NCBI RefSeq assembly: GCF_000011485.1
Contig: NC_005071.1
Location: forward strand, 434,001-498,000
Direction: 5' to 3'
Length of the DNA stretch: 64,000 nucleotides
From: Prochlorococcus marinus str. MIT 9313
GTDB lineage: Bacteria > Cyanobacteriota > Cyanobacteriia > PCC-6307 > Cyanobiaceae
In this document: positions 1-64,000 of the stretch, piece by piece
Numbering within the stretch: the first letter of the stretch is position 1
Layout: every line of letters begins with the position of its first letter
The notes under the pieces: model-generated
Told to the model about the DNA's origin: nothing
What the model saw: only the letters and a program-made list of their open reading frames with translations
Database searches by the model: none
Position numbers and translations under genes: made by a program

Positions 1-406
1 GTTTCCCCAAGGGATGAAAGGGGTAACCCAGGCAGATGCAGCCAAGTACGTTCATTTTGGCTGAGAGTTCATCTGCCAGAAGACTCGCGACTCTGCCTCC
101 CATCGACTTACCGCCAATGATTACAGGTCGAAGCGCAGCTTCGCTCTCGACCTGCTCGAGGAAGACTTGCTTCAATTTCGGCATTCGATCAGGGGGAGAG
201 CGTTTGCCACTAATGCGTTGTTTAGCCATGTATGAGAATTCAAAGCGCACCACTCGCCAACCGACTTCAGCTAAGCCACTGGCCATCGCTGTCATGAAAG
301 GGCTATCCATTGCTGCACCAGCCCCATGGGCTAAGAGCAGGGTGGCAGGTGCAGCGCTAGAACCATTCACCAAGCGTGGAGTGGGATCCATCGATAACTT
401 ATTCAT
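1..406 (-). CDS. Alpha/beta hydrolase, KANL3/Tex30-like (3' end cut by window)
   Basis: The reverse strand reads from an ATG at 406 to the window edge without a stop, giving about 135 N-terminal residues. An early LLLAHGAGA stretch matches the oxyanion-hole turn, and IGGKSMGGR matches the nucleophile elbow (G-x-S-x-G) of the small alpha/beta hydrolase family that includes KANL3/Tex30 and dienelactone-hydrolase-like proteins. A second in-frame ATG lies at 391, so the exact start is uncertain. The catalytic Asp and His would lie beyond the window. Substrate unknown; probably a cytoplasmic esterase-type enzyme. The opposite strand is also open here, but its translation shows no domain. Confidence 0.75.
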   Translation of the reverse strand, partial: MNKLSMDPTPRLVNGSSAAPATLLLAHGAGAAMDSPFMTAMASGLAEVGWRVVRFEFSYMAKQRISGKRSPPDRMPKLKQVFLEQVESEAALRPVIIGGKSMGGRVASLLADELSAKMNVLGCICLGYPFHPLGK

Positions 407-769
407 CTAGGCATTCTCCTGATTTTTGGCAGCTAAGTAGACATGCTTGGTGAGTCATCGTTTTTGTCAGGAAGGAACGGAATGGCTCAACAAATAATCG
501 TAGGTAGCTATTCAATGGGGTTGTGACCTAGGGCTGATCTAATCCCTGACAAAGAGTCTTTACTTAGGTAATTGCAGTTTTTCTAATTGCCTTCCAACCA
601 GAACTCGCAAGCTTGATCGCTTATGCCACAGCGGCAGCAAGCAAGTGATAAGACTGTTAGGAGAGTTCAGCTCTTGACTAAGGGAATCAATCAGAATTCA
701 ACTCTCTCGGAGCAAGGATGTTTGGCAGCTCAACCTTTTCTCAAACGGATGACGCCATTGAAGGCAACG
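407..769. other. Intergenic spacer
   Basis: This 363-bp stretch lies between the start of the reverse-strand hydrolase gene and the 3' end of the exonuclease gene. I see no convincing gene or hairpin. It contains a T-rich 19-20 base segment at 461-479 that recurs almost exactly at 15091-15109 just after the methyltransferase gene. The promoter of the hydrolase gene must lie here. Confidence 0.5.
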
Positions 770-1699
770 TTATGCACTCAATGGCTGCTCCTCTTGTTGA
801 TCAATAGCAACCACTTGGAAGTCAAGCTTGGCGGCCTCTCGATCACTTAAGCGTCGGGTCCAGGCACCTTGAATTGGATCATTCCAACGAAAGCCAGCAT
901 CTTTGGCCAGGTGTCTTTGTTCATAAGACACCTGGGCACGCATCAAACGCCTTGGCTCTAGCCCATGAAGCAGGAGCGTTTCGAGATCCTTGCAACGGGC
1001 GAACACCTCGGCGAGATAAATGCAGTCGGTGAGAGCACGATGAGCGGCCCATACTGGCACGCCATAAGCGAGAGCCAAATCTCTTACAGAAGGCCTTGAA
1101 CGAAGCTGACGATCAACTGGCCAAGCGATGTCTTCCATCGTGCACAGCCAGGGCTTGGAGACAGCTGGAAGCTGATCCTTTCCGAACCACTGACGATCGA
1201 AGCCAGCATTGTGAGCAACTAACAGATCAGCGGCATCCAGTAAGGCTTGGAAATAGTCCAGCCCTTGTCGCCAAGGTTGATCCAAGCGTGTGACCTCAGC
1301 GGGGATGCGATTGATTGATTCAGCCGCATTGGTTTCCACAGGTAGCAAAAAGGAATGCTGGGCAAGCACAGCACGCTGCGGTGCATGGAAAAGGATGGCG
1401 CCAACCTCTAGGCATTGACCTCGCTTCGGATCCAATCCAGTGGTTTCCGTATCGATGATCAGCAGCATCTCTGGCAGTGAGCTCAAAGCTTCTCGATGCA
1501 AAGAAGGCAGTGCTACTGGTGCATGAGGTTGCGGTAAAGAGACAGCCTTTGAAGTAGTGACAGCTTTTGAAGGAGTGACAACTGCCTCTTCTGCATTGAG
1601 ATCTGGGAGAAGATCCAACTGACCAGCTCCAAAGAGATGCTGCTTTGCTTCCCCCACGCCGAGTTCATCAATCGATTGCTTGTATTCTCCCGCACCCAT
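770..1699 (-). CDS. DnaQ-like 3'-5' exonuclease (DEDDh family)
   Basis: 309 aa from the ATG at 1699 (a TTG one codon earlier is less likely). An N-terminal arm of about 75 residues, rich in Ala, Ser and Val with a doubled T-S-K-A-V-like motif, precedes a DEDDh exonuclease domain: IDTETTG at 82-88 (ExoI, D-x-E), VAHNAGFDR at 161-169 (ExoII), and HRALTD at 220-225 (ExoIII, with the DEDDh histidine). After the domain a tail of about 60 residues contains a W-N-D-P-I-Q-G-A-W segment resembling DUF3820-type C-termini of bacterial exonucleases. Likely a Mg-dependent DNA or RNA 3' exonuclease, either a proofreading-type or stand-alone nuclease; it is not fused to a polymerase. Its start is 41 bp from the divergent peroxiredoxin gene, so the two share a promoter region. 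Confidence 0.85.
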   Translation of the reverse strand: MGAGEYKQSIDELGVGEAKQHLFGAGQLDLLPDLNAEEAVVTPSKAVTTSKAVSLPQPHAPVALPSLHREALSSLPEMLLIIDTETTGLDPKRGQCLEVGAILFHAPQRAVLAQHSFLLPVETNAAESINRIPAEVTRLDQPWRQGLDYFQALLDAADLLVAHNAGFDRQWFGKDQLPAVSKPWLCTMEDIAWPVDRQLRSRPSVRDLALAYGVPVWAAHRALTDCIYLAEVFARCKDLETLLLHGLEPRRLMRAQVSYEQRHLAKDAGFRWNDPIQGAWTRRLSDREAAKLDFQVVAIDQQEEQPLSA

Positions 1700-1740
1700 C
1701 AAGGGGCTCTCTAGGGTGCGCCATAGATGCGAGCTTCTGC

Positions 1741-2202
1741 ATGGCCCTTCAAGTTGGTGATAAGGCTCCTGCCATTGATCTGGTTGATCAAAATGGCAAC
1801 AAGCGGCGGAGTAATGATCTCAAAGGCAAAGTACTCGTGTTGTTTTTCTATCCCAAGGACGACACTCCTGGATGTACAGCCGAAGCTTGTAGCTTTCGAG
1901 ACAATTACTCAGTTTTTGAGAACCTCGGTTCTGAAGTCTGGGGGGTGAGTGGAGACGATGACATTAGTCATCGGCAATTTGCAGAACGACATGGCCTGCC
2001 CTATGCATTACTGAGCGACAAGGACAACACACTGCGGCGAGCCTTTGAAGTTCCTCGCACCCTTGGGATGCTGCCAAGCCGAGTTACTTACGTGATTGAT
2101 GGCCAAGGAACAATCCGCCATATTTTTAATAATCTCCTCGATGGTCCTGCTCATATGCGTGAGGCATGCCGTGTCGTGGAGGAAATCAAAAAGAAACGAT
2201 GA
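1741..2202 (+). CDS. bcp: Peroxiredoxin Q / bacterioferritin comigratory protein
   Basis: 153 aa, starting at the ATG at 1741, which puts M-A-L-Q-V-G-D-K-A-P at the usual family N-terminus; an in-frame extension to 1645 runs into the divergent gene and is rejected. The peroxidatic Cys45 sits in D-T-P-G-C-T-A-E-A-C, with the resolving Cys50 five residues on, the C-x4-C pattern of atypical 2-Cys PrxQ. Reduces H2O2 and organic hydroperoxides using thioredoxin, a defence relevant to photosynthetic oxidative stress. The stop overlaps the start of the next gene by 4 bp (ATGA), indicating translational coupling. Confidence 0.95.
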   Translation: MALQVGDKAPAIDLVDQNGNKRRSNDLKGKVLVLFFYPKDDTPGCTAEACSFRDNYSVFENLGSEVWGVSGDDDISHRQFAERHGLPYALLSDKDNTLRRAFEVPRTLGMLPSRVTYVIDGQGTIRHIFNNLLDGPAHMREACRVVEEIKKKR

Positions 2203-2927
2203 CCAGATGGAGACGCCTCGGCAACGTCTGGGGACTATGGCCAGCTCAGCCAATCGCACTGGTCGAGATGGTGGGGGGCAGTTATTTGGCGGCGAGCCCC
2301 CAGCTCAGCTACCGACGATTGCTTGAAGGTTTAGCTGACCACAATCTGGCGGTTCATGCTTGGGGCTATGTGCCAGGCTTCGACCATCAGGCTCAGGCCA
2401 ATGAAGCTTGGAAACATTTGCGTCGTTGTCGACAACAACTTGAGGCCAGAGTCGGAGCCCTTCCTACACCCCTTCGCTTGGGCCATAGCCTTGGCTGTAA
2501 GTTGCATCTTCTAGCCCCAGATGGAGGTCGTAACAGCAGGGCTTTGGTGGCATTAAGCTTCAACAATTTCACGGCTGATCGTTCGATTCCCATGCTTCGC
2601 GAACTTGCGCCAAAGCTTGGCTTTTACACGGAATTCAGCCCAAGCCCTAATGAAACATTGCGATTGATCCGCGAGAGTTACCACCAACCTCAGAACTTAT
2701 TGGTGAGTTTTGGGAATGACAGCCTCGATCAGAGCCCAAGCCTTTTGAATAGTCTCCAGCAGCGAGTGGAAGATGCAACACAAAGCTTGCATCTTCCAGG
2801 CGATCACCTCACCCCAGCCAGTGCAGGGTTACGGCAGAACCTTCTCGGCGACTGGGCGGATGACTCCGCCCGGGCCGAGACTCTCAATCAATTGGTGGAA
2901 ACGATCTCTTCTTGGGCAAGCCCATGA
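2199..2927 (+). CDS. DUF1350 family protein (alpha/beta-hydrolase-like)
   Basis: 242 aa from the ATG at 2199, which overlaps the peroxiredoxin stop codon. The N-terminus W-x-x-x-P-x-x-P-x-A-L-V-E-M-V-G-G-S-Y and the LGHSLGCKLH segment (like a hydrolase nucleophile elbow, G-H-S-L-G) match the DUF1350 family found in cyanobacteria and plastids. No signal peptide or membrane helix. Function unknown; the G-x-S-x-G-like turn suggests an esterase-type fold. It converges on acs with only 12 bp between the stops. Confidence 0.85.
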   Translation: MTRWRRLGNVWGLWPAQPIALVEMVGGSYLAASPQLSYRRLLEGLADHNLAVHAWGYVPGFDHQAQANEAWKHLRRCRQQLEARVGALPTPLRLGHSLGCKLHLLAPDGGRNSRALVALSFNNFTADRSIPMLRELAPKLGFYTEFSPSPNETLRLIRESYHQPQNLLVSFGNDSLDQSPSLLNSLQQRVEDATQSLHLPGDHLTPASAGLRQNLLGDWADDSARAETLNQLVETISSWASP

Positions 2928-2939
2928 ACGAGGTTGTGA

Positions 2940-4916
2940 TCAGGCTCTAAGCCGATCCAGTACGGAGCGATCTTCCAGGGTGCTGGTATCACCCTTGACC
3001 TCCTCTCCAGCGGCCAAAGCCCGCAAGATACGCCGCATAATTTTGCCGCTGCGGGTCTTGGGTAAGGCATCACTGCAACGGATCTCATCAGGTCGAGCAA
3101 TGGGGCCGATCTCCTTGCCCACATGAACACGAAGCTCCTGAATCAAAGCATCACTCACTTCCCTGCTTCCTTCCAAGGTGACGAAGGCCACGATCGCTTC
3201 ACCTTTAAGGTCATCAGGTCTTCCAACCACTGCCGCTTCAGACACTGCCGGGTGACTCACCAATGCCGATTCGATTTCCATCGTGCCAAGACGATGGCCT
3301 GAAACGTTAATCACATCATCCACCCTGCCCATCACCCAGAAATAACCATCACCATCTCGACGAGCTCCATCGCCTGCGAAATAGATGAAACTGCCATCCT
3401 TAGGGCGTAAGTATTCCCAATAGCTCTCTCTAAAGCGTTGAGGATTTCCGTGCACGGTGCGCATCATTCCTGGCCAAGGACGTCGCACGATCAGATATCC
3501 ACCTTCGTCAACGGCTACTGGCTCGCCTTGTGCATCAACCACCTCAGCCTCAATGCCTGGTAGGGGAAGGGTCGCAGACCCTGGCTTTGTTGGCGTCGCA
3601 CCAGGTAATGGGCTGATCATCACCCCACCTGTCTCCGTTTGCCACCAAGTGTCGACAATTGGGCAACGATCACCACCGATGACCTCGCGATACCACATCC
3701 AGGCCTCAGGATTGATGGGTTCTCCGACGGTACCTAGCAAGCGCAGACTGCTCATGTCGTATTGATCGGGTACAGCCCGACCACTTTTCATGAATGCCCG
3801 AATTGCCGTAGGTGCAGTGTAAAAAATCGTGATCCCGTGTTTCTGAATTAGCTCCCAAAAGGCTCCAGGCTTGGATGGGCGTGGTGCCCCCTCATACATC
3901 ACAGTTGTCGCCCCATTGGAAAGAGGCCCATAAACAATGTAGCTATGGCCTGTGATCCAGCCCACATCGGCTGTGCACCAGTAGACGTCTTCGTCGCGAA
4001 TGTCGAAGATCCACTTGAAAGTGAGGTGAGCCCAGAGGTTATAGCCTGCCGTGCTGTGCACAACGCCCTTTGGCTTTCCAGTGGAGCCAGAGGTGTAGAG
4101 CACAAACAGGCGATCTTCACTCGCCATGGGTTCCGCCGCGCACTCTTGCGATTGAGCTGACACAAGCTCGTGCCACCACTGATCTCGACCAGCTTCCATC
4201 ACCACGCTTTCTTTCGTGCGTTGCACCACCAGCACCGACGTCACGCTGGGGCAGGCACCCTCGGCTAATGCAGCATCCACTGCCGGCTTCAAGGCAACGG
4301 CCTTGTCCTTACGAAAACCACCATCAGCAGTGATCACGGCTTTGGCTTCACCATCCACCAAACGATCTCTAAGGGCTTCAGCGGAAAAGCCACCAAAGAC
4401 AACAGAATGTGGGGCTCCGATACGGGCGCAAGCCAACATGGCAATGGCCGCTTCTGGGACCATTGGCATATAAAGGGCAACCAGGTCACCTTTGCCAATG
4501 CCAAGAGCTTTCAGCGCATTGGCAGCCCTGCACACTTCAGCATGAAGTTCTCGATAGGTGAAGCGCCGCACATCACCTGGCTCTCCCTCCCAGATCAGGG
4601 CTGTTTTGTTTGCCTTCGGCCCATTGAGATGGCGATCAAGACAGTTGAAGGAAAGATTTGTCGTGCCTCCTTCAAACCAACGCGCAAAGGGAGGATTCGA
4701 CCAATCGAGAACGCTATCAAAGGGTTCGAACCATTCCAGCTCAGTGCGAGCGGCTTCACCCCAGAAACTGTCAGGATCAGTTTTGGCTTGCTCTGCCATC
4801 CGACGATAGGCTTCCAGGCTTCCAACCATCGACTGTGAGGCCAACTCTGCGGAGGGATGAAAGACGCGCTGCTCCTGCAGGACTGACTTAATGGTGCCGG
4901 ATGGATCAGGGGACAT
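2940..4916 (-). CDS. acs: Acetyl-CoA synthetase (acetate-CoA ligase)
   Basis: 658 aa, the usual full length of AMP-forming Acs. The ANL-superfamily P-loop [11 protein letters not shown] is at 274-284, the TWWQTETGG core motif is in the middle of the protein, and the catalytic/acetylatable Lys is in PKTRSGK at 619-625, so it can be regulated by lysine acetylation as in other Acs enzymes. Activates acetate to acetyl-AMP and then acetyl-CoA in the cytosol, feeding fatty-acid and central metabolism. Starts at the ATG at 4916; monocistronic, facing away from an AT-rich spacer. Confidence 0.97.
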
Positions 4917-5192
4917 AAGGCAATCAATGACCAGTGATTTCCCGCATTCAAGCGATTAAGAGCAGGGACTACAGCGCTGTGACACGCTTGTTTAAACGAA
5001 CCCCCGAAGCGACAGTCTCTGAAGGGCATCTAAATGAGTACAAATTGAAAGAGTAAAAATCTGAAATAAGATAAAAATACAAAGTAAAATGATCAATTTT
5101 AAAGTCTTTTCCTATCTGCTTGCAGTCCGCCAAATATAGTCAGAAAATACATTCCTGTTAATGGTGAAAAGAATGCTGGTAGCAGCACAACG

Positions 5193-5510
5193 ATGGACCA
5201 ACTCTGCGGGCAATCTATTAACTCGGAATCACTTCAGCATGACACTTGTGACTGGGTCCTAAAGTCGATTGTAAAAGTGATGCCGGCTGAGTTGATTTGT
5301 GCGATTGATAAACTTGAAAAATGTATTCATCCTCTGAGCTGGATGCTGATAACATATACAGGTGTCGACTTTTATCAGGTCGGCTGTCTTGTGCTTCCAG
5401 AATCTCTTGAAGCATCTCAGCAGCATGATTGCTTGGCGGCCATATTCACTATTTCAGTTGAGTGGAAGCTTAGAGATTTGTTTAATGACTTGAATGGCAA
5501 CTTTCTTTGA
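5193..5510 (+). CDS. Hypothetical small protein (105 aa)
   Basis: An ATG-initiated frame of 105 codons inside the long AT-rich gap between acs and the HAD gene. The protein is mildly acidic with five cysteines and a mixed hydrophobic centre (S-W-M-L-I-T-Y-T-G-V-D-F-Y-Q-V-G-C-L-V-L) but no clear transmembrane helix or known motif. There is no good Shine-Dalgarno sequence upstream. Composition looks more protein-like than its antisense, but with no recognised family it may be a lineage-specific gene or chance. Confidence 0.4.
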   Translation: MDQLCGQSINSESLQHDTCDWVLKSIVKVMPAELICAIDKLEKCIHPLSWMLITYTGVDFYQVGCLVLPESLEASQQHDCLAAIFTISVEWKLRDLFNDLNGNFL

Positions 5511-5884
5511 ATAAGGGGATTGTCTTGCTTAAGTCATCACATCATGCTTGGCCAGTCTGACATGTGTTAGTTTTTGCTTCATGGCAGAGTTGTCTTTGGA
5601 TTGACGATAAGGTCATCTGATGGACCAATAAGACGCAAGTCAAGTAGAGCCTACATCTCAATGCAAAATCGCAGCTTTCAGATGAAAACGCGATAGCGGC
5701 TTCTTTTCATGACTGATGAGCAGTCTCTCTTGCTAGTTGAGTCACTTTTACAGGAAAGGTGTTAAAAGTATGAGTTGAGCCACACAACCTCCTGTTAAAC
5801 CATTGACAACTTGCATCCAATCGAAAATAACTGAGCTGGATATTGAGTTTTAATCAAGTCAACCGAGAGGGTGCGCATTGGTTC
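5511..5884. other. Intergenic spacer upstream of HAD gene
   Basis: 374 bp without a supported gene. The right part holds the promoter candidate listed separately; the rest shows no clear hairpin, repeat or small frame with a ribosome site. Confidence 0.5.
5803..5831 (+). promoter_or_regulatory. Candidate sigma70-type promoter for HAD gene
   Basis: A perfect -35 hexamer TTGACA at 5803-5808 is followed after 17 bp by AATAAC at 5826-5831 as a weak -10. It lies 53 bp before the chosen ATG at 5885. The -35 is convincing; the -10 is poor, so this remains a prediction. Confidence 0.35.
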
Positions 5885-6562
5885 ATGTCCTTCCCTGCGG
5901 CCTGCTTGTTTGATCTCGATGGAGTGTTGTTGGATACTGAACCTCTACATGCTCAGGCCTGGTCTCAAACAGCGGCTGTCTTTGCTACCAGTCTCAGTAC
6001 AAGTCAGTTGTTGATGTTAAAAGGTCGGCGGCGGCTTGATTGTGCTCAGCTGGTCAACAACTGGTTGAACACCCCGGTAGGGATCGAACAGCTCTTAGCC
6101 GTGCGCCAGCCGATCGCAAAGCATCTGCTCAGTCAGGCCAAAGCCATGCCTGGAGCGGAGGAATTGGTTCGCTGGTGCTACGACCACAGGCTGCCAATGG
6201 CCATGGCCTCCAGTAGTACGGCAGATGCCGTGGCATTTAAAAGTATCCATCACAGCTGGCTTGCACAGATTCAGACTCGAGTTCTTGGCGATGATCTATC
6301 TCTTACAGCAGGCAAACCCGCTCCAGATCCTTATCTGCTTGCCGCGCGGCGGCTGGCGGTCAAGCCGACTGCCTGTTGGGCATTGGAAGACTCTCAGGCC
6401 GGCACACAGGCGGCTCTAGCCGCAGGGTGTCATGTCTGGGTGCTGAGCGAAAACGAAGTCCACATCAATTGCGATGGCAAGTTTAAAGATGAGAATCCTC
6501 GTCAAATCGCTCAGTTAAAAACCGTTCTTGACCATCTCCAGCAGGCTTGGGATGCACTCTGA
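5885..6562 (+). CDS. HAD-superfamily hydrolase (beta-phosphoglucomutase-like)
   Basis: 225 aa from the ATG at 5885; a TTG at 5843 would add 14 residues with no family support. The motif I sequence C-L-F-D-L-D-G-V-L-L-D-T-E gives the two catalytic Asp residues, motif II is the A-S-S-S-T segment, motif III Lys is in the A-G-K-P-A-P-D-P segment, and motif IV is W-A-L-E-D-S-Q-A-G. This is the subfamily I layout (alpha-helical cap) of phosphoglycolate phosphatase, beta-phosphoglucomutase and related phosphatases. Acts on a small phosphorylated metabolite in the cytosol; the true substrate cannot be read from sequence. Converges on the prenyltransferase gene with 5 bp between stops. Confidence 0.88.
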   Translation: MSFPAACLFDLDGVLLDTEPLHAQAWSQTAAVFATSLSTSQLLMLKGRRRLDCAQLVNNWLNTPVGIEQLLAVRQPIAKHLLSQAKAMPGAEELVRWCYDHRLPMAMASSSTADAVAFKSIHHSWLAQIQTRVLGDDLSLTAGKPAPDPYLLAARRLAVKPTACWALEDSQAGTQAALAAGCHVWVLSENEVHINCDGKFKDENPRQIAQLKTVLDHLQQAWDAL

Positions 6563-6567
6563 AAAGC

Positions 6568-7539
6568 TCAGTAGAGACGGCTTAAAACAAAATCAGGTAG
6601 TTCCATTAATGCACGCTGGCAAGGTGAATCTGGTAGCCAAGCGATGGCTTCACGAGATTCCCTGGCAAAATCTTCAGCCAACTGACGGCTGCGTGAAATG
6701 GCCTGCGAATTACGCACCAGCTCAAGGGCTTGATCAAGATCGTCCTCTTCGCTGAACTCTCGCTCAATCAGACGAGCTAGAGCTAAATGCTCTTCTAGCG
6801 CATAGAGAGCCGGTGCCGTTAGATAGCCACTGGCCAAATCACTCGCGGCAGGTTTGCCTAATTGCTGTTCACTGCCTGTGAAGTCGAGGATGTCATCGAC
6901 AACCTGAAAGGCGAGTCCAAGCTGGCGACCGAAGTGATGCAGTAATTTCTGATGCTCAACACTCTCACCACTGAGTACGCCGGCAGCCTGCACACTGTTG
7001 GCCATTAGAGAAGCCGTCTTGCAATAGCTCTTCTCTAGATATGTCGCAAATGATTGGCCTGTGTCATAGCGATAGAGGCCCTGCTTCACCTCCCCATCCG
7101 CGAGGTCCATGATGACCCGACTGAGAAGCTTGACCACAGCTAAGTTATCCAGATTAGCCAGATGCCAACTGGCCTGTGCGAATAGAAAATCACCTGCCAA
7201 AACCGCAACGCGATGATTGAAACGGCTATGAACAGTGGCCACGCCTCGGCGAGTGGCAGCCTCATCGACGACGTCGTCGTGAACAAGAGAAGCCGTGTGG
7301 ATCATCTCGGTAATCTCCGCCAGCCGACGATGACGGGCCGAGAGATCACCATCGGCAGATAAAGCTCTTGAGATCAACAGCACAATGCCCGGGCGAAGGC
7401 GTTTGCCCCCGGCACTGAATAAGTGCTCTGCCGCTGCTTGAAGAATGGGATGACCGGCACCAATCAAGCTGCGCAGATCAGTGAGCAGGGTCTCAAGATC
7501 CAGCTCGACCGGCTGCAGCAGCTCAGTAACGGTGGCCAT
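6568..7539 (-). CDS. sds: Long-chain polyprenyl diphosphate synthase (solanesyl-PP synthase type)
   Basis: 323 aa from the ATG at 7539, 22 bp after the murI stop; a longer frame would overlap murI. The first Asp-rich motif D-D-V-V-D is at 88-92 and the second D-D-I-L-D at 216-220, with G-G-K-R-L-R-P for diphosphate binding at 44-50. The residues before the first motif (H-T-A-S-L-V-H) are small, consistent with a long product. In cyanobacteria this family makes the C45 solanesyl tail of plastoquinone, the mobile electron carrier of photosynthesis. Last gene of a reverse-strand run with murI and the amidase. Confidence 0.92.
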   Translation of the reverse strand: MATVTELLQPVELDLETLLTDLRSLIGAGHPILQAAAEHLFSAGGKRLRPGIVLLISRALSADGDLSARHRRLAEITEMIHTASLVHDDVVDEAATRRGVATVHSRFNHRVAVLAGDFLFAQASWHLANLDNLAVVKLLSRVIMDLADGEVKQGLYRYDTGQSFATYLEKSYCKTASLMANSVQAAGVLSGESVEHQKLLHHFGRQLGLAFQVVDDILDFTGSEQQLGKPAASDLASGYLTAPALYALEEHLALARLIEREFSEEDDLDQALELVRNSQAISRSRQLAEDFARESREAIAWLPDSPCQRALMELPDFVLSRLY

Positions 7540-7561
7540 GGATTCCCTCGGTGGAGTGATC

Positions 7562-8368
7562 TTACGAGGCGCAGGCAGGACATTGCAGTGAAACCAACTC
7601 AACTTGAGGACGCTCGCCCAACCATGGCGTAGCACGCGTGGCAAAGCCCTCGGGATTGGCAGTCACGCAGAACCGTGTAGAGGTCAGCGACAGTGATGTT
7701 CCTAATGGGATCGTTGGGCTACCCAACAGAACATCCAGCTCGCGGGCCACACCGATAGCAGGATCAATCAAGCGCACATCTTGCGGCAAAATCTGACGTA
7801 AGATCGGTTCAAGAAGAGGATAGTGAGTGCATCCGAGAACCACTGCTTCCACCTGTGCAGCCAAGAGTGGATTCAGATACTCACGCGCCGCCTGATAAAG
7901 CTCCTCGCTGCTGAGTTGACCAGTCTCAATCAATGGCACAAAGGCCGGACATCCCTGCTCAATAACCATCGTGCCTGGTCGAGAGATCTCAATTTGTTTG
8001 CCATATGCGCCTGATGCAGCAGCAGCAGGAGTGGCCAGTACTCCCACACGCTCTTCCGAAAGCATGTTGGCTGCTGCCTCAATCAACCTCACGACAGGGA
8101 TCCTTCCCGCAACCGCTTCAGCCACATCAGAAGCCAACGCATTCGTGGTGTTGCAAGCCATCACAACCGCAGTCACTTGCTGGTCTCGTAACCACTGGAC
8201 AACCTCCTTGGCGATCACTCGGATTTCATGCGGCATGCGGTTTCCGTAAGGGACTCGGGCGGTATCACCGAGATAGAGGCAAGGCACCTGCCCATGGCGC
8301 TCCAGCACTCGCCTGAGCACAGTCAACCCACCCACGCCGCTATCAAATAATCCCAAGCGAGGCTTCAA
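7562..8368 (-). CDS. murI: Glutamate racemase
   Basis: 268 aa. The start is a TTG at 8368, because FDSGVGG already begins at residue 8 and no ATG or GTG precedes it. The catalytic pair is Cys72 in M-A-C-N-T-T-N-A and Cys180 in L-G-C-T-H-Y-P. It interconverts L- and D-glutamate and supplies D-Glu for peptidoglycan. The TTG overlaps the TGA of the upstream amidase gene in a 4-base TTGA, and a G-rich stretch just before it can serve as ribosome-binding site, so the two wall genes appear translationally coupled. Confidence 0.95.
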   Translation of the reverse strand: MKPRLGLFDSGVGGLTVLRRVLERHGQVPCLYLGDTARVPYGNRMPHEIRVIAKEVVQWLRDQQVTAVVMACNTTNALASDVAEAVAGRIPVVRLIEAAANMLSEERVGVLATPAAAASGAYGKQIEISRPGTMVIEQGCPAFVPLIETGQLSSEELYQAAREYLNPLLAAQVEAVVLGCTHYPLLEPILRQILPQDVRLIDPAIGVARELDVLLGSPTIPLGTSLSLTSTRFCVTANPEGFATRATPWLGERPQVELVSLQCPACAS

Positions 8369-9459
8369 CGGACCCCCTGCAAATAGTTGAGGATGCCAGT
8401 AGCAATAGCCAGAGCCAACTTGCGGCGATGGGCTGCTGAAGCCAGCCGAGGAGCATCTAGCCGTCCTGTTAAAAAACCTGTCTCAACTAGGGCGGAGGGC
8501 ATTGTGGTTCGCCGGATGACAAAGAAACGGCCCCGTCTGACCCCTCTGTTGGGGCTCCCAGGGGAGACGTTCAGCACCTGTTGCTGGATATGAGACGCCA
8601 ACCTGGCTGAACGGGAATCAGAGAAATAGAAAGTTTCGATTCCATTGACCTGTGGTCTGGACATGCTGATGGCATTGGCATGAATGCTTACAAATGCAGT
8701 AGCACCTACTCGATTGGCGATCGCCACTCTTGGCGGTAGATCCAAATCCACATCAGCTGTGCGGGTCATGATGACCTGCACCCCTCGAGCTTCTAATAGC
8801 TGGGCCACCTGAAGGGAAACATCGAGAACAACATCCGTCTCACGTAGACCGCGAATCCCTATAGCACCAGGGTCTGGACCACCATGACCAGGGTCAATGA
8901 CAACTCTAAAGCGCCCGCGGGGAACATTCGGCAAACCAGAGGCATTGATAGGCGTCCGTGTGGGTGTAATCCGGATTCCAGGAGCCCATCGGCTCAAAGT
9001 TGATGCTGTCAGGTCTCCTTCACCGATAGGGCGAAGCCCGCGGGTCGGTAAGCCTTCGAAGTTGAGCTTCCAGCGGTCCGGAGAGGTTCCTATCAGCTTG
9101 AGCTGATTTGGATTCAGAGAGATTGATGGTTTGAACTCAATCACCAGTCGAGTTGAGCCAGGCGTTGGTATCCCCAAACGAATTGCACGCACCGGCCCGC
9201 TACCCCGCAGGCTGCGGGAGCGGCTCAATTCTCCAGGAAAATCAATCCAGACCTTTGCTCCTTGGGCCCCATCCGCTGGTTGAAAGAACGCTTCTAGACG
9301 AGCCCCTCTTGATGTACGCAACTGCAACACCCCGTCGATTCCAAGTGCCCAGGCCGCTAAAGCACTTGCCGCTCTGGCCGGCAACGCTGCCAAAACCAAA
9401 GGGATCTGCAAGGCACCAACCACCAGCAGGATGAGAGGGCGGGATGGAGCCGAGGCCAT
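8365..9459 (-). CDS. N-acetylmuramoyl-L-alanine amidase (Amidase_3, AmiC-like)
   Basis: 364 aa from the ATG at 9459. Residues 8-35 form a hydrophobic signal peptide or anchor ending in an Ala-rich site, so the enzyme is exported. Residues about 40-140 are an AMIN-like beta domain (V-W-I-D-F-P-G, R-L-V-I-E-F). The catalytic Amidase_3 domain starts at VVIDPGHGG (zinc His in D-P-G-H-G-G at 189-194), has SIHANA at 258-263 and VETGFLTG near the C-terminus, which supplies the catalytic Glu. It cuts the amide bond between MurNAc and the stem peptide during division or wall turnover in the periplasm. Coupled to murI downstream and only 4 bp after the nitrilase-family gene. Confidence 0.93.
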   Translation of the reverse strand: MASAPSRPLILLVVGALQIPLVLAALPARAASALAAWALGIDGVLQLRTSRGARLEAFFQPADGAQGAKVWIDFPGELSRSRSLRGSGPVRAIRLGIPTPGSTRLVIEFKPSISLNPNQLKLIGTSPDRWKLNFEGLPTRGLRPIGEGDLTASTLSRWAPGIRITPTRTPINASGLPNVPRGRFRVVIDPGHGGPDPGAIGIRGLRETDVVLDVSLQVAQLLEARGVQVIMTRTADVDLDLPPRVAIANRVGATAFVSIHANAISMSRPQVNGIETFYFSDSRSARLASHIQQQVLNVSPGSPNRGVRRGRFFVIRRTTMPSALVETGFLTGRLDAPRLASAAHRRKLALAIATGILNYLQGVR

Positions 9460-9463
9460 TGGC

Positions 9464-10285
9464 TCAGAACAGTGCTGACTGCCGGTGTTGGAGGCTTGGC
9501 ATTTGCGCGCGAATGCGACCAATGTGCGAGTTATCCACAGGAGCAATGGCTGCACCCTGACTCACTCCTGCATCAGCCAAGACGGTTCCCCAGGGATCAA
9601 TCACCATGGCATGTCCATGGCTCTGTCGACGGCTGTAATGACGACCTGTCTGGGCAGGTGCAAGCACATAGGAGGTGTTTTCGATGGCCCTGGCTTGAAG
9701 TAAGACCTGCCAGTGATCTTTTCCGGTGAAAGCCGTGAATGCTGCTGGAATCATCAATAACTCGGCACCAGCACTGACGAGATGGCGATAGAGCTCAGGG
9801 AAGCGCACGTCGTAGCAGATGGATAGTCCCACTCGACATAGTCCTGGCACATCCACGACCGGGGGTAGTTCACGACCAGACGTAGTCGTGGCCGACTCCT
9901 GATAGGTGTTGCCTTCAGGTAGATCCACATCGAAGAGATGAATCTTGTCGTATCTCGCTAGCAGCTGACCATCACGACCGACCAATTCGGCTCTGTTGAC
10001 CGTGTGATTGCTATCTCCTGAAGGTACAGGGAAGCCCCCGCCCAGAAGCACCACCTGGTAGCGCCTTGCCATGGTGACCAGAAAGCGGCTGCATTGCTCA
10101 GCTAAGTCTTGTGCCAGCTCCAGACGTCGCTCGTCATCACCCATAAAGGCAAAATTTTCAGGTAATCCCACCAATTCCGCCCCACGGCGGGCAGCCAGTT
10201 CGATCTGCTCCTCGGCAGCAGCAAAATTGAGCTCTGGATCCGAGGTGCTCGTCAGCTGCAAAGCGGCTGCCAGAAAGTCGGTCAC
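9464..10285 (-). CDS. Carbon-nitrogen hydrolase (Nit/omega-amidase family)
   Basis: 273 aa with a GTG start at 10285. The Glu-Lys-Cys triad of the nitrilase superfamily is clear: Glu43 in L-P-E-N, Lys113 in Y-D-K-I-H-L-F-D-V, and Cys156 in S-I-C-Y-D-V-R-F-P-E. The K-I-H-L-F and C-Y-D-V-R-F-P-E-L-Y signatures fit the Nit1/Nit2 branch, which includes deaminated-glutathione amidases and omega-amidases, so metabolite repair in the cytosol is the best guess. Its stop lies just upstream of the amidase start, consistent with co-transcription. Confidence 0.9.
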   Translation of the reverse strand: MTDFLAAALQLTSTSDPELNFAAAEEQIELAARRGAELVGLPENFAFMGDDERRLELAQDLAEQCSRFLVTMARRYQVVLLGGGFPVPSGDSNHTVNRAELVGRDGQLLARYDKIHLFDVDLPEGNTYQESATTTSGRELPPVVDVPGLCRVGLSICYDVRFPELYRHLVSAGAELLMIPAAFTAFTGKDHWQVLLQARAIENTSYVLAPAQTGRHYSRRQSHGHAMVIDPWGTVLADAGVSQGAAIAPVDNSHIGRIRAQMPSLQHRQSALF

Positions 10286-10327
10286 AGGGTTGAAACAGAG
10301 AGCGAAACTTTAGATCGCAGTGAGGTT

Positions 10328-11059
10328 TCAAGAGGCACAAAGGACTCCGGGTTTGACCTGAACAGGAACCACAGAAAGCCGATCCAATTCAGCACAACAT
10401 CTGAAATCTGCATCGTGATCGCCAAGCCCAATTAAGCGTTGGCCATGGCTGGCTTGACGAAGACAGGCTTCTGGATCGTGCTTCCACTGCTGCCAAAGGG
10501 CTAGTGCAGCAGTGAGTTCGTCGTTCGCGACACAAGCCTCATCAGCCGCAGCATCCAATAGCAAATCGGCCAATGCTCCGGCCGCCAAAGAGTCCTCCAG
10601 GGAGTAGGCCCCTTCCCAGCCACTACCAACAATCCAAAGTTGCTCAGGTGGATCCATTAACAAGTGGTCTGCAACAGCTTTGCGGTTTGGTAGTGCCAAA
10701 GTGAATAAACGCTGAACCCCACGCACTCGCTGCAACGAGCGCGTGCCGTTAGTCGTGCTCATAAATAGTCTTTTGCCAGCCACTTGCTCGGGCACCACAG
10801 CGACGGGGGAATTCCCCAGATCAAATCCCTCAATGCGCTGTCCGCCTCGCTCACCAAGCATCAAACGGGAAGACTCCGGCCATTGAGCGGCGCTCTGCCT
10901 CAGTTGGTCCAAATCAGCAAAGGTTTCAACAGCTTCGGCACCGTTGTTTAAAGCCCAGGCGATGGTGGTGGTGGCTCTGAGAACGTCGATGACGACAGCA
11001 GCATCAGGCTCAGCCCCCTGAGGCACATCCGCGGCCACATGGAAATAAGCGAGCTGCAT
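10328..11059 (-). CDS. comB: ComB-like 2-phosphosulfolactate phosphatase family protein
   Basis: 243 aa from the ATG at 11059. [12 protein letters not shown] near the N-terminus, [18 protein letters not shown] in the middle and S-T-T-N-G-T-R characterise the ComB family. In methanogens ComB removes phosphate from 2-phosphosulfolactate on the way to coenzyme M; cyanobacteria carry the gene without a known coenzyme M pathway, so the physiological role may be sulfolactate formation or another phosphatase reaction. Divergent from the ubiD-type gene. Confidence 0.88.
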
Positions 11060-11123
11060 GGCCTCGATAGGGAACGACGTGCGCCACAGTAACTAGATAA
11101 TTTTGCTGGCTGTCTTACCAACC

Positions 11124-12689
11124 ATGCCCCTGCTTCGTCCCGGACCTGCGTCCCAAGACATGCGGGACTTCCTAGCCCTACTTGAGCAACGTGGCCAACT
11201 AAGGCGGATCACTGCCCCCGTAGAACCAGATTTAGAACTCGCCGCTATTACTGATCGAGTGCTGGGCTTGGGTGGGCCGGCCCTGTTGTTCGAAAACGTG
11301 ATTGGTTCATCGATGCCAGTGGCAGTGAATCTGATGGGCACCTTGGAGCGAGTGGTGTGGAGCATGGGTCTGGACAACGCTCAGCAACTTGAGGATCTGG
11401 GAACTCGTTTGGCTCTGCTGCAACAACCAAGGCCGCCAAAGGGTCTGCAAGAAACCAGACAGTTTGCAAGTGTGTTTTGGGATCTGATCAAAGCGCGACC
11501 AGATCTGGATCTCACACCTCCCTGCCATCAGCAGGTGCTGCGTGGAGATGCCTTGAATCTCGACAATCTGCCTTTGATCCGGCCTTGGCCAGGAGATGCC
11601 AGTGGTGTGATCACCCTGGGTCTTGTGATTACAAAAGACCCGGAGACGGGAGTGCCGAATGTGGGGGTCTATCGCCTACAACGCCAATCGCCAAAGACCA
11701 TGACGGTGCATTGGCTGAGCGTTCGTGGCGGAGCCAGGCACCTACGCAAAGCTGCTGCCATGGGTCAGAAGCTTGAGGTGGCCATTGCTATTGGTGTACA
11801 CCCTCTGCTGATCATGGCCGCAGCAACTCCGATTCCTGTGCAACTCAGTGAATGGCTTTTTGCTGGTCTTTATGCAGGAGAGGGTGTACGGCTCACTGGC
11901 TGCAAAACACTGGATCTGAAAGTCCCTAGCCACAGCGAAGTGGTGTTGGAAGGAACCATTACACCAGGTGAGGAATTAGAGGATGGTCCATTTGGTGACC
12001 ATATGGGCTTCTACGGAGGAGTGGAGTCCTCACCATTGGTGCGCTTCCACTGCGTGACTCAACGTCGCGATCCGATTTTCCTCACGACGTTTAGCGGCCG
12101 CCCACCCAAGGAAGAAGCGATGCTCGCCATCGCTTTGAACCGCATCTACACGCCCATCTTGCGTCAACAGGTGTCGGAGATTGTTGACTTCTTTCTACCG
12201 ATGGAGGCCCTCAGTTACAAGCTGGCGGTGATTGCAATCGATAAGTCTTATCCAGGACAAGCCAAGCGTGCCGCGATGGCTTTCTGGAGCGCCTTGCCCC
12301 AATTCACCTATACAAAATTCGTTGTCGTGGTAGATGCAAACATCAACGTGAGAGATCCACGCCAAGTGGTATGGGCTATCGCTGCACAGGTCGATCCGCA
12401 AAGGGATCTCTTTGTACTTGAGAACACCCCCTTCGACAGCCTTGATTTCGCTAGCGAACATCTAGGGCTTGGAGGCAGGATGGCCATCGACGCCACCACT
12501 AAGATTGGCCCTGAGAAGCGCCATGAATGGGGCGAGCCACTCAGCCGGGATGCAGATCTAGAAAGCAGGGTGGATGCTCGATGGCAGGAGCTGGGGCTGG
12601 AGGATTTGGGTAGCGAAGAACCTGATCCAAGCCTGTTCGGCTATGTGATGGAGAGCCTTTGTCGTCAAGCGATGGTCAAAAAGACCTGA
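11124..12689 (+). CDS. ubiD: UbiD family decarboxylase
   Basis: 521 aa from the ATG at 11124; the second ATG at 11160 begins exactly at M-R-D-F-L-A-L-L-E-Q-R-G-Q-L-R-R-I, the family N-terminus, and is an equally good start. The G-P-A-L-L-F-E-N-V block, the central G-G-A-R-H-L-R-K region and G-R-P-P-K-E-E-A-M-L-A-I-A near the C-terminal third match UbiD, the prenylated-FMN-dependent decarboxylase of 4-hydroxybenzoate-type acids. In cyanobacteria the likely role is decarboxylation in plastoquinone head-group synthesis from 4-hydroxybenzoate. No ubiX is present in the window. Confidence 0.9.
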   Translation: MPLLRPGPASQDMRDFLALLEQRGQLRRITAPVEPDLELAAITDRVLGLGGPALLFENVIGSSMPVAVNLMGTLERVVWSMGLDNAQQLEDLGTRLALLQQPRPPKGLQETRQFASVFWDLIKARPDLDLTPPCHQQVLRGDALNLDNLPLIRPWPGDASGVITLGLVITKDPETGVPNVGVYRLQRQSPKTMTVHWLSVRGGARHLRKAAAMGQKLEVAIAIGVHPLLIMAAATPIPVQLSEWLFAGLYAGEGVRLTGCKTLDLKVPSHSEVVLEGTITPGEELEDGPFGDHMGFYGGVESSPLVRFHCVTQRRDPIFLTTFSGRPPKEEAMLAIALNRIYTPILRQQVSEIVDFFLPMEALSYKLAVIAIDKSYPGQAKRAAMAFWSALPQFTYTKFVVVVDANINVRDPRQVVWAIAAQVDPQRDLFVLENTPFDSLDFASEHLGLGGRMAIDATTKIGPEKRHEWGEPLSRDADLESRVDARWQELGLEDLGSEEPDPSLFGYVMESLCRQAMVKKT

Positions 12690-12842
12690 ATTAAAAATGG
12701 ACTGTTACCTAAAAACACTCGGCAGATGTAGATATCGGCTGGTTGAGATGGTCCAAAAGAAACAAATTACACAGCACAAAAACAAATTGGAAATAAGGTC
12801 AAACGCTTGACCATAAGATCGATCTGATCCGGGCCACACCCA

Positions 12843-14168
12843 TTGAGCGTTACAAACACTGCCTCATCGTCATGTGAGCTTCGAGCAGGTGGTGGGCTTT
12901 CTGGAACGGTGCGAGTCCCTGGAGACAAATCGATTTCCCATCGAGCGCTGTTATTTGGAGCTATCGCAGAAGGGGTCACAACCATCGAGGGCCTTTTACC
13001 TGCTGAAGATCCCATGAGTACCGCCGCCTGTCTTAGAGCGATGGGAGCCACGATCGGCCCGATTCATGTCGGGCAAATAGTTCGCGTTGAAGGCGTTGGT
13101 CTCGATGGACTCCAAGAACCGCAAGATGTACTCGACTGCGGTAACTCCGGCACAACAATTCGGCTGATGCTAGGGCTGTTGGCGGCACGCAAGGGCCGCC
13201 ATTTCGTGCTTAGCGGTGATGCCTCTTTGCGCCGTAGACCGATGAATCGGGTTGGCCAGCCATTAACAATGATGGGAGCCAAAATTAAAGGACGATCCAA
13301 CGGCGACTTCGCACCACTTGCCGTGAGCGGTCAGAAACTTCGTGGTGGTGTCATCGGTACACCTGTAGCAAGTGCCCAGGTGAAGTCAGCCCTGCTGCTG
13401 GCAGCCCTTACAGCCGATGGGGCAACGACTGTGATCGAACCAGCCCATTCGAGAGACCACAGCGAACGCATGTTGCGGGCATTCGGTGCTGATCTCGAGG
13501 TGGGAGGAGAGATGGGTCGCCATATCAGAGTGAGCCCAGGACAAAAGCTTTATGGGCAAAATATTGTCGTGCCAGGTGATATCAGTTCCGCTGCTTTTTG
13601 GCTTGTCGCAGGAGCGCTTGTTCCTGGAGCTGAGCTCGTGGTGGAAAACGTTGGTTTAAACCCCACCCGTACCGGCATTCTGGAAGTGTTGCAGCAAATG
13701 GAAGCTCGCATTGAGGTGCTCAACCGCCATGAAGTCGCCGGTGAACCAGTTGGAGACCTACGGGTGAGGCAAGGATCGTTAAAGCCCTTCAGCATCAATG
13801 GGGACATCATTCCTCGCCTGGTCGATGAGGTGCCGATCCTGGCGGTGGCTGCTTGTTTCTGTGATGGTGAAAGCAAAATTACTGACGCCAGTGAACTGCG
13901 CGTCAAGGAAACCGATCGGCTCGCTGTGATGACCAGGCAGCTCACGGCTATGGGAGCAGATATCGACGAACATGCCGATGGGCTCACCATCCGAGGGGGA
14001 CGAACACTGCGAGGCACAGACCTCGATAGTGAAACGGATCATCGAGTCGCCATGAGTCTGGCGGTGGCTGCGTTGCTGGCGGAGGGCAATTCTCGCTTGA
14101 CTGGTAGCGAAGCTGCGGCTGTGTCCTACCCCAACTTCTGGGATGACCTTGAGCGGCTGCATCGCTAA
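12843..14168 (+). CDS. aroA: EPSP synthase (3-phosphoshikimate 1-carboxyvinyltransferase)
   Basis: 441 aa. The start is a TTG at 12843: an in-frame TGA lies at 12825-12827, and the first ATG falls far inside the conserved domain, whose [13 protein letters not shown] substrate-binding motif begins about residue 23. The [12 protein letters not shown] block follows, and the C-terminal half carries V-K-E-T-D-R-L and D-H-R-V-A-M-S. Catalyses the PEP-dependent penultimate step to chorismate in the shikimate pathway, which also feeds menD in this window. The stop overlaps the following methyltransferase gene by 26 bp. Confidence 0.95.
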
Positions 14169-15090
14169 TGCCGGCCACTCTCGCCCTTTGGGGGCACTGA
14201 ATGTTTTCCCAACGGCGGATGGTAGCTTTAGCCTGCATAGTGAGTACTTCGACGAAGCGTTCCACAACTCCGCCGGAGCGCTGAATGAAGCATGCGCGAA
14301 ATTCGCACAACCGGCAGAGTTGACGCGCTTTAGTGGCGGACAAACTCTTCGGATCCTCGACGTATGCATGGGTCTTGGCTACAACACTGCGGCTGTGCTG
14401 GATGCCATGCCAACTCCAGCACCGAATGTGCTGTGGTGGGGTCTAGAGATTGACAGGCGACCACTGGAACTCGCTTTGGCGCAGACGGGGTTCTGTAGTG
14501 CCTGGTCAGCATCGGTCCACCAGAAACTTATTTTAATCCGAGATTGTGATGGTTGGGATCAGCCAGAGAGCAGGGGAACAATGTTGTGGGGTGATGCACG
14601 CCAAACGCTTCATCAGCTACCCCAAGATCAGCAGTTTGATTTGATTCTTCACGACGCCTTCTCTCCAGGTCGCTGCCCACAGCTATGGAGTGAAGAGTTT
14701 CTGCATGGCCTGGCCATACGATTAGCTCCAGGTGGGAGGCTCCTGACCTACAGCCGTGCAGCGGCCATACGTGCCAGCTTGCAGCGAGCAGGGCTGAAAT
14801 TATTCTCGCTACTGCAAGTTCCCGGGGAGCGCGGAGGTTGGAGCAGTGGCACCATGGGGATGAAGCAGTTCAAGATCAGCTTTGGAGAGAAAGGGCCTGG
14901 TTGGAGGGCGCTTACTGCAATGGAACATGAACATCTACATACACGCGCAGCCGTTCCGTACCGCGATCCAACTGGAGAAGATCAGGCAGAAGTGATCCGG
15001 AGGCGGCGCAGCACTGAACAACAGCTCTGCGGATTAGAGGCGACCAATACCTGGCACCACCGTTGGACAGCCAAGCAAAGGCATGGTTGA
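14143..15090 (+). CDS. MnmC-type SAM-dependent methyltransferase (DUF752)
   Basis: 315 aa from the ATG at 14143, which overlaps the end of aroA by 26 bp; later TTG codons are possible starts. The [18 protein letters not shown] segment and the [11 protein letters not shown] block are the hallmarks of the methyltransferase half of MnmC, with [10 protein letters not shown] as the SAM loop. In Escherichia coli the equivalent domain finishes 5-methylaminomethyl modification of wobble uridine in tRNA; here the FAD-dependent half is missing, as usual for cyanobacterial stand-alone forms. Assignment to tRNA modification is inference. Confidence 0.82.
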
Positions 15091-15557
15091 TTTTTGTCAG
15101 GAAGAAACGAGTGAAAAATTAGAATAGATAAGACTTGAAAGAGATTGTTTAGAGTCATTCTTGAATCCTTCCAACTCAACGCAAGTTCATTCTTTACAGC
15201 TGATTAATCCCAAAGGAGATGTTGTTGCAGCGTTTGATTTAATGGATCCTCTTTTACTGGGTGATTCATACCAATGATTGGCAGCTTGCTTTTACCTGAG
15301 ATTGTTGATCATGATCTATAGGATTGCTTGAACAATGACTCATCAATATGACTTATCAATAAGGAGGCTTTTTATGTGGGATCATCGTGTGCTTCTTTGC
15401 CTGCAAAGTGCCAGTGCTAGTGAAAGTAGAAACTTCTCTGGCGCTCTTCTGGCTGAATCATCACCGCTAGAAGCTGAGCTGATCCTGCTTAAATGCTGTT
15501 AACTGCAGTGAAGTTGTCGGAATTCAATTAGATTCCGGCCGATTCGCCATTCGCTCC
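15091..15557. other. Intergenic spacer with one candidate small gene
   Basis: 467 bp between the methyltransferase gene and glmU. It begins with the second copy of the short T-rich motif seen at 461. It is AT-rich and holds the 42-codon frame listed separately, the only element here with a strong translation signal. Confidence 0.5.
15374..15502 (+). CDS. Candidate small protein (42 aa) with a strong ribosome-binding site
   Basis: An ATG at 15374 is preceded by AAGGAGG at 15361-15367, a perfect anti-16S match at 6 nt spacing, which is rare in this window. The frame runs 42 codons to a TAA at 15500-15502. The product starts [10 protein letters not shown] and ends L-I-L-L-K-C-C, with a Ser/Ala-rich middle; no family is recognised and no signal peptide is clear. 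The ribosome site is the only real argument that it is translated. Confidence 0.4.
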
Positions 15558-16898
15558 ATGCTTGCCGTCGCCATCTTGGCTGCTGGGAAGGGCACCCGCA
15601 TGAAGAGCTGCCTGCCGAAAGTCTTGCAACCGCTCGCAGGTTCCACATTGGTTGAGCGGGTGTTGACCAGTTGCTCGGGCCTTCAACCTCAACGGCGCTT
15701 GTTGATTGTTGGCCACCAGGCGCAAGAGGTGCAACAGCAGCTCACTGATTGGCAAGGCTTGGAGTTTGTTGTTCAACAACCTCAGAACGGCACAGGTCAT
15801 GCGGTGCAGCAAGTACTGCCCGTATTGGAGGGCTTTGATGGCGAGCTCTTGGTTCTCAATGGCGATGTCCCATTACTTCGACCAAGCACGATCGAACACT
15901 TGGTGAACGAACATCGCTCAAGTGGTGCCGACGTCACGCTGCTAACAGCCCGACTCGCAGATCCCACGGGCTATGGCAGGGTGTTTTCAGATCAACAAGG
16001 CCGCGTAAGCAGCATCGTTGAACATCGCGACTGTAGTGACGAACAGCGCCACAACAATCTCACTAACGCAGGCATCTACTGCTTCAATTGGAAGAAATTG
16101 GCCGCAGTGCTACCCCAACTTTGTAGTGATAATGATCAAGGTGAGCTCTACCTCACCGACACTGTGGCCTTGCTACCTATTGCGATGCATGTAGAGGTGG
16201 CTGATCCCGATGAGGTGAATGGCATCAACGATCGTTGTCAACTTGCCAACTGTGAGGCGCTGCTTCAAGAACGGCTACGTAACTATTGGATGAAGGAAGG
16301 GGTCACTTTTACTGACCCTGCTAGCTGCACGCTTAGTGAAGACTGTCAGTTCGGTAGAGATGTGGTAATTGAACCCCAAACCCATTTGCGGGGCTGCTGC
16401 AATATTGGCGATGGCTGCCAGCTTGGCCCAGGAAGCTTGATTGAGAATGCCGAACTTGGCCATGGAGTCAGCGTTCTTCATTCCGTTGTATGTGATGCCA
16501 AAGTGGGAAATGAGGTGGCTATTGGCCCTTTCTCACACCTACGCCCTGGAGCAGGCATCGCTGATCAATGCCGTATCGGCAACTTTGTGGAGATTAAAAA
16601 AAGCCAAATTGGCGAGGGTTCAAAGGTGAATCACCTCAGTTATATCGGTGACGCACAACTTGGTCGCCATGTCAATGTCGGGGCCGGTACGATCACTGCA
16701 AATTACGACGGTGTGAGAAAACATCTCACCGTGGTTGGTGATAACAGCAAAACAGGGGCGAATTCCGTTTTGGTGGCGCCGATTGTTTTAGGGTCGGACG
16801 TGACAGTAGGAGCTGGCTCCACTCTCACTAAAGATGTTCCCAATGGTGCTCTCGCCCTTGGCCGCTCCAAACAACTGATTAAAAATGGTTGGCAGTGA
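15558..16898 (+). CDS. glmU: Bifunctional GlcNAc-1-phosphate uridyltransferase / glucosamine-1-P acetyltransferase
   Basis: 446 aa. The N-terminal pyrophosphorylase domain starts with [14 protein letters not shown] (nucleotide loop, residues 4-17), and the C-terminal part from about residue 240 is a left-handed beta-helix of hexapeptide repeats (for example [11 protein letters not shown] and A-N-Y-D-G-V-R-K, which carries the acetyltransferase residues). Makes UDP-N-acetylglucosamine for peptidoglycan and lipopolysaccharide in the cytosol. Converges on murF with 26 bp between stops, where a weak inverted repeat (GAGAGG/CCTCTT) could be a bidirectional terminator. Confidence 0.96.
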
Positions 16899-16924
16899 AA
16901 CGAGAGGATTAAGGCTTAGCCCTC

Positions 16925-18322
16925 TTAGAGCAATGGGATCAATTTCTCTAGAGCGACACCACGACTAGCCTTAAGCAGAACCACATCGCCGGCCTCAAGC
17001 CAAGCCTGCAATGGCTGAGCAGCCTGCTCTGGGTTGGCAACGACGGCCAAATGCGGCAAGGACCCTGCTGCTGTTGCCATGGCCTCAGCCTCAGCGCCTG
17101 CAGCAACGACGACGAGTCCATCTAAACCAACTTGTACCGCCCGTTCAGCAACTTGGCGATGCAAAGCCACGCTCTGGTCTCCTAGCTCCAGCATGGTTCC
17201 GAGGACTGCAAAGTGACGCCCCGGTTGAATTGCTAATAGTTCCAATGCTGCTTGCACGGCTTCGGGCGAAGCGTTGTAGGTCTCGTCTAGAACAGTGAAG
17301 TTGCCAACTTTTAGCCGTCGACTACGGCCACCAGGAACGTCTACCTTTAGATTGGATAGCGATTCCTTGCAGACATCTAATTCACGGGCAACTGCGAGTG
17401 CCAGCATCAAATTGCAAGCGTTATGCATCCCTTCTAAAGGCAGGGTGTAGGCATTTCCTTCTAGCAATAGTTCACCCTTGGCCAGGTCAACGCAGCCAAC
17501 GAGATCGGCCTTGGGTAGAGGTCTTCGATGCAGATCTGCAATCTCTGGTGGCTCTAATTGTTGATTGTCTTGAACTGCCACGCGGATCACCCGCCCCCGC
17601 CAGATCCGTTCAAGAGCATCTTCCAGGAGCAAATCCCCTGCTGGGATAACGATCACGCCTCTGGGTTTCAGGCAAGTGGTGATCTCACACTTGGCGGAAG
17701 CAATCGCCGCACGACTACCTAAACGACCGACGTGTGCATTGCCGATATTGGTGATCACAGCGACGTCTGGTTGGGTGCAACAGGAGAGACGTTCTATTTC
17801 CCCAATTCCACGCATCCCCATCTCTACCACAACTGCGCCATGATCTGAATGAGCCTGCAACAAGGTGAGCGGAACACCCACGTCGTTGTTGTTGTTGCCT
17901 GCACTTGCCAAGACCTCACCAAGGGGTGTGAGTGCAGAGCGGATCAACTCCCGAGTCGTGGTTTTTCCTGCTGAACCTGTGACGGCAACCACCGGTACAT
18001 TCAACTGACGGCGATGCAGCAACCCCAGTTGCTGATAAGCCTCGAGAGTGTCTTCCACAATCCAATGGGGGAGACCCTCGGGTACTGGATGATGATCTTT
18101 GCGAGCCACCACAGCCGCCTGGACCTCAAGCTTCAGAGCTTGAGCAAGAAAGGCATGGCCATTGAAATGCTCCCCCACCAACGGCACAAAGAAGCTGCCT
18201 TCGCTCAACTGACGACTGTCTGTGCAGATCGGACCAACAGCTTGGTCAAGATCTAGGTCAGACGCGTGAACATGCATCGGAGCACCCCAAAACTCGACCA
18301 GCTGCCCCAGACGCAGTCTCAT
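16925..18322 (-). CDS. murF: UDP-MurNAc-tripeptide:D-Ala-D-Ala ligase
   Basis: 465 aa. The Mur-ligase P-loop V-T-G-S-A-G-K-T-T-T is at 114-123, followed by the central E-M-G-M-R-G-I-G-E-I segment and the C-terminal D-E-T-Y-N-A-S-P-E-A motif, with V-A-G-A-E-A later. Adds D-Ala-D-Ala to the UDP-MurNAc-tripeptide, the last cytoplasmic step of the peptidoglycan precursor. The start codon shares one base with the TAA of the upstream gene (TAATG), so it is translationally coupled to the membrane protein gene at 18322-19041. Confidence 0.96.
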   Translation of the reverse strand: MRLRLGQLVEFWGAPMHVHASDLDLDQAVGPICTDSRQLSEGSFFVPLVGEHFNGHAFLAQALKLEVQAAVVARKDHHPVPEGLPHWIVEDTLEAYQQLGLLHRRQLNVPVVAVTGSAGKTTTRELIRSALTPLGEVLASAGNNNNDVGVPLTLLQAHSDHGAVVVEMGMRGIGEIERLSCCTQPDVAVITNIGNAHVGRLGSRAAIASAKCEITTCLKPRGVIVIPAGDLLLEDALERIWRGRVIRVAVQDNQQLEPPEIADLHRRPLPKADLVGCVDLAKGELLLEGNAYTLPLEGMHNACNLMLALAVARELDVCKESLSNLKVDVPGGRSRRLKVGNFTVLDETYNASPEAVQAALELLAIQPGRHFAVLGTMLELGDQSVALHRQVAERAVQVGLDGLVVVAAGAEAEAMATAAGSLPHLAVVANPEQAAQPLQAWLEAGDVVLLKASRGVALEKLIPLL

Positions 18323-19041
18323 TAAGCCAAATCCTGATCGAAAATGATCATGCCCACACCCACTCTTGCTGTCCTGGCAAGCAGTTGATCATCCTCGCTT
18401 TGAAGTTGAAGTTCGTCATAACCGAGCTGTTCAGCAAGAGCCTGCCAACGATCGGCAAGTTCACGCTGTCGAGATGAATTGAGGTTGTTCCAAACTGGAC
18501 TAAGTCTCAACACAAGATCATTGTCCAGGGGTCTTGGTTCGGCTGCAAGAAGCAAGCCACTGGGGAGATCATTGTCTGCCAGCATCGTTAAGAGAGGCTC
18601 AAGCTGAAGAGGTACAGCTAAAGGCGCTGAAAGTTGTGTGGATTCCAGTTCAGAAGGCTCCGACAACGTTGCAACAGGTTCTGACTCCGCAGTGGAGGGG
18701 CTAGACATCACTGCCAATGCAGCTGAATTGCTGGGATACGTCTCTGCAGGATCTAGTTGTGCCACAGCTGCAGGTTGGTCAATCAGCAGACTGCTGAGGA
18801 ACACTCCCAAGACCAGTACTGTTGCAAGTGTCAATGGCCAGAACATTGGTGCCATTGCAGAAGGCCAGAACCTTGGTGTGGAGAATTCGCCTTGCCGGTT
18901 GAGACGCCAGAGTTGCCTGAGTCGCAGACCAAGGTCTGCGAAGACATCACGAAATCCCTCTCTCAGGGATACCCAGGGATTGGTATAGGGGACTGGGAGT
19001 TGTCCCGTTTGCTTCTCTGGCCGGGGGGGCGACTTTCCCAT
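18322..19041 (-). CDS. Conserved hypothetical membrane-anchored protein upstream of murF
   Basis: 239 aa from the ATG at 19039-19041. A basic, Pro-rich cytoplasmic N-terminus of about 68 residues is followed by one transmembrane helix at roughly 69-91 (W-P-L-T-L-A-T-V-L-V-L-G-V-F-L-S-S-L-L), then a low-complexity Ser/Glu/Pro/Leu linker (about 95-145) and a folded C-terminal part (about 150-239). This is a single-pass, type II-like topology with a periplasmic C-terminal domain. No known motif recognised. TAATG coupling to murF suggests a wall or envelope role, which is inference from context only. Confidence 0.8.
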   Translation of the reverse strand: MGKSPPRPEKQTGQLPVPYTNPWVSLREGFRDVFADLGLRLRQLWRLNRQGEFSTPRFWPSAMAPMFWPLTLATVLVLGVFLSSLLIDQPAAVAQLDPAETYPSNSAALAVMSSPSTAESEPVATLSEPSELESTQLSAPLAVPLQLEPLLTMLADNDLPSGLLLAAEPRPLDNDLVLRLSPVWNNLNSSRQRELADRWQALAEQLGYDELQLQSEDDQLLARTARVGVGMIIFDQDLA

Positions 19042-19161
19042 GCTGATCAGGAGCCCTGACGACCAAGCGGCAGATTGAAAAGATTGGGGCGCAGCAATGG
19101 AGTCGTCTGCAAAAGAGCCGCTAAATCTGCAAAACCAACAACCAAGTTTAAACCTCTTTTT

Positions 19162-20661
19162 TTAATCATTCCCCTTCTTCTTGCGTCTGGTTCTTTTTTT
19201 CGCATTGCTGTCCTGGTTCTGACGGGAAGGATCTGAACCCTGGCCGAGAGAAAATTGCTCCACAACCGCCGCATCAGGAGACGGCTCCTTAAAGCCACAG
19301 ACATCCCGATACATCTGCTCATAGTCGAGAGCGGAGCGATCCCAGCTGTAGTTTTGAGTCATTCCACGTTGCTGCAACTCACGCCAGCAATCACGATGAC
19401 GGAACGCCTCCCAAGACCTCACTAATGCTGTATAGAAGTCAACAGGCTCAAATCGATCGAAGCAGAATCCAGTACCGGTTTGATGAATAGGGTCGTAGGA
19501 AGGCACCGTGTCGACAAGACCACCCACTTTGCGCACCACCGGCACGCTGCCGTAGCGCATGGCCAACAGCTGACTAATGCCACAGGGTTCGAAGCGACTC
19601 GGCATCAGAAATGCGTCACTGCCGCCGTAGATCAAACGTGCTAGGTCATCGTCGTAAGTGAGGAAAACCGAGAAGCGGCCAGGGTTCTGAATTGCCAATT
19701 GCCACAGGCCGGATTCCAAACCACGCTCACCAGTGCCCAGCACGACGATCTGGGAATCTGTGTAAGCAAGCAACCGCTCTGTCACCTGCAGCAGAAGATC
19801 AACCCCTTTCTGATCCACCAACCGACTCACCATCCCCAGTAGATAGGTGTCTGGATTGACCTCAAGCCCCATGCGCTGTTGAAGGGCCTGCTTGTTCACA
19901 GCACGACCTGAAAGGTCATCGGCATTGAAAGTGGCTGGCAAAGACTTGTCATTGCCAGGGTCCCAATCCTGCAGGTCAATGCCATTGAGGATCCCACGCA
20001 GTTTTCCAGAGATGTAGTTCAACAAGCCATCAAGGCTCTCCCCGTATTCAGATGTACAAATCTCTCTGGCATAGGTGGGGGAGACGGCATTCACCCGATC
20101 GGCATAAAGCAAGGCTGCCGCCATGGTGTGATCCCCTTGCATGTACCAGGGGCACCAAGTCATCCGATCAAGTTTCCAGCGCCAGGGGCCCTGATATTTG
20201 AGGTTGTGAATGGTAAAGACCGTGCTGATTTCAGGGTCCTGATGCATCCACACAGGAATCATCCCGGTATGCCAGTCGTGGCAATGCAGCACTTGCGGTT
20301 TCCAAACGTTCCAGGCAAATTCCGTTGTCGCGCTTGCGAAAAACGTAAAACGCCAATCTTCGTCTTCTCCGCCGTAGATCCTTTCAGGATCAAACACTGG
20401 ATGCCCTACCAGATAAAGGGGCAAACCATTGCTGGGATGACTTGTCTCATAGATGGCGAACTCGTTGCCCATGGTCTGACCCCGCCAAATCGGATCAGTA
20501 GGGATATCCAGCAAGCTCCAGAGCTTGCCGTAACCAGGCATGATCAGACGCACATCATGATCAAGCTTGGCCAGAGCTGGGGGCAATGAGCCCACCACAT
20601 CACCCATTCCACCAACCTTGACCATCGGCGCGCATTCCGCAGCAGCAAATAGCACGCGCAT
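19162..20661 (-). CDS. glgA: Glycogen synthase (ADP-glucose, GT5)
   Basis: 499 aa from the ATG at 20661 (a TTG two codons earlier is possible). The ADP-glucose-binding [13 protein letters not shown] is at 15-27, equivalent to the K-x-G-G-L motif. The second Rossmann domain holds [19 protein letters not shown]. The last 30-40 residues are a basic tail (K-K-R-T-R-R-K-K-K). Elongates alpha-1,4-glucan for carbon storage in the cytosol. The 3' end lies about 120 bp from the upstream start of the membrane protein gene. Confidence 0.95.
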
Positions 20662-20720
20662 TTTCAAGTCAGTCGAGAGCCGCGAGACTCTAAATGTGCA
20701 TCAGCTCAATCAGATCACGA

Positions 20721-21299
20721 TCATGGGAGAACCTTGAGCGGCGTGCCGATTTTGACCAGCCGATAGAGGGATTGGATGTCCTCTTCAAACAGCCGAACAC
20801 AACCATGGGAAACGGCTCGGCCAACAGTCCAGCGGTGGGGCGTTCCATGGAAGCCAGACGTGACGCAGCCATCAATCGTTAGCCAACGATCACCATCGTG
20901 AGCGTCTCTACCATTGCAATCTCGATAGAAGCCGATCCAGCGACTACCAAGGGGATTCTTCGGCCCAGATCCGATTCGCTTTCCGCTCTGGGGATGCTCC
21001 CAAATGGGATGGGGAGTTTTGCTTAAAACTTGAAACTCACCTGTCGGAGTCTCCCAGCCAGGCATGCCAACCGCCACTGAGAAGCTTTTAATTAAGGAGC
21101 CATCTTCCAAAACAAGCAGCCGACGGCTACGCCGATCCAAGACCAGATGCCGCCCCTCACGTTCAATCACAGCGAGGGGGAAGCTGGCGACGATTTGGGG
21201 AAGAGAGTCCTGAACAGCTGCATGAATCAGGGAGGGCAGCAGCGGCAGTGGAAGCGGTAGCAAGAACTCCTTCCCCAAAGCAAACGATGCGTCAATCAT
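20721..21299 (-). CDS. L,D-transpeptidase (YkuD domain)
   Basis: 192 aa. A hydrophobic N-terminal stretch at about 10-30 (F-L-L-P-L-P-L-P-L-L-P-S-L-I) looks like a signal peptide or anchor. The YkuD domain has G-F-H-G-T-P and V-S-H-G-C-V-R-L, the H-x(n)-S-H-G-C-x-R active-site signature with the catalytic Cys. Forms 3-3 cross-links or attaches substrates to peptidoglycan in the periplasm. Its stop lies 59 bp beyond the glgA start and its start 21 bp after the menB stop, but no shared function is obvious. Confidence 0.9.
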   Translation of the reverse strand: MIDASFALGKEFLLPLPLPLLPSLIHAAVQDSLPQIVASFPLAVIEREGRHLVLDRRSRRLLVLEDGSLIKSFSVAVGMPGWETPTGEFQVLSKTPHPIWEHPQSGKRIGSGPKNPLGSRWIGFYRDCNGRDAHDGDRWLTIDGCVTSGFHGTPHRWTVGRAVSHGCVRLFEEDIQSLYRLVKIGTPLKVLP

Positions 21300-21320
21300 G
21301 ACGCTGCCTAGAGCGGCTGG

Positions 21321-22214
21321 TTAGGGAAGCCAGCCTGAGCCTGAAAAATCTGGACGTCGTTTTTGTAGAAAAGCATTTCGCCCCTCCTGGGCTTCATCCG
21401 TTCGATAGAACAGATGGGTGGCCTGGCCGGCTAGCTCCTGAAGTCCTGCCAAGCCATCGGTTTCAGCATTGAATGCGGCCTTCAGGCAGCGGATGGCTGT
21501 GGGGCTGTGCTGCAACACCTCTCTTGCCCAACGCACTCCCTCTGCTTCAAGACCATCAAGAGGAACAATCTCGTTGATCAACCCCATTTTCAGCGCTTCT
21601 TCAGCTCCGTATTGACGACAGAGAAACCAGATTTCACGAGCCTTGCGTTGCCCCACGACTCTGGCTAGGTAACCAGCACCAAAGCCACCATCAAAGCTGC
21701 CCACCTTGGGACCGGTTTGCCCAAACACGGCATTCTCTGCCGCCAGACTGAGATCACATAACAAGTGCAGCACTTGGCCGCCGCCGATCGCATAGCCAGC
21801 GACAAGTGCAATCACAACCTTTGGCAAGCTGCGAATGATGCGCTGTAGGTCGAGAACATTGAGGCGCGGCAAACCCTCCTCATCGAGGTAGCCACCGTCG
21901 CCGCGCACACTTTGGTCACCACCTGCACAAAAGGCATAGCCGCCATCGTCAGCAGGTCCAACACCGGTGAACAAAACCACGCCTAAACGTTGGTCGTCTC
22001 GAATTCTGGTAAACGCATCACAGAGTTCCATCACCGTGCGTGGTCGGAAAGCATTGCGCTTGGTCGGACGATCAATCGCAACCCTGGCAATTCCTTCTGA
22101 ACTGCGATCAAGCAGGACGTCTTGATATTCACCCCAGGGTTCCCATTCGATCGTGGGCTTGCCAGGCAAAACCTGTCTTGGCCTCCTATCAAACCGATTG
22201 GAATCCATAGCCAT
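21321..22214 (-). CDS. menB: 1,4-dihydroxy-2-naphthoyl-CoA synthase
   Basis: 297 aa from the ATG at 22214; a TTG at 22223 and a second ATG at 22208 are alternatives. Crotonase-fold motifs include [29 protein letters not shown] and the [13 protein letters not shown] MenB signature. Closes the naphthoquinone ring in phylloquinone synthesis, the A1 cofactor of photosystem I. The gene begins just after the menD stop in the same direction. Confidence 0.95.
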
Positions 22215-22219
22215 CGGGA

Positions 22220-24046
22220 TCAAAGATCAATGTGGCCATTTTGGGAAATCGACTGCAGATGCATCATCAATCCCTCGCGAAGCTGTTGCCTCATCGATGA
22301 ATCTTGACGCCGATGCGTGCACACACGTATCAAAACAGGTCCAGCCTGGAAGAGCCCCCACTCCAAGGCTGCTGGTAGGTCTTCGAGACAGGCCACCTGA
22401 CGGTGAGGAATGTTATGAGCCCCTGCAAGAGCAAGAGGGTCAACCTCCTGAGGCATGGCAAACAGCTGCTCAAATGCTTCGCTAGGAGCTGTCTTCACCA
22501 GAAGTTGCTCGAAGATGCCTCCGCCACCATTGTCGATCAACACCACCACCAAAGGCGGGCGCTGGGGATGAGCAAGCAACCAGCCATTGCTGTCATGAAG
22601 GAGAGCCAGGTCGCCGCTTACAAGCAAAGTGGGCCCAAGAGCCATCGCTAAACCCATGCTTAAAGAAAGGGTGCCGTCGATACCAGACGCGCCTCGAAAA
22701 CTGAAGCATCGTCTCGAAAATAAGCTCTTGTCCGCATAAGCCAGCCAGTCCCTCACAGGACTACTCGCTGCCAACATGATTGGTAGCTCAGTTGGCAGAA
22801 GACGGGATAACCAGCGAGCCAGGGCTGGTTCTGTGATGGCACCCTGCAGGGGTAACTGCTGATCCAGCCACTCCTGAGCAAAACGATCGCTGATTTGCCA
22901 TTTCCTCAGCAGAGCCTTGGTTGCCTGTTGAGAGGCTGCATCAGCATCGATCCAGCGATGGTGATGGTGTTGCCACCAGCTCGTCAATCCATGATTCCAT
23001 TGCACTGACAAACCAAGGGGATCGAGACAACGGGAGTCTCCCTCTGTAATCAGGAGCTGACCGTCACCAAAGCTTTTCAACCATGCCTCAAGGCTCCGAC
23101 TGGCTGACATTGGTCCTAGACGCAGCACTTGAAGCTGCTCCTGAGAGCCTAAAAGCCCAGTAGCCAAAAGCAGCTCCCAGGAGCGGATTAGACCAGGTTG
23201 GTCTGAAGGCAGAGCCGATAGTGGATCGGCCAGCACGGGCCAGCCACTCAAGGCCTGCCACTCCCGCAAGGATTGCTGAAAAGCAAAGAGGTCTTTGCTT
23301 AGGCCTCGCCAAGCACCAGCTATCACAACGCCGGGTCGTAAAGGATCCAATGCAAAGGGAGCCTGATCGGTAACCCCATTAGTCCCCTCAGCTGCCATTG
23401 CCAGATTGATTGGCTTGATCGGAGATGAACGTGGAATCTTGGGAGACCACCCCTTCCAGATCATCCTCTGCTCTTCTTCACTGAGATGTAGAGGTTCCTC
23501 AAAAGGCAGATTGAGATGAACGGCCCCTGCGGGGTGATGAGCTCGTTGCCAGGCCTTCTCTGCGAATGATTCCAGCGTTTCTTTACTGAAAAGATGCAAC
23601 CCCTCTCTTGGGCCCTGCCCAATCCATCGACAGGCAGGACTCAAGAAAGTCTCCTGATTCACCGTTTGATTGGCACCGCAGTCTTTGAGTCGATAGGGGC
23701 GGTCAGCAGTGAGCAGCAACAGGGGCTGACAGGATCGATCAGCCTCCACCGCTGCAGGCAAAAGGTTGGCTACAGCGGTGCCCGAAGTGGTCACTACAGC
23801 TGCTGCAGTGCCTGTAGCAGTGCTAAAACCCAAAGCCAAGAAAGCAGCAGAGCGCTCATCAATGGCAGTGCTAAGCCGCAAGCGATTGGTACGTGCCATT
23901 CCTCCTGCAGCCAGTGCAAGGGGACCCGAGCGGCTGCCTGGACAAAGCACGAGATGGCGCAGCCCCAAGGCATGAAATGCCTCGAGCAAGCTCAGGCAAA
24001 CCAACAGATTGTTGTGAGCAAGAGACAGAGCTTGAGCCTTAGCCAA
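22220..24046 (-). CDS. menD: 2-succinyl-5-enolpyruvyl-6-hydroxy-3-cyclohexene-1-carboxylate synthase
   Basis: 608 aa. The start is a TTG at 24046: the in-frame upstream stop is at 24059-24061, no ATG or GTG lies between, and the conserved [13 protein letters not shown] motif starts at about residue 32. [11 protein letters not shown] gives the catalytic Glu of the thiamine-diphosphate fold, and [12 protein letters not shown] is the cofactor-binding G-D-x(n)-N motif. Condenses isochorismate with 2-oxoglutarate, the committed step to phylloquinone, using chorismate from aroA. Operonic with menB, divergent from lepB. Confidence 0.95.
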
Positions 24047-24096
24047 TGCGATTCTCGGTCAATACCGACCGGCGAGGGCCGACTTAATCAGTTTCG

Positions 24097-24717
24097 ATGA
24101 CCCCGACACCTTCTCCTCCTCGAAAAGAAGCAAGCGGTAGCTGGCGCAGCCTGCTGCTCTGGGTAGTTCTGGCCTTGTTGATGCGCTGGCAGGTGGTGGA
24201 GCCTCGCTGGATTCCCTCCGGTTCAATGCTGCCAACCCTTCAGTTGAAGGATCGCATTCTTGTTGAGAAGGTTCGCCCTCGACTTGCACGTCAACAAGAA
24301 CAGCCTTTGCCACTGGGCAGCGTGGTGGTGTTTCACCCGCCATCCGCACTACTGGATGCTGGCTACGACCCTAAAGCGGCCTTGATTAAACGCGTGGTGG
24401 GGCGTCCGGGCGATCAACTGGAAGTTCATCATGGTCAGCTCTTGCGCAACGAGATCGCCATCAAGGATGACTGCCGTGATGCACCAATGAACTACGAGAT
24501 GGCGAAGGTGACCGTTCCTGAGCATGAACTTTGGGTGATGGGGGACAACCGCAATTCCAGTCTTGACTCTCATCTCTGGGGGCCATTACCAGAAGAAGCT
24601 GTGATCGGAACAGCTATTTGGAGGTACTGGCCACTCAATCGGTTCGGTCCAATACGGTTCCCCTCCCAAGGCAAGAGTGGATCAAACGACCTAGCTGCGA
24701 TAGGGTCAACATCGTGA
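24097..24717 (+). CDS. lepB: Signal peptidase I
   Basis: 206 aa. One N-terminal membrane helix at about 16-30 (R-S-L-L-L-W-V-V-L-A-L-L-M-R) precedes S-G-S-M-L-P-T-L with the catalytic Ser43; the catalytic Lys98 is in A-A-L-I-K-R-V-V-G-R-P-G-D. The Ser-Lys spacing of 55 residues equals that of E. coli LepB. The box E motif G-D-N-R-N-S-S-L-D-S-H-L-W-G is present. Cleaves signal peptides on the outer face of the inner or thylakoid membrane. Followed 15 bp later by the DUF760 gene in the same direction. Confidence 0.95.
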   Translation: MTPTPSPPRKEASGSWRSLLLWVVLALLMRWQVVEPRWIPSGSMLPTLQLKDRILVEKVRPRLARQQEQPLPLGSVVVFHPPSALLDAGYDPKAALIKRVVGRPGDQLEVHHGQLLRNEIAIKDDCRDAPMNYEMAKVTVPEHELWVMGDNRNSSLDSHLWGPLPEEAVIGTAIWRYWPLNRFGPIRFPSQGKSGSNDLAAIGSTS

Positions 24718-24732
24718 CGAAAAGCACACCGG

Positions 24733-25083
24733 ATGTTCAACCCGGAGTTCCTGACCACCGATAACAGCGATTGCCAGGACGGTAATGGGCTAATTCAGTA
24801 CCTTCAGGATCAATCCCCTGATGTATTGCAGCGAGTTGCCAAGTCCGCCAGCAATGATATTCAGGACATTATTCGCCACAATGTTCAGGGCCTGCTGGGC
24901 ATGATCCCAGGTGAGCAATTTGAAGTGAAGGTCACAGCCAGTCGAGATAATCTCGCCAGTTTGCTCGCATCAGCAATGATGACTGGATATTTCTTGCGCC
25001 AAATGGAGCAACGCAAGGAATTGGAAGAGTCGTTGTTTTCAGATGAAGCGATGGCAGTCGACACAGATGATCTCAATCTTTGA
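24733..25083 (+). CDS. DUF760 family protein
   Basis: 116 aa. H-N-V-Q-G-L-L-G-M-I-P-G-E-Q-F and L-A-S-A-M-M-T-G-Y-F-L-R-Q-M-E-Q-R-K-E-L-E are the conserved core of DUF760, a small family of cyanobacteria and plastids. Soluble, no signal peptide; the C-terminus is acidic. Function unknown. The last 11 bp overlap the 3' end of the convergent DUF4336 gene. Confidence 0.88.
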   Translation: MFNPEFLTTDNSDCQDGNGLIQYLQDQSPDVLQRVAKSASNDIQDIIRHNVQGLLGMIPGEQFEVKVTASRDNLASLLASAMMTGYFLRQMEQRKELEESLFSDEAMAVDTDDLNL

Positions 25084-26296
25084 AGGCTGCCTGAGGATCT
25101 TTCGGTACCACACCAAGGTTGAGCAGGCGTTGATCAACGCTGCCTAGAAAGCTCCAGCTGGCTTGATTGATAGCCCATGGGCGTCTGGAAATAGATTCAC
25201 TTAAATCTCGAACGTGATGAGGCTTGAAGGCCACGATGTCGCTGAAGTGAGCAGACACAAGCCAGCGCATCCCTTTCAGGCGCCGCATCTCATCCAACCA
25301 TTCCAATAAGACGTCCTTCGCTCTTGGAAATACCAGCCGCTCCAACACAGGCGCAATTTGTAGGAGTGGGCCGTTCTTCCCGAGACGCTCCTGAGCCGCA
25401 GCTTCCCATCCGGGCTGCCAAGCGAATGGAAACAGGCCGAAATGGGCTTTAGGGCTAAGTGTTCCGGGCCTGAAGGCATTGCGCAGCACCTCCAACAGGG
25501 GAGGAATCACAAGCGGCCCTGGCTTCAGATAGGTCGCGAACAACACCACACGGGCCCATCCTCGGCGGCGCGCTTGTGGAGAATCCTCAAGGGGTTGATC
25601 ACCCCGATCACGGGCGTGGAATAACAAGGGTGTGGGGTCTAGATCAAACAGAGCTGGAGGCTCTGCCTCGATGCCCACTAGAGCATCTGTTACCAATACA
25701 GCTCCGGAAGCTCGGTGAAAACAAGCCACCTCTTCAAAACGGCCAAGCCCCAAATCCAGGGGGCCTAAAGGCAGCCAAGTACAACTGTCTGGATGGGGAA
25801 AGCCGTCCTCCTGCAACACCTTGGTGCGGCGCGCTGGAATGCCCAGCCAAGATGAAGGCAAGGAAATTGGGAAACTCCACTGACCAGGACAAACCCATAC
25901 CTCTGCCTGTGGGAAGGCTCGTGCCATTGCCGGTAGAGACAGTTTGTGCTCTAGGCCAGACGCGGTGGGGAGCACAATCGTGACGACATTGCCATGTGTG
26001 GCCTCCAGATCAGCTAGAGCTCGGCGCAACTCGGGAGTAGGCGGAAGGGGATTGAACAACATCAACCCACCTGGCACCTTCACCACGGTGAGCCTTACAG
26101 GCACAGCGACGTAATAGAGGCCTTGGAGTTGTTCAAAACTCCAGATCTGATTGGGTATTAGTTCCCGGACCAGGGTGCGGCGCTGACCATAGGGATAGAG
26201 AGGTAACAGCGGCCACCAAGGCCACTCTTGATCAAGCCAAGAGACAGTCTTATTGGCACTCACTTGACCTGAAATAGCTTGATTCTCGGGAGTCAT
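25073..26296 (-). CDS. DUF4336 family protein
   Basis: 407 aa from the ATG at 26296. The conserved core begins W-P-L-L-P-L-Y-P-Y-G-Q-R-R-T-L-V-R-E-L-I and continues through I-W-S-F-E-Q-L-Q-G-L-Y-Y-V-A-V-P-V-R-L-T-V-V-K and I-V-L-P-T-A-S-G-L-E-H-K, the signatures of DUF4336 (cyanobacteria and plants; distantly metallo-beta-lactamase-like). Soluble, no signal peptide seen. Function not established. Tail-to-tail overlap with the DUF760 gene. Confidence 0.85.
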   Translation of the reverse strand: MTPENQAISGQVSANKTVSWLDQEWPWWPLLPLYPYGQRRTLVRELIPNQIWSFEQLQGLYYVAVPVRLTVVKVPGGLMLFNPLPPTPELRRALADLEATHGNVVTIVLPTASGLEHKLSLPAMARAFPQAEVWVCPGQWSFPISLPSSWLGIPARRTKVLQEDGFPHPDSCTWLPLGPLDLGLGRFEEVACFHRASGAVLVTDALVGIEAEPPALFDLDPTPLLFHARDRGDQPLEDSPQARRRGWARVVLFATYLKPGPLVIPPLLEVLRNAFRPGTLSPKAHFGLFPFAWQPGWEAAAQERLGKNGPLLQIAPVLERLVFPRAKDVLLEWLDEMRRLKGMRWLVSAHFSDIVAFKPHHVRDLSESISRRPWAINQASWSFLGSVDQRLLNLGVVPKDPQAAFKD

Positions 26297-27181
26297 ATCC
26301 TCAGTTTGTGCAAGTGGTCAACATCTTCTGCAACTGGTTTTAGGTACAAGCTAGAGATAGAACAGGCGAGCAAGCGAGTCAGTCCCTGGATGACGCCCAA
26401 CTACGGGATGCGTCGCAACAGCGCGAGGCCGAGGCAACTTGCCAATTATCTCAGAGGAGTTCACTCTGAGCGGCATGGCTTGTCTCTGCGCAGCAAGATC
26501 AGGCCGAATGGCCAGGGGTTGAAATAGTTGCTCTTCAATATCGCTACTGATGGGAAGGCTCTTAACTCCGGCAAAGAGAACGTTTACCAAAAGCCCGCAG
26601 TAGGTCAAGGAAAGCCTGTTAAACCAGAAAAGACCAGCGTGTGATTATGGGCGTATGGGTTAGAGCAGAAGCTGAAACCTCGAAGCTTGCACATGCCGTC
26701 GCCTAATCTTCGCGGCGAGAAGTACAAAATAAATGCCAATGCTTCTACCATTATCCATACATAGGCCTACGCAAAAAACCTAAAAATCATTCAAATAGCT
26801 TGAACAGCAAGAAGGGGCCGGTACAGATGCTGGAATGATTTAAATATCAAGGATGAGAATAGCAACTATTAACTTATATACTGCTCTCATTCTAACCCGT
26901 AGGCGTTGGCAACAAGAAGGCGCCGGCATTTACTATTAAATTAATCATTAACTCTGTTACTCCTGAGGCTACTTTTTAGAGTCATTTTATTGATCTAAGC
27001 ATTGATTGATATGCGAAAATTGCAAAAGAAAATGGCCTAAAATGCATGGTTAGCATCGTTGATGCTAAGTAAGAATTCGTTCATGAATGTCTGTCTAAAG
27101 TCTGTTAATTCTAATCAAAGATAGAGATATAATGAATTCAGCCTAAATAGTATTGAGCTTTTTTGGGCTGGCAGAGATTGC
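26297..27181. other. AT-rich accessory spacer
   Basis: 885 bp without a well-supported gene. A reverse-strand frame at 26351-26608 is listed separately. From 26700 the sequence turns clearly AT-rich. It contains a short imperfect repeat at 26806-26824 and 26910-26929 (core CAAGAAGGxGCCGG) and, at 27013-27072, a short frame reading I-A-K-E-N-G-L that resembles the I-A-K-x-A-G-F heart of Nif11 leaders. The Nif11-like gene itself ends at 27182, so these may be debris of related genes. Confidence 0.45.
26351..26608 (-). CDS. Doubtful hypothetical protein (85 aa)
   Basis: A reverse-strand frame with only a TTG start at 26608 and no visible ribosome-binding site. The translation looks moderately protein-like (an N-terminal hydrophobic stretch, then S-S-D-I-E-E-Q-L-F-Q-P-L-A-I-R-P-D-L-A-A-Q-R), but no family is recognised, and the opposite strand is open over nearly the same region. 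It points into the DUF4336 gene 54 bp downstream. Confidence 0.22.
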   Translation of the reverse strand: MTYCGLLVNVLFAGVKSLPISSDIEEQLFQPLAIRPDLAAQRQAMPLRVNSSEIIGKLPRPRAVATHPVVGRHPGTDSLARLFYL

Positions 27182-27484
27182 TCAGTATTTGAGATTCAAG
27201 AAGACACCAACTAAAATCAAGAGTACTGTAAGCAAGGCTGCCCATATGATAATCGGGCTAATTGAGGGATTATTTCTTTTGCTGAGGGCATCAAAAACCT
27301 GCTCCTGAATCTCCTGGTCAGAGAGCTCGACTACAGCTTCTGCCGTGGACTCATTTGAATCAATAAAGAGCGAAGCGACTTTTGCTATTGAAACTATATC
27401 TGCACCTTCAGCGGTTAATTGACTTTGCAGCAAGGGCTCTGATTTGAGCTTGGCAAGAAAAACTTTGAGCTGTGCTGCTTGCAT
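27182..27484 (-). CDS. Nif11-leader-like domain fused to a C-terminal membrane helix
   Basis: 100 aa from the ATG at 27484. Residues 1-50 follow the Nif11 leader pattern of prochlorosin-type precursors: A-Q-L-K-V-F-L-A-K-L-K at 4-14, L-L-Q-S-Q-L at 18-23, G-A-D-I-V-S-I-A-K at 27-35, and an E-L-S-D-Q-E-I block at 53-59 where precursor leaders end. Instead of a Gly-Gly/Gly-Ala cleavage site and Cys/Ser/Thr-rich core, the chain continues into one strong transmembrane helix at about 76-97 and ends N-L-K-Y; there is no cysteine at all. So this is a leader-like domain displayed on a membrane, not an ordinary lanthipeptide precursor. No LanM or peptidase gene lies in the window. Confidence 0.75.
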   Translation of the reverse strand: MQAAQLKVFLAKLKSEPLLQSQLTAEGADIVSIAKVASLFIDSNESTAEAVVELSDQEIQEQVFDALSKRNNPSISPIIIWAALLTVLLILVGVFLNLKY

Positions 27485-27882
27485 TGCAATCTTGCTATCA
27501 TTAATTACTCTATCAAGATCATGTGCAATATCAACCTTTCGTAACCAACCATAATTATAAAACTCTGCCTATGAACGATGATGATGAAAAGACTGCAAGA
27601 TCCTGACGAAATAAGTGAAGTCCCGTGATTCTCATGCTATCCATTGCATTTTGATCGAAACTTACATCCCAATGCAATCGTTGTTGGTTTGAGGAGATCT
27701 ATTGCCGCAGTTGATATGGTCTATTTACAGCAGAGCTTCATCACTATCAAGTTGGACACTCCATTGGCTATTTAGATCCAATTAGATCAATTGCGTTGTT
27801 CGTTTCTCCTCCCATTATCGCTCACTGAATCCTCGATTAAAGAAGAACTGAGGAGCTCTGAACTCCGATCCAAAGTTCGAAT
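27485..27882. other. Intergenic spacer between Nif11-like gene and PKS cassette
   Basis: 398 bp, AT-rich near the Nif11-like gene. On the reverse strand a TTGATA hexamer followed after 16 bp by TAGAGT, within about 60 bp of the Nif11-like start, is a plausible promoter. The 3' end of the polyketide cassette falls at the other end; no clear intrinsic terminator was found there. No small gene is supported. Confidence 0.4.
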
Positions 27883-28977
27883 TCAGTTGCTGTTGCAAAG
27901 ATCGAACAACGCCACTTCGGCACAAAGGCCGGGACCAAAGGCGAGTGCCAGGCAAGGTCCGCTGCAAGCCTTATGACGCATGCGTTCAAGAATGAAAAGA
28001 ACGGTGGCCGAAGACATGTTGCCGTGAGCTTGAAGGATGGACCTGGATTCAGCCAGGTGCTCATGCTTGAGGGCCAAGGCGTCGGCGCAGGCCTGCAGGA
28101 TCCTCGGCCCCCCAGGGTGGAGGGCCCAGCTGCGGATTTCAGTCAGATCGGATCCATGGCCCCTCAACCAACTGCTCAGCCAAGGTTGCAATGCATCAGC
28201 TATCGCCTCTGGCACCTGTGGTGATAAACCCATAGCGAAACCATGATCTCCGACCTGCCAATGCATCAGACTGCTGGTGTTTGGAATCACGGTGGAGCCA
28301 GAAGCCTTCAGGGTCAGAGATTGCTTCGATTCCGCCAAAGCTTGAGAAGCAACCAAAGCTGCGGCTCCATCCGCGAACAGGGCGTTGGCTACCACCTTCT
28401 CGGGGTCCCAGCCGTAATGAAGATGGAGACTGCACAGTTCGACAGAACACAGCAGCACTACAGCGTTGGCATCAGCTTCAGCGAACGCCCGCGCCACACG
28501 TAGACCGTTCAAGGCACCGTGACAGCCCATGAATCCCACATGGGTCCTCTGAACACCGGGGTCAAGTTCAAGTTGGTCGATCAGAGCAAGGTCAACACCC
28601 GGAGCCTTGAATCCGGTACAGCAAACGGTCACAAGATGAGTGATCACATCAGCGGCTAGCTCGGCCTCCTCGAGGGCAAGACGGCATGCATTGATTGCTA
28701 GCGCTGAAGCATGGTGATCAAACTCGTTCATCCTTGCGGCAGTCGTGGGGCTTTTGGCCCCGTAGAAGGGCAAACGCTTGCTGATCGGCTCACTCGCGTC
28801 GTCTCCCAGCAGAACGCTGCCCCTGTTCTGAACCTGAGTTCGTCGCTGAATCCGGCGGACCAGTGCCGCTCGTTCGGGACTGTCGGCACTGACCAACTCG
28901 GCAAGCGCCATGGAATCGCTCTGATTGACTTGTTGTTCCGGCACTGCAGTTCCCATGCCGCGAATGGTCAGAGGCAT
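27883..28977 (-). CDS. Type III polyketide synthase (chalcone/alkylresorcinol synthase family)
   Basis: 364 aa. The thiolase-fold Cys-His-Asn triad is intact: Cys152 in V-G-F-M-G-C-H-G-A, His287 in W-A-L-H-P-G-G-P-R-I-L, and Asn320 in A-H-G-N-M-S-S-A-T. The C-T-G-F segment at 120-123 corresponds to the active-site gatekeeper loop. G-C-H-G-A-L-N resembles bacterial alkylresorcinol/alkylpyrone synthases more than plant chalcone synthases. It should extend an acyl starter with malonyl-CoA and cyclise it; substrate choice cannot be read. The start overlaps the end of the flavoprotein gene by 10 bp, so it is the last gene of a three-gene operon. Confidence 0.92.
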   Translation of the reverse strand: MPLTIRGMGTAVPEQQVNQSDSMALAELVSADSPERAALVRRIQRRTQVQNRGSVLLGDDASEPISKRLPFYGAKSPTTAARMNEFDHHASALAINACRLALEEAELAADVITHLVTVCCTGFKAPGVDLALIDQLELDPGVQRTHVGFMGCHGALNGLRVARAFAEADANAVVLLCSVELCSLHLHYGWDPEKVVANALFADGAAALVASQALAESKQSLTLKASGSTVIPNTSSLMHWQVGDHGFAMGLSPQVPEAIADALQPWLSSWLRGHGSDLTEIRSWALHPGGPRILQACADALALKHEHLAESRSILQAHGNMSSATVLFILERMRHKACSGPCLALAFGPGLCAEVALFDLCNSN

Positions 28978-30125
28978 TGCTGACTTCCGGCGGAGGGGAG
29001 CGTCACATGGTTCAGGCTGGCAACAATCCGTTCAGACAGTGCCGGCCAGCGGCTGCTCAGTTCAAACAATGCCCTCGTCGGCTTTGGCTGCCTCAGCACC
29101 ATGGCCAGAGTGCGACAGATCCGCTGGCGACGACCGATCCGCAGCTTCAGCTCTCTCGTCCAGCGTTTCTCCAGATCATGGCTCCAGCGCAGGAGGCCTT
29201 CTTCAACGAATGGTGCCGCTGCGGCACCTGCAGTGAGGGCCCAGGCAATTCCTTCTCCTGTAAATGGCTCCACATAACCCGCTGCGTCACCCATCACCAG
29301 AAAGCGCTCTCCGGCAACAACTTCAGCGCCGCGACTAAGAGCTGGTGTCAGCTGCCATCGCCCCTGTCTCAGAGCAGCAGGTGGTGGGAAACCAGCCTGC
29401 ATAAGCACATCCTGGGTCGCTCCGGCCGCTCCTTGCCCATGGGCTATCGCCTGCCGATCGAAAGCGGCTGCCAGATTAAGTAAACCGTCCTCTCGGCGCA
29501 CCAGACCCACATAACCACGTTCGCCGATTGCCATGTGAATAGCGCCTGCGGCGTAGTGCTTCTCATCATCAACAAGAACACAACCCGCCCCAACCCTGGA
29601 ACGACTACGGATCCTGGTGATGCCAGTATCCTGCTCGGGCAAGCAACGCTGGGCAAGCCCAGCTGCAACAAGCACGACACGCGCCCTGACGTGGTTCTGC
29701 TGACCGCTGCGCTGATCCTTCAGCCGCACAATCCGCCAGCCTGGCTGGACTTCTTCGACCCCGGCGCTCATTTGACAGCGAACGGAAGCTCCAGCTTCAA
29801 CGACCGCGTCCATCAGTGCCTGATCGAACCGTTCCCTGGAGAGAGCAAAACCATCGGGAATGGCTAGAGATGTTTGACGACCATTCAGGCCGAGGCGAAG
29901 GGTTTGCAGTCGTACGCCGCCGCGATCAATAATGAGATCGTTCTGCCCCAGAGAGGCGAGAGTCGCCTGAGCCTGTTTGTTAAAACAGCAACCACACACT
30001 TTCCAGCGGGGGAAAGCGCGTTTTTCCACAAGTAACACCTTTAATCCTCGCCTTGCGCAATCCAGGGCGGCTAGTCCCCCTGCAGGACCGGCCCCAACCA
30101 CCAGTACATCCCACGACTCCGGCAT
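28968..30125 (-). CDS. FAD-dependent oxidoreductase of the polyketide cassette
   Basis: 385 aa. V-V-G-A-G-P-A-G-G at 9-17 is the FAD/NAD dinucleotide-binding loop; V-C-G-C-C-F-N follows; and G-D-A-A-G-Y-V-E-P-F-T-G-E-G-I is the second FAD motif of the p-hydroxybenzoate-hydroxylase/geranylgeranyl-reductase superfamily. No membrane helix is obvious. Sandwiched between the methyltransferase (1 bp gap) and the type III PKS (10 bp overlap), it most likely hydroxylates or oxidises the aromatic polyketide, as the flavoprotein SrsC does in the Streptomyces srsABC operon. That function is inferred from context. Confidence 0.88.
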   Translation of the reverse strand: MPESWDVLVVGAGPAGGLAALDCARRGLKVLLVEKRAFPRWKVCGCCFNKQAQATLASLGQNDLIIDRGGVRLQTLRLGLNGRQTSLAIPDGFALSRERFDQALMDAVVEAGASVRCQMSAGVEEVQPGWRIVRLKDQRSGQQNHVRARVVLVAAGLAQRCLPEQDTGITRIRSRSRVGAGCVLVDDEKHYAAGAIHMAIGERGYVGLVRREDGLLNLAAAFDRQAIAHGQGAAGATQDVLMQAGFPPPAALRQGRWQLTPALSRGAEVVAGERFLVMGDAAGYVEPFTGEGIAWALTAGAAAAPFVEEGLLRWSHDLEKRWTRELKLRIGRRQRICRTLAMVLRQPKPTRALFELSSRWPALSERIVASLNHVTLPSAGSQQCL

Positions 30126-30126
30126 C

Positions 30127-30846
30127 TCAATGTCGCTCCCAGCTGAGCAGGTAACGCTCAGGCCAGCAGCGATTCAGTTGAACACCCTCCAAACCTGCGC
30201 GCCGGGCTAAAGCCATGATTTCCGCAGGACGGAAAGCGGCACGAACCGAAAGGGGGCCATCGGTATGGACCACCCAGGAGCGACTCAGGAGACGTGTTCC
30301 AGCCCAGGCCATCACGTAGCCCAGACGACTGCGGATCAGATCATTAACCAGCACAAGCCTGCGGGCCCTTGTTGCCATTCTGGCGAGAAGCCGTTCCACG
30401 TCGCTGTCGTCTAAGTGATGGGTGAAAAGGGTGCAGAACACCACATCGAACCATTCATCATCAACGTTTTCAGAGAGTGCGTCGGCAGAGAAGAATGTCA
30501 ATTTGGCATTCCGTTTCCATGCATTGGCACGGGCAATACGCACGGCTTCTGGGTTGAAATCACAGGCTTGAATCTCGAGCTTCAGGCCCTGGCGCTGTGC
30601 CATCAGAGCAAGATCGATCGCTGTGTCTCCACCTCCGCAGGCGAGCTCGAGCACCCGTAGGGGAGTCTCGGGGTGGCGGATGGCTAGAGCCTGAATGGAT
30701 TGGAATAGACCTGCAGAACAGCGGCTGATGGCATTGATGCGACGCAAGCCGTTTAAGGCCCTGGCATGTTCAGTGGGATCAAGCCCTGGCTGATCCATGA
30801 CTTCCGGTTGACGATCACGCCGGTTGAGAGCCTCACCCCAGGGCAT
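30127..30846 (-). CDS. SAM-dependent methyltransferase of the polyketide cassette
   Basis: 239 aa from the ATG at 30846. V-L-E-L-A-C-G-G-G-D-T-A at 65-76 is the class I SAM-binding loop, and D-V-V-F-C-T-L-F-T-H-H-L-D-D is the post-II motif, a UbiE-type small-molecule methyltransferase. Soluble; a weak hydrophobic segment near 165-180 may help with lipid substrates. It probably O- or C-methylates the phenolic product of the adjacent polyketide synthase. One base separates its stop from the flavoprotein start. Confidence 0.87.
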   Translation of the reverse strand: MPWGEALNRRDRQPEVMDQPGLDPTEHARALNGLRRINAISRCSAGLFQSIQALAIRHPETPLRVLELACGGGDTAIDLALMAQRQGLKLEIQACDFNPEAVRIARANAWKRNAKLTFFSADALSENVDDEWFDVVFCTLFTHHLDDSDVERLLARMATRARRLVLVNDLIRSRLGYVMAWAGTRLLSRSWVVHTDGPLSVRAAFRPAEIMALARRAGLEGVQLNRCWPERYLLSWERH

Positions 30847-30868
30847 CGGGCACGAACGTGGTGTTCCC

Positions 30869-31165
30869 TCAACTTAGGCAGAAGGCTGGTGCGGAAATTG
30901 TCAGATCATTTTTAATCTCGATCGAACCGTAGATGCAGGCAATGCGCCCTACCACCGAACCGGTCAAGGCCCCAAAAATTCTCTCAACAACAAGCTGCTG
31001 AACATTGCCAGAGAGCACAGGAGAGGACTCATTGCTCAGGTAGACAACGTGCAATTGCAGGAAACATGACTCTTTGCACAAATTCCTAGGGACATCAAAG
31101 GGATAAGGTCTGCAAACAAATTGCAACCACAGCCGCAAAGCGGCAGCAGCGGCAATCAAAGCCAC
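30869..31165 (-). CDS. Hypothetical protein upstream of the polyketide cassette (98 aa)
   Basis: A GTG-initiated frame whose stop lies 22 bp before the methyltransferase start, so it could be the first gene of the operon. It opens with an Ala-rich hydrophobic stretch (A-L-I-A-A-A-A-A-L-R-L-W-L) like a weak signal peptide and has four cysteines, but no motif is recognised and no Shine-Dalgarno sequence precedes the GTG. It may be leader sequence rather than a gene. Confidence 0.3.
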   Translation of the reverse strand: MALIAAAAALRLWLQFVCRPYPFDVPRNLCKESCFLQLHVVYLSNESSPVLSGNVQQLVVERIFGALTGSVVGRIACIYGSIEIKNDLTISAPAFCLS

Positions 31166-31390
31166 GCTTGATCAAGTCAAGTGATTGTTTGAACTGGAGT
31201 CTCAGGCGTAATCAGTGGATTTTCTATTGAAAATCCACATCATGAACAGAACGTGGCTGCTCAATTTAAATCTGAACAGAGATTAGGTATTGAGCAATTG
31301 GTGTTCCTCAAACCACATTGAGCAGAGCCAATTGAAGAGGCCCATAAAAATCAAGTCATCTCTAGTCAGACTTGCGCTGTTCGGCCACGC

Positions 31391-32260
31391 CTATGGAGCA
31401 AGTGAACGCTGAACTTTCAAAATGCCGTATCGAGGGGAGAATAAGAAAGTCAGCAGGAAAAGAACGGTCTGCACCAGCACAATGCAGCCTGCAGTGGAAC
31501 TATCGGTCCAATAGCTGATGTAGACCCCTAGAACACTTGAAAGGGCACTGCTGAGGATTGCGAGCAAAGTCATCCGATCAAAGCGGTCTGTGAGTAGATA
31601 GGCCGTAGCGCCAGGAGTGATTAACATCGCAACCACCAGAATGATGCCTACGGTCTGTAGACCAGCAACAGCAGCAAGTGATAACACTGATAACAGCAAA
31701 TAATGTAGTAGTCCTGTATTTATGCCGATCGATCGTGCATGGGTTGGATCAAAGCAGAACAACATAAAATCCCTGCGAAGAACCAACAGAATTGCCACCA
31801 CAATTCCAGAAATCAAAAGTGTTTGCTGGATATCAGCCATTGAGATTCCGAGCACATTGCCAAAAAGAATATGGGTGAGGTCGATGTTGCTTCTGGTTTT
31901 GGATACCAGTACCAATCCGAGCGCAAAAAAACCTGTAAAGACAAGGCCAATCACAGTGTCTTCCTTGACCCGTGACTTCTGTTTTACAAAGCCAATCAAA
32001 GCCACCGACCCCACGCCAAAGACAAAGGCCCCTATCGAGAACGGCAACCCCAGGGCATAGGCCACAACCACTCCGGGCATCACGGCATGGGAGACCGCAT
32101 CGCCCATTAACGCCCAGCCCTTGAGGGTCATGTAGCAGGAGAGCAGTCCACATACCCCTCCAACAAGAGCGCTCACCACCAAGGCACGCACCATGAACTC
32201 ATGACTAAGGGGTTCCAATAACCAAGACAGCGTTGTCGCTGTTGCAAGAAGCTCTGTCAT
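31391..32260 (-). CDS. mntB: Mn-type ABC transporter permease
   Basis: 289 aa, about eight hydrophobic helices, of the ABC-3 family used for Mn/Zn/Fe import. G-D-A-V-S-H-A-V-M-P-G, M-L-I-T-P-G-A-T-A-Y and similar patterns are typical of MntB/ZnuB permeases. Forms the inner-membrane channel for the ATPase and binding protein encoded just upstream. The start overlaps the ATPase stop by 4 bp. Mn rather than Zn is inferred from the binding protein and the psbA neighbourhood. Confidence 0.93.
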   Translation of the reverse strand: MTELLATATTLSWLLEPLSHEFMVRALVVSALVGGVCGLLSCYMTLKGWALMGDAVSHAVMPGVVVAYALGLPFSIGAFVFGVGSVALIGFVKQKSRVKEDTVIGLVFTGFFALGLVLVSKTRSNIDLTHILFGNVLGISMADIQQTLLISGIVVAILLVLRRDFMLFCFDPTHARSIGINTGLLHYLLLSVLSLAAVAGLQTVGIILVVAMLITPGATAYLLTDRFDRMTLLAILSSALSSVLGVYISYWTDSSTAGCIVLVQTVLFLLTFLFSPRYGILKVQRSLAP

Positions 32261-33054
32261 TGCTTGAAGTCCTCCGTGGAGGTCGGACCACCGCTCAGGA
32301 CGTTCGGAACCATGCCGCCGAATGTCATGGCGAGGTTCTCTGGAGTAAAGACCTCTGCCGTTTCGCCATAGGCAAGCACCGTCTTGTTGATGAGTACCAC
32401 CAGATCGCAGAACTCGCGCACATGACTGAGGTCATGGGTGGAGATCAAGATGGTGTGACCCTCATGACGAAACTGAAGGAACAGCTCCGCCATGAGCTTT
32501 TCGGTTCGTACATCAACACCGTTAAATGGCTCATCGAGTAGGAGTACAGAGGCGCGCTGGGCAATTGCGCGGGCCAGGAATGCCCGCTTGCGCTGGCCGC
32601 CGGAGAGGGCCCCAATGGGGCGATGTCTCAAGTCGAGGAGCTCCACCCGTTCGAGGGCATGCCAAACCGCCAATCGATCTGATTCCCTAGGGATGCGTAA
32701 GAGATTCATCGAGCCATAGCGACCCATCATCACCACTTCCCAGACGCTTATTGGGAACGAGCAATCGATTTCCTCGCTCTGAGGGACGTAGGCAACAGCC
32801 TGATCGCGCTGGGCACGGGGAACTGATAGCCCATTGATTTGGATCGTTCCTCTTGATGGTCTTACAAAACCCATCAGGGCCTTGAAAAGGGTTGACTTGC
32901 CAGAACCATTCATTCCAACTAGCCCGCAGATGCAGCCAGCCCGCAAATGCAGGCTGGCGTCATAAAGCGCCACGACGCCGTTGTAATCCACGCAAATTTG
33001 ATCGGCCTCAATGCGCAGGCGATCGCCGAAAGGAATTGAACGACACTGATCCAT
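32257..33054 (-). CDS. mntA: Mn-type ABC transporter ATP-binding protein
   Basis: 265 aa. Walker A G-M-N-G-S-G-K-S-T at 47-55, signature L-S-G-G-Q at 150-154, and Walker B L-L-L-D-E-P at 171-176 are all intact. Hydrolyses ATP on the cytosolic face to drive metal uptake. The start ATG shares a base with the TAA of the binding-protein gene (TAATG) and the stop overlaps the permease gene, so translation is coupled through the operon. Confidence 0.95.
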   Translation of the reverse strand: MDQCRSIPFGDRLRIEADQICVDYNGVVALYDASLHLRAGCICGLVGMNGSGKSTLFKALMGFVRPSRGTIQINGLSVPRAQRDQAVAYVPQSEEIDCSFPISVWEVVMMGRYGSMNLLRIPRESDRLAVWHALERVELLDLRHRPIGALSGGQRKRAFLARAIAQRASVLLLDEPFNGVDVRTEKLMAELFLQFRHEGHTILISTHDLSHVREFCDLVVLINKTVLAYGETAEVFTPENLAMTFGGMVPNVLSGGPTSTEDFKQ

Positions 33055-34055
33055 TATTTTTCGCGATTGACTGGTACCAATTCATCCAGAATCAGATCGA
33101 CGTTATGTCGTTGAAGATCGAGCAAGGTCGAGGCCGGCCCATCGGCTTGCGAAAGAGAATCAACAAAGAATGTACCGCCAAAGCGAGCGCCGCTAGCCCG
33201 TGCGACCTCACGCTGAGCCTTGTCGCTGACAGTGCTTTCGCAGAAGATCGCTGGCACTTCACGCAGCTTGACGGTCTCGATGAGTTTGGCCATACGTTGA
33301 GGTGTGACCTCACTCTCTGCATTGACAGGCCAAAGGTAAGCCTCCTCCATGCCGTAATCCTTTGCCAAGTAGGTGAAGGCTCCCTCACAGGTGACCAGTA
33401 AACGACGTTTGGCTGGAATCGTTGCCAGAGATGTCCTTAGTTCATCATCAAGTTTTTGGAGCTGGTCTTTGTAGCGACGACCATTAATGGCAAAGGTCTT
33501 GGCACCTTCTGGATCAATCCTGCTAAAGGCTTTCACCAGTTGATCGACGTATTGCATCGCCCGTTGCGGAGACATCCAGGCATGAGGATTGGGCTTGCCT
33601 GCGTAGGCATCCCCCTCAATTAACAGTGGCTCCATCCCCTCACTAAGAGTCAGCGTTGAGACCTTGCCAGCAGCGGCAGTGAACTTGCGCGCCCAGAGTT
33701 CCAGCCCAAAGCCATTTTCGACAATCAAATCTGCACCAACAGCTTGGGCCAGGTCACTTGGCGTGGGCTGATAACCATGAATTTCAGCGCCCTGCTTGAC
33801 GATGGAGCGCACCTGTAAACGGTCGCCGGCAACATTGCGTGCCATGTCTGCCAGCACCGTGAAGGTGGTGAGCACAAGAGGTTTGCCTGAGTCTTGGGCC
33901 TGGGACTGGCTCGCCATCCTGGTTGGTGGTGTGCAGGCACCTAGAAGTGCAAGGCAGCAGAAGGAAAGTACAAAACGGACGGCTTGACGCCCAGAGATCA
34001 ATTGAGACACGTGATAGGTCCGTTCGCACCAAAGGACTCTCAGGGGGTATTTCAT
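33054..34055 (-). CDS. mntC: Mn-type ABC transporter substrate-binding lipoprotein
   Basis: 333 aa from the ATG at 34055, preceded by AGGGA; a GTG at 34010 would give a more canonical 26-residue lipoprotein signal. The lipobox L-L-G-A-C puts the acylated Cys at 41. Cluster A-I metal ligands are His93 (E-I-H-G-Y-Q-P), His158 (N-P-H-A-W-M), Glu224 (T-C-E-G-A-F-T-Y) and Asp299 (T-F-F-V-D-S); they sit exactly four residues beyond the His89/His154/Glu220/Asp295 set known in Synechocystis MntC, supporting Mn. Captures Mn in the periplasm. First gene of mntCAB, downstream of psbA behind a strong terminator. Confidence 0.93.
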   Translation of the reverse strand: MKYPLRVLWCERTYHVSQLISGRQAVRFVLSFCCLALLGACTPPTRMASQSQAQDSGKPLVLTTFTVLADMARNVAGDRLQVRSIVKQGAEIHGYQPTPSDLAQAVGADLIVENGFGLELWARKFTAAAGKVSTLTLSEGMEPLLIEGDAYAGKPNPHAWMSPQRAMQYVDQLVKAFSRIDPEGAKTFAINGRRYKDQLQKLDDELRTSLATIPAKRRLLVTCEGAFTYLAKDYGMEEAYLWPVNAESEVTPQRMAKLIETVKLREVPAIFCESTVSDKAQREVARASGARFGGTFFVDSLSQADGPASTLLDLQRHNVDLILDELVPVNREK

Positions 34056-34131
34056 GTTCCCTGAAGCTCCTAAGTATGGAATCTTGCTGAGCCCAAAAAG
34101 AGGCTTTTCAAAGAAGTTGCGACTTAGCAAC

Positions 34132-34159
34132 AAAAAACCCCCTCTTGAGAGGGGGTTTT
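34132..34159 (-). terminator. Intrinsic terminator of psbA
   Basis: On the reverse strand an 11-bp perfect stem (AAAACCCCCTC/GAGGGGGTTTT) with a TCAA loop is followed by a run of T that ends at 34132, about 40 bp after the psbA stop. It is a textbook Rho-independent terminator and should insulate the highly expressed psbA transcript from mntCAB. Confidence 0.93.
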
Positions 34160-34201
34160 GAGGTTCAGCTGCTGCCAAACCTTGTATTGGTGATGATCAG
34201 A

Positions 34202-35278
34202 TCAGCCAATCGCAGGAGCAATCAGAGCCACAGGTGTGGACTCAGCAGCTGCCAGGTCGAGAGGGAAGTTATGAGCATTACGCTCGTGCATCACTTCCAT
34301 ACCGAGGTTGCTGCGGTTGAGCACATCAGCCCAGGTTGGTACAACTCTGCCTTGGGCATCGAGAACCGACTGGTTGAAGTTAAAGCCGTTCAAGTTGAAG
34401 GCCATAGTGCTAATACCCAGTGAGGTGATCCAGATGCAGATCACCGGCCAGGCAGCCAGGAAGAAGTGCAGACTGCGGCTGTTATTGAAGCTGGCGTACT
34501 GGAAGATCAGACGACCGAAATAACCGTGGGCAGCCACGATGTTGTAGGTCTCTTCCTCTTGGCCGAACTTATAGCCGTAGTTCTGAGACTCGGTTTCGGT
34601 GGTTTCACGAATCAACGATGAGGTCACCAGTGAACCGTGCATGGCGGAGAACAAACTGCCGCCAAACATGCCTGCCACACCAATCATGTGGAAGGGATGC
34701 ATGAGGATGTTGTGCTCTGCCTGGAACACCAACATGAAGTTGAAGGTTCCAGAGATGCCTAAAGGCATGCCATCCGAGAAGGAACCCTGACCAACGGGAT
34801 AGATCAGGAAAACAGCAAAGGCTGCCGACAGCGGTGCGCTGTAGGCCACACAGATCCAAGGGCGCATGCCCAAGCGGTAGGAGAGTTCCCATTGGCGACC
34901 CAACCAGCAACAAATGCCGATCAGGAAGTGGAACACAACAAGCTGGTAAGGACCGCCGTTGTAAAGCCACTCATCAACAGAAGCAGCTTCCCAAATGGGA
35001 TAAAAGTGCAGGCCGATGGCGTTGCTGGAAGGAACAACAGCACCAGAAATGATGTTATTGCCGTAGAGGAAAGAGCCAGCAACAGGCTCACGGATACCGT
35101 CGATATCAACCGGCGGTGCCGCAATAAAGGCAATAGTGAAGCAGATGGCAGCTGCCAACAGCGTGGGAACCATCAGGACACCGAACCAACCCACATAAAT
35201 GCGGTTATTGGTAGAGGTGACCCAATTGCAGAAGGACTCCCAGCCACTGAGGCGACCACTGCGAATGGTGGTGGTCAT
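34202..35278 (-). CDS. psbA: Photosystem II D1 protein
   Basis: 358 aa, two short of the common 360, so landmarks sit one residue early: Tyr-Z is Y160, Mn-cluster ligands are D169, E188, H331, E332, D341 and A343, and P680 ligand H197. The residue equivalent to 130 is Gln129 (G-R-Q-W-E-L-S), which marks the D1:1-type isoform rather than the high-light Glu form. The C-terminal tail after D-L-A is cut by CtpA during maturation. Five-helix core subunit of the photosystem II reaction centre in thylakoids; one of the most highly expressed genes in the window. Followed by a strong terminator, then mntCAB. Confidence 0.99.
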
Positions 35279-35335
35279 TGAGTATGAAGAGGACGTTAAC
35301 GAGCCTCAACCCATGGTTAGGGAAGACTCGCCATT

Positions 35336-35362
35336 AGCATATAAAAATTGGGCAGCAAAGCT
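35336..35362 (-). promoter_or_regulatory. Candidate psbA promoter
   Basis: On the reverse strand TATGCT at 35341-35336 is a fair -10, within A/T-rich sequence; transcription would begin about 50 nt before the psbA ATG, a length typical of psbA leaders. No convincing -35 hexamer sits at 17 bp, so a stimulatory factor or an alternative sigma factor is likely. Confidence 0.35.
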
Positions 35363-35377
35363 CACTTGCTGCAAGTG
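35363..35377. promoter_or_regulatory. Dyad CACTTGC-T-GCAAGTG upstream of psbA
   Basis: A perfect 7-bp inverted repeat with one central base lies just upstream of the candidate psbA promoter, centred about 92 bp from the start codon. Its size and place fit an operator for a dimeric regulator, for example a light or redox regulator. No known consensus was matched. Confidence 0.4.
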
Positions 35378-35395
35378 CTTTCCTCACATTGCGAC

Positions 35396-35437
35396 GTAGT
35401 GCGCAAGCAAACTTCATGAAGTTTGCTTGCGCACTAC
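35396..35437. repeat. Perfect 42-bp palindrome
   Basis: The sequence from 35396 to 35437 is identical to its own reverse complement: arms GTAGTGCGCAAGCAAACTTC and its complement meet at TTCATGAA. It overlaps the last 4 bp of the YcjF-like gene and lies upstream of psbA. It could act as that gene's terminator (no T-run follows, though), as a cruciform or protein-binding site. Confidence 0.9.
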
Positions 35438-36801
35438 GCAGGGTTCGGCGAGGCGCCTGGTTGGCGAGCCAACTCCTTGATCCAGCTGATTCCCTGTTGT
35501 GAAAAGCTTGACCAATCGAGACGTTCCTGCTCTGCAGCCTTAGCAACCAGCAGCGGTGCCTGAATCTTTAAGGCTTCCAAATCCGGCTCAGCAACGCCAC
35601 TGTTCAATGCCAGCCAATCGGCCATTGAGCGTCCAACAACACGGGTTAGGTAAGCAGCGCTGAGCGCCTGAACAGTACCCGCTGCAAGCCAGCTGCTGCC
35701 GTCAAGTTTGGCTACGCCCAATAGAGCTTGGCCACTCCACTCCACCACTCCCTGGGCTAGAGCCGCCCCAGCCAACTGGCGAGCTGCCAACTGCAGAACC
35801 TCTGGCTTCAAGGAACACTTCCAAATCCCCGCCATTTCTTTAATCATCAAGCCGTTGACCACAGCCACGGCTAGAAGATCCGTTGTGGGTAAAGGAGAGG
35901 CAAAAACAGCTCCTGCAACCAACCATTGAGTGCGCTGTTGTAGTCCAAGGAACTTCTGCCTGCGAAGTTGCTCTAACTCGGCTTGCCAATTGCGGTGCAG
36001 ACTGCCCAACAAGCGCTTACGCGTGATCTCAAGATTTCGCTGAGGGTGCTCTAACAGACGTCTCACCGGCGCAAGGGCTTCTGAAAGATCGTCTTGATTG
36101 CCTGTCCAACGAAGCACCTGTCCGCTCAAGCGTTGTGGCAACTGAGCTTGAAGTGCCTGCAGCTGATCGACCCAAGTAGATGAATCTTGCCAAGAGACGA
36201 TCAGCCAGATGGGTTGATTGGCTGGCACCCTCTCTAACCAAAGAAGGTCTGCTGCCATCAACGGCAAAGGTAAGACATAGAGCAAGACATCCTGCTCTTG
36301 TAGAGCTGCGGGCCAGACCCAAGACTCGCCTGTCTGAGAGAGAGGCCGCGCCCAGCTGATGCTCAGTGGAGTGGATCCTGCAATGGCTGTCTGAACATCG
36401 GGATGATCCTCAAGAGAACCCTCTCCGGAATTCACAAAAGAAACTTTTTGAGGTTCGGAACGCTGTAGAACGGCATCAAGGGCCTCGCTGCGCTGTTGGC
36501 GAAGCGCAACCACATCGTCCTCACCCTCTTCTAGGTCCTCAAACTGATCAAGGACCTCTTTGCAGCGACGGATCCAGCCCTGCACAGAATCTGGTGCATC
36601 AAAACGGGCCGGTATTGAGGGCCTTGACAACCACCAGACGCCCGCACCAGCAACCATCAAGCCAAGACCACCGCCAGGCAGATGAATCACATCAGTGAAG
36701 ACCCACTGACCGAGGACGAAGGATCCTGTGATGAGTGCTACCCGGCCAATTAAGGCAGGGGAGCGAGGCACAAGATTGATCAGTAGGGCTGGAAGCTTCA
36801 C
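35434..36801 (-). CDS. YcjF/DUF697-like membrane protein with degenerate GTPase domain
   Basis: 455 aa from a GTG at 36801; a TTG at 36822 is less likely. N-terminal hydrophobic segment(s) at about 20-60 (L-I-T-G-S-F-V-L-G-Q-W-V-F, G-L-G-L-M-V-A-G-A-G-V-W-W), then a region where a GTPase domain would sit, but the P-loop (G-x4-G-K-S) is replaced by S-F-V-N-S-G-E-G-S, and the N-K-x-D motif by S-W-Q-D; G3 and G4 are thus not functional. The C-terminal two thirds show DUF697 helices (W-L-V-A-G-A-V-F-A-S-P-L-P-T-T-D, A-V-V-N-G-L-M-I-K-E-M-A). Function unknown; GTP binding is doubtful. Confidence 0.75.
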   Translation of the reverse strand: MKLPALLINLVPRSPALIGRVALITGSFVLGQWVFTDVIHLPGGGLGLMVAGAGVWWLSRPSIPARFDAPDSVQGWIRRCKEVLDQFEDLEEGEDDVVALRQQRSEALDAVLQRSEPQKVSFVNSGEGSLEDHPDVQTAIAGSTPLSISWARPLSQTGESWVWPAALQEQDVLLYVLPLPLMAADLLWLERVPANQPIWLIVSWQDSSTWVDQLQALQAQLPQRLSGQVLRWTGNQDDLSEALAPVRRLLEHPQRNLEITRKRLLGSLHRNWQAELEQLRRQKFLGLQQRTQWLVAGAVFASPLPTTDLLAVAVVNGLMIKEMAGIWKCSLKPEVLQLAARQLAGAALAQGVVEWSGQALLGVAKLDGSSWLAAGTVQALSAAYLTRVVGRSMADWLALNSGVAEPDLEALKIQAPLLVAKAAEQERLDWSSFSQQGISWIKELARQPGASPNPA

Positions 36802-37021
36802 GGGGCACCACCTGTCGTGCAAGCCTTACCAGCCTACGTGACCTTCTTCGTTCAATTAATGGCTGAGAGAAGACTTTGCGTTCATTTGGCTCCCCAAATG
36901 GGATCACAAAGAAGCGTTTCTCTGATGAAGATCAAAAAAAATTTAATCCCGTCATGAACCCCAGGCATGTCGCGAAAGACGACGATGCGTCACACTTGCG
37001 CCTGATTGAAGGCCGTAGGCC

Positions 37022-37624
37022 ATGACTGATTCTTACAGCGATCCGCAACGACAAGAAAGGCATGGTGATGGTGCCCGGGAGAGCGGAAGGGCTGGATTCC
37101 GAGGTGGGCGCGGTCCTGGGAACCGTGAAGCCGGCGGATTTCGTATCCGTTTGAGCGACAACGAAATGCGCTCTGCCAGAGCCCTGCAGGAAGCCTTTCA
37201 ACTGCGCTCCACAGTGGCGGTACTGGGATTTGCCTTGCGCACCCTTGGCCAGATGTTGGAGGACGGCCAATTGGACGAACTGGTGGCCAGTGAGCGTTCC
37301 AAGGCCCCAAGTGGTGGCAGACGAAGAGAAGAAGGAGCTCAGCGAACGCGTAGTGATCGCTCTCATAGAGACAGACAGCCAATGCATCGAGGGGCTCGAC
37401 CTGATCCTTTCGCAAGGCCAGCCAAGCCTCAACCATCGGTTCAAGAGCCCGAGAAGGCTCTAGAAAGTGAACAAAACCGAGCTGAAGAACAAACTCAAGA
37501 ACAGGCCCAGACTGCTGAAAGCGAACACTTGCACTCAGCAGAGCAAGAGCAGGACCAGGCTGCTGAAACTCAACAAGTGCAGGCAATAGAGCATGAACCT
37601 GACAATGCACCTAGTGAGGGCTGA
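37022..37624 (+). CDS. Conserved hypothetical protein upstream of trpS
   Basis: 200 aa from the ATG at 37022. Three parts: a basic, Gly/Arg-rich disordered head (1-38), a conserved helical module at 39-90 (F-R-I-R-L-S-D-N-E-M-R-S-A-R-A-L-Q-E-A-F then A-V-L-G-F-A-L-R-T-L), and a long Gln/Glu/Ala-rich tail likely disordered. The head resembles RNA-binding RGG-type segments; the acidic tail may balance charge. It sits 3 bp upstream of trpS and is probably co-transcribed. Function unknown. Confidence 0.8.
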   Translation: MTDSYSDPQRQERHGDGARESGRAGFRGGRGPGNREAGGFRIRLSDNEMRSARALQEAFQLRSTVAVLGFALRTLGQMLEDGQLDELVASERSKAPSGGRRREEGAQRTRSDRSHRDRQPMHRGARPDPFARPAKPQPSVQEPEKALESEQNRAEEQTQEQAQTAESEHLHSAEQEQDQAAETQQVQAIEHEPDNAPSEG

Positions 37625-37627
37625 TTA

Positions 37628-38641
37628 ATGCAGCGCCCGCGGGTCCTTTCCGGCGTCCAGCCGACTGGTGCCCTCCATCTGGGTAACTGGTTGGGGGCCA
37701 TCCGCAACTGGGTAGATCTTCAGAGCAGCCATGACACCTATGTCTGTGTCGTGGATTTACATGCCATTACCGTTCCGCACGATCCAGAACGTTTGGCCGA
37801 GGAGTCCCTCTCCACAGCCGCTCTCTACCTGGCCTGTGGGATGGATCCAGATCTCTGCAGCATCTTTGTGCAGAGCCAGGTTTCCGCCCACAGTGAGCTC
37901 TGTTGGTTGCTGAACTGTGTTACGCCTTTGAACTGGCTAGAGCGAATGATCCAGTTCAAAGAAAAGTCAGTCAAACAGGGGGACAACGTTTCTGTGGGAC
38001 TGCTGGACTATCCGGTGTTGATGGCAGCAGACATTCTTCTTTATGACGCTGATTTGGTGCCTGTGGGCGAAGACCAGAAACAACATTTAGAACTCGCCCG
38101 TGACATCGCTCAGCAGCGCATCAATGCTCGCTTCGGTAGTGAAGAGAAACCTGTCCTTAAAGTTCCAGATCCCCTGATCATTAAAGAGGGGGCAAGAGTG
38201 ATGAGCCTTAGCGATGGCCGCAGCAAGATGAGTAAAAGTGACCCCAATGAAGGAAGTCGTATCACACTGCTTGATCCGCCTGAACTGATCACAAAAAAAA
38301 TCAAGCGGGCCAAGACAGACCCCCAAATGGGCTTGCAATTTGGCAACCCAGACCGCCCAGAGGCTGACAATCTGCTTGGGATTTACGCCATTCTTAGCGG
38401 CCGCGGAAGAGACGCAGCTGCCCAAGAATGCGCAGAAATGGGATGGGGAACCTTCAAGCCTCTGCTGGCCGACGCCACGGTGTCAGCCCTTGAGCCGATA
38501 CAGCATCGTTATCAACAACTCATGGGCGACCGCATTGAACTCATCAGAGTTCTTGACCAAGGCAGGACAAGAGCGGAAGAGACCGCCCAAGCAACCCTTC
38601 AACGAGTCCGCCAGGCCCTTGGCTTCCTGATAGCCAGCTAA
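37628..38641 (+). CDS. trpS: Tryptophanyl-tRNA synthetase
   Basis: 337 aa. Class I signatures: P-T-G-A-L-H-L-G-N (HIGH-like) at about 12-20 and K-M-S-K-S in the D-G-R-S-K-M-S-K-S-D-P segment. Charges tRNA-Trp in the cytosol. Starts 3 bp after the previous gene's stop, at the ATG at 37628. No T-box or trp-type leader is seen, as expected outside Firmicutes. Confidence 0.97.
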   Translation: MQRPRVLSGVQPTGALHLGNWLGAIRNWVDLQSSHDTYVCVVDLHAITVPHDPERLAEESLSTAALYLACGMDPDLCSIFVQSQVSAHSELCWLLNCVTPLNWLERMIQFKEKSVKQGDNVSVGLLDYPVLMAADILLYDADLVPVGEDQKQHLELARDIAQQRINARFGSEEKPVLKVPDPLIIKEGARVMSLSDGRSKMSKSDPNEGSRITLLDPPELITKKIKRAKTDPQMGLQFGNPDRPEADNLLGIYAILSGRGRDAAAQECAEMGWGTFKPLLADATVSALEPIQHRYQQLMGDRIELIRVLDQGRTRAEETAQATLQRVRQALGFLIAS

Positions 38642-38874
38642 TCAATACAGGCCGAAAGAAAAGCTTGGCTAATCATTGAGGATTAGTGATGGTCGAGGCC
38701 TCCTTGTGGCACTGAAGTCAGCGAGTTCTAGCCATCAGCAAGGGTCTCGTGAGACGCAGGATCTGTTGTCAATGTCAGCTTCAGGCTTATGCACACTCTG
38801 CTGCGTGAGTCAAGGGTATTAGTCACCATCTCGCCAGACGGGGGAGGTATTGATCAATGTGACAAACCGTTTAG

Positions 38875-39567
38875 TTGGTTTACGTGCTTCGCTCGTTCCC
38901 ATTGCAGTTTGGCTTTTCAAGTCAATCGAATCATTCGAATTGGGTCACGGCAACTTTCGCCATGATCAGTCTGAGTGTTCTCATGGGTACTGGCCAGACC
39001 TTGCAAGCTGAACGCATTCAGTTACCTAAAGAACATGCTTTTAGGGTGAACGTTGCTTATCAAAGCAATGAAAGCCAAAAGCTGCACTATTTAATAACGC
39101 CCGAACGTCGAGCCCTTCTGAACACCATCCGTTATGCAGAAGGCACTTGGAAAGAAGGAAAAGACCTCGGATATCGCACAATGTTTGGAGGGGGTGTCTT
39201 TGAGGACCTCTCTCAACACCCCAATCGAGTTGTGGTGAAGTTTTACAGCAGTGCAGCAGCAGGGGCCTATCAATTCATGCCATCAACTTGGATGGCAGTA
39301 GCGAAGGAGCTGAACTTACCCAATTTCCAACCACAACATCAAGATCAAGCAGCGTTGCACTTGGTTAGCAAGCGCGGTGCTCTCAAGGAAATAGATTCTC
39401 TTGGTTTAACGCACTCCGCGATGGCTCGTCTTGCACCGGAATGGGCTTCGTTTCCTAATTGGGCTGGCAACAGCAGTTATGGACAGCCAGTCAAGAGCCA
39501 TGCAGAGTTGGCAAAATTTTATTCAGCCAATTTGCGTCAACTGCAGCAGCAGGCCTTAGCAAGCTAA
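38875..39567 (+). CDS. Lambda-type muramidase (GH104), exported
   Basis: 230 aa with a TTG at 38875; GTG 38884 or ATG 38962 are alternatives. A hydrophobic signal-like stretch near 26-40 (T-F-A-M-I-S-L-S-V-L-M-G-T-G) is followed by a lysozyme-like domain with N-T-I-R-Y-A-E-G-T-W (catalytic Glu89), M-F-G-G-G-V-F-E-D-L and A-A-A-G-A-Y-Q-F-M-P-S-T-W, the signature of lambda-endolysin/GH104 lytic transglycosylases. It cleaves the MurNAc-GlcNAc backbone, presumably in the periplasm. A strong GGGGAGG ribosome site at 38841-38847 is in the wrong place for the TTG but precedes a frame (GTG 38859) that would need a frameshift to join this domain, so the N-terminus is uncertain. Confidence 0.8.
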   Translation: MVYVLRSFPLQFGFSSQSNHSNWVTATFAMISLSVLMGTGQTLQAERIQLPKEHAFRVNVAYQSNESQKLHYLITPERRALLNTIRYAEGTWKEGKDLGYRTMFGGGVFEDLSQHPNRVVVKFYSSAAAGAYQFMPSTWMAVAKELNLPNFQPQHQDQAALHLVSKRGALKEIDSLGLTHSAMARLAPEWASFPNWAGNSSYGQPVKSHAELAKFYSANLRQLQQQALAS

Positions 39568-40278
39568 AAGCATTTAACTTCAGAACCAGAGGAAGTTGTG
39601 TGCTTCTACTCGAAAGACATCCCTTGATTGCAACCAAATCCTAGCGTTCCCTTTGCGGATCACTCTCTAAAAGAGACATCCAAAAAGGATGACGATCACA
39701 ACAGAAGCAGACAATCTCGGCAGCTTTCTTGCCACGAGCAAAGCCCATAGTCGATGCCCTCAACCATGACCCTGAGCATTGCGATCAGGGCCGTAAGCGA
39801 TTTGCTCACTTTTTTTGCTGACGGGCCTGCTGGTAGCTGGATTATCAGCAAAGCTCAAATTCCATGACAGACCATTCCCTAAGCAGAAAATGTTAGGCAT
39901 CAAGCGTCTCTCGGATTGATTACGATCAAAGCCATGTGTGCTGGGGGTAGGCAGGTAATGTCAACATCTTTTGCTCACGACAGCCAAGAACGGCTACAAA
40001 AATGCCTAGGCGGTTAGATCGTCTGTATAAAAACCATTTTGAGATCGTAGGAAATGGCTCTGACGAATCTAAGCAAGCCCCCATTGAAGTCTATGCTGGT
40101 ATTTTGCTTGTTGGACTTGCCAGAAAATTTGATTCAATGTTCCTTTTTCGTAGAGTCCCTCTACGTTGTTGCTAATGTGCAAAATATTTTAGTCCAGCAT
40201 TCAGAGGTGCAAGGATTGCTAGTGATATAGCTGATAAAATAGAACACTATTTCAACTCATCAAAGAAAACTCCTTGCT
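39568..40278. other. Long spacer before thrS
   Basis: 711 bp. The 5' half shows nothing beyond scattered short frames. The 3' half is AT-rich and holds two overlapping small frames (40002-40175 and 40054-40230). In the frame of the first, readable sequence continues past its TAA ([15 protein letters not shown]) nearly into thrS, suggesting decayed coding sequence. The thrS promoter must lie here. Confidence 0.4.
40054..40230 (+). CDS. Candidate small protein (58 aa) upstream of thrS
   Basis: ATG at 40054 preceded by TAGGAA, stop at 40228-40230. The product has a hydrophobic centre (S-M-L-V-F-C-L-L-D-L) and ends V-Q-N-I-L-V-Q-H-S-E-V-Q-G-L-L-V-I. It overlaps, in another frame, a 57-codon frame at 40002-40175 (M-P-R-R-L-D-R-L-Y-K-N-H-F). 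At most one is likely to be real; neither is recognised. Both could be debris of a decayed gene. Confidence 0.22.
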   Translation: MALTNLSKPPLKSMLVFCLLDLPENLIQCSFFVESLYVVANVQNILVQHSEVQGLLVI

Positions 40279-42201
40279 ATGCCTATTATTGCACTTCCAG
40301 ACGGAAATAAAAAGAAGTTTGATCAACCCGTAACCATTATGGAGGTGGCCGAAAGCCTTGGGCCTGGATTAGCAAAGGCGGCTATCGCAGGCCGAGTCAA
40401 TGGCGTATTGCTTGATACCTGTATCCCTATCGAGAAAGACTCTGAAGTCAATATCATCACGGCGAAAGACCAAGATGGAATTGAGACTATTCGCCACTCA
40501 TTCGCTCACTTGATTGGTCATGCCGTAAAGCAATTATATCCCGAAGCAAAAATGGCCATTGGTCCAGTTATTGAAGATGGATTTTATTATGATATTGCCT
40601 ATGATCATCCTTTTACTCCTAAAGACTTGGAAGCGATTGAGGCTCGTATGAAAGAGCTGGTTAAGCTTGACTACGACGTTAATGTTGAAATAGTTTCAAA
40701 GGAAGAGGCTCGTAAGGAATTCGAAAAGCGATGCGAGCCCTACAAGATCGAAATCGTAGATGAAATTCCTGAGAATGAAATTATTAAGCTATATCGACAT
40801 CAAGAATATACTGATATGTGTAGAGGTCCACATGTGCCTAACACAAGGCATTTGCGCACTTTCAAATTAATGAAAGTATCAGGTGCTTATTGGCGAGGTG
40901 ATTCAAATAAAACAATGTTGCAGCGCATCTATGGCACGGCCTGGGGAAGTTCCAAAGAGCTAAAAGCTTATCTCAAGCGCCTTGAAGAAGCTGAAAAGCG
41001 CGATCATCGCAGGATCGCCAAGCAAATGTCTTTATTTCATACTCAAGAAGAAGCTCCTGGGATGATTTTCTGGCATGCCAAGGGTTGGGCTATTTATCAG
41101 GTTTTAGAGCAATATATTCGCGAGACCCTGAGCCTGCATGACTACCAAGAAATCCGAACACCTCAGGTTGTAGACCGCTCCTTATGGGAGAAATCAGGCC
41201 ATTGGGAGAAGTTCAAAGATGACATGTTTACAACGACATCTGAAAATCGTGAATATGCCATAAAGCCTATGAATTGTCCCTGCCATGTACAGATCTTCAA
41301 TCAAGGCCTAAAAAGTTACCGTGACCTGCCAATTAGATTGGCAGAGTTTGGTTCATGTTTAAGGAATGAACCATCGGGTTCACTTCATGGTCTCATGCGC
41401 GTGCGCAATTTTGTTCAAGACGATGCTCACATCTTTTGTACTGAGCTTCAGGTTCAGGAAGAGGTTTCTAAGTTTATTGATCTAGTCTTTGAGGTTTACA
41501 GATCATTTGGGTTTGACTCGGTGCTTATAAAGTTATCAACCAGGCCCGAAAAGCGTGTTGGTAGTGATGAGATCTGGGACAAATCAGAGAAGGCCTTGTC
41601 CGATGCATTGGATGCTAAAGGTCTTGCATGGGACTTATTGCCAGGGGAAGGTGCATTCTACGGGCCTAAAATTGAGTTTTCTTTAAAAGACTGTCTTGGT
41701 AGAGTTTGGCAATGTGGAACGATCCAGGTTGACTTCTCGATGCCGGAACGTTTGGGAGCATCTTATGTAGCAGAAGACAGCCAGCGCAGAACACCAGTAA
41801 TGTTGCATCGAGCAATTCTGGGTTCTTTTGAACGTTTTATCGGAATTCTGATCGAGCACTATGCTGGACGACTGCCTATTTGGCTAGCACCTGTGCAGGT
41901 GGTAGTGATGGGGATTACAGACCGTAATGCTCAGGCTTGTCAGGATATTTGCAAGAAGTTATCAGCTCTAGAATATCGAACTGAAGTTGACTTAAGAAAT
42001 GAAAAAATTGGTTTTAAAGTTCGCGAGCATACTCTTCAGCGTGTACCATTTTTAATCATTATTGGTGATAAAGAACAACAGAGTGGAGAGGTGGCTGTGC
42101 GCACTCGAGAGGGCAAGGACTTTGGCAGTATGCCTTTGAAAGGCTTCACATCACTTCTGGATGAAGCAATTGCTCTTAAAGGTAGATCAGGTGTCTCTTG
42201 A
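40279..42201 (+). CDS. thrS: Threonyl-tRNA synthetase (atypical, AT-rich)
   Basis: 640 aa with the full bacterial layout: TGS domain (1-60, M-P-I-I-A-L-P-D-G), editing domain ([11 protein letters not shown] and Y-T-D-M-C-R-G-P-H), class II catalytic core with M-N-C-P-C-H zinc site and [11 protein letters not shown] motif 2, and a C-terminal anticodon domain (W-L-A-P-V-Q-V). Charges tRNA-Thr and edits Ser. The gene is visibly more AT-rich in third positions than its neighbours, and its N-terminus (P-I-I-x-L-P-D-G) resembles gammaproteobacterial ThrS, suggesting horizontal acquisition; only a tree can confirm this. Confidence 0.96.
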
Positions 42202-42669
42202 CAAATGTTGTCAATAGTTAGGTGATAATAATAATTGAGGAATACCTCGCTTTGGAGTGAATCTCTCTTCCGTCTGGATGAGAAGCTGAATAGCAAATTG
42301 GGCCTGGCGATAGGAGAAGCTGATTGCTTCTCGTTGGTCGTTCTGGCTCTCTCGTTGGAGCAGGCTCTTTCTGCTCTGTGAAGAATCAGAACTTCTTTAT
42401 GGTCTCCGATGCAAGCACTACTCAACCATCAAAAGAAATGACTGGTCTTGCGAAACGTCAATCAAACCAGTGGGGAATCTCAATCCGTGTTGAGCAGGGC
42501 CAAGTCAGGTGGGGGCTCATTAGAGCTTGTTAATGAGTCTTTGCCGACCGATCTAGGCATGGGAATCACTATCCCTTGAGCTAATCAGCAATCTATCCAA
42601 CGTAAAAGTTGCAGATCTCTCGCTGTCAATGCAGCCTGAGGGAAGCCCTTTGCCTCATTCGTCATCACC
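42202..42669. other. Spacer with tandem hairpins between thrS and glk
   Basis: 468 bp. Three small inverted repeats follow each other: 42314-42332 (GAGAAGC/GCTTCTC), 42358-42376 (GAGCAG/CTGCTC) and about 42381-42397 (AAGAA/TTCTT). None has a T-run, so they are poor terminators but could form a structured leader or small RNA. A 44-codon frame from an ATG at 42399 has no ribosome site. Confidence 0.4.
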
Positions 42670-43731
42670 ATGCCGTCCCCGAGAACCTTTCTGGCAGGTG
42701 ATTTGGGGGGCACCAAAACCTTGCTTGCGCTCTATAGCTGGGACGAAAAGCAACTCAAGCAACAGCACCGGCGGAGGTATTTATCCAATCAGTGGACTTC
42801 GCTTGAACCCATGCTGAGCCACTTCATCGCCCATTTGCCAGGGGAGATGGAGCAACCCAATAACGGCTGCATCGCTGTTGCAGGATCGGTTCGCCATGGT
42901 GAGGCACGTATCACCAATCTGCCCTGGAGCCTGAAGGAGAAGGACCTTTGCTCAGCCACGGGACTGAAGCATTTGGAACTGATTAATGACTTTGGCGTAT
43001 TGATCTACGGCCTACCCTTTCTCAACGACGCGCAGCAGGTGGAGCTTCAGCGTCCACAGCAGCATTTGTCTGCACAAGGACCCATTGCAGTTCTGGGGGC
43101 AGGTACTGGACTTGGAATGGCCCGTGGCCTGCCCACAAAAGATGGGATGGTGGCGCTGCCCAGTGAAGGCGGACACCGTGAATTTGCTCCTCGCAGTGAA
43201 TGCGAGTGGCAACTTTGTGAGTGGCTCAAGGCCGATTTGCAGCTCGAACGCCTTTCATTGGAACGTGTTGTCAGTGGAACGGGCCTGGGACACGTGGCGC
43301 GCTGGCGCCTACAGCACAGTGACGCAGATGGTCATCCTCTGCGAGGTCTGGCCGATGCTTGGCGCCATGGTGCTAATGATCATTGCGACCATTTGGATCT
43401 GCCTGCTCTTGCTAGTCAAGCCGCAAGCGAAGGCGATTCAATTCTTCAAGAAGCCTTACAGCTCTGGCTCGCTGCTTACGGCTCTGCTGCGGGAGATTTA
43501 GCTCTGCAGGAACTCTGTGTCGGAGGCCTCTGGGTGGGTGGGGGTACCGCTGCGAAGCAGCTTCAAGGTCTTCGCTCAAGCACCTTTCTTGAAGCCTTCC
43601 GCAACAAGGGGCGCTTCCGTCCGTTTCTAGAGCAATTGCCAGTGATGGCAGTGATCGATCCCGAGGTGGGCCTGTTCAGTGCAGCCTGCAGAGCACACAT
43701 GCTTGCTGAGCAAGGTGGGACACTGACCTAA
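42670..43731 (+). CDS. glk: Glucokinase
   Basis: 353 aa. F-L-A-G-D-L-G-G-T-K-T at 7-17 is the phosphate-1 loop of the bacterial Glk (non-ROK) hexokinase family, with I-N-D-F as the catalytic Asp region and V-L-G-A-G-T-G-L-G and later motifs intact. Phosphorylates glucose in the cytosol, feeding glycogen and the oxidative pentose phosphate pathway. A second, ROK-type kinase occurs at 57650. Start ATG 42670. The thrB gene follows 14 bp later. Confidence 0.9.
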   Translation: MPSPRTFLAGDLGGTKTLLALYSWDEKQLKQQHRRRYLSNQWTSLEPMLSHFIAHLPGEMEQPNNGCIAVAGSVRHGEARITNLPWSLKEKDLCSATGLKHLELINDFGVLIYGLPFLNDAQQVELQRPQQHLSAQGPIAVLGAGTGLGMARGLPTKDGMVALPSEGGHREFAPRSECEWQLCEWLKADLQLERLSLERVVSGTGLGHVARWRLQHSDADGHPLRGLADAWRHGANDHCDHLDLPALASQAASEGDSILQEALQLWLAAYGSAAGDLALQELCVGGLWVGGGTAAKQLQGLRSSTFLEAFRNKGRFRPFLEQLPVMAVIDPEVGLFSAACRAHMLAEQGGTLT

Positions 43732-43745
43732 GTAGACAAGTAGGG

Positions 43746-44696
43746 ATGGCGCAGCCGAGTATCGGCCAAAGAATTGTGGTTGACGTACCGTCCACCACAG
43801 CCAACCTTGGCCCTGGCTTCGACTGCCTTGGTGCTGCCCTTGACCTCAACAACCGTTTTGCCATGCGGCGGATCGAAGGGGATAGCGGACGCTTTGAACT
43901 CATTATTGAAGGCAATGAGGGAAGCCACCTACGCGGTGGGCCCAATAACCTGATTTATCGCGCCGCCCAGAGGGTGTGGAAAGCCGCAGGGCTCGAACCG
44001 GTGGGACTAGAAGCCAAAGTGAGGCTCGCGGTACCCCCCGCAAGAGGCCTAGGAAGCAGTGCCAGTGCCATCGTGGCAGGGTTGGTCGGAGCCAATGCCT
44101 TGGTGGGCGAACCGCTCAGCAAAGAAAAACTGTTGGAACTGGCCATTGATATTGAGGGACATCCCGACAATGTGGTTCCTTCTCTTCTGGGAGGTCTTTG
44201 CTTGACTGCCAAGGCAGCCTCGCAACGCTGGCGGGTGGTTCGTTGTGTCTGGATCAATTCCGTGAAAGCCGTTGTAGCAATCCCCTCTATTCGCCTAAGC
44301 ACGAGCGAGGCAAGGCGCGCCATGCCTAAAGACATCCCGATCAGCGATGCCGTAGAAAACCTTGGTGCCCTTACGCTCCTGCTGCAGGGACTGCGGACAG
44401 GAAACGGCGACCTGATCACAGATGGGATGCACGATCGACTGCATGAGCCCTATCGCTGGCCATTAATCAAAGGTGGTTTGGATGTTCGCGATGCGGCTCT
44501 GAATGCCGGTGCCTGGGGTTGTGCCATCAGCGGAGCTGGCCCCAGCGTGCTGGCTCTTTGCCCTGAGGATAAAGGGCAAGCAGTCAGTCAGGCAATGGTA
44601 AAAGCTTGGGAGGCCGAGGGTGTAGCAAGTAGGGCTCCACTGCTTAGCATTCAGTCAGGAGGAAGCCACTGGCAACCTCAGATTGAGGATGAGTAG
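43746..44696 (+). CDS. thrB: Homoserine kinase
   Basis: 316 aa of the GHMP kinase family. [16 protein letters not shown] at 14-29, P[15 protein letters not shown] as the ATP-binding loop, and S-G-A-G-P-S-V-L-A near the C-terminus are intact. Phosphorylates homoserine on the route to threonine, a neighbourhood theme with thrS. Starts 14 bp after glk. Confidence 0.96.
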
Positions 44697-44752
44697 ATAT
44701 ACTCAAGCGCCCGCCCGGGGTTGATCAGTTCCTTCGCATTCTCTTGCCTGCC

Positions 44753-46324
44753 ATGGACGCCAATTTGCCGCTGACGGCTGCGTCCCAGGCCTCATTTCCC
44801 TGGCTTTCCCTGATCGTGTTGCTGCCGGCAATGGGTGCCCTGCTGATGCCTCTGTTGCCAAAGAATGAAACAAGTAACTCTCAGGCACCACGCAATTTTG
44901 CACTGGTCTTTCTGCTGGTGGATTTCGTGCTCATGCTGGTTGTATTTAGCCGCATGTTTGATGGTCAGGATGGAGGGCTTCAGCTGGTTGAACGGGTTAG
45001 CTGGATTCCCTTCATCGGCCTGGAGTGGTCGCTAGGAGCAGACGGCCTTTCGGCTCCTCTGGTTGTGCTTAGCGGGCTGATCACTCTTCTTGCCGTGGCA
45101 GCTAGCTGGAAGGTGCAAAGCAAGACAAGGCTTTATTTCGCCCTGTTGTTGGTTCAGGCTTCTGCCCAGGGGCTGGTTTTCCTCTCTCAAGATTTCCTGC
45201 TGTTCTTTCTTGCTTGGGAACTAGAGCTGGTTCCGGTCTACCTGTTAATTGCCATCTGGGGCGGAAGCAGACGTCTATATGCCGCCACCAAATTCATTCT
45301 CTACACCGCTCTAGCGTCTTTACTGATTCTGATCAGCGGACTTGCTCTGGCACTTTCGGGTGGTGAGTTCACGCTCAACCTCACTGAGCTGGCGAATCGA
45401 TCTCCAGAAGGCAGCCTTGGACTGCTCTGTTATCTGGGCTTTCTGGTGGGCTTTGGCGTAAAGCTACCGATGTTTCCTCTCCACACCTGGCTGCCAGATG
45501 CCCATGGAGAAGCCAACGCACCAGTGTCGATGCTGCTGGCAGGGGTACTCCTAAAGATGGGTGGCTATGCCCTTTTGCGCTTCAACGTGCAAATGCTGCC
45601 TGATGCTCATCTTCAGCTAGCGCCGGCCCTGATCGTGATTGGGATCGTCAACATCATCTACGGAGCATTCAACGCCTTTGCTCAAGACAACGTGAAACGA
45701 CGAATTGCCTGCAGTTCTGTGAGCCACATGGGCTTCGTTCTGTTGGGTATCGGCGCGATCGATGCTCTCGGGATCAGTGGGGCCATGCTGCAGATGATCA
45801 GCCATGGCCTGATTGCAGCAGCCATGTTTTTCGTCACAGGAACGTTCTACGAACGCACGCAGACCCTCTCCATCCCCAATATGGGTGGCCTGGCCAAGGT
45901 CTTGCCAATCACCTTCGCTTTTTTCTTGGCCAGCTCTCTGGCTTCCCTCGCCCTGCCAGGAATGAGCGGCTTTGTCAGTGAAATCACCGTCTTCCTCGGC
46001 ATCATTAGTCAGGAAGGATTCACTTCAATATTCAGGGTTATCACGATCGTGCTGGCGGCGATTGGACTGGTGCTTACCCCCGTCTATTTGCTGTCGATGT
46101 GTCGACGGGTCTTTTTTGGCCCCAGGATTCCCGCCCTTGCAATGATCGAAGACATCAACCCCAGAGAGCTGACCATTGGGCTCAGTTTGATTGTGCCCAC
46201 GTTGGTGATCGGATTTTGGCCTCGAGTCGCCATCGATCTCTATGAGGCTTCAACCAATGCTCTCGCTGATCGACTGATTAGCCATAGCTTGGCAGCCCAA
46301 GGTTCCCTGCTACCCCTTGGCTGA
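44753..46324 (+). CDS. ndhD: NAD(P)H-quinone oxidoreductase subunit 4 (NDH-1)
   Basis: 523 aa from the ATG at 44753; a TTG at 44744 adds three residues. About 14 hydrophobic helices. The antiporter-like core shows [12 protein letters not shown] (conserved helix Glu), [15 protein letters not shown] (conserved Lys/His) and H-M-G-F-V-L-L-G-I. Proton-pumping subunit of the thylakoid NDH-1 complex, which runs cyclic electron flow, respiration and, in some forms, CO2 uptake. The subtype (ndhD1 versus CO2-uptake ndhD3/4) was not determined. Confidence 0.95.
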
Positions 46325-46327
46325 ATA

Positions 46328-48475
46328 ATGCCTGTTGCTGTGAACGAAATAAAGTCATCAGCCCTCCTCCAGGGTGAAGGAATCCCAAACTTCACTGCCA
46401 TTACTGCTCAACAAGTTCAGGATCACATGCCTGAACTTCTCTGTGCTCTTAACAAACAATTCAGCCGGCTGGAACAAGACATAGACAAAGTTTTGGTGTC
46501 TGGCAAGAGCATTAATTGGGAACAAGTCATGTCTCCTCTGCATCGGCTGCAAGAGCAATTGCGTTGGAGCTGGGGAGTCGTATCCCATCTCAACGGCGTC
46601 TGCAATACCTCCGAATTACGGCAAGCTCACGCTGCACAAGAACCAGAGGTGGTGCGCTTTGGAAACCTTATGGGCCAAAGCCAAACACTTCATCGTGCCC
46701 TGCGCCGGCTTAAAGACCAGACCTCAAGGCCATTGCTGGATTCGACTCAACAGCGGATTTTGAACGCGGAATTACTCTCCATGGATCAACGAGGCGTGGG
46801 TCTCGATGACGACGCACAGCAGGCTTTTAATACAACCAGTGAACAACTGGCCGAGCTGTCGACCTGCTTCAGCAATCACGTCCTGGATGCAACCCAGGGA
46901 TGGAGCCTGCTCCTCAATCGATCAGCACAAGTTGAAGGACTGCCGCAGAGGGCCTTGGAGGTTTTGTCCTTAGCAGCCAAGCAAGCCGGAGATCACCGAG
47001 AAGACGGTGGAGAACCTACAGCGGAGCAGGGTCCCTGGCGATTAGGTCTAGATATGCCCCGCTACATCCCCTTCATCACCCATGCAAAAGATCGAGGGCT
47101 ACGTGAAACGCTCTACAAGGCTCATGTGAGTAGAGCGAGTGCAGGTGAGTTAAACAATCAACCATTGATTGAAGAGCTGCTAAGCCTTCGGCTTGAGCAA
47201 GCTCAAAGGCTTGGCTACAGGAACTGGGCTGAACTCAGCCTGGCCAGCAAAATGGCCGAGGGCGTTGAGGCCGTCGAGCAGTTGCTTGATGAGTTGCGTG
47301 CTGCCGCTTTACCCGCAGCCCAAAAGGAGTTAATTGAGCTCGAGGCCTGTGCCAAAAAACATGGAGCTCCAGAGGCCAGCCAGCTCAAACCATGGGATGT
47401 GAACTTCTGGGCTGAACGGCTGAGGCAAGAGCGCTTTGACCTTGATCAAGAAGCGCTGCGCCCTTGGTTTCCCCTGCCACAGGTTTTGGAAGGTTTGTTC
47501 GGACTTTGTGAACGTCTTTTTGGCATTCGCATTCAAAGTGCCGACGGCGAGGCTCCGATCTGGCATCAAGACGTGCGTTATTTCCGGGTGTTGAATGCCA
47601 ATGGTTCTGACCTGGCAGCGTTCTACCTCGATCCCTATAGCCGACCAGCCAGCAAGCGAGGGGGGGCATGGATGGACGAATGCCTGACACGCAGCAAAAG
47701 CCTCGAGGGCCAATCGATTCTTCCTGTGGCCTATTTGATTTGTAACCAGACTCCACCGCAAGCAGAGACGCCAAGTCTGATGAGCTTCGATGAGGTGGAG
47801 ACTTTGTTCCATGAGTTCGGCCATGGCCTTCAGCACATGCTCACGACCGTTGAGTATCCACAGGCTGCAGGAATCAACAACGTGGAATGGGACGCAGTGG
47901 AACTGCCTAGCCAGTTCATGGAGAACTGGTGCCTCGATCGCACCACGTTGATGGGGATGGCACGTCACTGGCGTACTGGCGAACCGCTTCCGGAGGAGGA
48001 GTTCGCAAAATTGCGCTCCAGCCGCACCTTTAATGCCGGTTTGGCAACTCTGCGCCAGGTGCATTTCGCTCTCACTGATCTGCGTTTGCATAGTTGCTGG
48101 ACACCAGATCTCGGCGTGACCCCAGATCAGCTGCGCCGTCAGATTGCTCAGACCACCACGGTGATGCTTCCGATCGCCGAAGATCAATTCCTCTGTAGCT
48201 TTGGCCACATCTTCGCCGGTGGTTATTCCGCCGGGTACTACTCCTACAAGTGGGCAGAAGTTCTTAGTGCTGATGCCTTTGCTGCCTTTGAGGAAGCTGG
48301 TCTGGAACTTGAAGATCAAGTTCGACTCACTGGCGCTCGCTTTCGCGACACAGTTCTCAGTTTGGGAGGTAGCCATTCCCCAGCAGACGTCTATGAGCAA
48401 TTCCGTGGACGACCAGCGACCACTGAGGCATTGATTCGCCATTCCGGCTTAGCCGCAAGCGCTGCGGATCAGTGA
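46328..48475 (+). CDS. prlC: M3-family oligopeptidase A
   Basis: 715 aa. The zinc motif HEFGH is at 495-499 in F-H-E-F-G-H-G-L-Q-H-M-L-T, with the third ligand Glu in the A-G-I-N-N-V-E-W-D-A-V-E-L-P segment. Overall layout and length fit oligopeptidase A / thimet oligopeptidase. Degrades short peptides, including cleaved signal peptides, in the cytosol. Starts 3 bp after the ndhD stop and is followed 4 bp later by the 496-aa gene, suggesting read-through transcription. Confidence 0.95.
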   Translation: MPVAVNEIKSSALLQGEGIPNFTAITAQQVQDHMPELLCALNKQFSRLEQDIDKVLVSGKSINWEQVMSPLHRLQEQLRWSWGVVSHLNGVCNTSELRQAHAAQEPEVVRFGNLMGQSQTLHRALRRLKDQTSRPLLDSTQQRILNAELLSMDQRGVGLDDDAQQAFNTTSEQLAELSTCFSNHVLDATQGWSLLLNRSAQVEGLPQRALEVLSLAAKQAGDHREDGGEPTAEQGPWRLGLDMPRYIPFITHAKDRGLRETLYKAHVSRASAGELNNQPLIEELLSLRLEQAQRLGYRNWAELSLASKMAEGVEAVEQLLDELRAAALPAAQKELIELEACAKKHGAPEASQLKPWDVNFWAERLRQERFDLDQEALRPWFPLPQVLEGLFGLCERLFGIRIQSADGEAPIWHQDVRYFRVLNANGSDLAAFYLDPYSRPASKRGGAWMDECLTRSKSLEGQSILPVAYLICNQTPPQAETPSLMSFDEVETLFHEFGHGLQHMLTTVEYPQAAGINNVEWDAVELPSQFMENWCLDRTTLMGMARHWRTGEPLPEEEFAKLRSSRTFNAGLATLRQVHFALTDLRLHSCWTPDLGVTPDQLRRQIAQTTTVMLPIAEDQFLCSFGHIFAGGYSAGYYSYKWAEVLSADAFAAFEEAGLELEDQVRLTGARFRDTVLSLGGSHSPADVYEQFRGRPATTEALIRHSGLAASAADQ

Positions 48476-48479
48476 GGAG

Positions 48480-49970
48480 ATGGCTGAAGAGATACCGCAC
48501 TCTCTGAACCCCCTAGCGTTATCACAAAGCTGGGGCCAAGACGAGCATGACGATATCCACACGGCACCACTGATTGCACTTGAGGAGGTGCTTGAAACAA
48601 GCAGCTTGCGTCGCGGCATAAGCCGAGAACAATTGCTAAGTGAGTTGTTGCGTGATCTCGATCATCGCCGTTTAATCCCACTGATAGGAATGCTGCCGAG
48701 AGGCTGGAGGATGGCCCCGGCCGTTCTTCCTGAACTTCTACGAGGGATTGCAACCCTATTAGAAGATGGTTTGCTAAGCCCTCTGCTGTTGGCAGCGTTG
48801 GCTGATGACCTACAGCATCTGCTGCCGATTCGGGAGAACGAACCGCCCAGTGCCCTGGAACTCTGGCGCCAACCCTCAGTTGCCTTAAAGCCAGGACATG
48901 GTGTGGGGGTGCCGTGCAATTTAAAGAACTGTCGATTACTGGCCAACCAGCCAATCACTAGTGATGCATTTTCTGACCCGAAACAGCTTGCTCCAACCGC
49001 TTTAGGGAAAGGCCTCACGGCACTCGGTAGTGGCCTGGTCTGGCACAACGAGGGGTTGGTCATGCTTCAGAACGAGTCTTCTCAACGCATGAATGAGCTC
49101 ATGGCTCAGGTGCTCAATTGCCTCGCTGCCAATCGTCTACCAGAGGCATTGCATCCCTCGGAACCTTTCTTATTCGAGGGGCTATCCTCAGGACGTCAAC
49201 TGATTGAGTTGCTGAACCGACAGGGTTGGCACTGTTGCGGACGAATTAGAGCCAGTGTGGCCAGCTTCGGCCTGGGAGCTAGCCAAGCCAATGAAAGCGG
49301 GAGATGGTTTCAGGTCCCTTTGGCGATTCCATATCGCACGGGTCTAGAGGATGATCGCAACCAGGAGATTCTCAGCTTGTTGCCGCATTGCAGCTTCGAG
49401 CTTGAACTGCAACCACAGGGCAATGATTCCATTTTACTGCAGTATTGCCAGGATATAGAAGGCGTGAATGGCTGGACTGCGATGAACGACCTGCATCGTC
49501 CCTGGCAGAACGATCGCCACAATGGAACAGTCGCGTACCCCAGTCAGCCATTGACACAGCAACGCCTCGCCGATGCAATAGAGATCACCGAATTAATCGC
49601 AGCGGTGCACAATATGGAGGCAAGCTCGCAAAAGCTACATCTAGGGGGGTATGGAGCCCTGGGCTATTGCATTGATTCAACAGCACTACTGGAGCAATGC
49701 CTTAACGGCTCTACCCATTTATTTCCACTGACACTCGGAGGAATATGGCGAGAACGACTACGCCGTAGCCTCGACATCCTTCTTGATCAGGGTTTTTGTA
49801 TCAACACTAGTGTGGTAGATCGCTACCGATGGGGCCTTGACACGTTGCACCAGGATCTGAGCCTGCAAGGCTCTGCACGATTAGAGGCAATGCAGAGGCT
49901 TTTAAGCTGTCAACCCAGCCACAGTCCATTTGCTCTTGTGAGGAACCTCAACGGCGAAGTGGATCTCTAA
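48480..49970 (+). CDS. Conserved hypothetical protein (496 aa)
   Basis: ATG at 48480 preceded by GAGGAG, a good ribosome site. No signal peptide or membrane helix. Leu-rich helices in the N-terminal third (L-L-S-E-L-L-R-D-L-D, L-P-R-G-W-R-M-A-P-A-V-L-P-E-L-L) are followed by a region with G-H-G-V-G-V-P and C-N-L-K-N-C. No known motif or catalytic signature was recognised. The tight 4-bp gap to the M3 peptidase gene suggests an operon, but not a function. Confidence 0.8.
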   Translation: MAEEIPHSLNPLALSQSWGQDEHDDIHTAPLIALEEVLETSSLRRGISREQLLSELLRDLDHRRLIPLIGMLPRGWRMAPAVLPELLRGIATLLEDGLLSPLLLAALADDLQHLLPIRENEPPSALELWRQPSVALKPGHGVGVPCNLKNCRLLANQPITSDAFSDPKQLAPTALGKGLTALGSGLVWHNEGLVMLQNESSQRMNELMAQVLNCLAANRLPEALHPSEPFLFEGLSSGRQLIELLNRQGWHCCGRIRASVASFGLGASQANESGRWFQVPLAIPYRTGLEDDRNQEILSLLPHCSFELELQPQGNDSILLQYCQDIEGVNGWTAMNDLHRPWQNDRHNGTVAYPSQPLTQQRLADAIEITELIAAVHNMEASSQKLHLGGYGALGYCIDSTALLEQCLNGSTHLFPLTLGGIWRERLRRSLDILLDQGFCINTSVVDRYRWGLDTLHQDLSLQGSARLEAMQRLLSCQPSHSPFALVRNLNGEVDL

Positions 49971-50406
49971 AGCGATGCCAATGCACGTTTTCAGTTATAG
50001 ATAGATCAACCGGAAGCCGAGCGAGTCAATGCCAAGCAGATGATCTACTGCCACATCAGTGAAGTTAACAAGCCTATCGAAAGAACGACTTTGCTCTGGG
50101 GGGATTTCATCAAGCTTCTTAGTCACGAGAAATCAAAGTAGATGCTTTTGATCATGATGCATAGAATTGGTTAAGCATCAAGTTCATTTAAGCCTTTAAT
50201 ACCTAAAAGAAGCTAAAGCAATTCAATCAAGGGAATCGTGCATGCGAAAAGTACACGTGCTAACTAAGCAGACATGAAGCTTGAAAAAGCATAAATCGTC
50301 CACTCGAACTGCCTCCTACTTAACAAGCAAGGCTCTTTTGAAAAGACGTTGTCTTGCATCATCAGGAAGTAGCAAGACATGATTGAACTGGTCTTACCCA
50401 ACTGCC
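49971..50406. other. Spacer before the NCS2-like permease
   Basis: 436 bp, AT-rich. A 33-codon frame from ATG 50040 to TAG 50141 reads I-Y-C-H-I-S-E-V-N-K-P-I-E-R-T-T-L-L-W-G-D-F-I-K and looks strikingly protein-like, but there is no ribosome site; it may be the end of a decayed gene. No clear terminator after the upstream gene. Confidence 0.35.
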
Positions 50407-52008
50407 ATGCATTCAGATCTCAAGCAGAAGCACTGGAGGCCGCAATGGTTTGTCCGTGGAGATGTCGACGGATTCCTAGGACTTGGCCTCGATAACTTGA
50501 TTCAAGTCCTCTTGATAATTGCCTTATGCCGCAACGTGCTCGGCTATCCGAATGAATTAGTTTTCGGCACAATCCTTCCTGCCACAGGAATAAGCCTGCT
50601 GATAGGCAACCTTGCCTACGCGCATCAGGCTCATCAACTTGCCAGCATCGAAAAACGTAGTGATCGGACAGCTCTGCCCTACGGAATCAACACCGTGAGC
50701 CTGTTTGCGTATGTGTTTTTGGTAATGCTCCCTGTGAAACTCACCGCATTGGGCCAGGGAATGGATGAGGCAAGTGCTGTTCGCCTTTCCTGGCAAGCAG
50801 GGATGGTGGCTTGCCTGGGCTCAGGGCTGATCGAAACAGTAGGGGCTTTTACAGCAGGGGTACTGCGTCGCTGGCTGCCTAGGGCTGCATTACTTGCCAC
50901 TCTCGCCGGCATTGCTCTTGGCTACATCGCCCTTGGCTTTCTGCTGCGTACCTATGCCCAACCTGTAGTGGGGCTGACAGTACTAGCAATTGTTCTGGTC
51001 ACCTATTACGGACGCTTGCGATTGCCCATTCCTGGTGGCTTGCTTGCTGTTGTTATTGGCGTGGGGCTTGCTTGGAGTACTGGATTAATCGATAGCGACG
51101 CTAGCCGTTGGAGTCAGGAAGCAAGTCAGATTGGCTTGCGCCTTCCTCACCTAGAAATCGCCAATCTTTGGAATGCTCGTGGCCAGCTGCTGCCCTGGCT
51201 AGGGGTGATTGTGCCAATGGGCCTATTCAACGTGCTGGGATCTCTTCAAAACATCGAAAGCGCAGAGGCGGCAGGTGATCGTTATTGCGTTCGAAGCTCT
51301 TTACTGATCGATGGCATTGGCACAATGGCTGCCGCAGGTCTGGGGTCTTGTTTTCCTACAACCATTTATATCGGCCATCCAGCCTGGAAGGAAATGGGGG
51401 CTCGCATTGGCTATTCCTGGCTAAATGGCTTGGTAATGGGTAGCGCTTGTCTTCTAGGTGTTTTTGGTTTGGTCGCAGAGTTGGTACCTATTGAGGCAGG
51501 CATGGCGATCGTGCTCTATATCGGCATCGTGATTGCTGCTCAAGCCTTTCAAGCCACTCCCAGCACCCATGCACCGGCAGTAGCTCTTGGCCTGCTTCCT
51601 GGATTAGCAGGATGGGGTGCATCACTGATCAAGGCTGGTTTGCGCGCAGGAGGAGCCGGAAGCAATTCAGAACCTTTTAATTCAGCTTTATTAGGAAGGC
51701 TTCAAGAAGCTGATGTATGGGCAAGTGGTGCTTTTGCCCTTGAGCAAGGACAAATTATTACCGCCATGCTGCTAGCGGCAATGTTGGTTTATGTGATCGA
51801 ACAACGCCTTTTAGCAGCAAGCTTTACTTCTTTCCTCGCATCTGCAGCCTCATGGATTGGGATCATCCACGCTTGGCGATTCACCCAGGCCGATACTGTT
51901 CTGGAGCTTGGCTGGGGAGTTGGTAGCTCCTGGGCAACGGGCTATCTACTAATGGCAGTTGTGTTCATGCTCGCCGGTTTGCATCAGCGCAGATTGATTT
52001 CTAGTTGA
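50407..52008 (+). CDS. NCS2-like xanthine/uracil permease family protein
   Basis: 533 aa from the ATG at 50407; a TTG at 50383 is less likely. About 12-14 hydrophobic helices. Segments such as L-P-Y-G-I-N-T-V-S-L-F, G-L-I-E-T-V-G-A-F and G-S-L-Q-N-I-E-S-A-E-A-A-G-D-R-Y match the NCS2 fold; the family is broad (purines, xanthine, guanine, sulfate-like) and the substrate cannot be read. The N-terminal V-R-G-D-V-D-G-F-L-G-L-G-L-D-N-L-I-Q places it near the regulator-less permease subgroup. Inner membrane, probably H+ symport. Confidence 0.82.
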   Translation: MHSDLKQKHWRPQWFVRGDVDGFLGLGLDNLIQVLLIIALCRNVLGYPNELVFGTILPATGISLLIGNLAYAHQAHQLASIEKRSDRTALPYGINTVSLFAYVFLVMLPVKLTALGQGMDEASAVRLSWQAGMVACLGSGLIETVGAFTAGVLRRWLPRAALLATLAGIALGYIALGFLLRTYAQPVVGLTVLAIVLVTYYGRLRLPIPGGLLAVVIGVGLAWSTGLIDSDASRWSQEASQIGLRLPHLEIANLWNARGQLLPWLGVIVPMGLFNVLGSLQNIESAEAAGDRYCVRSSLLIDGIGTMAAAGLGSCFPTTIYIGHPAWKEMGARIGYSWLNGLVMGSACLLGVFGLVAELVPIEAGMAIVLYIGIVIAAQAFQATPSTHAPAVALGLLPGLAGWGASLIKAGLRAGGAGSNSEPFNSALLGRLQEADVWASGAFALEQGQIITAMLLAAMLVYVIEQRLLAASFTSFLASAASWIGIIHAWRFTQADTVLELGWGVGSSWATGYLLMAVVFMLAGLHQRRLISS

Positions 52009-52851
52009 CAAAACTGTTTTCAAAATGCATAAGTTAATGAAATGAGCGTAGGTAAAACCACTGGATCAATTCTGCCCGACTGCTACATGTCACGCCTCTT
52101 CGTTTGTAAAATGGATGCCAAAAAAATATTTACAACGATGGCTGATGCCTAAGAGAATGACTCGATCCCAGTGGAAGGGAGGCAGATCTTCTCTGATAAT
52201 AACCTTGAGAATGTTATTGGTGGAGTCATGAGAGAAAGAGTTTTGAATGAAGATGCTGATATTAGGCTTGAGGGATTGTAAGTATTGGTTTAGAGCCAAG
52301 ACATTGATGGCTGAATTTATAGTGTTAAGTAATTACTTTTAAGTTTGAGATAGTTTCAGCACACCGCTTGGGATGAGTGTTCAAATGCCAAGATCAAAGT
52401 AAACCTAGCCACCCTATGATTGTAAATTATTTACTTATCTCTATGAAATACAACATCATTGATCCCCTAGATCTTATCCTGGAAAATGGTAGGCACTTCT
52501 TAGTGCGGTAGTGGAATTCTAGAAACATGGATTCGTTTTGCCAATAGAGAGGACACATTGAACAGTTAACCTGCCCCAGCCACCGAAAGAGTTTCACCAG
52601 CTACGCCTTTCAGTGCTTCATTAGAAAGGTTTTGGCGGCCTTTATTGTCTGCAGCTAAGTCTTCAGGGGCTTTTGGAGTCGCAAGAGATATCTTTATGAG
52701 GGGATAGAAGGCTGGGAGGTTGTGGCTTAGTTGGCTAACATGTTGACTAGTTTCTTCGCTAAGAATTTCAATCATTGTGTGCAAGTCTGGTCGTACTAAC
52801 AACTTGTATTAATGCGAAAAAAAACCATGTAAAGACTGAATTTATAGGCGC
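52009..52851. other. AT-rich accessory spacer with leader relic
   Basis: 843 bp between the permease gene and the hydrolase gene. Apart from the leader-like frame at 52566-52802, a 69-codon reverse frame at 52090-52299 is open but looks non-coding. The region is strongly AT-rich, unlike the genes around it. Confidence 0.45.
52566..52802 (-). pseudogene. Decayed Nif11/prochlorosin-type precursor
   Basis: A 78-codon frame ends A-P-E-D-L-A-A-D-N-K, then G-R-Q-N-L-S-N-E-A-L-K-G-V-A-G, matching the end of prochlorosin-type leaders (E-D-L ... R-Q-N-L-S-x-x-E-L-E-G-V-A-G-G). The Gly-Gly cleavage site is altered to G-E, and the nine-residue core E-T-L-S-V-A-G-A-G has no Cys, so no lanthionine ring could form. 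The N-terminal part in this frame does not look like a leader, but the +1 frame at 52771-52745 reads L-K-F-L-A-K-K-L-V, like the L-K-x-F-L-x-K start of Nif11 leaders; a frameshift is likely. Best read as a pseudogene of a lanthipeptide precursor. Confidence 0.5.
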
Positions 52852-53937
52852 TTATCTGGTCATACATAGTTCACAACAAATTGCATCAACGACTTTAGAG
52901 CTGAAATCATCACTGAATGGTCCTGAGTGACCACAATGGTTCATGCCGGAAATTTCATAGCGAGTCAGCTTCCTTTTGCGTTGCCATCGATTCCAGTTTG
53001 ACAATGGCAACAGTGGAGAACGCCCTGGGTAAGCCACTTGACCAAGAGCCGCAACAGGGTCTTTCCCGCCAACGACCATAGCCACACGATTGATCTCTTC
53101 TAAAGCGCCATTCCCACTGAACACTCCACAGACAGTGATCACTTGTACTGGAACACGACAAAGTTGTTGCAAGATCTCCGCTGTCCCAATAGCCATCTCT
53201 CCTCCTCCGCTGTAACCCACTAATACCAGGCGCACAGCTTTACTGGGATGGAAGCCAAGCGATTCAAGACGTCGGGCGATTTTCAAGGCAAGCTCATAAT
53301 TCATCACCGGGCCATAACGGCGGTCAGAGGAAATTCCCACTTTGATCACATTATTGGCTTGTACACAAAAGGCGCTTAGAAAACGAACTAATGAATTGGG
53401 ATGATGCTCTTGTAGAGAAAATAACCTTCGCCAGAACCACTGGCTGTATGAATCTGAACGCAGTGCAACAGGCATGATTGTGTAAGCCTCAATGCCTTTG
53501 ACTAAAATAGACTCATGATCAATTCCTTCTTCTAGTTGCGAGAGGAATCGACTCACCCGTGGAGGATGGTCTTCTTCACTTTGATGAATGCCATCCAGGT
53601 AAATGATGTAATGTCGATGTCCAGAAATGTCCGGGGATCGTTCAGAAAATAGATGACTTGGGTTAGGAAGACCATCAAGCCACCCTTCCCAAAAGACAAA
53701 GTCAAGCATCACTGAATAAATACCTGACAGAGGGACCAAGATGATCACCAGAAGTGCCGCAAGCTTAAGGAGCTCATCAATCGATTCGCTGGTTACTAAT
53801 GCAATAGCATCGCGACGAATCACAGCTAAGCACAGGAACAAAAGGGTGGCTAAGGCCAGCATCAAAACAACAACTGTCCTGCGGCTTGTAAGCAGCAGCT
53901 CACGATGATGGCGAAGCGAAGATCTAGTCTTAGTCAT
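52852..53937 (-). CDS. Membrane-anchored alpha/beta hydrolase
   Basis: 361 aa from the ATG at 53937. Two N-terminal membrane helices at about 21-41 and 58-79 (V-V-V-L-M-L-A-L-A-T-L-L-F-L-C-L and L-L-V-I-I-L-V-P-L-S) precede a soluble domain with the nucleophile elbow V-G-Y-S-G-G-G-E (catalytic Ser) and a late M-N-H-C-G-H-S-G (candidate catalytic His). Likely a lipase or esterase facing one side of the membrane; substrate unknown. Next to two other membrane genes of unknown function in the same direction. Confidence 0.78.
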   Translation of the reverse strand: MTKTRSSLRHHRELLLTSRRTVVVLMLALATLLFLCLAVIRRDAIALVTSESIDELLKLAALLVIILVPLSGIYSVMLDFVFWEGWLDGLPNPSHLFSERSPDISGHRHYIIYLDGIHQSEEDHPPRVSRFLSQLEEGIDHESILVKGIEAYTIMPVALRSDSYSQWFWRRLFSLQEHHPNSLVRFLSAFCVQANNVIKVGISSDRRYGPVMNYELALKIARRLESLGFHPSKAVRLVLVGYSGGGEMAIGTAEILQQLCRVPVQVITVCGVFSGNGALEEINRVAMVVGGKDPVAALGQVAYPGRSPLLPLSNWNRWQRKRKLTRYEISGMNHCGHSGPFSDDFSSKVVDAICCELCMTR

Positions 53938-53957
53938 GATCTCAGATTAGATCCAAC

Positions 53958-54524
53958 TCAATGATTAAGAGCCACTTCTCTTGCTAGTTGGGCGTAACTT
54001 GATTTCCACCTCTGAGCGAACAAGAGCGCAATTAAAACAAGTGCCAAGGCAAAACCAGGAAGGGCCATGACCAAGCCTTGCTGGAGAGGTATACCATAAA
54101 TAGCTTTTAATAAAACAACTACATTGAGGTGAATCCATGCGAAAAGTGTTATAGCAATTAGATCACTAATATAAGGAGCTCCGGCAAGAGTATAAAATAA
54201 TCCTGGCCAAATTGCTGGTAGTATATTGTTCGCAAAAGTAATCGGATGTAAAGGTACATCCTTTAGAGAAGTAAGGATCAAGCTGTCACAGAGAATCCCC
54301 AATAGAAAAGCTAGGCTTAGGCCTAGCGCGTCAAATAATAAATGCACGGCAATTTGAACAGGGCCTAAACGATTAGCAAGGAGAGAAAAGAAATGTGCTG
54401 CTGACATTGAAAGGCCAACTGCCAGCAACAATTCAACTCCAGCCTCCATTTTAAGCAGTACTTCGGCCATGGAATCAAGGCCTTGGCTGAGTCCGCTTAA
54501 GACCTGCAGAAGAGCATCAGGCAC
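53958..54524 (-). CDS. Polytopic membrane protein, unknown
   Basis: 188 aa with a GTG start at 54524 that overlaps the upstream DUF6629 gene by 8 bp. About four hydrophobic helices (for example L-G-L-S-L-A-F-L-L-G-I-L and P-G-F-A-L-A-L-V-L-I-A-L-L-F-A). No family recognised with confidence. Coupled translation with the upstream membrane gene suggests the two work together. Confidence 0.65.
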   Translation of the reverse strand: MPDALLQVLSGLSQGLDSMAEVLLKMEAGVELLLAVGLSMSAAHFFSLLANRLGPVQIAVHLLFDALGLSLAFLLGILCDSLILTSLKDVPLHPITFANNILPAIWPGLFYTLAGAPYISDLIAITLFAWIHLNVVVLLKAIYGIPLQQGLVMALPGFALALVLIALLFAQRWKSSYAQLAREVALNH

Positions 54525-55218
54525 GACGCATCTCCGGACGATTTACGATCCAGAGAACAAAAATTGAAAGAATAGCACTGTAGAAGCACCATACTGAATT
54601 GAAAGCCATGCTATATGTAAACAGTGTCAGAATGATAGATAATACAATTAATGCTCCGAAGAGTTTGACGGCTTTGTCTTTAAGAATCAGCAAAGGAATA
54701 ACAATCCAGCACCAATAAATTAGTTCTCCAATAGGTTCTGTATTGATGAAATTATGGAAGATGGTGTTGACGTTGTAGACGATCCTTCCGCCTGTCACTA
54801 GTCCTGGCTGGATCAACGGTGGATGTATTAATAAAGGCAGCCAGAATGAGATTCCAAGGATGGAACCAATAATCCAAACCCAGCGTAAAGCTCTCTTGAC
54901 TCCTTCACTTTCGGAATGACGCCCAATCGAGTATGCGCTCCATGGAATCCATATCATCCAGAAGCAATAGGCAAAAAATAGAAAGCCAACAGAAGTAATT
55001 GACGTGAGAGGTTCGACCGGTGAAGCTACTGTTTCTCCATGACCTAATCCCACCCATACAAAACCCTCAATAAATTGCTGTAGCCCGAAGAAGAATGGTA
55101 CTAGGGCTAGAGGTCTGTAGCCGGGACGTTTCGCTTCAGACGCAAGATAGTGGGTATAAAGCCCTAAGGGCATGAGGACCGCTGCAGCCGTAAAGCTGGC
55201 TGACGCTGAGAAACACAT
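54517..55218 (-). CDS. DUF6629-like membrane protein
   Basis: 233 aa, about six to seven helices. The N-terminus M-C-F-S-A-S-A-S-F-T-A-A-A-V-L-M-P-L-G-L-Y and F-F-F-G-L-Q-Q-F-I-E-G-F-V-W-V-G-L-G are typical of the DUF6629 family, often annotated as hypothetical membrane protein. Function not known. First of three reverse-strand genes leading to the membrane-anchored hydrolase. Confidence 0.75.
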   Translation of the reverse strand: MCFSASASFTAAAVLMPLGLYTHYLASEAKRPGYRPLALVPFFFGLQQFIEGFVWVGLGHGETVASPVEPLTSITSVGFLFFAYCFWMIWIPWSAYSIGRHSESEGVKRALRWVWIIGSILGISFWLPLLIHPPLIQPGLVTGGRIVYNVNTIFHNFINTEPIGELIYWCWIVIPLLILKDKAVKLFGALIVLSIILTLFTYSMAFNSVWCFYSAILSIFVLWIVNRPEMRRA

Positions 55219-55276
55219 CTGTACGCTTGTTTATGAGTGTTTGCTCAGTTTGGTCAGGTAACTCGACTTCGCCAAG

Positions 55277-55897
55277 TTAATTACTGAGAAGCTTTGAAAT
55301 TACCAACTTCAATGCCAGCGGATGAGACATCAATTGTTGATGCGTGATTACTGGAACGGCCTGTTGCTCACCCACTGGTAATACGGCTTGCCAGCCTGGA
55401 ACAACCATGACATCCCATCGACAGAAATAACTGCTGCATTCAATGTCTTCTAAGGCTGAAACGTCGCCGTTGAGCTTGCGCAGTAAGGGGCTGCCGCGCT
55501 TCATATCCGCTAAACCAGCAAACAAACAGGCGGGAATCCACTGGGCTGTGAGGGTGCCTCGCTGTGGACTTCCTACACTCAGAAAACGATGCGTTCGTCG
55601 TGATCCACCTAGTTGTTGCAGCCAAATTCGACTGATCACCCCTCCCATCGAAAAGCCAAGTACATCTATAACCGTCTCGGCCCCCCACTGCTCAACGATG
55701 AGCTGATCCAACGTCTCCGCCAGCTTGGAAAGCGGAACAGCTCCCAGGCGATGAGGCAGATGGGGTATCTGTAGAGGTAGCTGATGTTGTTCGAGTGCCT
55801 TCACCAACCGCCTAAAAAGATGCGGGGTATCCCAAAGACCATGTACAAGCACCAATGGTCGACGGGGTTTATCCACTGATGCGACATGCGTAAACAT
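55277..55897 (-). CDS. Lipase-like alpha/beta hydrolase
   Basis: 206 aa from the ATG at 55897; a TTG at 55915 is the frame's upstream limit. P-L-V-L-V-H-G-L-W-D-T gives the oxyanion-hole H-G motif, and D-V-L-G-F-S-M-G-G-V the catalytic Ser elbow G-F-S-M-G-G; T-H-Q-Q-L-M-S-H-P supplies candidate His residues near the end. Similar to triacylglycerol-lipase-like proteins of cyanobacteria. Cytosolic, substrate unknown. Downstream of folB in the same direction, 21 bp from its stop. Confidence 0.82.
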   Translation of the reverse strand: MFTHVASVDKPRRPLVLVHGLWDTPHLFRRLVKALEQHQLPLQIPHLPHRLGAVPLSKLAETLDQLIVEQWGAETVIDVLGFSMGGVISRIWLQQLGGSRRTHRFLSVGSPQRGTLTAQWIPACLFAGLADMKRGSPLLRKLNGDVSALEDIECSSYFCRWDVMVVPGWQAVLPVGEQQAVPVITHQQLMSHPLALKLVISKLLSN

Positions 55898-55918
55898 CGC
55901 TAAAAGCCTTGGCAAAGA

Positions 55919-56332
55919 TCAGGGTGTTGGCCAATTGCGACACCTTTCAACAGCCACACTGCCACTAAACCCAGGCACCGGCGCAGCACATTTACGCACA
56001 AGCACTTGCATTGGCACAGGACCGTAGAGATCTTCCAAGAGCACTAGCAATCGCTCGCTGAAGTGTTCGATGGTAAAACACTTCAGTTCAAAGGAGAGTC
56101 GTTGCATTGCACCAATAGCCAAGCTGTAGTCCGCAGTGGCATTGAGCTCATCATCCAGGGCAGCCTTGTCAAGGTCTAACCAAAGGCTGAAATCCAAGCT
56201 GAACCACTGGCCTTCACGTCTTTCATGGTCAAGCACACCCACGTGGGCCCACAAGCGCACATCGTTAACATGAATGGCTCCTAAAGGGAGACGATTGATC
56301 ACAGCGGTAGGTCCCGGTGAGTGAACATGCAT
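55919..56332 (-). CDS. folB: Dihydroneopterin aldolase
   Basis: 137 aa. [25 protein letters not shown] and the T-A-D-Y-S-L-A-I segment match FolB; the catalytic Lys is likely in V-L-V-R-K-C. Makes the pterin precursor of folate. The start overlaps the end of proA by 34 bp, a long overlap that implies coupled expression. Confidence 0.9.
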
Positions 56333-57615
56333 TCACCATTGGCATAGTCCGCCACAATGTGGCCTTGTCCACGTAACCGATAGCGATAGGTCACCAGCCC
56401 TTCCAAGCCAACCGGCCCCCTTGGAGGCAGTGTTTGAGTACTGATTCCAACCTCGGCTCCAAAGCCATAACGGAATCCATCGGCAAAACGCGTGGAGCAA
56501 TTGTGAAAAACACCGGCACTATCGACAGCTTGGAGAAAACGCTCAGCCGTCTCCTGATCATTGCTGACAATCGCCTCCGTGTGACGGGAGCTATAGCGAC
56601 GGATGTGATCCAGGGCTCCCTCTAGATCAGGCACCACTTTCACTGACAGAATCAGATCGAGATATTCCGTAGCCCAATCCTCTTCACTTGCTGACTCTTC
56701 TACTCCTAAAGCCCGGCTAGCTGAATCCCCAAGCAGACGAACCCCGGCCTGAAGAAATGCAGGAATTGCAAGCTCTAAAAACGACGGTGCAATGGACTGA
56801 TGAATAAGCAGAGTTTCAATAGAGTTGCATGCTGCGGGGTACTGGGTCTTGCTATCGATTGCAATCTGTAGGGCCTGCTTCAGATCCGCCGCGGCATCGA
56901 GATAGAGATGACAGATTCCGTCCGCATGACCAAGAACCGGAATTCGTGTGTTGTCTTGAATGAAACGCACCAGTTCGTTGCTGCCGCGAGGGATGATCAA
57001 ATCCACTAGGCCATCAAGGCGAAGTAGGGCAAGGCTTTCCTGACGGGTCTTGAGTAAGGCAATTGCCTCGGGATCGATCTCTGTTTCAGCCAGACCATTC
57101 TTCAACGCCTCAATGATGGCCTGATTGGTGTGGCTTGCTTCGCTGCCGCCCTTGAGAAGTGCGCCATTGCCAGAGCGAATTGCCAGTGAAGTGATCTGAA
57201 TTACGGCATCTGGGCGCGCCTCAAAGATTACCCCCAGGACTCCAAGAGGAACGGTGATGCGCTCCAGCACAAGGTCTTGATCCAGTTCACGATGCAACTG
57301 ACGCAAACCAAGGGGATCAGTTAATTGAGCCAACTGCCTGAGCCCCTCGATAGCCGAGTTGAGTTTGCTTTCATCAAGCCTGAGCCGCGCCATCAGGGCA
57401 GAAGCAAGTCCCTCAGTTCGAGCCTTCTCTAAATCGAGTTGATTAGCCCTCACGATCTGCTCAGAGCTTGACAGCAAAGCATTGGCCATTGCCATCAGGG
57501 CCTTACGCCGCTGGTTGTCATCACTTTGCCCAAGAGCCATGGCTGCTTGCCGCACCTCTGCTGCAAGTCGCAGCAACTGGGCGGAAGGCTCAGGAACTCC
57601 AGGGGAAGTTGTCAT
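56299..57615 (-). CDS. proA: Gamma-glutamyl phosphate reductase
   Basis: 438 aa from the ATG at 57615 (a GTG one codon earlier is possible). Aldehyde-dehydrogenase fold with the catalytic Cys in [12 protein letters not shown]. Reduces gamma-glutamyl phosphate to the semialdehyde, the second step of proline synthesis; NADPH-dependent and cytosolic. Overlaps folB at its 3' end. Confidence 0.95.
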
Positions 57616-57649
57616 CACAGCGCGGCACAGCTGTGCTCATCATTACGCC

Positions 57650-58564
57650 TCAAGGGGCATTGCCGACACTTAAGAGACGTTGAAGGGCAAGTCGAGCTGC
57701 CCCCAGGCGACCAGCTCCATTCCCAAGGGCACAGGAGCGAATCTGCAAACCCTCTCTGCTCACAGCTTGCACCCGCTTCTCTACTTCCTGACGGACCGTT
57801 GGTAGGAAATGAACTGCTCCACCTGCAAGACCTCCTCCGACCAGCACCAGCTGAGGGGTGAAAACATAGACGAGAGAACTGATTCCCACCCCAAGTTTGC
57901 GGCCATAGGTTTCCCAGATCTCGAGAGCCTCGCGATCGCCAGAAGCAGCTCGGTCGCTTAATTCTTCTGGGTCCCCAGCCCATAGACGTTGAAGGGCGTC
58001 AATGCTGGCGTACTGCTCTAGGGAGCCTTGGTTGCCACTGTTGCAGCTGGGACCTTCAGAATCCACCCCAATCAGACCAGGCTCGGCTGCAGCTCCGTTA
58101 TGACCAACAAACAATTGACCACCAAGCATGACGCCCCCACCTACTCCGGTGCCAAGAGTGAGCAGAACGACGTTTTCAAAATCTTGGGCCGCGCCCTGCC
58201 ATGCTTCACCAACGAGAGCACAGTTGCCATCATTCGCCAGGGTAACGTGCCGATTCAGTCGTGGTTCCAACCAGTCGGCTAAAGGAACCTCCAGCCATCC
58301 AGGCAGGTTGATACAGACCCTGGCGACCCGGCCTTCAGCATCCATTGGTCCTGGTAAGCCCACTCCCACGAATGCAGCATGATGGTTTGGATCAACGGTC
58401 TCGATAGCTTCGCAAAGAGCAACTGTGACAGCACCTGGCACCGAGGGTTGAGGGGTTGGCAACTCGGTTTCTGCCAACAGATGGCCCTGCTGATCAAATC
58501 GACCTAACTTGATCGCGGTACCTCCCAAATCGACACCGATGAACTGAGCTAAGTCGGTTGCCAC
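57650..58564 (-). CDS. ROK-family sugar kinase with dismantled zinc site
   Basis: 304 aa with a GTG start at 58564. G-V-D-L-G-G-T-A-I-K-L-G at 10-21 is the phosphate loop, and A-N-D-G-N-C-A-L-V-G-E at 110-120 holds the catalytic Asp112. The usual ROK zinc motif C-x-C-G-x-x-G-C reads C174-N-S176-G-N-Q-G-S181-L-E183, so two of three Cys are Ser, and the preceding zinc His of E-x-G-H is Leu164 (E-P-G-L). Phosphorylates a hexose, probably glucose or a related sugar; fold stability without zinc is unclear. Starts 4 bp after the TamB stop. Confidence 0.88.
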   Translation of the reverse strand: MATDLAQFIGVDLGGTAIKLGRFDQQGHLLAETELPTPQPSVPGAVTVALCEAIETVDPNHHAAFVGVGLPGPMDAEGRVARVCINLPGWLEVPLADWLEPRLNRHVTLANDGNCALVGEAWQGAAQDFENVVLLTLGTGVGGGVMLGGQLFVGHNGAAAEPGLIGVDSEGPSCNSGNQGSLEQYASIDALQRLWAGDPEELSDRAASGDREALEIWETYGRKLGVGISSLVYVFTPQLVLVGGGLAGGAVHFLPTVRQEVEKRVQAVSREGLQIRSCALGNGAGRLGAARLALQRLLSVGNAP

Positions 58565-58568
58565 CTGG

Positions 58569-61500
58569 TCAAAAGCGGAAAAATAATTGCAATTGGCTCT
58601 GCCAAATTCCCTGGCTGTCTACAGAGCCTGAGAGATTCATGCTGGGACTGATTTGATAAGTAAGGGTGCCTTGCGGAGGAATATCGTTGCGGTCTGGTGT
58701 GGCCAAAATAGAAACGTTAAGTCGCTTAGTGATATCAATACCAATGTCTGTGACTAGCTCGAGCGTGGGTGGGACTTGCCCAGAAACGCGCTCTTTTTGA
58801 CTCGTCACAACCGGCGAGACGTATGAAGGATAAAGGGCAATTTGCATTCGTTGACTGAAAGCATCAGAGATTGTTCCAAGAACAGGCGTGAGAAGAGATT
58901 GACCGATCACAGTCGCTAGTGCCGCCCCACCACCTTCTCCCGACAACCCTGCCAGTGAATTTCCTCCAATTAACCCCAGTAATTGAGTACGAGGCAGTGA
59001 CGGCGAGCTGCGTAAGTCAATGTTTTGGAAAAGACGATTTGCAGGTCCCTCGGCCTTCACCATCACTTTGATCAAGCGGAACTGTCCTCCGGCTCCAAGA
59101 GCACCTGTTCCATTGGTATCAAATACATTCGCTGATGCGGCATTACTGTCGGTGCCGATGCTGATGCTGTCGGAGACCTGGCTGTTCATGGCGACATCAA
59201 CGTAAGGGATTAGGCCCATAGAAGGAGTAAAGACAGCGACATTCGCAGCTCGCTGATCAAGACTGAAGAACGTCGTAAACAGATTCAGCCGCCCATTCAG
59301 TAGCCGAATCACACCACGAGCCTGAAGCTTTGGACCTAGGGGGCCATTCAAGCTGAGCAACCCTTCTGTACTGAAATTGGCCAGCGCATTAGCAGTGATG
59401 CGCAAATTTGGACCAAGCTTTAAACGCAGGTTGTCGAAGCTGATAGAGGGGATGTTGGGAAACACTGAGCTCAACATCTTCCTCCGACTGACCTCTACAT
59501 CTGGTCCAAGCAAGACCAAGGGTTTCTTGAAATCCCACTGCTCTTCAAGCAGGGTGTTGGCATTAACAACTTTGGGGCTGCTGGACGTCGCTATCGCCTC
59601 TGCGGCTCCAGGCCTTTTGGTGGATTGAATGGCAGAGTTGATCGGTCGCAGAAGCCCTGAGCCGGCGGGTGAGATCCTTCCTTCTTTGATCGTGAGCTCA
59701 CCGCCAATTAAGGGTTTCTGCAAGGCACCCGTGAACTTGAGCTTGGCGGCCACCCCTACATCAGCCTTTGGCAACTTAAAACGGGACTTACTGATCTCGA
59801 TAGTCAGGGGCTGCTCTTCAGGTGCAGGGCGAAGCAAGGCAATGGATCCCGCACCTTGCAAGATGCCCTTCGAACCAATCTTTGCTTTGAGACGCTGCAC
59901 CTCAAGGCGATTGAAGTCAAAAATCATGGCAGCCTCCAACCCCTTGACAACTTGTTCCATGACGACGAATTCGCCGTTTTGCACCACCAAAAATCCATTC
60001 GCCTGAGGAGCGCTAAGGCTGCCGCTAAACAACAACTTGAGGTCGGAGTTACCGCCCTTCCAGGTGACCGCACCTTCAGCAAAATCAGCCAGAAAATGTA
60101 GGCCGTCGCCGTGGCTCTCAACCCTGACGTCTATCGGCAAGGAGGGATCAAGAGGCACTTGACCGGTAATGGTTACCGCCTCTTTGGAAGAAGAGCTTCG
60201 CAGCGCCAAGTCGAGGTTCAGGAGGGCATCATTCAAGAGAACCTGCCCTTTGTCCAAGCTCAATGAGCTTTCAGCCAACCTGGCGCTTTCCATCACTAGA
60301 TCAGCTGTGATCTCAGGGGTTCCCCGTCTGAGGTTGTATCGACCCGAAAGTCCCAGAGCGCCCCGCAGTGCTTGAGGTAGAGGTGCAACCAACGAAAGCA
60401 GAGAAAAGGGAACGTGAAGCAGTGAAAACGACCCTTCCCCACCATGCAGAGGTCCTTGAATCGAGGCGAAAATGGGTTTGACTTGTAGGGCGTGATCCTG
60501 ATCCTCACCTTCTGTCCAGAGATGACCGCTGGCCTTTAGCCCCAGATTGAGCTTGGACAGATCGGGACCCTTCAGATCGATCACCGCATCAATCTGCCCA
60601 CGTAGATCTTCTGGATGGATGATCCTGCTACGACGATTTTGCTGGTCGAAACGATTGACGGAAGCCTGCGCCGCTGCCAAGACTTTGAGCTGATCATCTA
60701 GAGACCTTCCCAAGGTTTGCATCAACTGAGTGCCCAGATCTTGGGCTCGCCCAATCGAAGCTGGAAGAACATAATTAAAATTAGAAAGTTGCTCTGCACT
60801 AGAGATCAGCCAACGCGCGCTTAGACCGCGTGCCTTTGCCTTAGCAGAGAGTTCGCCACCAAGGCGACCTCCCGCTGCAAGATTGATCTGGCCTGTATCC
60901 GCTGGTAGCAGCTCACCAGTCAGCTTGTAGCGCTGGTTGGCAACCCTCCCCTGAAGCAAAGCCTGTTGAAATTGCAGACCCATCAACCCTGGATTGCTGA
61001 TGGTGACTTGGCCTTCCATGGCCAGGGGCTGAAGACCCAGGCTGCCTGATCCGCTGAGTTGTCCATAAACGCCTTCAAATTGCTGCTTTGAAGACATGGT
61101 CGCCTCAATCCCATCCACTTTGAAGTTGTTCAACTCCCAGCGATAGTGAGCTGGGATGCCGTTTAGCGAGAGACGGCCATCGCCACGGTTAATCGCCAAC
61201 TCCTGTGGCAACCAGTCGCGTCCCAATCGAGATGAGAGCTGCCCAGGGATCACCGCCCCCACTGATTCCATCAGCAGAGTGCTACCCCCAGCAGGGAGTC
61301 CGGCTAAGTTCCCTTGCCAATCTTCCAACAACCGCAACCCTCCCGCCTCTGGATTCATCACCCGGATGGAAAGATTTGGACGAAGGGCCGACAATGGCCC
61401 TCTCACCTGCCCCGAAGCAGCAAGGGTTCCAGCCAAAGAGGTGCCGAGAAGCGGACCAACACGAGCTAAAGGGAAAGGACTCAAATTCAGATTGGCCTGC

Positions 61501-63005
61501 AGTTCTCCACTGCGTAGGCGTCCTTGATCAACTGAGAGAGGCAAGTCCGCCACAACTTTGAGCAGGGGACTGTTGAACTGCCTTAAGCGGAGCAAACCGG
61601 AATCTGCTGACCACCCCGCTCGCAGAGACCAGGTTTCCAGCAAAGGATTACGTTGCTGAGCAAGGCTTAGCTGAAGTTGGGGGCTCGATGAAGGGCCCTC
61701 AATTTGAAGCTTGCCTTTGATCAAGGCTTGGCTGCCGAGAAGATCAGCAAGCACAGGGATGCGCTGCCATGCAGGTCCTGCAAACTCCAGGCGCTGGGTG
61801 TTCAGCCCTAACTCGGGATAGAGGGGACCCCTTGCACGGACCTGAAGACCTGGACCACGAACATCAAAAGTGTCAATAACGGCCCTGAATGCCTTGGGAT
61901 TGCGCCAGTTGGTGCGCATCTGCAAGTTCAGTTGCAGCGGACCATCAACTGGGATCTTTGGGGCAAGAGTCCAGCGGCCACTGGCGTGCAGATTGGGCTC
62001 ATGCCAAGGTCCATTGATCCGGGCTTGGAAGGCATGCCCTTGTTGCCGCTGGTTGACCTTGAGGTCGAGGTTGTAGGAGTGATTGAGACGAGCACCTCCC
62101 TTGAGAGAAGCGGTCCAAGGGCCGTAACGCCACTGGCTGAGAGGTAACTGAAGACGATCTTGACGACAGTTGATCTTGGCTTCACGAGATGAGAGTGACT
62201 TTTTGAGGGGACCACCCGCTAATTGGAATCGAACCAATGAAAGGGCTCCCTTGCAGCCCATGCGTCCCTGATTAAGACTCACTTGGAGGTCACCGCCAAT
62301 CTGACCCTGCATTTGCATCGGCAGCGTTCCCGGCAAAAGCCCCTGCAATGGTTCAAGGCTGATTTGGTCCAAACGAGCATGGGCCTGAAGCTCTAAACGA
62401 TCCCAGCGTCCACGGCCCTTTAGGAAGAATCTTCCACGATCTGGCAATACAAATTGGACAGATCCATTGGCCCATCCCTCCGCCAGCTGAAGGTCTGCCC
62501 GTGTGGTGGCGGTGAACTCCAAGTTTGCGGGTTCGATGCGGACCCTGGCGGGCTGAGTTAACCGCAGCTGAAGATCAACCTTTGGGGGAGGCTCGCCTTT
62601 GGATGGACCAGGGACCCAGTAGAAACCCTTGTGATTACGACGTAGCGTTAACCGTGATCCTTCAAGGGTGAGTACGGCAACGGGTCGCAAACGGAACAGG
62701 CTGGCCATTGGGGCAAGGCTGATGGTTAGACCAGAGAGCGATGCTGTGGAATCGTCATGACTTCCCGGCAGCACTTCAGTGGGACCAATGGCCATACCCC
62801 AGGGCCGCAGGCCCTGATAAACACCAATTTTTACAGGATGGCCTAGTGGTTTTGAAAGCTGTTGCTCCAGTTGCGGACGCAGACGTTCAAGAAGGGCCGC
62901 AACAACTCGATCGGCGCCAACCCAAACAACCAAGCTGCTCGTTAGCAGTAGAACAGCAGGGCGTTTCCATCGCCCTTTAGCCAAGGATTGACTCTTCTCT
63001 CCCAT
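58569..63005 (-). CDS. tamB: TamB-like translocation/assembly module protein (DUF490)
   Basis: 1478 aa. A basic N-terminus and one signal-anchor helix at about 17-35 (A-V-L-L-L-T-S-S-L-V-V-W-V-G-A) are followed by AsmA-like/beta-strand repeats over about 1100 residues and a C-terminal DUF490 region (L-L-G-L-I-G-G-N-S-L-A-G and the final I-D-I-T-K-R-L-N-V-S). The layout matches cyanobacterial TamB/YtfN, a periplasm-spanning beta-taco protein that moves lipids or outer-membrane proteins between the inner and outer membranes. One of the largest genes in the window; divergent from ycf51. Confidence 0.9.
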   Translation of the reverse strand: MGEKSQSLAKGRWKRPAVLLLTSSLVVWVGADRVVAALLERLRPQLEQQLSKPLGHPVKIGVYQGLRPWGMAIGPTEVLPGSHDDSTASLSGLTISLAPMASLFRLRPVAVLTLEGSRLTLRRNHKGFYWVPGPSKGEPPPKVDLQLRLTQPARVRIEPANLEFTATTRADLQLAEGWANGSVQFVLPDRGRFFLKGRGRWDRLELQAHARLDQISLEPLQGLLPGTLPMQMQGQIGGDLQVSLNQGRMGCKGALSLVRFQLAGGPLKKSLSSREAKINCRQDRLQLPLSQWRYGPWTASLKGGARLNHSYNLDLKVNQRQQGHAFQARINGPWHEPNLHASGRWTLAPKIPVDGPLQLNLQMRTNWRNPKAFRAVIDTFDVRGPGLQVRARGPLYPELGLNTQRLEFAGPAWQRIPVLADLLGSQALIKGKLQIEGPSSSPQLQLSLAQQRNPLLETWSLRAGWSADSGLLRLRQFNSPLLKVVADLPLSVDQGRLRSGELQANLNLSPFPLARVGPLLGTSLAGTLAASGQVRGPLSALRPNLSIRVMNPEAGGLRLLEDWQGNLAGLPAGGSTLLMESVGAVIPGQLSSRLGRDWLPQELAINRGDGRLSLNGIPAHYRWELNNFKVDGIEATMSSKQQFEGVYGQLSGSGSLGLQPLAMEGQVTISNPGLMGLQFQQALLQGRVANQRYKLTGELLPADTGQINLAAGGRLGGELSAKAKARGLSARWLISSAEQLSNFNYVLPASIGRAQDLGTQLMQTLGRSLDDQLKVLAAAQASVNRFDQQNRRSRIIHPEDLRGQIDAVIDLKGPDLSKLNLGLKASGHLWTEGEDQDHALQVKPIFASIQGPLHGGEGSFSLLHVPFSLLSLVAPLPQALRGALGLSGRYNLRRGTPEITADLVMESARLAESSLSLDKGQVLLNDALLNLDLALRSSSSKEAVTITGQVPLDPSLPIDVRVESHGDGLHFLADFAEGAVTWKGGNSDLKLLFSGSLSAPQANGFLVVQNGEFVVMEQVVKGLEAAMIFDFNRLEVQRLKAKIGSKGILQGAGSIALLRPAPEEQPLTIEISKSRFKLPKADVGVAAKLKFTGALQKPLIGGELTIKEGRISPAGSGLLRPINSAIQSTKRPGAAEAIATSSSPKVVNANTLLEEQWDFKKPLVLLGPDVEVSRRKMLSSVFPNIPSISFDNLRLKLGPNLRITANALANFSTEGLLSLNGPLGPKLQARGVIRLLNGRLNLFTTFFSLDQRAANVAVFTPSMGLIPYVDVAMNSQVSDSISIGTDSNAASANVFDTNGTGALGAGGQFRLIKVMVKAEGPANRLFQNIDLRSSPSLPRTQLLGLIGGNSLAGLSGEGGGAALATVIGQSLLTPVLGTISDAFSQRMQIALYPSYVSPVVTSQKERVSGQVPPTLELVTDIGIDITKRLNVSILATPDRNDIPPQGTLTYQISPSMNLSGSVDSQGIWQSQLQLFFRF

Positions 63006-63070
63006 CGATTTGAGTCAACCTTCCTGGGAGCGTGCGAAATATAAGTAGTTCTCTTGAGGTTCACCAGTCC

Positions 63071-63550
63071 ATGTCCATTCCAGAGCTGATTGAAACCGCA
63101 ACCGGATGGCTTGCCTGGTCAGGCCTAGCCCTAAGCCTAATGACCCTGATTGCTTTCTTGGTTCGTTGGGGACAACGCTTCCGGCTGGTGGGAGTGACCA
63201 GCTTCAACCTTCTTCTTTTGGCAAGCTGTTGGGCTTTTGGCGTGAGCTATACCCCCCCCCTCAAGGTGGAAGGAGCTCTGGTGGTACCCGTGGTGTTTGA
63301 CAACAGCACGGACCTTGTTGTCGCCCAGGTCCCTGATGACTTTCCGGATGAAGCGGTTGAAGCCACATTGCAGCAACTAGCAGGCAACATCCATCGCGGT
63401 GGATATAACGGCAGTGAGGTGCATGTGCGGCTACGCAGGCTGGAATCGGTTGGAGAGGGTGTCAGTCAACCCGTCATCCTCGGCGAAGTCATACGCGACT
63501 TGCGTCAGAACATCACGCTGCCATTAGCCGAAAAAAGTGATGCAGGTTGA
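63071..63550 (+). CDS. Ycf51 family protein (DUF2518)
   Basis: 159 aa from the ATG at 63071; a GTG at 63032 would add 13 residues with no family match. One or two N-terminal helices at about 13-32 and 40-57 (G-L-A-L-S-L-M-T-L-I-A-F-L-V-R-W-G and F-N-L-L-L-L-A-S-C-W-A-F-G-V) with the F-R-L-V-G-V-T segment conserved in Ycf51, followed by a soluble domain ending G-V-S-Q-P-V-I-L-G-E-V. Found in cyanobacteria and red-algal plastids; function unknown. Overlaps the next gene by 11 bp. Confidence 0.88.
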   Translation: MSIPELIETATGWLAWSGLALSLMTLIAFLVRWGQRFRLVGVTSFNLLLLASCWAFGVSYTPPLKVEGALVVPVVFDNSTDLVVAQVPDDFPDEAVEATLQQLAGNIHRGGYNGSEVHVRLRRLESVGEGVSQPVILGEVIRDLRQNITLPLAEKSDAG

Positions 63551-63944
63551 TCAACCTCTGGGAGATTTACCTCAAAGCTTTCGTGACGAACAAGCCCTGC
63601 TCGTGGCGGCAGGGATCACAACATGGAGCGCATTGAAACGCCTTGAGGACCAGGAACTCAACCGACTTGCTAAGGGAGCGCTTGCGACGACCCGAAACCT
63701 GAAACGATTGCGAGGCATGGCGGCACTTGTTTGTGATCTAGATCTAGAACTGGCGGATGCTGCCTTGCTGATCCACTCCGGGCTAGCCACTGCAGCCGCT
63801 TTAGCAGCTGCGACTCCACAGGATGTCGTGCATCAGACGGGACGGTTACAACGCCAACTCAATAACCATCGACAATCGAGCGTGGACCTTGCTATGGCCA
63901 ATCGCTGGATCCAGCTTGCTCGCACGAGGCAACTGCAGAACTGA
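63540..63944 (+). CDS. DUF4332 domain protein
   Basis: 134 aa from the ATG at 63540; a GTG one codon earlier is possible. Helical repeats of the helix-hairpin-helix type (L-V-A-A-G-I-T-T-W-S-A-L, H-S-G-L-A-T-A-A-A-L-A-A-A-T-P-Q-D-V) are the DUF4332 pattern, a likely nucleic-acid or protein docking module. Start overlaps ycf51 by 11 bp, so they are probably expressed together. The window ends 56 bp beyond its stop. Confidence 0.85.
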   Translation: MQVDQPLGDLPQSFRDEQALLVAAGITTWSALKRLEDQELNRLAKGALATTRNLKRLRGMAALVCDLDLELADAALLIHSGLATAAALAAATPQDVVHQTGRLQRQLNNHRQSSVDLAMANRWIQLARTRQLQN

Positions 63945-64000
63945 CCTAGCGAAGCCCCACAATCCCGACAAGAGTGTCTCAAATGATGACAGCGTGCATG

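Follow-up and report, generated by a model that had tools for sequence, protein, structure and literature searches.

A core-less, ProcA-like Nif11 domain on a predicted membrane helix: a putative neofunctionalised ProcA paralogue in the Prochlorococcus lineage of MIT9313 and MIT 0701

Introduction

We wondered what a Nif11-type leader might do when it is joined to a membrane helix and not to a core peptide. To our knowledge, nothing is established on what controls or localises ProcM. A leader paralogue that is under selection, has no core and is anchored in the membrane would be an obvious candidate for regulating ProcM in trans. Such a protein would further demonstrate that ordinary membrane proteins can arise from RiPP precursors, so that a Nif11 match by itself should not make an ORF a precursor. 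The question was raised by a small gene of Prochlorococcus marinus str. MIT 9313, which lies in a window of 64,000 nucleotides (positions 434001-498000 of the single 2,410,873-base contig). A preliminary description made from the sequence had read its product as a Nif11 leader fused to a transmembrane anchor.

Results

The complete ORF encodes 100 amino acids on the minus strand of the window (27182-27484), with the ATG at 27484 and the stop codon at 27182-27184, so the coordinates first assigned to it were correct. Translation, the PF07862 and TIGR03798 profiles and dN/dS together describe a Nif11-leader-like domain followed by a C-terminal membrane helix; the plus strand of the same interval contains stops throughout. 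Its two neighbours share its strand: a type III polyketide synthase gene (27883-28977) and a DUF4336 gene (25073-26296), which leave an interval of about 1.6 kb that contains no other gene. MIT9313 and Prochlorococcus MIT 0701 both possess large procA sets, a lanthionine synthetase (one LanM gene each) and C39 exporters. In MIT9313, procM is located about 180 kb from the 100-aa gene and neither C39 exporter is nearby; procA genes are likewise scattered (PMC10783134).

We analyzed the relationship of the protein to Nif11 leaders using profiles. Pfam PF07862 (Nif11) matched residues 1-45 with 27.1 bits (E=5.1e-6; gathering score 23.8), and TIGR03798 matched residues 1-61 with 25.3 bits (E=1.3e-5), short of its cut-off of 32.3 bits and of the 90-93 bits reached by ProcA controls. 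The assignment as a Nif11-type leader thus stood with the Pfam profile, so that a Nif11 match was indeed found, and failed with TIGR03798. The MIT 0701 orthologue scored below both cut-offs (PF07862 21.1 bits, TIGR03798 20.6 bits), and the 100-aa protein is the weakest of the 39 Nif11 matches in the MIT9313 genome. The patterns L-K-x-F-L-x-K-L and I-V-S-I-A-K that had been taken as leader hallmarks are present as L6-K-V-F-L-A-K-L13 and I30-V-S-I-A-K35. The nearest relatives were the ProcA leaders of the same genome, with EGADVVSIAKAAGF; in the Nif11 part they are about 52% identical to the protein. Consistent with this, a tree of 205 domains placed the protein closest by distance to its own ProcA leaders and not to housekeeping Nif11 proteins, with modest node support near it and with other diverged, long-branched domains as adjacent tips. 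Residues typical of ProcA leaders are kept (F9, L19, L23, A34 and K35 as well as L54/I59). Residues 1-60 are thus a diverged Nif11 leader of the ProcA type. Non-precursor use of Nif11 occurs in this lineage as well, in the form of a Nif11-cupin-like protein that is conserved in the genus (L067; MIT9313 contig 515490-515660, 189-aa frame).

The Nif11-like domain (residues 1-46; 27347-27484, minus strand) was delimited by the Pfam match, and column counts revealed that it lacks the near-universal Gly at position 38 and Phe/Tyr at position 39. Among the sampled Nif11 domains, 98% have Gly at position 38, where the MIT9313 protein has Ser and the orthologue Ala; at position 39, 92% have Phe/Tyr and both proteins have Leu. 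In PF07862 this Gly-[Phe/Tyr] pair normally lies in the turn that follows the A-K-x-A segment, and it is missing from the 100-aa protein. The loss of Gly38 and of the aromatic residue suggests a domain that has ceased to fold or bind exactly like a leader.

The E-L-S-D-Q-E-I block said to follow the leader was recovered as E53-LSDQEI-59. It runs into a putative remnant of the protease-recognition block, L54-S-D-Q-E-I-Q-E-Q-V-F-D65 (27290-27325, minus strand), recognised by ungapped comparison with ProcA leaders and with the N11P motif ELSDEELEAVAGG (PMC2887384); the correspondence is a by-eye reading because the MAFFT alignment puts a gap there. Read in this way, LSDDELEGVAGG of ProcA became LSDQEIQEQVFD in the 100-aa protein and the double Gly was replaced by F64-D65. 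For LahT, a model double-Gly protease active on ProcA leaders, hydrophobic residues at -12, -7 and -4 matter (PMC6363468). Positions -12 (L54) and -7 (I59) are kept, while -4 is Gln62 (Val in ProcA) and the double Gly is F64-D65. The translation held neither a double-Gly-type cleavage site nor a core, F64-D65 being followed by a linker and the membrane helix. No Cys occurs in either orthologue, so the Cys plus Ser/Thr core of a ProcM substrate is lacking. The reported absence of Gly-Gly and Cys was thereby borne out, and both its score and its lack of a cleavage site, the two features tested, put the protein outside the RiPP-precursor family. In a precursor-like ORF on contig 23 of MIT 0701 (L088), two Nif11 leader units in tandem precede a single Gly-Gly site.

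A transmembrane helix is predicted at about residues 77-97 (27194-27256, minus strand), after which only L98-K-Y100 follow. This agrees with the "clear membrane helix" previously placed at 76-97: the best Kyte-Doolittle 19-mer mean was 3.04 (residues 78-96), and 16 of 20,000 tail shuffles reached 3.0. The AF2 model has a helix at 77-99 at low confidence (pLDDT 52). By Kyte-Doolittle the protein has the single strong C-terminal hydrophobic helix of a single-pass C-tail membrane protein, and the helix is conserved in the orthologue. Among 224 distinct cyanobacterial Nif11 ORFs, a non-random sample rich in picocyanobacterial procA/syncA arrays, only the MIT9313 protein and its MIT 0701 orthologue exceeded a Kyte-Doolittle value of 2.5 after the Nif11 domain. 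The next values, 2.36 and 2.03, belonged to ordinary precursors with a double Gly and hydrophobic tails. Flanking charges are few (K69 and R70 on the N-terminal side of the helix, K99 on the other), MIT 0701 has Gly in place of R70, and orientation is not readable from the charges. With a profile match and a helix present and the cleavage site and core gone, the proposed fusion of a leader to a membrane anchor without a core peptide was upheld, and it recurs in one homologue, the MIT 0701 orthologue.

Hydrophobic segments were also seen next to Nif11 sequences elsewhere. An array of Gly-Gly Nif11 precursors in genome G407 (L158 and L207) has Gly/Ala-rich hydrophobic tails that end in KW and resemble unmodified bacteriocins. 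On contig 26 of MIT 0701 (L096; 2960-3028), an intact ProcA leader start of about 23 residues continues in frame into about 110 unrelated residues that include a hydrophobic segment.

Across its full 100 amino acids, the MIT 0701 orthologue matches the MIT9313 protein at 88% identity, and it shares the locus, the neighbours and the helix. This syntenic orthologue ruled out an artefact ORF; the 100-aa ORF is a real gene. Adjoining the orthologue, a divergent gene encodes an SPFH/Band 7 membrane protein (L031:4937-5806) that is not found at that spot in MIT9313. Comparison of the two genes gave a dN of 0.054, a dS of 0.467 and a dN/dS of about 0.12, and third positions held 26 of the 36 nucleotide differences (p=2e-6). 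Twelve amino-acid changes were present where 23.4 would be expected without selection, and 12 or fewer were seen in 0 of 5000 neutral simulations. The Nif11 half carries 2 nonsynonymous versus 9 synonymous codons, and residues 77-100 carry 3 nonsynonymous codons. Given a dN/dS of about 0.12, the gene is under purifying selection and is not a decaying procA.

Beyond these two, full-length matches were absent from the 300 and 251 family genomes (overlapping draws) and the 386 phylum genomes searched, and a two-sequence profile run over the 386 phylum genomes returned, apart from the two orthologues, leader-part matches only. Viral contigs, phages and plasmids, as well as a sequence search of the Protein Data Bank, gave no match to the 100-aa protein. 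The DUF4336 neighbourhood of two marine Synechococcus-like family genomes is without such a gene; three genus drafts (G002-G004) are uninformative at the site, as their contigs end before it or the locus is missing. So far, the protein is confined to a single Prochlorococcus lineage, that of MIT9313 and MIT 0701.

Some 70 nt ahead of the ATG, TATAATTATG (27551-27560, minus strand) may be a -10 element; it falls in the upstream stretch that is best conserved in the blastn alignment with MIT 0701. A scan for consensus promoters gave no excess over chance. Since nif11 genes of MIT9313 respond to nitrogen stress (PMC2784084), we searched for an NtcA box (GTA-N8-TAC) and found none near the gene and a chance-level count in the window. 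An RNA family search returned a chance-level match only. A short degraded repeat, by eye an IS-transposase relic (27666-27723, unstranded; 75-83% over 35-56 nt, E 3e-4 to 2e-3), is located about 180-230 nt upstream of the gene. Several procA genes have this repeat some 290 nt ahead of them, and it occurs at one further MIT9313 site (contig position 1475220). In an MIT9313 island, transposases are bordered by nif11-domain genes and IS-mediated movement was proposed (PMC2784084). This proposal and the repeat common to procA upstream regions weakly suggest that the 100-aa gene copy, too, arrived by IS-mediated movement.

Discussion

In our best reading, the gene encodes a lineage-specific, neofunctionalised ProcA paralogue whose non-cleavable, leader-like domain would be tethered to the membrane. 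The double-Gly site and any Cys-bearing core are lost, and a selected hydrophobic (membrane) helix occupies the C-terminus. The C-tail would anchor the protein in the membrane and, in the orientation we assume, residues 1-70 would face the cytoplasm, a helical binding module that is tethered and cannot be cleaved off. Its most likely partner would be whatever ProcA leaders bind, ProcM or a C39 peptidase-exporter; its effect there might be to tether, to compete or to activate in trans. We favor only tentatively the view that a procA paralogue ceased being a precursor and became such a module with ProcM or the C39 exporter as partner; binding to either is what we infer. Binding to ProcM is owed mainly to the leader (PMC11667668), and some 29 precursors are ProcM substrates (PMC10783134). 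A leader-like partner would be in line with the retention of L54 and I59, the conserved helix, purifying selection and the occurrence of ProcM and exporters in both genomes. Against a leader mimic speak the lost Gly38-aromatic pair, the low TIGR03798 score and the lack of linkage to procM or exporters. More specifically, a defunct precursor might have been turned into a regulator in trans, a natural membrane-tethered leader mimic that recruits, activates or restrains ProcM (or the exporter); we regard this as unlikely. The interpretation in the preliminary description, that a tethered leader mimic could recruit or compete for the modification enzyme or the exporter, may be called a fair hypothesis with partial support from sequence.

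Because the hallmark Gly is gone, a membrane role unrelated to leader partners is nearly as likely as the leader-partner reading. A procA-derived helical domain would then have been co-opted as a small membrane protein that binds another membrane complex without contacting the lanthipeptide machinery. The lost Gly-[Phe/Tyr], the unlinked procM and exporters and the presence of non-precursor Nif11 proteins in the same genome (the 189-aa Nif11-cupin-like protein; proteins of 60-90 aa without Gly-Gly; model TIGR03890) are in agreement with such a role, but the retained residues typical of ProcA leaders (F9, L19, L23, A34, K35; L54/I59) and the strong constraint on the Nif11 half are not.

We see a small chance that the protein is still a precursor whose hydrophobic C-terminus serves as an unmodified or unusual core, freed by another protease. 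The leader-core layout would fit, and some Gly-Gly Nif11 precursors of other cyanobacteria have hydrophobic tails (L158, L177). Hypervariable cores are typical of ProcA, though, and the tail is conserved, with those 3 nonsynonymous codons in residues 77-100; moreover, both orthologues are without double Gly and Cys. ProcA ancestry and the predicted membrane location would also suit a role in immunity or sensing, in which the protein would bind a mature prochlorosin or, at the membrane, keep watch on the exporter. This is improbable, as the export locus is unlinked and the protein would be without an extracytoplasmic domain if its N-terminus is inside. A decaying procA with a tail hydrophobic by accident, which the degraded Nif11 score and the IS-like relic nearby might suggest, is very improbable and largely refuted by the dN/dS of 0.12 and the third-position bias (p=2e-6), and the ORF is intact although 69% of the neutral simulations gained a stop.

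Returning to the membrane-tethered ProcA paralogue, three known systems offer comparison. With ProcA precursors (TIGR03798/N11P) the protein shares its N-terminal sequence, at about 52% over the Nif11 part, and the start of the ELSDxEL block. Unlike them, it has no double Gly, core, Cys or Gly38-aromatic pair, carries a membrane helix instead and scores under the family cut-off. Non-precursor Nif11 proteins (Nif11-cupin, TIGR03890; 60-90 aa) resemble it in having a Nif11 domain without Gly-Gly or core, but their Gly-[Phe/Tyr] turn is intact, they lack a membrane helix and they lie further from ProcA leaders. Engineered leader-LanM fusions (LctCE, HalCE2) are constitutively active enzymes, and they show that LanM can be activated by a leader which is not joined to the substrate (PMC5141572). 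The fusions are artificial, enzyme-fused and not membrane-anchored, whereas the 100-aa protein would present a natural leader that is likewise unattached to a substrate and may act on the enzyme from the membrane.

What the first reader, a model, noticed from the sequence alone, without database searches (positions are those of the whole stretch)
52566..52802. Relic of a prochlorosin-type precursor gene
Seen: the C-terminal half reads E-D-L ... R-Q-N-L-S-N-E-A-L-K-G-V-A-G, as at the end of prochlorosin leaders, but the cleavage Gly is Glu, the nine-residue core has no Cys, and the +1 frame at 52771-52745 gives L-K-F-L-A-K-K-L-V like a leader start. Inference: an inactivated precursor left after copying and decay, consistent with the family's rapid turnover of cores.
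Basis: partly seen in the sequence, partly recalled or inferred. Interest (0 to 1): 0.6.

Follow-up and report, generated by a model that had tools for sequence, protein, structure and literature searches.

The report
Fragment of a dead prochlorosin gene
A 78-codon reading frame in a Prochlorococcus genome carries, at its end, about 14 codons broken off a lanthipeptide precursor gene and joined to unrelated DNA, so it is a dead scrap that records how these peptide genes are cut and reshuffled, not a working gene.

Summary
The C-terminal part of the ORF (52637-52596, minus strand, RQNLSNEALKGVAG) is procA-derived. Starting from an intact procA gene of the same genome, the best DNA hit after all 30 intact procA genes and one other relic is this spot (E 6.6e-5). 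A procA leader profile ranks it second in the window. Of 127,912 14-residue words in six frames it scores highest.

LKFLAKKLV is literally present, but the leader's first 42 residues are not found in any frame beyond chance (39 of 400 shuffles score as high), although a leader 30% diverged with one indel is found in 99 of 100 controls. The upstream part of the ORF is intergenic DNA shared, without indel, with Prochlorococcus MIT 0701, where it has an in-frame stop and no codon bias in its changes; the shared DNA ends within about 8 bases of where procA similarity begins.

With no leader start, Gly(-1) changed to Glu and no Cys, it is best read as a non-functional leader fragment. A second decayed double-glycine precursor lies opposite at 52138-52281. 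Ordinary as a feature; mildly interesting because another procA relic breaks at the same leader codon.

The parts
52566..52802 (-). 78-codon ORF named in the finding (TTG start); chimeric, judged not a gene
52596..52637 (-). procA-derived leader end, RQNLSNEALKGVAG; keeps L-12, L-7, V-4, A-3, G-2 of the double-glycine recognition motif
52569..52595 (-). tail ETLSVAGAG: Glu in place of Gly(-1), then 8 residues without Cys
52638..52645 (.). junction: shared flanking DNA ends at about 52645, procA similarity begins at 52637
   Evidence: 15-base identity to MIT 0701 drops from 9/15 (52645-52659) to 1/15 (52630-52644); procA match 52595-52637
52655..52802 (-). upstream part of the ORF; intergenic DNA shared with MIT 0701 (in-frame stop there), no procA leader signal
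52261..52645 (.). segment without counterpart in MIT 0701, which has a different stretch here
52138..52281 (+). second relic: decayed short-leader double-glycine precursor, MADA*ENDSIPVEGRQIFSDNNLENVIGGVMRERVLNEDADIRLEGL*, stop at codon 5; MIT 0701 counterpart is open but has lost its GG

Best explanation
The feature is a non-functional fragment of a prochlorosin precursor (procA) gene: about the last 14 codons of a leader of the RQNLSDDELEGVAGG type, left in an intergenic region beside DNA that shows no sign of ever having been procA. Shown: the DNA kinship of 52595-52637 to procA, the absence of a recognisable N-terminal leader part, and a sharp junction at 52637-52645 next to DNA shared with a sister genome. 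Inferred: it arose by a recombination or deletion that broke a procA copy inside the linker before the leader end, after which Gly(-1) became Glu and the core decayed. The 78-codon frame is then an accident of fusion and makes no prochlorosin: no leader start for ProcM, no proper double glycine for the exporter-protease, and no Cys for rings.
For:: the three best non-self hits of the intergenic DNA in its own genome are all procA leader ends (E 2.6e-4, 0.078, 0.145); reciprocally, from procA L007, 31 of 43 rows (30 intact genes plus one relic) come first, this spot is next (E 6.6e-5), then second pieces of three procA genes, then nothing better than E 0.44; nhmmer E 3.2e-5; sequence model R1, E 4.1e-5, best in the genome outside intact procA; 34 of 42 bases identical to the nearest procA, while the short-leader family never exceeds 25 of 42; the flank shared with MIT 0701 stops where procA begins, changes fall 10/9/12 over codon positions, and MIT 0701 has an in-frame stop; the N-half is absent with adequate power; no orthologous ORF in 400 family genomes or in viral contigs.
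Against: The match is short (42-75 bases). R1's E-values are rough: one inspected hit at E 0.00135 (1665773) shows no precursor. The best protein match is not a procA but a short-leader gene elsewhere, 50% over 30 aa without gaps (E 0.03). The frame is still open and keeps L-12, L-7, V-4 and G-2, which a fully neutral fragment need not do. A leader start more than about 40% diverged could have been missed. Direction (gain here or loss in MIT 0701) is undecided.
Confidence: 0.76

Rival explanations
1. It is a relic of a short-leader double-glycine precursor (CCRG-2-like, about 30 leader residues), beginning near 52685, with its start codon lost, rather than of procA.
For: Ungapped 30-residue match to G000:C1:2238556-2238645 (MAKPKKPEDGVKPEEGKVELSNEDLEGVDGG), reciprocal, E 0.03, 0.0057 and 0.012; such genes lie next to procA clusters and another such relic is on the opposite strand at 52138.
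Against: At DNA level the leader end is 34/42 identical to procA but at most 25/42 to short-leader genes; blastn and R1 rank procA first; no hit to NF033456 for the ORF; MIT 0701 shows no such gene across the upstream part.
Confidence: 0.13
2. A full-length procA pseudogene, thrown out of frame by one indel.
For: LKFLAKKLV lies at roughly the right distance from the leader end.
Against: N-half profile with frameshifts is no better than shuffles (39/400); controls at 30% divergence plus one indel are detected 99/100, at 40% 83/100; MIT 0701 aligns without indel and scores worse (150 of 200 shuffles as high).
Confidence: 0.06
3. A young, working chimeric peptide gene that borrows the procA leader end for export.
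For: Frame open; protease-recognition residues kept; LahT150 tolerates N-terminal deletion of 30 residues of ProcA2.8 (PMC6363468, passages).
Against: Gly(-1) is Glu; 8-residue tail without Cys; no codon-position signal and an in-frame stop in the sister genome; promoter-like sites no more than in shuffles.
Confidence: 0.04
4. Chance resemblance.
For: Short match.
Against: 0 of 400 shuffles; best of 127,912 words; reciprocal DNA hits fall on procA.
Confidence: 0.01

Closest known systems
Prochlorosin precursors (ProcA; Nif11-like leader, TIGR03798)
   Same: Leader end RQNLS..EL.GVAG and its DNA, 81% over 43 bases
   Different: No MSEEQLKAF... leader start, Glu instead of Gly(-1), no Cys core
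CCRG-2 family short-leader double-glycine peptides (NF033456)
   Same: Short leader ending in LS..EL..V.GG; a weak protein match to one short-leader gene; the opposite-strand relic 52138-52281 resembles this group (MTDPKEN start in MIT 0701)
   Different: Leader-end DNA far less alike (at most 25/42); no profile hit for the ORF
procA 5' relic at G000:C1:1043839-1044022 of the same genome
   Same: Truncated procA copy, broken at the same leader position
   Different: Keeps the 5' leader and upstream DNA and lost the leader end and core: the opposite half

Membership tests
Prochlorosin precursor (ProcA) | Nif11-type N-terminal leader (MSEEQLKAF...) | tested here: not met
   No TIGR03798 hit; N-half profile 39/400 shuffles as high
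Prochlorosin precursor (ProcA) | Leader end with (D/E)ELExxxGG-type motif | tested here: inconclusive
   EALKGVAGE: motif and DNA kinship met, final Gly replaced by Glu. Motif as given in PMC10783134, passage seen
Prochlorosin precursor (ProcA) | Core with Cys and Ser/Thr for lanthionine rings | tested here: not met
   Tail ETLSVAGAG has no Cys
Prochlorosin precursor (ProcA) | DNA descent from procA | tested here: met
   for 52595-52637 only
CCRG-2 short-leader peptides (NF033456) | 18-residue profile hit at the cut-off | tested here: not met
   No hit for the ORF
CCRG-2 short-leader peptides (NF033456) | Short leader starting at an ATG | tested here: not met
   No ATG near 52685; CTT aligns with the Met of the short-leader gene
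Functional gene | Transcription and translation | not testable with these tools
   No expression data held

The most novel reading that the evidence does not exclude
procA genes are built of two exchangeable blocks, a 5' leader and a 'leader-end plus core' block, joined at a recurrent break point around leader codons 41-50. This fragment and the relic at 1043839-1044022 would be the two opposite halves left by such breaks, and three intact genes (L022, L027, L030), with 89-91% identical 5' leaders but only 56-67% identical leader ends, would be successful exchanges. That would give a route by which new cores are put on an old leader.
Probability: 0.18. Interest if true: 0.55.

Novelty: new member of a known kind. 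Interest (0 to 1): 0.3.

Why it matters
Pseudogene scraps of precursor genes are expected in a family with fast turnover. This one has some value because its break point can be mapped to within about 8 bases against a sister genome, and because a second relic in the same genome breaks at the same leader position with the opposite half kept. Together they make the question 'how are new cores attached to a conserved leader?' testable by comparing strains.

Tried and rejected
Full-length frameshifted procA: rejected by frameshift-tolerant profile alignment with a power control. Tail ETLSVAGAG as a second copy of the leader end (GTGGCTGGGG shared with procA): 9 of 300 shuffles reach the score, left open and not claimed. 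Hairpin arms CTCATC...GATGAG around the linker as a break hotspot: present in only 11 of 30 procA genes, not pursued. RNA families: none in 51900-53000. Promoters and terminators: counts about as in shuffles. Pfam and NCBIfam on the ORF and its short form: no family. Viral contigs: no relative. Literature: Cubillos-Ruiz 2017 (PNAS, recalled) is not held; searches listed no paper that I could see describing this fragment, but I saw only listings and, for PMC10783134, PMC6363468 and PMC8120280, passages. Of the 10 genomes of 400 with a match, I read the match only for G000, G001, G002 and G294; the short matches in G016, G044, G090, G110, G144 and G371 were not examined. The 30 procA genes used in profiles are those with loci (30 of 41 rows); the other 11 rows, mostly weaker or partial Nif11 matches, were left out.

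Full report
Setting. The window is positions 434001-498000 of a single-contig genome of 2,410,873 bases. That length fits Prochlorococcus MIT9313 as I recall it; no call names it. A sister genome, G001, is Prochlorococcus sp. MIT 0701: its contig of 414,082 bases is the one titled so. The ORF lies between a membrane-protein gene (50383-52008, plus) and a hydrolase-like gene (52852-53937, minus) (the functions are my reading of the translations).

The observation. The ORF 52566-52802 (minus) exists as described. It has no NCBIfam or Pfam match. Scanning every 14-residue word of the six frames with a profile of 30 intact ProcA leader ends puts RQNLSNEALKGVAG (52637-52596) first of 127,912 with 40.6, then RQIFSDNNLENVIG at 52180 on the plus strand with 30.7, then 21.3. 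These two best words lie about 450 bases apart in the same intergenic region.

DNA kinship to procA. In one search the intergenic DNA was compared with its own genome: the three best non-self hits are three procA leader ends (E 2.6e-4, 0.078, 0.145). In one search an intact procA (L007) was the query: 43 rows came back; the first 31 are the 30 intact procA genes and one relic, the 32nd is 486595-486637, which is this feature (81% over 43 bases, E 6.6e-5), the next three are second pieces of procA genes, and the remaining eight have E of 0.44 or more. A DNA profile of the leaders gives E 3.2e-5, and a sequence model of the leader ends (R1) gives E 4.1e-5. The R1 E-values are rough: a hit at 1665773 with E 0.00135 shows no precursor when read. 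The 42 bases are up to 34/42 identical to procA and at most 25/42 to short-leader double-glycine genes of the same genus (some rows labelled 'oth' there are procA copies that lacked the EEQLK tag, for instance because a locus end cut them, and a few are not precursors at all).

What is missing. A frameshift-tolerant alignment of leader residues 1-42 to 52644-52860 gives 21.3, reached by 39 of 400 dinucleotide shuffles; MIT 0701 gives 16.1, reached by 150 of 200; the C-end gives 42.5, reached by 0 of 400. As a control, the procA 5' leader mutated at 20%, 30%, 40% and 50% with one indel exceeds the 95% null level in 100, 99, 83 and 38 of 100 trials, with that gene left out of the profile. So a leader start as well kept as the leader end would have been seen; one more than about 40% diverged could be missed. 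LKFLAKKLV is therefore not evidence of a leader start.

The junction. MIT 0701 shares 52655 and onward (82% over the part inside the intergenic region, ungapped between 52655 and 52802) and 52060-52260 (82%), but not the DNA between. Identity falls from 9 of 15 bases at 52645-52659 to 1 of 15 at 52630-52644, next to the start of procA similarity at 52637. Differences in the shared part of the ORF fall 10, 9 and 12 on codon positions 1, 2 and 3, and the frame has a stop in MIT 0701. The upstream part is thus non-coding by these signs. Whether this strain gained the fragment or MIT 0701 lost it is not decided. No relative of the ORF was found in 400 family genomes beyond weak matches (6 of 400 at E up to 0.1, own genome included) or in viral contigs.

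The neighbour relic. On the plus strand 52138-52281 reads MADA*ENDSIPVEGRQIFSDNNLENVIGGVMRERVLNEDADIRLEGL*. The MIT 0701 counterpart, MTDPKENDSIPEEGRQTLSGNNLENVVVGV..., is open for 58 residues but has no GG. Its start matches the MTDPKEN start of short-leader precursors such as those at 2237807-2238481 beside a procA cluster, which score near or above the CCRG-2 cut-off; the counterpart itself has no family hit. CCRG-2 peptides are described as secreted small peptides related to prochlorosins, with a 13-residue motif ending in Gly-Gly (PMC8120280, passages).

Why it should not work. The protease domain LahT150 cleaves ProcA after the double glycine and needs suitable residues at -4 and -7; it tolerates loss of 30 N-terminal residues; typical motifs are GG, GA or GS (PMC6363468, passages). 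The fragment keeps L-12, L-7, V-4, A-3 and G-2 but has Glu at -1. ProcM is said to need about three-quarters of the leader (PMC10783134, passage); only about a quarter is here. The tail has no Cys. From these points I infer no modified product; none of it was measured.

The wider pattern. Another relic, at 1043839-1044022, keeps procA upstream DNA and leader bases up to about 148-152 and has lost the rest; this fragment keeps leader bases 148-190 (query 156-198, whose query begins 8 bases before the leader). Three intact genes, L022, L027 and L030, have 5' leaders 89-91% identical to L007 but leader ends only 56-67% identical. These five cases suggest, without proving, a recurrent break point around leader codons 41-50. 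Recombination-related proteins near procA genes and indels in the core have been proposed as sources of diversity (PMC10783134, abstract and passage), so the idea is in line with print.

Verdict. A real but ordinary finding: a decayed 3' fragment of a procA leader, not a whole frameshifted precursor.

Noticed in passing
52138-52281 (+): Decayed short-leader double-glycine precursor with a stop at codon 5 in this genome; the MIT 0701 counterpart is open for 58 residues but lacks GG.
   Followed up: yes
G000:C1:1043839-1044022 (L142): procA relic that keeps the 5' leader and upstream DNA but has lost the leader end and core, broken where the window fragment begins.
   Followed up: partly
27182-27484 (-): 100-aa protein with a weak Nif11-like leader part (TIGR03798, 25.6 bits, under the cut-off) and a hydrophobic, membrane-like tail in place of double glycine and core.
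   Followed up: no
L022, L027, L030 (intact procA genes): 5' leader 89-91% identical to L007 but leader end only 56-67% identical: looks mosaic.
   Followed up: partly
L158 (G001:C23:40600-41200, minus): MIT 0701 precursor with the Nif11 leader doubled in tandem before one leader end.
   Followed up: no
L025 (G000:C1:1017189-1017401): procA leader with an internal repeat, HRQTLSVGRQTLSESELEGLAGG.
   Followed up: no
G000:C1:2237807-2238645: Group of short-leader double-glycine genes directly beside a procA cluster.
   Followed up: partly
52257-52335, and L046 (G002:C67:4799-4875): 79 bases of the strain-variable segment are 77% like DNA in another genome of the genus, about 250 bases from a double-glycine-like frame at the contig end.
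   Followed up: no
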